DNA from: Eubacteriales bacterium
GTDB taxonomy: Bacteria; Bacillota_A; Clostridia; Christensenellales; Aristaeellaceae
Length of the DNA: 12,949 nucleotides
NCBI GenBank assembly: GCA_028692205.1
Contig: JAQUXV010000040.1
Span: forward strand, 1 to 12,949
Reading direction: 5' to 3'
Part shown: piece by piece, positions 1 to 12,949 of the stretch
How the letters are laid out: each line of letters starts with the position of its first letter
Position numbering within the stretch: position 1 is the stretch's first letter
The notes under the pieces: model-generated
Told to the model about the DNA's origin: nothing
Seen by the model: the letters and a program-made list of their open reading frames with translations, nothing else
Database searches by the model: none
Translations under genes and position numbers: made by a program

Positions 1-393
1 GAATCGCTAACAAGCGTGTTGGCGGATTGCGACCTTGTGATGGCCGATTTGAAGCTGATGAACTGTGATGAGCACAAGCGGTACACCGGCGCGGGCAACG
101 AAACCATCCTGCGAAACCTTAAAGCCGTCGACCGCCCGCTGATCGTGCGTACCCCCGTCATCGGCGGCGTGAACGATACGGACGACGAAATCGCCGCCAT
201 CGCGGAGTTTGCGGGCAAGCTGCCGTTGCTTCTCTATTACGAGTTGCTCCCCTATCACCCGCTGGGCTTAAGCAAGGGGCAGTTTAAGCAGGAGCGCTTT
301 ATAACCCCCAGTTCCGAAAGAATGAGCGAGCTGGCGATGGTCGCCGGCCGATACTGCCGAAACGTTCGCATTGCCGGGAGGATTGCCGTATGA
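1..393 (+). CDS. Glycyl radical enzyme activating protein, C-terminal part (radical SAM, PflA-like)
   Basis: The frame is open from base 1, so the gene starts outside the window. About 130 C-terminal residues are visible. They match the second half of PflA-type activases: a DLKLMNCDEHKRYTGAGN segment (the D-x-K stretch that contacts S-adenosylmethionine, followed by the family's H-x-x-x-G/T-G-x-x-N pattern), a strand reading RTPVIGGVNDTDDEI, and the late ELLPYHPLG motif. The N-terminal CxxxCxxC iron-sulfur motif lies outside the window and cannot be checked. The family cleaves S-adenosylmethionine to make a 5'-deoxyadenosyl radical, which abstracts a hydrogen from the partner enzyme's glycine. 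The stop codon overlaps the start of the GRE gene (ATGA at 390-393), implying translational coupling and a cognate pair. The GTG at 16 is internal, not a real start. The family is sure; the exact partner is inferred from position. Confidence 0.93.
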   Translation, partial: ESLTSVLADCDLVMADLKLMNCDEHKRYTGAGNETILRNLKAVDRPLIVRTPVIGGVNDTDDEIAAIAEFAGKLPLLLYYELLPYHPLGLSKGQFKQERFITPSSERMSELAMVAGRYCRNVRIAGRIAV

Positions 394-2537
394 TGACCTA
401 TCAGGATCGAATCGCGTTGCTGCGTGAAAAGAAAATTCAACATACGCTGGAGAAGAAGCGCCAAAACGGCTACATGGACAGCGACGATTACGGCACCATT
501 CCCCTGCCGGAAGGCTATCGCTTTACGCCGCTCCCCACCGCCGACAAACCGTTTTTCTACGGCGGCATCGGCAACGCGCTCAATTTTCAGGCTATGCTGC
601 AGAATCATCCCGTTTATGTCGATCCGCTGGAAATCCTGTGCGGGCGCTGGGCGGATATGATGCCCTACTACCGCGACGGGAGTTTTGAAAAGCTCTTTCC
701 GTACGACGATTTGAAGCCCGAGCAGCAAAAGTACGGCATCAATTGCGGCATCGGCGCGGACGCCCATTTCGCCTGCGATTACCACATCGGGCTGCGGCTG
801 GGCTTCGGCGGCCTGCTGCAGAAAATCGAAGCCTGCCGCCGCCGCAATCCCGCCAAGGCGGAGTTTTATCTTGCCGAGGAAATCACCGTCCGCGCGATGA
901 TCGCGTTCATCGATCTGCACATTACCGAAATCAAGCGGCTGTTGCGCACGGAGACGAGGCCGGAACTGCTTGTAACCCTTCGGGAAATGCTCAACGTCAA
1001 TCAGGCGGTTCGGCTGTCCCCGCCGGAAACCTTTCACGAGGCCTGCCAGTGGATCAGCTGGTTTTCCGTGGTTTCGCGCATTTACGATCGCGACGGCGCG
1101 GGCTGCAACCTGGATGTGCTGCTTTACCCATACTATCAGAAGGATATTGAGCGCGGTCGGCTGGATGACGACAAAGCCGTTTTCATTCTGGCGAACCTGC
1201 TGCTGATCGACACGCATTACCACCAGCTTTCCGGCGCGGATGAAAACGGCAACGATATGACCAATCCCCTTTCCTATCTGGTGCTGGACGCGGCGCACCG
1301 GCTGAACACTTCCGCCAACCTCACCGTGCGCATGCACGAGCATATCGACCCCGTTTTCCTGCGCAAGGCGGTGGAATACATATTCAACGACCGCAACGGC
1401 TGGCCGCGCTTTTCCTGCGCCGAGGGGCTGATGAAGTACGAGCGCAATCCGGGCGTGCGGCACGCGGACGCGGCGCGGCGCATCGCGGTGGGCTGCAACT
1501 GGATGGCGGTGCCCGGCGTGGAGTATCCGATGAACGACTGTGTAAAAATCAACGTCGCCAAAATCTTCCGCCTCGCGCTGGACGAAATGATGGCGCAGAG
1601 CGCCGAACCGGGGCTGGAGGAGCTGTTTACCCGGCTCCAAAGCCACCTTAAACGCGCGGTGGCGGTAACGGCGGACGGCATTCGGCTGCATCTGGCCAAA
1701 CAGCAGTATGTGATGCCGGAACTGGTGATGAACCTGATGATGGAAGATACGCTGGAAAAGGGCGAGGACATCAGCGTTTGCGCCCGGCTGAAAACCATCG
1801 GGGTAGACGGCGTGGGCCTAGGCACGATTGCCGATTCCTTCGCCGCGCTGGAACAGCGCGTGGCACAGGAGAAACGCTGCGATTTTCAAACCGTGTACCG
1901 GGCGCTGTGCAACGATTTTGAAGGCGTGGAGGGCGAACGCATGCGCCTGATGCTGCAAACCTCACAGCGCTACTGCGGCGGCAACACCCTCGGCGACCGC
2001 TGGGCCAAGCGGGTCAGCGACCTGTATGCGGAAACGGTCGCCGCGCAGCCCATGCCGGAGGGCGTTTCGCTGGTGCCGGGCTGGTTCAGCTGGTCGAGCA
2101 CTATCGCCTTCGGCAAGGAAGTCGGCGCGACGCCGAACGGGCGGCACGCGGGCAAGCCCGTCAGCCACGGCGCCAACCCCAACCCGGGCTTCCGCAAGGA
2201 CGGGGCCGTGACCGCCATGGCCACGGGCGTGGCGGCCATTCAAACCGGCTACGGCAACACCTGCCCCCTCCAGCTGGAGTTCGACCCCGGCCTTTCGGCG
2301 GAAGAAGGCGGCATCGAGCGGGTGGAGCAGATTTTGAAAACGCATATGCGGCAGGGTGGAACGCTGATCAACCTGAACGTTCTGGATAAAGAGAAGCTGA
2401 TGAAAGCTCACAAGGACCCGATGCTCTACCCGGATCTGGTTGTGCGCGTAACGGGCTTTACGGCATATTTCGCCACGCTTTCGCCCGAATTCCGCCAACT
2501 GGTCGTGGACCGCTTTATCGCGGCGGAAGAAGCGTAA
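390..2537 (+). CDS. PFL-family glycyl radical enzyme of unassigned subclass
   Basis: A 715-residue anaerobic radical enzyme with a GRE layout throughout. Visible blocks are HFACDYHIGLRLGFGG (about 125-140), the SPPETFHEACQ block, the LLYPYYQKDIERGRL block, NPLSYLVLDAAHRL, and the C-terminal glycyl-radical motif RVTGFTAYFATL with Gly689 (codon 2454-2456). The thiyl cysteine is Cys369, in AVGCNWMAVPG (codon 1494-1496). Most GRE eliminases read GCVE here; this protein has Trp371 where the catalytic Glu would be, and pyruvate formate-lyase's Cys-Cys pair is absent. So it is neither a standard PFL nor a standard diol/choline/hydroxyproline-type enzyme. There is no N-terminal extension of the kind that targets GREs to microcompartments, and no shell genes nearby. 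The ATG at 390 is chosen because GGGAGG lies 8 bases upstream; an ATG at 393 is also possible. It follows its activase with a 4-base overlap and precedes a sugar ABC importer, so a sugar-derived substrate is inferred. Confidence 0.92.
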   Translation: MMTYQDRIALLREKKIQHTLEKKRQNGYMDSDDYGTIPLPEGYRFTPLPTADKPFFYGGIGNALNFQAMLQNHPVYVDPLEILCGRWADMMPYYRDGSFEKLFPYDDLKPEQQKYGINCGIGADAHFACDYHIGLRLGFGGLLQKIEACRRRNPAKAEFYLAEEITVRAMIAFIDLHITEIKRLLRTETRPELLVTLREMLNVNQAVRLSPPETFHEACQWISWFSVVSRIYDRDGAGCNLDVLLYPYYQKDIERGRLDDDKAVFILANLLLIDTHYHQLSGADENGNDMTNPLSYLVLDAAHRLNTSANLTVRMHEHIDPVFLRKAVEYIFNDRNGWPRFSCAEGLMKYERNPGVRHADAARRIAVGCNWMAVPGVEYPMNDCVKINVAKIFRLALDEMMAQSAEPGLEELFTRLQSHLKRAVAVTADGIRLHLAKQQYVMPELVMNLMMEDTLEKGEDISVCARLKTIGVDGVGLGTIADSFAALEQRVAQEKRCDFQTVYRALCNDFEGVEGERMRLMLQTSQRYCGGNTLGDRWAKRVSDLYAETVAAQPMPEGVSLVPGWFSWSSTIAFGKEVGATPNGRHAGKPVSHGANPNPGFRKDGAVTAMATGVAAIQTGYGNTCPLQLEFDPGLSAEEGGIERVEQILKTHMRQGGTLINLNVLDKEKLMKAHKDPMLYPDLVVRVTGFTAYFATLSPEFRQLVVDRFIAAEEA

Positions 2538-2549
2538 GCCAAACAACGG

Positions 2550-2588
2550 CTCCCGTCCGTACGATGGGCGGGTTATCAGTAACGGGAG
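2550..2588 (+). promoter_or_regulatory. Alternative hairpins masking or freeing the ribosome binding site of the first permease
   Basis: In the 59-base gap after the GRE stop, CTCCCGT (2550-2556) is perfectly complementary to ACGGGAG (2582-2588), which contains most of the GGGAGGG ribosome binding site of the permease gene. The same left arm can instead pair as CCCGTCC (2552-2558) with GGGCGGG (2566-2572), a 7-bp stem with one G-U pair and a 7-base loop. The two helices exclude each other. This is seen directly; a role in translation control, or in setting permease levels below GRE levels, is inference. In GC-rich sequence, 7-bp complementarities also occur by chance. Confidence 0.35.
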
Positions 2589-2596
2589 GGAACCGC

Positions 2597-3523
2597 ATGC
2601 AAAAAACGGGGTTGCGTTACGAGCTCAGGAAAAACCGGTGGCTGTACCTGATGGCCCTGCCGGGAATCCTGTTTATCCTGCTGTTTAATTACGCGCCGCT
2701 GGCGGGGCTGTATTTCGCGTTTGTGGATTACAACGCCATTTCCGGCTTCTTCGGCTTCGGGTCGAAGTTTGTCGGCCTTAACAATTTCGAGTTCTTCTTC
2801 ACCAGTGAGGATTGGCTTCCCGTAACGTTCAACACGCTTTACCTGAACACGCTGTTCATTTCCACGGGGTTGTTTATGCAGGTCGCCATGGCCGTGCTGC
2901 TTAACGAGCTGTCCATCCGGCCCCTCCAGAAGATATCGCAAAGCCTGATGTTTCTGCCGAACTTTCTTTCCTGGACGGTGGTCAGCATCTTCGCGCTGGC
3001 CTTTCTGGGCACCAACGACGGCATCCTCAATAAACTCATTCTGCTGCTGGGCGGCAATAAAGTGCGCTTTTATCAGGATGCGGCCGCATGGCCGGGCATA
3101 CTGGTGTTTCTGCGGCTGTGGAAGGGCGTCGGCTACGGCACGGTCATCTTTCTGGCGGCCATTACCGGCATTGACCAGAACATGTATGAGGCCGCCAAAA
3201 TCGACGGTGCATCCCGCTGGCAGTGCATTTGCCGGCTTACGCTGCCGATGCTGCGCCCCACGGTGGTCATGATGCTCATTCTCTCGGTGGGCAGCATCTT
3301 CAACGGCGATTTCGGCATGATCTACGCGCTGGTGGGCGACAACGCCATGCTGCGCTCCACGACCGACGTTATCGACACCTATGTGTACCGCGCCCTGCGC
3401 ACCAACAACGACATCGGCATGTCGGCCGCGGTCGGGCTGTTCCAGTCGGTGCTCGGCCTTGCCATGGTGCTGGTCACCAACACGGCGGCGCGCAGGCTGG
3501 ACAAAGAAACCGCGTTATTTTAA
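2597..3523 (+). CDS. ABC sugar importer permease, CUT1 type, LplB/UgpA-like
   Basis: A 308-residue integral membrane protein of a binding-protein-dependent importer. After a basic N-terminus come about six hydrophobic segments, near residues 16-40, 80-103, 118-139, 165-190, 222-245 and 275-298. The cytoplasmic EAA loop reads YEAAKIDGASRWQCICRLTLP (about 197-217), where the ATPase docks. The early LPGILFILLFNYAPLAG stretch is typical of the LplB group, which carries oligosaccharides and glycosides. The start was placed at ATG 2597, not at the upstream ATG 2564, because GGGAGGG (2584-2590) sits 6 bases before it and the protein then begins MQKTGLRYELRKNRW, a normal start for the family. It forms a heterodimer with the next gene's product. 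Substrate cannot be read from the permease. Confidence 0.93.
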   Translation: MQKTGLRYELRKNRWLYLMALPGILFILLFNYAPLAGLYFAFVDYNAISGFFGFGSKFVGLNNFEFFFTSEDWLPVTFNTLYLNTLFISTGLFMQVAMAVLLNELSIRPLQKISQSLMFLPNFLSWTVVSIFALAFLGTNDGILNKLILLLGGNKVRFYQDAAAWPGILVFLRLWKGVGYGTVIFLAAITGIDQNMYEAAKIDGASRWQCICRLTLPMLRPTVVMMLILSVGSIFNGDFGMIYALVGDNAMLRSTTDVIDTYVYRALRTNNDIGMSAAVGLFQSVLGLAMVLVTNTAARRLDKETALF

Positions 3524-3544
3524 GCGAGGAGGTGAACAGGAGTC

Positions 3545-4459
3545 GTGCATAAATCAATCTCTCCCCTTTTACGTAAGAGCAGCGGCGATAAGGTGCTGGT
3601 GGGCATCGCGTATTTCCTGACCGGGCTTTTCGCGCTGATGTGCCTGCTGCCGCTGTGGATGGCGCTGTGCGCGTCTCTCACCAATGAGAACGTGCTGGTG
3701 CGCGAAGGGTACAGCCTGTGGGTGCCGAAGCTGGATTTTACCGCTTACCGCATGGTGTTCACCGGCACAGATTCCGTGCTAAACGCCTATCTGGTCACCA
3801 TTGTCACAACCATCGGCGGCACGCTGCTCACGCTCCTGCTGACGGGCATGCTCGCCTATCCCCTGTCCGTCAAGTCGCTCAAGTATCGCGGCGGCATCAG
3901 CCTGTTCCTGTACTTCACCATGCTGTTCAACGGCGGTCTGGTGGCCAACTACATCCTCATCAGCCGGGTGCTCGGCATGCGTGACAGCCTGTGGGTGCTG
4001 ATCATCCCCGGCGCGCTGAACGCCTTCAACACCTTCCTGATGCGCAATTACTTCCAGACCCTGCCGGAAGCGATGGCCGAATCCGCCAAGATCGATGGGG
4101 CAAGCGATGTGCAGATCTATTTCCAGATCATTTTGCCCTGCGCCAAGCCGATTTTCGCCACCATCGGGCTTTTCGCCGCCATGGGCTTCTGGAACGAGTG
4201 GTACAAGGTGCTCCTTTTCATCGACGACAGCAAGCTCTTTACGCTGCAATACCTGATTATGAAGCTGCAGCGGCAGGTCGATTTTCTCACTTCCTCCATG
4301 GGGGCCAAGGCGCTGGCCGCCATGGGCAACGTTACGCTGCCGACCATCGGCGTGCGCATGGCCACGGCCATGGTGACCATCGGGCCCATTGTGCTGTTAT
4401 ACCCGTTCCTGCAAAAGTACTTTATCAAAGGGATTCTGATCGGCTCCATCAAGGGATAA
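3545..4459 (+). CDS. ABC sugar importer permease, CUT1 type, YtcP/LplC/AraQ-like
   Basis: A 304-residue second permease subunit with about six membrane segments (near 17-42, 80-105, 115-138, 148-165, 200-218 and 275-298). Its EAA loop reads PEAMAESAKIDGASDVQIY (about 174-192), followed by the GFWNEWY motif common in this subfamily. The start is GTG at 3545, giving MHKSISPLLRKSSGDKVL. A GAGGAGG stretch (3526-3532) lies 12 bases upstream and a weaker AGGAG (3538-3542) lies 2 bases upstream, so translation may be less efficient than for the neighbours. It begins 21 bases after the first permease stops. It completes the membrane channel; the binding protein follows. Confidence 0.93.
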   Translation: MHKSISPLLRKSSGDKVLVGIAYFLTGLFALMCLLPLWMALCASLTNENVLVREGYSLWVPKLDFTAYRMVFTGTDSVLNAYLVTIVTTIGGTLLTLLLTGMLAYPLSVKSLKYRGGISLFLYFTMLFNGGLVANYILISRVLGMRDSLWVLIIPGALNAFNTFLMRNYFQTLPEAMAESAKIDGASDVQIYFQIILPCAKPIFATIGLFAAMGFWNEWYKVLLFIDDSKLFTLQYLIMKLQRQVDFLTSSMGAKALAAMGNVTLPTIGVRMATAMVTIGPIVLLYPFLQKYFIKGILIGSIKG

Positions 4460-4479
4460 TCGCCGGATACGTCCGGTGA
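4460..4479 (+). other. Intercistronic hairpin before the binding-protein gene
   Basis: Directly after the permease stop codon, TCGCCGGA (4460-4467) and TCCGGTGA (4472-4479) form an 8-bp stem with one G-U pair and a four-base TACG loop. No T-run follows (the next bases are AAATAGAATAAGGAGG), so it is not an intrinsic terminator. In importer operons such hairpins often mark processing points or protect the binding-protein message; that role is inferred here. Confidence 0.5.
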
Positions 4480-4503
4480 AAATAGAATAAGGAGGCCCCA
4501 ACC

Positions 4504-6087
4504 ATGACCAAAAAGATACTGGCAATCCTGCTTGCGCTGTGCCTGTTGTGCGGCACGGCCCTCGCGGAGCACTCCACGCTCACCATCATCGTACCTTCCA
4601 ACTCCACCTATCCTAACGGGTTTGATCAGGTGCTGGCAAAGTTTGAAGAAGAAACAGGCGCCACGCTGGACGCGTCGCTGAACTTCATCTTTACCGGCTT
4701 TGACGACATCGGCCAGAAGGTATCGCTCAAACTCTCCTCCGGCGAAGCGATGGACAGCGTTTTCGCGGCGCAGTGGACGAGCCCGAGCCTGAACGAAATG
4801 GCGCTGAAAGGGCAGCTGGTCTGCCTGGACGATTACTTTAACAGCGACGATTATCCCGGCCTGAAAGCGGCTTTCGCCAAGGATTATCTGGACGCGAACA
4901 GCTTTGTGGGCCCGGACGGCAAATACCACATCTACGGCATTCCCTTCTCGCAAACCTATGCGGGCGGCGGTTACCTGTACTACCGCAAAGACCTGGCGGA
5001 CAAATACGGCGTTACGGTGACCGATGAAAACGGCATTATCGCCTATTGGGACGCGATTCTTCAAAACGAGCCGGGCATGATACCCTTCACGTTCCTCGGC
5101 TCCACGGACCCGCTGACGGGCATTGTGGAATCCTTCTACGCCACCCCGACCACCAAGCACAATACCTATAACGACGGCAAAAACAACAACATCATCATCC
5201 GCGACGACGGCACCGCATACTATTCCCGTTCCGTCGTGCCCGCGATGGATGAAGAGTACAACCAGTGGATGGACGACGCCAACCCCGCGAAGGCCGATCC
5301 GCTGTGGGCGTACCGCATTGCCAAAGAGTGGATGGATAAAGGCTATGTGGATCCCGACTGCATGAACGTAACGGACTTCCAGGGCCAGTTTATCGCCGGC
5401 AAAGCCGCCTCGTTCATCCGCGGCGCGGATACGTTCGACAGCATCAAGAGCCAGCTGGAAAGCGCCATCCCGGATGCGGAACTGGGCTACATTATCGCCA
5501 ACCGCAACATGCGTAACGGCGAAAAGAGCCAGGTCGGCGTTACCTACCAGGCATGGAACTTCGCCTGCATCCCCGTAACCTGCCAAAATCCCGACCTCGT
5601 AATGAAGTTCTACGACTGGCTGTTCTCCAGCCAGGCCAATCACGACCTGTTCGAATACGGCGTTGAGGGCGTGCAGTGGAACGCCGTCGGCGACAACCAG
5701 TACGAGACGATTCCCGACGAGAACGGGAAAACCTACAACTTCGACGCCTTCGTGCTGAGCTGGCTGCCCTCCATGACGCGTTACTCCGTCGCCACCCCCA
5801 CGGACGTGGTGGATTACTTGAAGATGCTGGCCGATCCCACGACCTTCTTCAAAGATCCGGGTTCCGGCTTCTCTTTCGTGGATGAGAACGTTTCCAGCGA
5901 GTCGGCCAAGCTTTCCAGCATCGACGACCTCGCCATGGTTGTAAAAGACGGCTTTGAAAGCGATATCGAAGCCGCTATTGAAAAGGTAGACCAGAAGCGC
6001 GAAAACGCCGGTCTGGAAACCTTCGCGGCGGAATACACCGCTCAGTTCGACTCGTTCCTGGCGGAACACCCCTATAACGAACAGTAA
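4504..6087 (+). CDS. Secreted ABC solute-binding protein, family 1, LplA-like with DUF3502-type C-terminus
   Basis: A 527-residue sugar-binding component of the importer. An excellent ribosome binding site, AAGGAGG at 4489-4495, lies 8 bases before the ATG. Residues 1-21 are a Sec signal peptide: MTKK, a hydrophobic core ILAILLALCLLCG, and an ALA/E cleavage site after residue 21. No proper lipobox is present: Cys13 is preceded by LAL and Cys16 by CLL. The mature part opens with STLTIIVPSNSTYPNGFDQVLAKFEEETG, the usual first lobe of family 1 binding proteins. The C-terminal region, roughly 420-525, resembles DUF3502 (GFSFVDENVSSESAKL, then an amphipathic helix ending in EYTAQFDSFLAEHP). That domain is typical of LplA-type proteins of Bacillota that bind oligosaccharides or glycosides. 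Many surface Trp, Tyr and Asp residues fit sugar binding, but no specific ligand can be named. Confidence 0.92.
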   Translation: MTKKILAILLALCLLCGTALAEHSTLTIIVPSNSTYPNGFDQVLAKFEEETGATLDASLNFIFTGFDDIGQKVSLKLSSGEAMDSVFAAQWTSPSLNEMALKGQLVCLDDYFNSDDYPGLKAAFAKDYLDANSFVGPDGKYHIYGIPFSQTYAGGGYLYYRKDLADKYGVTVTDENGIIAYWDAILQNEPGMIPFTFLGSTDPLTGIVESFYATPTTKHNTYNDGKNNNIIIRDDGTAYYSRSVVPAMDEEYNQWMDDANPAKADPLWAYRIAKEWMDKGYVDPDCMNVTDFQGQFIAGKAASFIRGADTFDSIKSQLESAIPDAELGYIIANRNMRNGEKSQVGVTYQAWNFACIPVTCQNPDLVMKFYDWLFSSQANHDLFEYGVEGVQWNAVGDNQYETIPDENGKTYNFDAFVLSWLPSMTRYSVATPTDVVDYLKMLADPTTFFKDPGSGFSFVDENVSSESAKLSSIDDLAMVVKDGFESDIEAAIEKVDQKRENAGLETFAAEYTAQFDSFLAEHPYNEQ

Positions 6088-6095
6088 TTGCGCAA

Positions 6096-6125
6096 TCGGC
6101 GGGGCCGCGCTCGCGGCCCCGCCGA
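6096..6125 (+). other. Strong intercistronic hairpin after the binding-protein gene
   Basis: A perfect 13-bp stem, TCGGCGGGGCCGC (6096-6108) with GCGGCCCCGCCGA (6113-6125), and a 4-base loop start 8 bases after the binding-protein stop. The sequence after it, CAGTAAGGATG, holds the ribosome binding site of the next gene and no T-run, so full termination is not expected. Likely roles are blocking 3' exonucleases to raise the binding-protein message, or reducing readthrough into the DUF1861 gene. The structure is seen; the roles are inferred. Confidence 0.6.
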
Positions 6126-6144
6126 CAGTAAGGATGTGGATTGT

Positions 6145-7113
6145 TTGGACACGAAAAGTATGCGGGATCGTTTTGAGCAGAGCCACGGGCCGATGGAGGC
6201 CCATCTGCTGCAGTTTGAAGGCGTGGAGGGTTATGACGTCTATAACTGTTCCCTGCCTTTCGAATACGGCGGGCGCACCTGCCTGTTCGGGCGCGTGGAG
6301 CGCCGGGCCGTATGGGCGCATTCAACCGCGAGGCTGTTTGAGCAGATCGGCACGGACCGGTATCGGCTTGTAAAAGACGCCATGGTCTACCCGCTGGAAG
6401 ACCCCTTTATCAGCCGCATTCACGGCGAGCTGGTGCTGGGCGGCACACATGTGCGCATCTCACAGGGGGCCATCGACACCTATCACTGTTATTTCTACCG
6501 TGGCGACGACCCCGCGGACCTTGCCTTCTTCACATCCGGTCCAAAGGAAATGAAGGATATCCGGCTTGTGGAGCTGGCGGACGGCCGGATCGGCGTGTTC
6601 TCCCGCCCGCGCGGCAAAGAAATCGCCCAGAAGTACGGCAGTGAAGCTATTGTGGGCTTTACGATCATCAACTCTCTGGACGAGCTGAACGCCGCTGTGG
6701 TGCAAGGCGCGCCGAGAGTGGAAAACCTGTTCGGCCCCGGCGAATGGGGCGGCTGCAACCAGTGCTATCAGCTGAAAGACGGGCTGATCGGCGTGGTCGG
6801 CCACAAGAGCTATATGGACCGACAAAACGACATCGACATGAAAGTGTACACAAACATCGCCTTCGTGATGGACCCCAACCACCTGTGCGCGCTGGAGGAG
6901 AAGATGATCGGAACCGCGAAACGCTACCCGCCCTTCGCCCCCAAGGTGCCCGATCTGGCGGACTGCGCGTTCACCAGCGGCATCGTGATGCGGGCGGACG
7001 GCAAGGCGGACCTGTATTCGGGCGTTGGCGACACCTGCGAAGGCCGGCTGGTGATCGACGATCCGTTTGCCGGTCACGGTGGCTTTGTGGAACCCTCTTA
7101 TACAAGCCGGTAA
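6145..7113 (+). CDS. DUF1861 family protein, probable five-bladed beta-propeller
   Basis: About 322 residues, recognised as DUF1861 from its chain of conserved blocks: GVEGYDVYNCSLPFEYGG, then LFGRVERR, PFISRIHGELVLGG, GPKEMKDIRLVELADGRIG followed by VFSRPRG, GEWGGCNQCYQLKDGLIG followed by VVGHKSYMD, PDLADCAFTSGIVMRADG and LYSGVGDTCEG. The family has no described function that I can state. Its repeated blades and DIRLVELADGR-type turns resemble the propeller glycosidases and phosphorylases (GH43/GH130 type), so a role in glycoside handling is an inference supported by the importer next door. No signal peptide is visible, so it is probably cytoplasmic. The start is uncertain: AAGGA (6130-6134) sits 10 bases before TTG 6145, the position used here, while ATG 6160 would give 317 residues with a 25-base gap. 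The open frame reaches back to TTG 6088 through the hairpin, which is unlikely to be translated. Confidence 0.88.
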   Translation: MDTKSMRDRFEQSHGPMEAHLLQFEGVEGYDVYNCSLPFEYGGRTCLFGRVERRAVWAHSTARLFEQIGTDRYRLVKDAMVYPLEDPFISRIHGELVLGGTHVRISQGAIDTYHCYFYRGDDPADLAFFTSGPKEMKDIRLVELADGRIGVFSRPRGKEIAQKYGSEAIVGFTIINSLDELNAAVVQGAPRVENLFGPGEWGGCNQCYQLKDGLIGVVGHKSYMDRQNDIDMKVYTNIAFVMDPNHLCALEEKMIGTAKRYPPFAPKVPDLADCAFTSGIVMRADGKADLYSGVGDTCEGRLVIDDPFAGHGGFVEPSYTSR

Positions 7114-7126
7114 GGAGATGCGGGCT

Positions 7127-7750
7127 TTGATTCGCAACCTTGTATTCGATATGGGCGGGGTTTTGATGGACTTCCATCCGCTCGCCGCCTGCCGTAAGGT
7201 AGCGCCGGATGAAGACGCGGCGCAGAAGCTAAACGAAGCCTTGTTCCGACACCCCGAATGGGGCAGGCTGGACGACGATTCCATCACGCCGGAAGCGCTG
7301 GCCCGCCTTGCCATGGACGCGCTGGACGACGACGCGCTGAAGCCGCTGGTGCAAAAGCTGTTCGATGGCATGCCGTGGAACATCCTCTCGCCCATCAAGG
7401 GGATGGAGGCGGTCGTCGATCGGGCAATGTCCGACGGGTATCATGTGTATCTGCTTTCCAACGCGGGCCGCAAAATCAGCGAACACCGGGAGATCATTCC
7501 GTTGATCCATCGCTTTGACGGCGTTATATTTTCCGTGGAGGAACGGACCAAAAAACCCGGCCCGGCAATCTATACCCAGCTTACGTCCTTCTATGGCCTG
7601 AAGCCGGAAGAGTGCCTGTTTATCGACGACGATCCGGGAAACGTGGAAGCCGCGCGCGCCCTTGGGTGGCACGGCTACCGCTTCGATGGGAATGTCGCGG
7701 CGCTGTCGGCCGCGCTGGAACAGCTGCCCAAGCCGGAAACCCCTGATTAA
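7127..7750 (+). CDS. HAD-superfamily phosphatase, subfamily IA, YihX-like
   Basis: A 207-residue cytoplasmic hydrolase. Motif I is FDMGGVLMDF near the N-terminus, with the nucleophile Asp but Gly where the second Asp of D-x-D normally sits, as in YihX-type enzymes (FDLGNV). A helical cap follows (about 20-85). Motif II is LLSNAGRK, motif III is the Lys of ERTKKPGPAIY, and motif IV is FIDDDPGNVEAARALGW. YihX of E. coli removes phosphate from alpha-glucose 1-phosphate, so a sugar-phosphate substrate is plausible but not proven. The start is placed at TTG 7127: AAGGAG (7112-7117) lies 9 bases before it and the protein then begins MIRNLVFDMGG, the standard opening of this family. ATG 7118 directly abuts the ribosome binding site and is less likely. 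It is the last gene of the plus-strand run, 13 bases after the DUF1861 stop. Confidence 0.9.
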   Translation: MIRNLVFDMGGVLMDFHPLAACRKVAPDEDAAQKLNEALFRHPEWGRLDDDSITPEALARLAMDALDDDALKPLVQKLFDGMPWNILSPIKGMEAVVDRAMSDGYHVYLLSNAGRKISEHREIIPLIHRFDGVIFSVEERTKKPGPAIYTQLTSFYGLKPEECLFIDDDPGNVEAARALGWHGYRFDGNVAALSAALEQLPKPETPD

Positions 7751-7766
7751 AATCATCAATAAGCCG

Positions 7767-7817
7767 ATATTACACAGCCGCCCGCATGAACAACCCATGC
7801 GGGCGGCTGTGTAATAT
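7767..7817. terminator. Perfect 22-bp hairpin between convergent genes, probable bidirectional terminator
   Basis: ATATTACACAGCCGCCCGCATG (7767-7788) and its exact reverse complement (7796-7817) flank the 7-base loop AACAACC. It sits between the plus-strand phosphatase (stop at 7750) and the minus-strand GH84 gene (stop at 7855), the expected site for a shared terminator. Neither side has a classic uninterrupted T-run: plus reads TGACTGGCTTTCTTTC and minus reads CGGCTTATTGATGATTTT. Termination is therefore likely but not textbook. The ten bases AGCCGCCCGC recur in the hairpin at 9444-9481. Confidence 0.75.
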
Positions 7818-7854
7818 TGACTGGCTTTCTTTCATGGGTATGGAGCGTTCCCGC

Positions 7855-9204
7855 TCATTCCCGCGCGGGAATTTTTCGCAGCAACTCCCCAAGCGTCCAC
7901 TCCAGTCCGCTGTCCGCGTAGTCCACCGTCATCTGTTTCATTGCCTCTATCTCGTCCCATATCCAGCGCGCCAGCGTACAGGACGGCGTTTGAAGGTACT
8001 GCGTCGTCAAATGCAAGACCCGGTGCATTTTTCGGTGCTTTTGCAGCCACGGTTCCAGCTCGCGCAACAGCGCCTCGGGCAGCCGCCCGCCTTCTATCCG
8101 GTTTTCCAGAACATCCAGCTTGGCCACATATTTAGCCAGTATTTCTGCCGCTTCTTCCGTGTTCCGAATCATCAGGGCTTTTCGCATCTCAAACAGAATG
8201 TTGTGCAGGATCTGGGAATTGGTTTCCTGCAGGCAGGAATGCCGCATGTTGTCGGCAAATAGGCGGAACGAAACCGCCTCTTCCTTCAGCTCGCTCTGCA
8301 GCGACGCTCGCCAGGACGTTTCCGGGTCGTAGCGAACCGGATCGCGCAGGTAATCCGCAACCGTGTTCAGCACGATTTTTGTGCATTCAAAGCTCTCCAT
8401 GCCGTTGCACAGGTAGCCGTTGCAAAAATTGTATAAAGTTGCGTCCCTGCCCCGCAGCGGCCCCAGATGCATTTCCCTGTACATGCCGTTGTCGTTGACC
8501 GGGTAATTATCCCAATACAGCGGGCGGTGGCCCGTCGCCTTGATGAACCGCTTGGCCTGCTGGGTTTCCAGCGTTTCGGAGCAGATTTGCGGCCCCGTCC
8601 ACAGAATTTTTACCTCTGTGGAAAGGTTTTTCCCCAGCAGCGAAATATAAGGCTCCTCCCCTGTGCCGCAATACTGCCAGGGGCACACGCACAGCCGCAC
8701 AGCCTCCGGCAGCATGGTTTGCAAAAGGGTTGCGAAACGGTTGATGAAGCTGATGTGCGCGTTAATCAGTGTGGCATATTGCCCCACATCCTGCGGATAT
8801 TGCAGCTGCGCGGGAATATCGTCCAGCAGCAGGCCGAAGTGCCGCACCCCCAGCACATACATCTGCTGCACTTTCGCCATCAGGCGGTCCATATCGCCGG
8901 GGTCGGAATAGCACAGCGTCAGCCCCGGCGCGATGCAATACCAAAAATCGATTTGCTCCTCCCGGGCAAGCTCCGTCAGCTTGCTCAGCTTCTCGCAATC
9001 CTCCGGCTGGTAAAGCTCCGCCCAGCGTTCCCGGTGATAAGCATCGAACTTGGCCGCGTAAAAGTAGCTGTTCATGCCCAGTAGCTGCATGCGCGCCAAC
9101 AGCTCGCACCGCTGCTGAAAGGTCCACGGTTTGCCGTAAAACCCCTCGATCACCCCGCGAATCTGGAACCCGCACACATCTTCCGTTTTTTGCTTTTGTC
9201 CCAT
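7855..9204 (-). CDS. GH84 beta-N-acetylglucosaminidase (O-GlcNAcase-like), cytoplasmic
   Basis: A 449-residue member of glycoside hydrolase family 84. The barrel opens with RGVIEGFYGKPWT (16-28). The catalytic Asp pair is in FGLLLDDIPAQLQ: Asp128 would orient the substrate acetamido group and Asp129 would be the acid/base in substrate-assisted retaining catalysis. Other active-site blocks are LWTGPQICS (201-209), YWDNYPVND (230-238) and HLGPLRGR (246-253). After about residue 290 comes a helical region. The family removes terminal beta-GlcNAc from glycans or from Ser/Thr. There is no signal peptide and no N-terminal or carbohydrate-binding domain, unlike the large secreted GH84 enzymes of clostridia, so it probably acts on imported oligosaccharides. 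The minus-strand start ATG (9202-9204) has GGAGGG about 6 bases upstream. It is convergent with the phosphatase gene and is transcribed from its own leader. Confidence 0.93.
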   Translation of the reverse strand: MGQKQKTEDVCGFQIRGVIEGFYGKPWTFQQRCELLARMQLLGMNSYFYAAKFDAYHRERWAELYQPEDCEKLSKLTELAREEQIDFWYCIAPGLTLCYSDPGDMDRLMAKVQQMYVLGVRHFGLLLDDIPAQLQYPQDVGQYATLINAHISFINRFATLLQTMLPEAVRLCVCPWQYCGTGEEPYISLLGKNLSTEVKILWTGPQICSETLETQQAKRFIKATGHRPLYWDNYPVNDNGMYREMHLGPLRGRDATLYNFCNGYLCNGMESFECTKIVLNTVADYLRDPVRYDPETSWRASLQSELKEEAVSFRLFADNMRHSCLQETNSQILHNILFEMRKALMIRNTEEAAEILAKYVAKLDVLENRIEGGRLPEALLRELEPWLQKHRKMHRVLHLTTQYLQTPSCTLARWIWDEIEAMKQMTVDYADSGLEWTLGELLRKIPARE

Positions 9205-9443
9205 TGCGTTCCCTCCGCAATCATCCCGTCATGCCGTTTTTTCCTACGGGCGCGAACTTTCGCCGCTTCCTTTCACTTTTCGGTGGATAGCCGCCGCATG
9301 GGAAAATCGGGGCGAATCCACCGTTTCAACTTTCCATATTTTATTCTATATGAATCAACAGCCCTTTTTGATTCCCCTGTTATATACAATTCGCTCTCCA
9401 TTTCCGTTTTCCCCCTCCATATGGCGCCGCGCCTGAAAAGCAA
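9205..9443 (-). promoter_or_regulatory. Leader and probable promoter region of the GH84 gene
   Basis: This stretch has no credible gene. Bases about 9330-9395 form an AT-rich island in otherwise GC-rich DNA, the expected place for the GH84 promoter on the minus strand. Partial -10-like words (TATAAC, TAGAAT, TAAAAT) and -35-like words (TTGATT, TTGTAT) occur on that strand, but no pair has good sequence and 16-18 base spacing together, so no promoter is named. Between the island and the start codon lies an 8-bp inverted repeat, CGGTGGAT (9281-9288) with ATCCACCG (9316-9323), which could fold in the leader RNA. Confidence 0.4.
9352..9374. promoter_or_regulatory. Inverted repeat GAATCAA-N9-TTGATTC, candidate operator
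   Basis: GAATCAA (9352-9358) and TTGATTC (9368-9374) are exact reverse complements separated by 9 bases, a 16-base centre-to-centre layout that suits a dimeric regulator. It lies inside the AT-rich island upstream of the GH84 gene. No regulator gene is in the window, and no known operator consensus is claimed. The symmetry is seen; the function is inferred. Confidence 0.35.
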
Positions 9444-9481
9444 AGCCGCCCGCTGGACAGGTTCCTGTCCAGCGGGCGGCT
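9444..9481 (-). terminator. Intrinsic terminator of glpK
   Basis: AGCCGCCCGCTGGACAGG (9444-9461) is exactly complementary to 9464-9481, an 18-bp palindrome with a 2-base centre (realistically a 17-bp stem with a 4-base loop). On the minus strand it starts 27 bases after the glycerol kinase stop and is followed by TTGCTTTTC, a T-rich tail. This fits a factor-independent terminator for glpK and insulates it from the downstream GH84 gene. Confidence 0.82.
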
Positions 9482-9507
9482 AGCGGCGTATTTATTTTTC
9501 AATTCAC

Positions 9508-11001
<1,494 letters not shown>

Positions 11002-11165
11002 GGGGTTTCCCTCCGTTTCCGGCCGCTTCCGTTATGGCCGATTTCAACTCTGCCGGGGGCTGTTTCCGTGGGCGCGTTGGTAACCCGCCGGTCGTCCCGG
11101 TATTCCTGCTCAAGCCTTTCGCGCTCTCGTTTGCGTAACGCTTGCACCGGCACAGCCTGCGCAGC

Positions 11166-11201
11166 AAAACGCCCGCGCGGCTTTCAGCGAGCAGCGCGGG
11201 C
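11166..11201 (-). terminator. Intrinsic terminator of the glycosidase-like gene
   Basis: GCCCGCGC (11171-11178) and GCGCGGGC (11194-11201) form an 8-bp GC stem, with an inner GCT/AGC extension across a mismatch. On the minus strand the stem is followed by GTTTTGC. It starts 25 bases after the stop of the gene at 11226 and upstream of glpK, so it separates the two transcripts. The remaining space to glpK (11002-11165) must hold the glpK promoter, but I see no convincing -35/-10 pair there. Confidence 0.75.
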
Positions 11202-11225
11202 AGGTTGCGTTTCGTATGGGGCCGC

Positions 11226-12949
11226 TCAGCCGTTCAGCCGGATCTCGAAGCTTCCGGCTTCGCAGGGCAGCGCCCATTTACCCTCCGCCATCCGGGTCAA
11301 CGGGACGCCGTCGCACACAGGCTGGGTGGGCCAGCACAGCGTAACGTAGCCCGGCTTCTGGTTGCCCGGCTTGCGTGTAAAGCGCAGTTTCCAGCCTCCG
11401 TCCGTTTGGGCCATATGCAGCGTTACTTTGCCGAATGCCGTAGGCGTATCCTCCAACAGCAGATCGTTGCCGGCTGTCGGCAGCCATTCTTTCGGCAGTC
11501 CGGGCAGCAGCGACATTCCGCCGTCCCACTCCAGTAGCAGCAGCGTGCGCACCAGCCGGATAAACTCCACCGATGCCCAGTTGTGCGGCATATCCCCGCA
11601 GATTTCGGCGCAGGCCGTCTCCTTCACAGGCTGTTCCTCGCGCCATACCCCTGCGGGCGAAGCATGGTTGGCAAACGCGTACAGGTAATCGACAGCTTTT
11701 TCGGGGCGGCCCGTCAGCAGCATCTGCTCGCCAAAGCGGCCCGCGGCATAGATGTACATGCTCTGGTCGGCGCGCCAGCCCGAACCTTCCGGCAGGCCTT
11801 CGCGTTCATCCACGCTGTCGATCAGGTCGGCGGTCATTTTCATGATGGGGTCGTCCAGCCCGAACGCGCCATGGAAAGCAACCCGGCAAATGGTCTGCAC
11901 ACCCGTCTGGGGCTTGTAAACCGGGTTGTCGGCCATGGATAGGGGCAGGTACGGCAAGCCCTCCGGCGTTTTACGCAGATCCCGGCGGATGCAGGCCTGC
12001 ATGGTTTCGTTCAGTTCGTCGGCAAATTGCTGGAAACGCTCCCAACCCGCCAGTTGCAGGCGTTTGCCCGCACGGGCGGCGTCCTTTACGCCGACCAGCA
12101 CATTGAGCGGCGTTGTATATTCCGGTTCCGGGCCGTAGATGCCGCCGTCCCCAAACGCGGGCTTGAACAGGCCGCGCGCGGGATAGTCCTCTCCCAGCGT
12201 ATAGCTCTCGTCCCGCATGGCAATCAGGTGATCCAGCCCGCGCAGCATCAGGGGCCACAGTTCCTTCAGGCGCGCGTCGTCGTTGCGCAGCTCACATTGC
12301 CGCACGATGGTGGACAGCGCCACCGCCGTCTCCTTATGGTGATCCGGCAGAATGCGGATGCTGCCGTCGGGCTTCACCCGTTTCAGCACCGCCAGCAGGC
12401 CCTGCCACGCTTCATCGTCCCGGCCCATCATGTAACCGCACTCCGCGAAGTAATACCCGTCCACCACCCACAGGCCGCGGTAGATAGTCGGCCCGACATG
12501 GAATTCCACAATGTCGTCCACCACTTCGCGGGCCTGCAGAATGTTGCGCCCGCAAATAGCCAACATGCGCCGCACCTGCCCGTCCGGCACACGGAACGCG
12601 TGGCGGAAAGGCTTGATGCCCTGCCAGTACGCCTCGCAGTTAGCCAGACACTGTTGGGCGAAGTTAAGCGTAAAGTTTTCCAGCTCCACCCGGCCGCAGT
12701 ACACCAACGCAAAAGCGCCCTGCCAGCTCTCCCCCGCGTGCAGAAAGGTGTTTTCCATATCCAGCGGCTCGCCGTCCGGCCCAACGATCGGCGAATAGAG
12801 CGCGATCGGCGCGGGAGCGCTTGCGTTGCCCGTGGGCAGCGCATACGCCGAGGACGCATAGCGGAGCGTTTCCGGCGGGTCGAAGGGTTCGCCCATCGTT
12901 TGCAGGTAAACGGTGTCCCGCGCGTGGCCGAAGTTCTCTTTTGCCTTTA
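11226..12949 (-). CDS. (Alpha/alpha)6-barrel glycosidase-like protein, 5' end cut by window edge
   Basis: At least 574 residues; the reading frame stays open past the internal ATG at 12894-12896 to the window edge with protein-like sequence (GHARDTVYLQT), so the true start is outside. The middle is a six-hairpin helical barrel of the type in clan GH-L/GH-M and GH78/GH63-like enzymes: YRGLWVVDGYYFAECGYMMG, VKPDGSIRILPDHHKETAVA, FGDGGIYGPEPEYTTPLN and PEGSGWRADQSMYIYAAGRF. The C-terminus is a small beta-sandwich (LLPGLPKEWLPTAGNDLLLE, FGKVTLHMAQTDGGWKLRF) usual behind such barrels. The Asp of VVDGYY and the Glu residues of YGPEPEY are candidate catalytic acids, which I cannot confirm. I cannot name the family or substrate; alpha-rhamnosidase-like or debranching-enzyme-like activities are possibilities. 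A terminator follows it. Confidence 0.8.
   Translation of the reverse strand, partial: KAKENFGHARDTVYLQTMGEPFDPPETLRYASSAYALPTGNASAPAPIALYSPIVGPDGEPLDMENTFLHAGESWQGAFALVYCGRVELENFTLNFAQQCLANCEAYWQGIKPFRHAFRVPDGQVRRMLAICGRNILQAREVVDDIVEFHVGPTIYRGLWVVDGYYFAECGYMMGRDDEAWQGLLAVLKRVKPDGSIRILPDHHKETAVALSTIVRQCELRNDDARLKELWPLMLRGLDHLIAMRDESYTLGEDYPARGLFKPAFGDGGIYGPEPEYTTPLNVLVGVKDAARAGKRLQLAGWERFQQFADELNETMQACIRRDLRKTPEGLPYLPLSMADNPVYKPQTGVQTICRVAFHGAFGLDDPIMKMTADLIDSVDEREGLPEGSGWRADQSMYIYAAGRFGEQMLLTGRPEKAVDYLYAFANHASPAGVWREEQPVKETACAEICGDMPHNWASVEFIRLVRTLLLLEWDGGMSLLPGLPKEWLPTAGNDLLLEDTPTAFGKVTLHMAQTDGGWKLRFTRKPGNQKPGYVTLCWPTQPVCDGVPLTRMAEGKWALPCEAGSFEIRLNG

Follow-up and report, generated by a model that had tools for sequence, protein, structure and literature searches.

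The window, as we call the whole 12,949-nucleotide stretch of DNA that was analysed, encodes a glycyl radical enzyme (GRE) in which a tryptophan, Trp371, occupies the position of the glutamate in the C-x-E motif of the Cys loop. The same substitution defines a clade of related enzymes, here denoted GCxW, and it is near certain that this clade is a separate, uncharacterised GRE subclass.

The window enzyme matched the Pfam families PFL-like (6.2e-81) and Gly_radical (PF01228, 1e-15), and its AlphaFold2 model had a pLDDT of 93. The active-site cysteine, within GCNW, is located on the Cys loop of a 10-stranded barrel, and the C-terminal glycyl radical domain carries the RVxG[FY] signature in the form RVTGF. 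A partner radical SAM activase is encoded upstream, its reading frame ending at 393 and thus overlapping the ATG of the GRE at 390. Judged by its sequence, the window enzyme is an intact glycyl radical enzyme with a partner activase. In contrast to GRE eliminases of the C-x-E type, it has no glutamate two residues past the cysteine. The first-pass annotation had proposed this exchange of Glu for Trp, as well as Cys369 and Gly689 as the thiyl and glycyl radical residues, and all three assignments were borne out (Table 1). The range given for the motif, 1476 to 1530, covers the right region but clips the peptide quoted for it, which reaches about position 1538.

Table 1. Features of the window, with residue numbering of the window GRE. 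Row counts refer to the 36 GCxW and 34 other GRE rows of the tree.
Feature	Position	Strand	Remark
GRE activase (radical SAM), C-terminal 130 aa, cut by window start	1..393	+	NCBIfam PFLE_PFLC 3.2e-21, other GRE activase models
GCxW glycyl radical enzyme (GRE)	390..2537	+	715 aa, translation uninterrupted
His126	765..767	+	aligns with catalytic HypD His160; 36/36 clade rows, 22/34 others
Cys369, thiyl-radical cysteine	1494..1496	+	aligns with HypD Cys434
Trp371, at Glu position of C-x-E	1500..1502	+	Glu in 27/34 other GREs
Glu378	1521..1523	+	fixed in GCxW clade; Glu in HypD too
Asp383	1536..1538	+	36/36 clade rows, 4/34 others; common to PflD and glycerol-dehydratase-like row L083
Gly689, glycyl-radical residue in RVTGFTAYF	2454..2456	+	aligns with HypD Gly765
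ABC sugar-type permease 1	2564..3523	+	PF00528 3.2e-15
ABC sugar-type permease 2	3545..4459	+	PF00528 6.2e-09
Extracellular solute-binding protein	4504..6087	+	PF01547, PF12010
GT108-type (DUF1861) mannoside phosphorylase/transferase homologue	6088..7113	+	PF08950 1.9e-109
HAD-IA phosphatase	7067..7750	+	TIGR01509 above cut-off; 8pno 2.6e-05
NAGidase-domain protein	7855..9204	-	PF07555
Glycerol kinase	9508..11001	-	above its cut-off

The window enzyme scored far below the cut-offs of the curated subclass models: 190.7 bits with HypD (cut-off 1100), 143 with CutC (1050), 193 and 165 with the sulfopropanediol dehydratase models (1000), 90 with HPAD (1150), 110 with indoleacetate decarboxylase (1100) and 68 with PFL (994). 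With NF007437, which we take to be the PflD model, it reached 207.6 bits (cut-off 1109), and the tree did not place it with PflD or YbiW. Membership of a characterised subclass was therefore rejected for those subclasses that have a curated model or a row in the tree.

Among the closest known enzymes, PflD and YbiW (1,5-anhydromannitol- and 1,5-anhydroglucitol-6-phosphate lyases) share 24% identity with the window enzyme in the fold alignment, but have GCVE and GCIE, insertions of 48 and 20 residues, and a position on another branch. Archaeoglobus fulgidus PFL2 (2f3o, 26% identity) has GCVE, and the B12-independent glycerol dehydratase (1r8w, 22% identity) has GCVEPQ, also read GCVEPQKPG. HypD, trans-4-hydroxy-L-proline dehydratase, resembles the window enzyme at His160, Cys434 and Gly765 and in the glutamate at the Glu378 column. 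It differs in that HypD Glu436 is replaced by Trp371, Thr645 by Trp568 and Tyr450 by Lys386; HypD Asp278 falls on Arg234, in a gapped region where the mapping is unsure.

We then asked how widely the motif is kept. A protein search gave 1947 matches, a count that perhaps includes GREs of other classes and is no measure of family size, and the query was aligned with the best 120 of them (57-90% identical). Within these 121 proteins, Trp371 and Glu378 lie in columns that are at least 97% identical, and RVTGFT[AS]YF is present in all 121; at position 370, the motifs listed have mostly Asn, sometimes His and in one case Ser. In genomes, GC[NHQ]W, in the context GCxW....GxE, was kept in all 44 distinct related loci that scored at least 363 bits. 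This count includes L039, whose GCNWTALPGIE is distinct from another GC earlier in its sequence, and is made without the match row G089:C501, which became no locus. The next lower locus, L013 (210 bits), is a HypD with GCVE; the range from about 210 to 363 bits was covered in five genomes, the other searches stopping at 1e-100 or stricter. Close homologues with GCVE, which the first-pass annotation had named as the observation that would speak for a local variant, were found neither among the motifs listed for the closest proteins nor in the 44 loci. Since the motif is fixed across the clade, a local variant or a sequencing slip was rejected.

The phylogeny was assessed with a quick IQ-TREE run on 70 GRE rows (36 GCxW and 34 others) with a midpoint root, leaving out partial ORFs and 7 rows that were near-copies or broken. 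A motif regular expression chose the GCxW rows for the tree, for the residue and gap counts and for the neighbour counts; the presence of Trp371 and Glu378 in 36 of 36 tree rows is thus by construction, whereas the 121-protein and 44-locus sets were not selected by motif. All 36 GCxW rows were on one side of a branch with an SH-aLRT of 99, and 35 of them were united with an SH-aLRT of 100 on a stem that measures 1.31 changes per column. The remaining row, L062, is the deepest; its branch is long and its placement less sure. No row with another motif stood inside the clade, and the rows of CutC, HypD, HPAD, PFL, PflD and YbiW were all outside it. The suggestion of a separate subclass is in this way supported, with GCxW as its defining motif and no grouping with any characterised subclass that could be placed; the tree contained no reference row for X-succinate synthases, isethionate lyase and others, and for the first two the comparison was one of fold similarity only. 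The literature searched contained no description of the GCxW subclass, which may correspond to an unnamed cluster in the 2017 GRE network paper or in a GRE review.

The first-pass annotation was right that the window enzyme has neither GCVE nor the Cys-Cys pair of PFL, but GREs without the glutamate are not unique to this clade: PFL has Ser at the position, and other odd motifs occur. GREs with GCWE, GCYE, ACWE, GCWG and GCSQ (L087, L094, L098, L093, L104, L106, L109, L101, L091, L084 and L103) fall outside the CutC, HypD, HPAD, PFL, PflD and YbiW groups. L090, L097 and the minus-strand GRE of L058 combine a TCVEITP Cys loop with a RIGGYSD or RVGGYSD glycyl loop and form a starred tree group of their own. 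L116 and L117 are sister rows of CutC in the tree, yet have GCVV instead of GCVE, and L120 is above the curated HPAD cut-off, yet has a GCLA Cys loop, so that its chemistry may differ.

Members of the clade were found in Clostridia, Chloroflexi and Bacteroidota; proteins of Hungatella (P0044) and Anaerocolumna (P0053) are among the close homologues, and Flammeovirga kamogawensis has a copy (WP_144076909.1). A 37-member alignment used as query detected relatives in 29 of 391 genomes from one class, and in 4 of 16, 3 of 3, 3 of 398 and 2 of 201 genomes in other, partly overlapping draws; a single-protein query against genome contigs gave 5 loci. The viral contigs searched contained no relative. 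Two Bacteroidota plasmids carry members that are 44% and 43% identical to the query, both with GCNW. One 4.5 Mb genome (G101) shows an unusual GRE expansion, with at least 17 distinct GRE places (L043, L056, L129-L132, L152 and others), of which seven are GCxW, one of them as GCQW.

The consequences for the active site can be judged from characterised enzymes. The C-x-E Glu is reported to be conserved in GRE eliminases (PMC7077986, PMC8473560), HypD Glu436 holds the substrate hydroxyl and the HypD variants E436Q, H160Q and D278N have no detectable activity (PMC7077986), and the E470Q variant of isethionate lyase is dead (PMC8473560). From the inactivity of the two Glu variants it follows that a natural loss of this residue is chemically meaningful. 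Taken by itself, the essential role of Glu436 in HypD might also indicate a catalytically reduced or regulatory GRE, a reading that is hardly credible given that Cys and Gly are kept over three phyla and that an activase is encoded within 3 genes of 36 of the 46 GCxW GREs.

The first-pass annotation had pointed to Glu378 as the relocated base. An ordinary 1,2-eliminase with its base shifted from the C-x-E Glu to Glu378 would agree with the fixation of Glu378 in the clade and with its location on the Cys loop. The column is, however, also Glu in 6 of the 34 non-GCxW GREs, five of which, HypD among them, keep the C-x-E Glu as well; Glu378 is thus not specifically a replacement. The HypD substrate contacts given in the available part of PMC7077986 do not include the residue at this column, nor is a role named for it there. 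We regard such an eliminase as unlikely and Glu378 as a weak candidate for the base, and the invariant His126 and Asp383 as better candidates. His126, Asp383 and Phe566 are identical in all 36 GCxW rows, and Lys386, Trp568, Asp473 and Arg364 in 32 to 35 of them. The rows also share a gap: after position 273 there are 0-1 residues in 36 of 36 GCxW rows as compared to 3-52 in all 34 others (20-21 in PFL, PflD, YbiW, CutC, HPAD and HypD). The missing stretch includes the position of HypD Ser334 and GD Phe333, which in other GREs is occupied by a substrate-side residue.

Within the window, the genes are arranged in an operon-like order: activase, GRE, two ABC permeases, solute-binding protein, DUF1861 protein and HAD phosphatase. 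The opposite-strand genes at 7855-9204 and 9508-11001 are probably outside the operon. Over 517 aa, the solute-binding protein shares 41.6% identity with one from L065, a distant member of the clade, where it is encoded two genes away from the GCxW GRE. The DUF1861 protein, whose true start is probably further in than 6088, matched the GT108 enzyme MPT-4 of Leishmania (6q50) with 1e-96 over residues 23-334. According to PMC8950772, one fold is common to GT108 and GH130, among which are beta-mannoside phosphorylases yielding mannose-1-phosphate; it is this neighbour, not the GRE, that resembles them, and such an activity is predicted for it. The HAD protein is weakly similar to YihX, a glucose-1-phosphate phosphatase (8pno). 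There is no Gfo/Idh/MocA gene in the window. At 11229-12947 on the minus strand, a reading frame without a Pfam match encodes a product about 24% identical over 317 residues to proteins of 717 and 658 aa, located two genes from the GCxW GREs of L060 and L076.

This arrangement also bears on C-C bond chemistry like that of PFL or the X-succinate synthases. X-succinate synthases are not known to carry the C-x-E Glu, and PFL has Ser in its place. The window enzyme has no Cys-Cys pair, PFL is elsewhere in the tree, the neighbours are sugar enzymes, and a small-subunit gene would not fit next to the GRE, since the activase overlaps it and the permease begins 27 bases on; such chemistry is very improbable here.

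Several other GCxW loci have carbohydrate-related neighbours. GH130 is found in L134 (+1), L071 (-3) and L045 (+6, partial), a Flammeovirga locus contains GH92, GH130 and GH47, a Persicobacter locus contains GH47, and GH38 adjoins the GCxW GRE in L067. A phosphomannose-isomerase (PMI)-like gene is present in L048, L057, L058, L066 and L072. The genes around L043, a near relative, are mostly of housekeeping type. The enrichment of GH130/GT108 was not significant (4 of 46 GCxW GREs versus 0 of 33 control GREs, p 0.14), and GH38 and TIM-barrel genes are found near control GREs too; a mannose-specific substrate for the whole clade is thus not proven. On two Bacteroidota plasmids a conserved protein of 136-139 aa directly follows the GCxW GRE (L167 22146-22556 and L168 22145-22564); it is cupin-like by eye and has no Pfam match over the cut-off.

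A Gfo/Idh/MocA gene lies within 3 genes of 17 of the 46 GCxW GREs versus 2 of the 33 control GREs (p 0.0014), in a comparison that draws its controls from a small number of genomes and uses loci that are not independent. Ten of the 17 cases belong to one subclade, without which the counts are 7 of 36 versus 2 of 33 (p 0.15). The detector was built from members at GCxW loci, so that controls may be under-counted; two more control cases give p 0.019, and p 0.52 if the subclade is left out too. These neighbours form several groups with less than 40% identity between groups. Four were compared with solved structures: the nearest named activity was DgpA for one, DgpA2 for another and sugar 3-ketoreductase for a third, the latter two ranked behind an unnamed oxidoreductase; the fourth, from L063, had no solved-structure match below 1e-15. 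L073, L075 and L078 carry the Gfo/Idh/MocA gene on the opposite strand. L056, which would add one case, since an activase and a Gfo/Idh/MocA gene adjoin its GCxW GRE, and L130 are missing from the 46 because spurious long ORFs antisense to the GRE (L130 8712-10883, L056 671-3136) hid it.

A Pfam tally of neighbours covered 146 GCxW-side proteins and 120 of 122 control proteins, and was made without the window, ORFs below 150 aa and any gene with an existing GRE, activase or Gfo/Idh/MocA label. Among the first 25 families listed (of 90, 113 and 126), both sides had AraC-type regulators, permeases and TIM-barrel genes. The carbohydrate setting is therefore common to many uncharacterised GREs and not unique to GCxW.

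Taken as a whole, the neighbours suggest sugars rather than the small molecules known so far for GREs. A sugar is the probable substrate of the clade, the reaction has about an even chance of being an elimination, and any named product would be doubtful. Our preferred reading, to which we give roughly equal weight for and against, is a GRE subclass of anaerobic carbohydrate breakdown that would act as a C-O eliminase on sugars with assistance from His126 and Asp383. The activase would generate the radical on Gly689, from which it would move to Cys369, and the thiyl radical would abstract hydrogen from a carbon atom of a hexose-like substrate. Trp371 and Phe566, with Trp568 in most members, may form an aromatic wall on which the sugar ring stacks, in a pocket that the absence of the stretch presumably enlarges. 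An oxygen leaving group on a neighbouring carbon would depart with the aid of His126 and Asp383 as acid/base in place of the C-x-E Glu, with Asp473 or Glu378 as possible assisting residues. In the window, an imported mannoside may be split by the GT108 homologue to mannose-1-phosphate, which the HAD enzyme would dephosphorylate; in other subclades, a Gfo/Idh/MocA sugar dehydrogenase may act before or after the GRE.

If no leaving group were lost, no C-x-E base would be needed. A radical sugar epimerase or isomerase, in which Cys369 removes a hydrogen that is returned, possibly from the other face, would fit the missing base as well as the TIM-barrel, PMI-like and dehydrogenase neighbours in some subclades. 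His126 and Asp383, which are found in eliminase-type sites, are nevertheless kept, and we know of no epimerising GRE, making this reading improbable. A quite speculative further reading is that the GCxW enzymes are radical sugar deoxygenases resembling ribonucleotide reductase (RNR) and acting on free or glycoside-derived hexoses. Hydrogen would be abstracted at C3 and the oxygen at C2 lost with no C-x-E base involved, giving a 3-keto-2-deoxy sugar to be reduced by a Gfo/Idh/MocA 3-ketoreductase or to enter a 3-keto-sugar pathway. If true, this would amount to anaerobic sugar catabolism by direct radical deoxygenation of a mannose-type hexose.

A long-stemmed clade spanning three phyla, which has lost the C-x-E Glu while Cys, Gly and activase are kept and Trp is fixed, implies either elimination without this base or another reaction class. 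With seven GCxW genes in one genome, and relatives in 29 of 391 genomes of one class, an unassigned part of anaerobic sugar metabolism may be involved.
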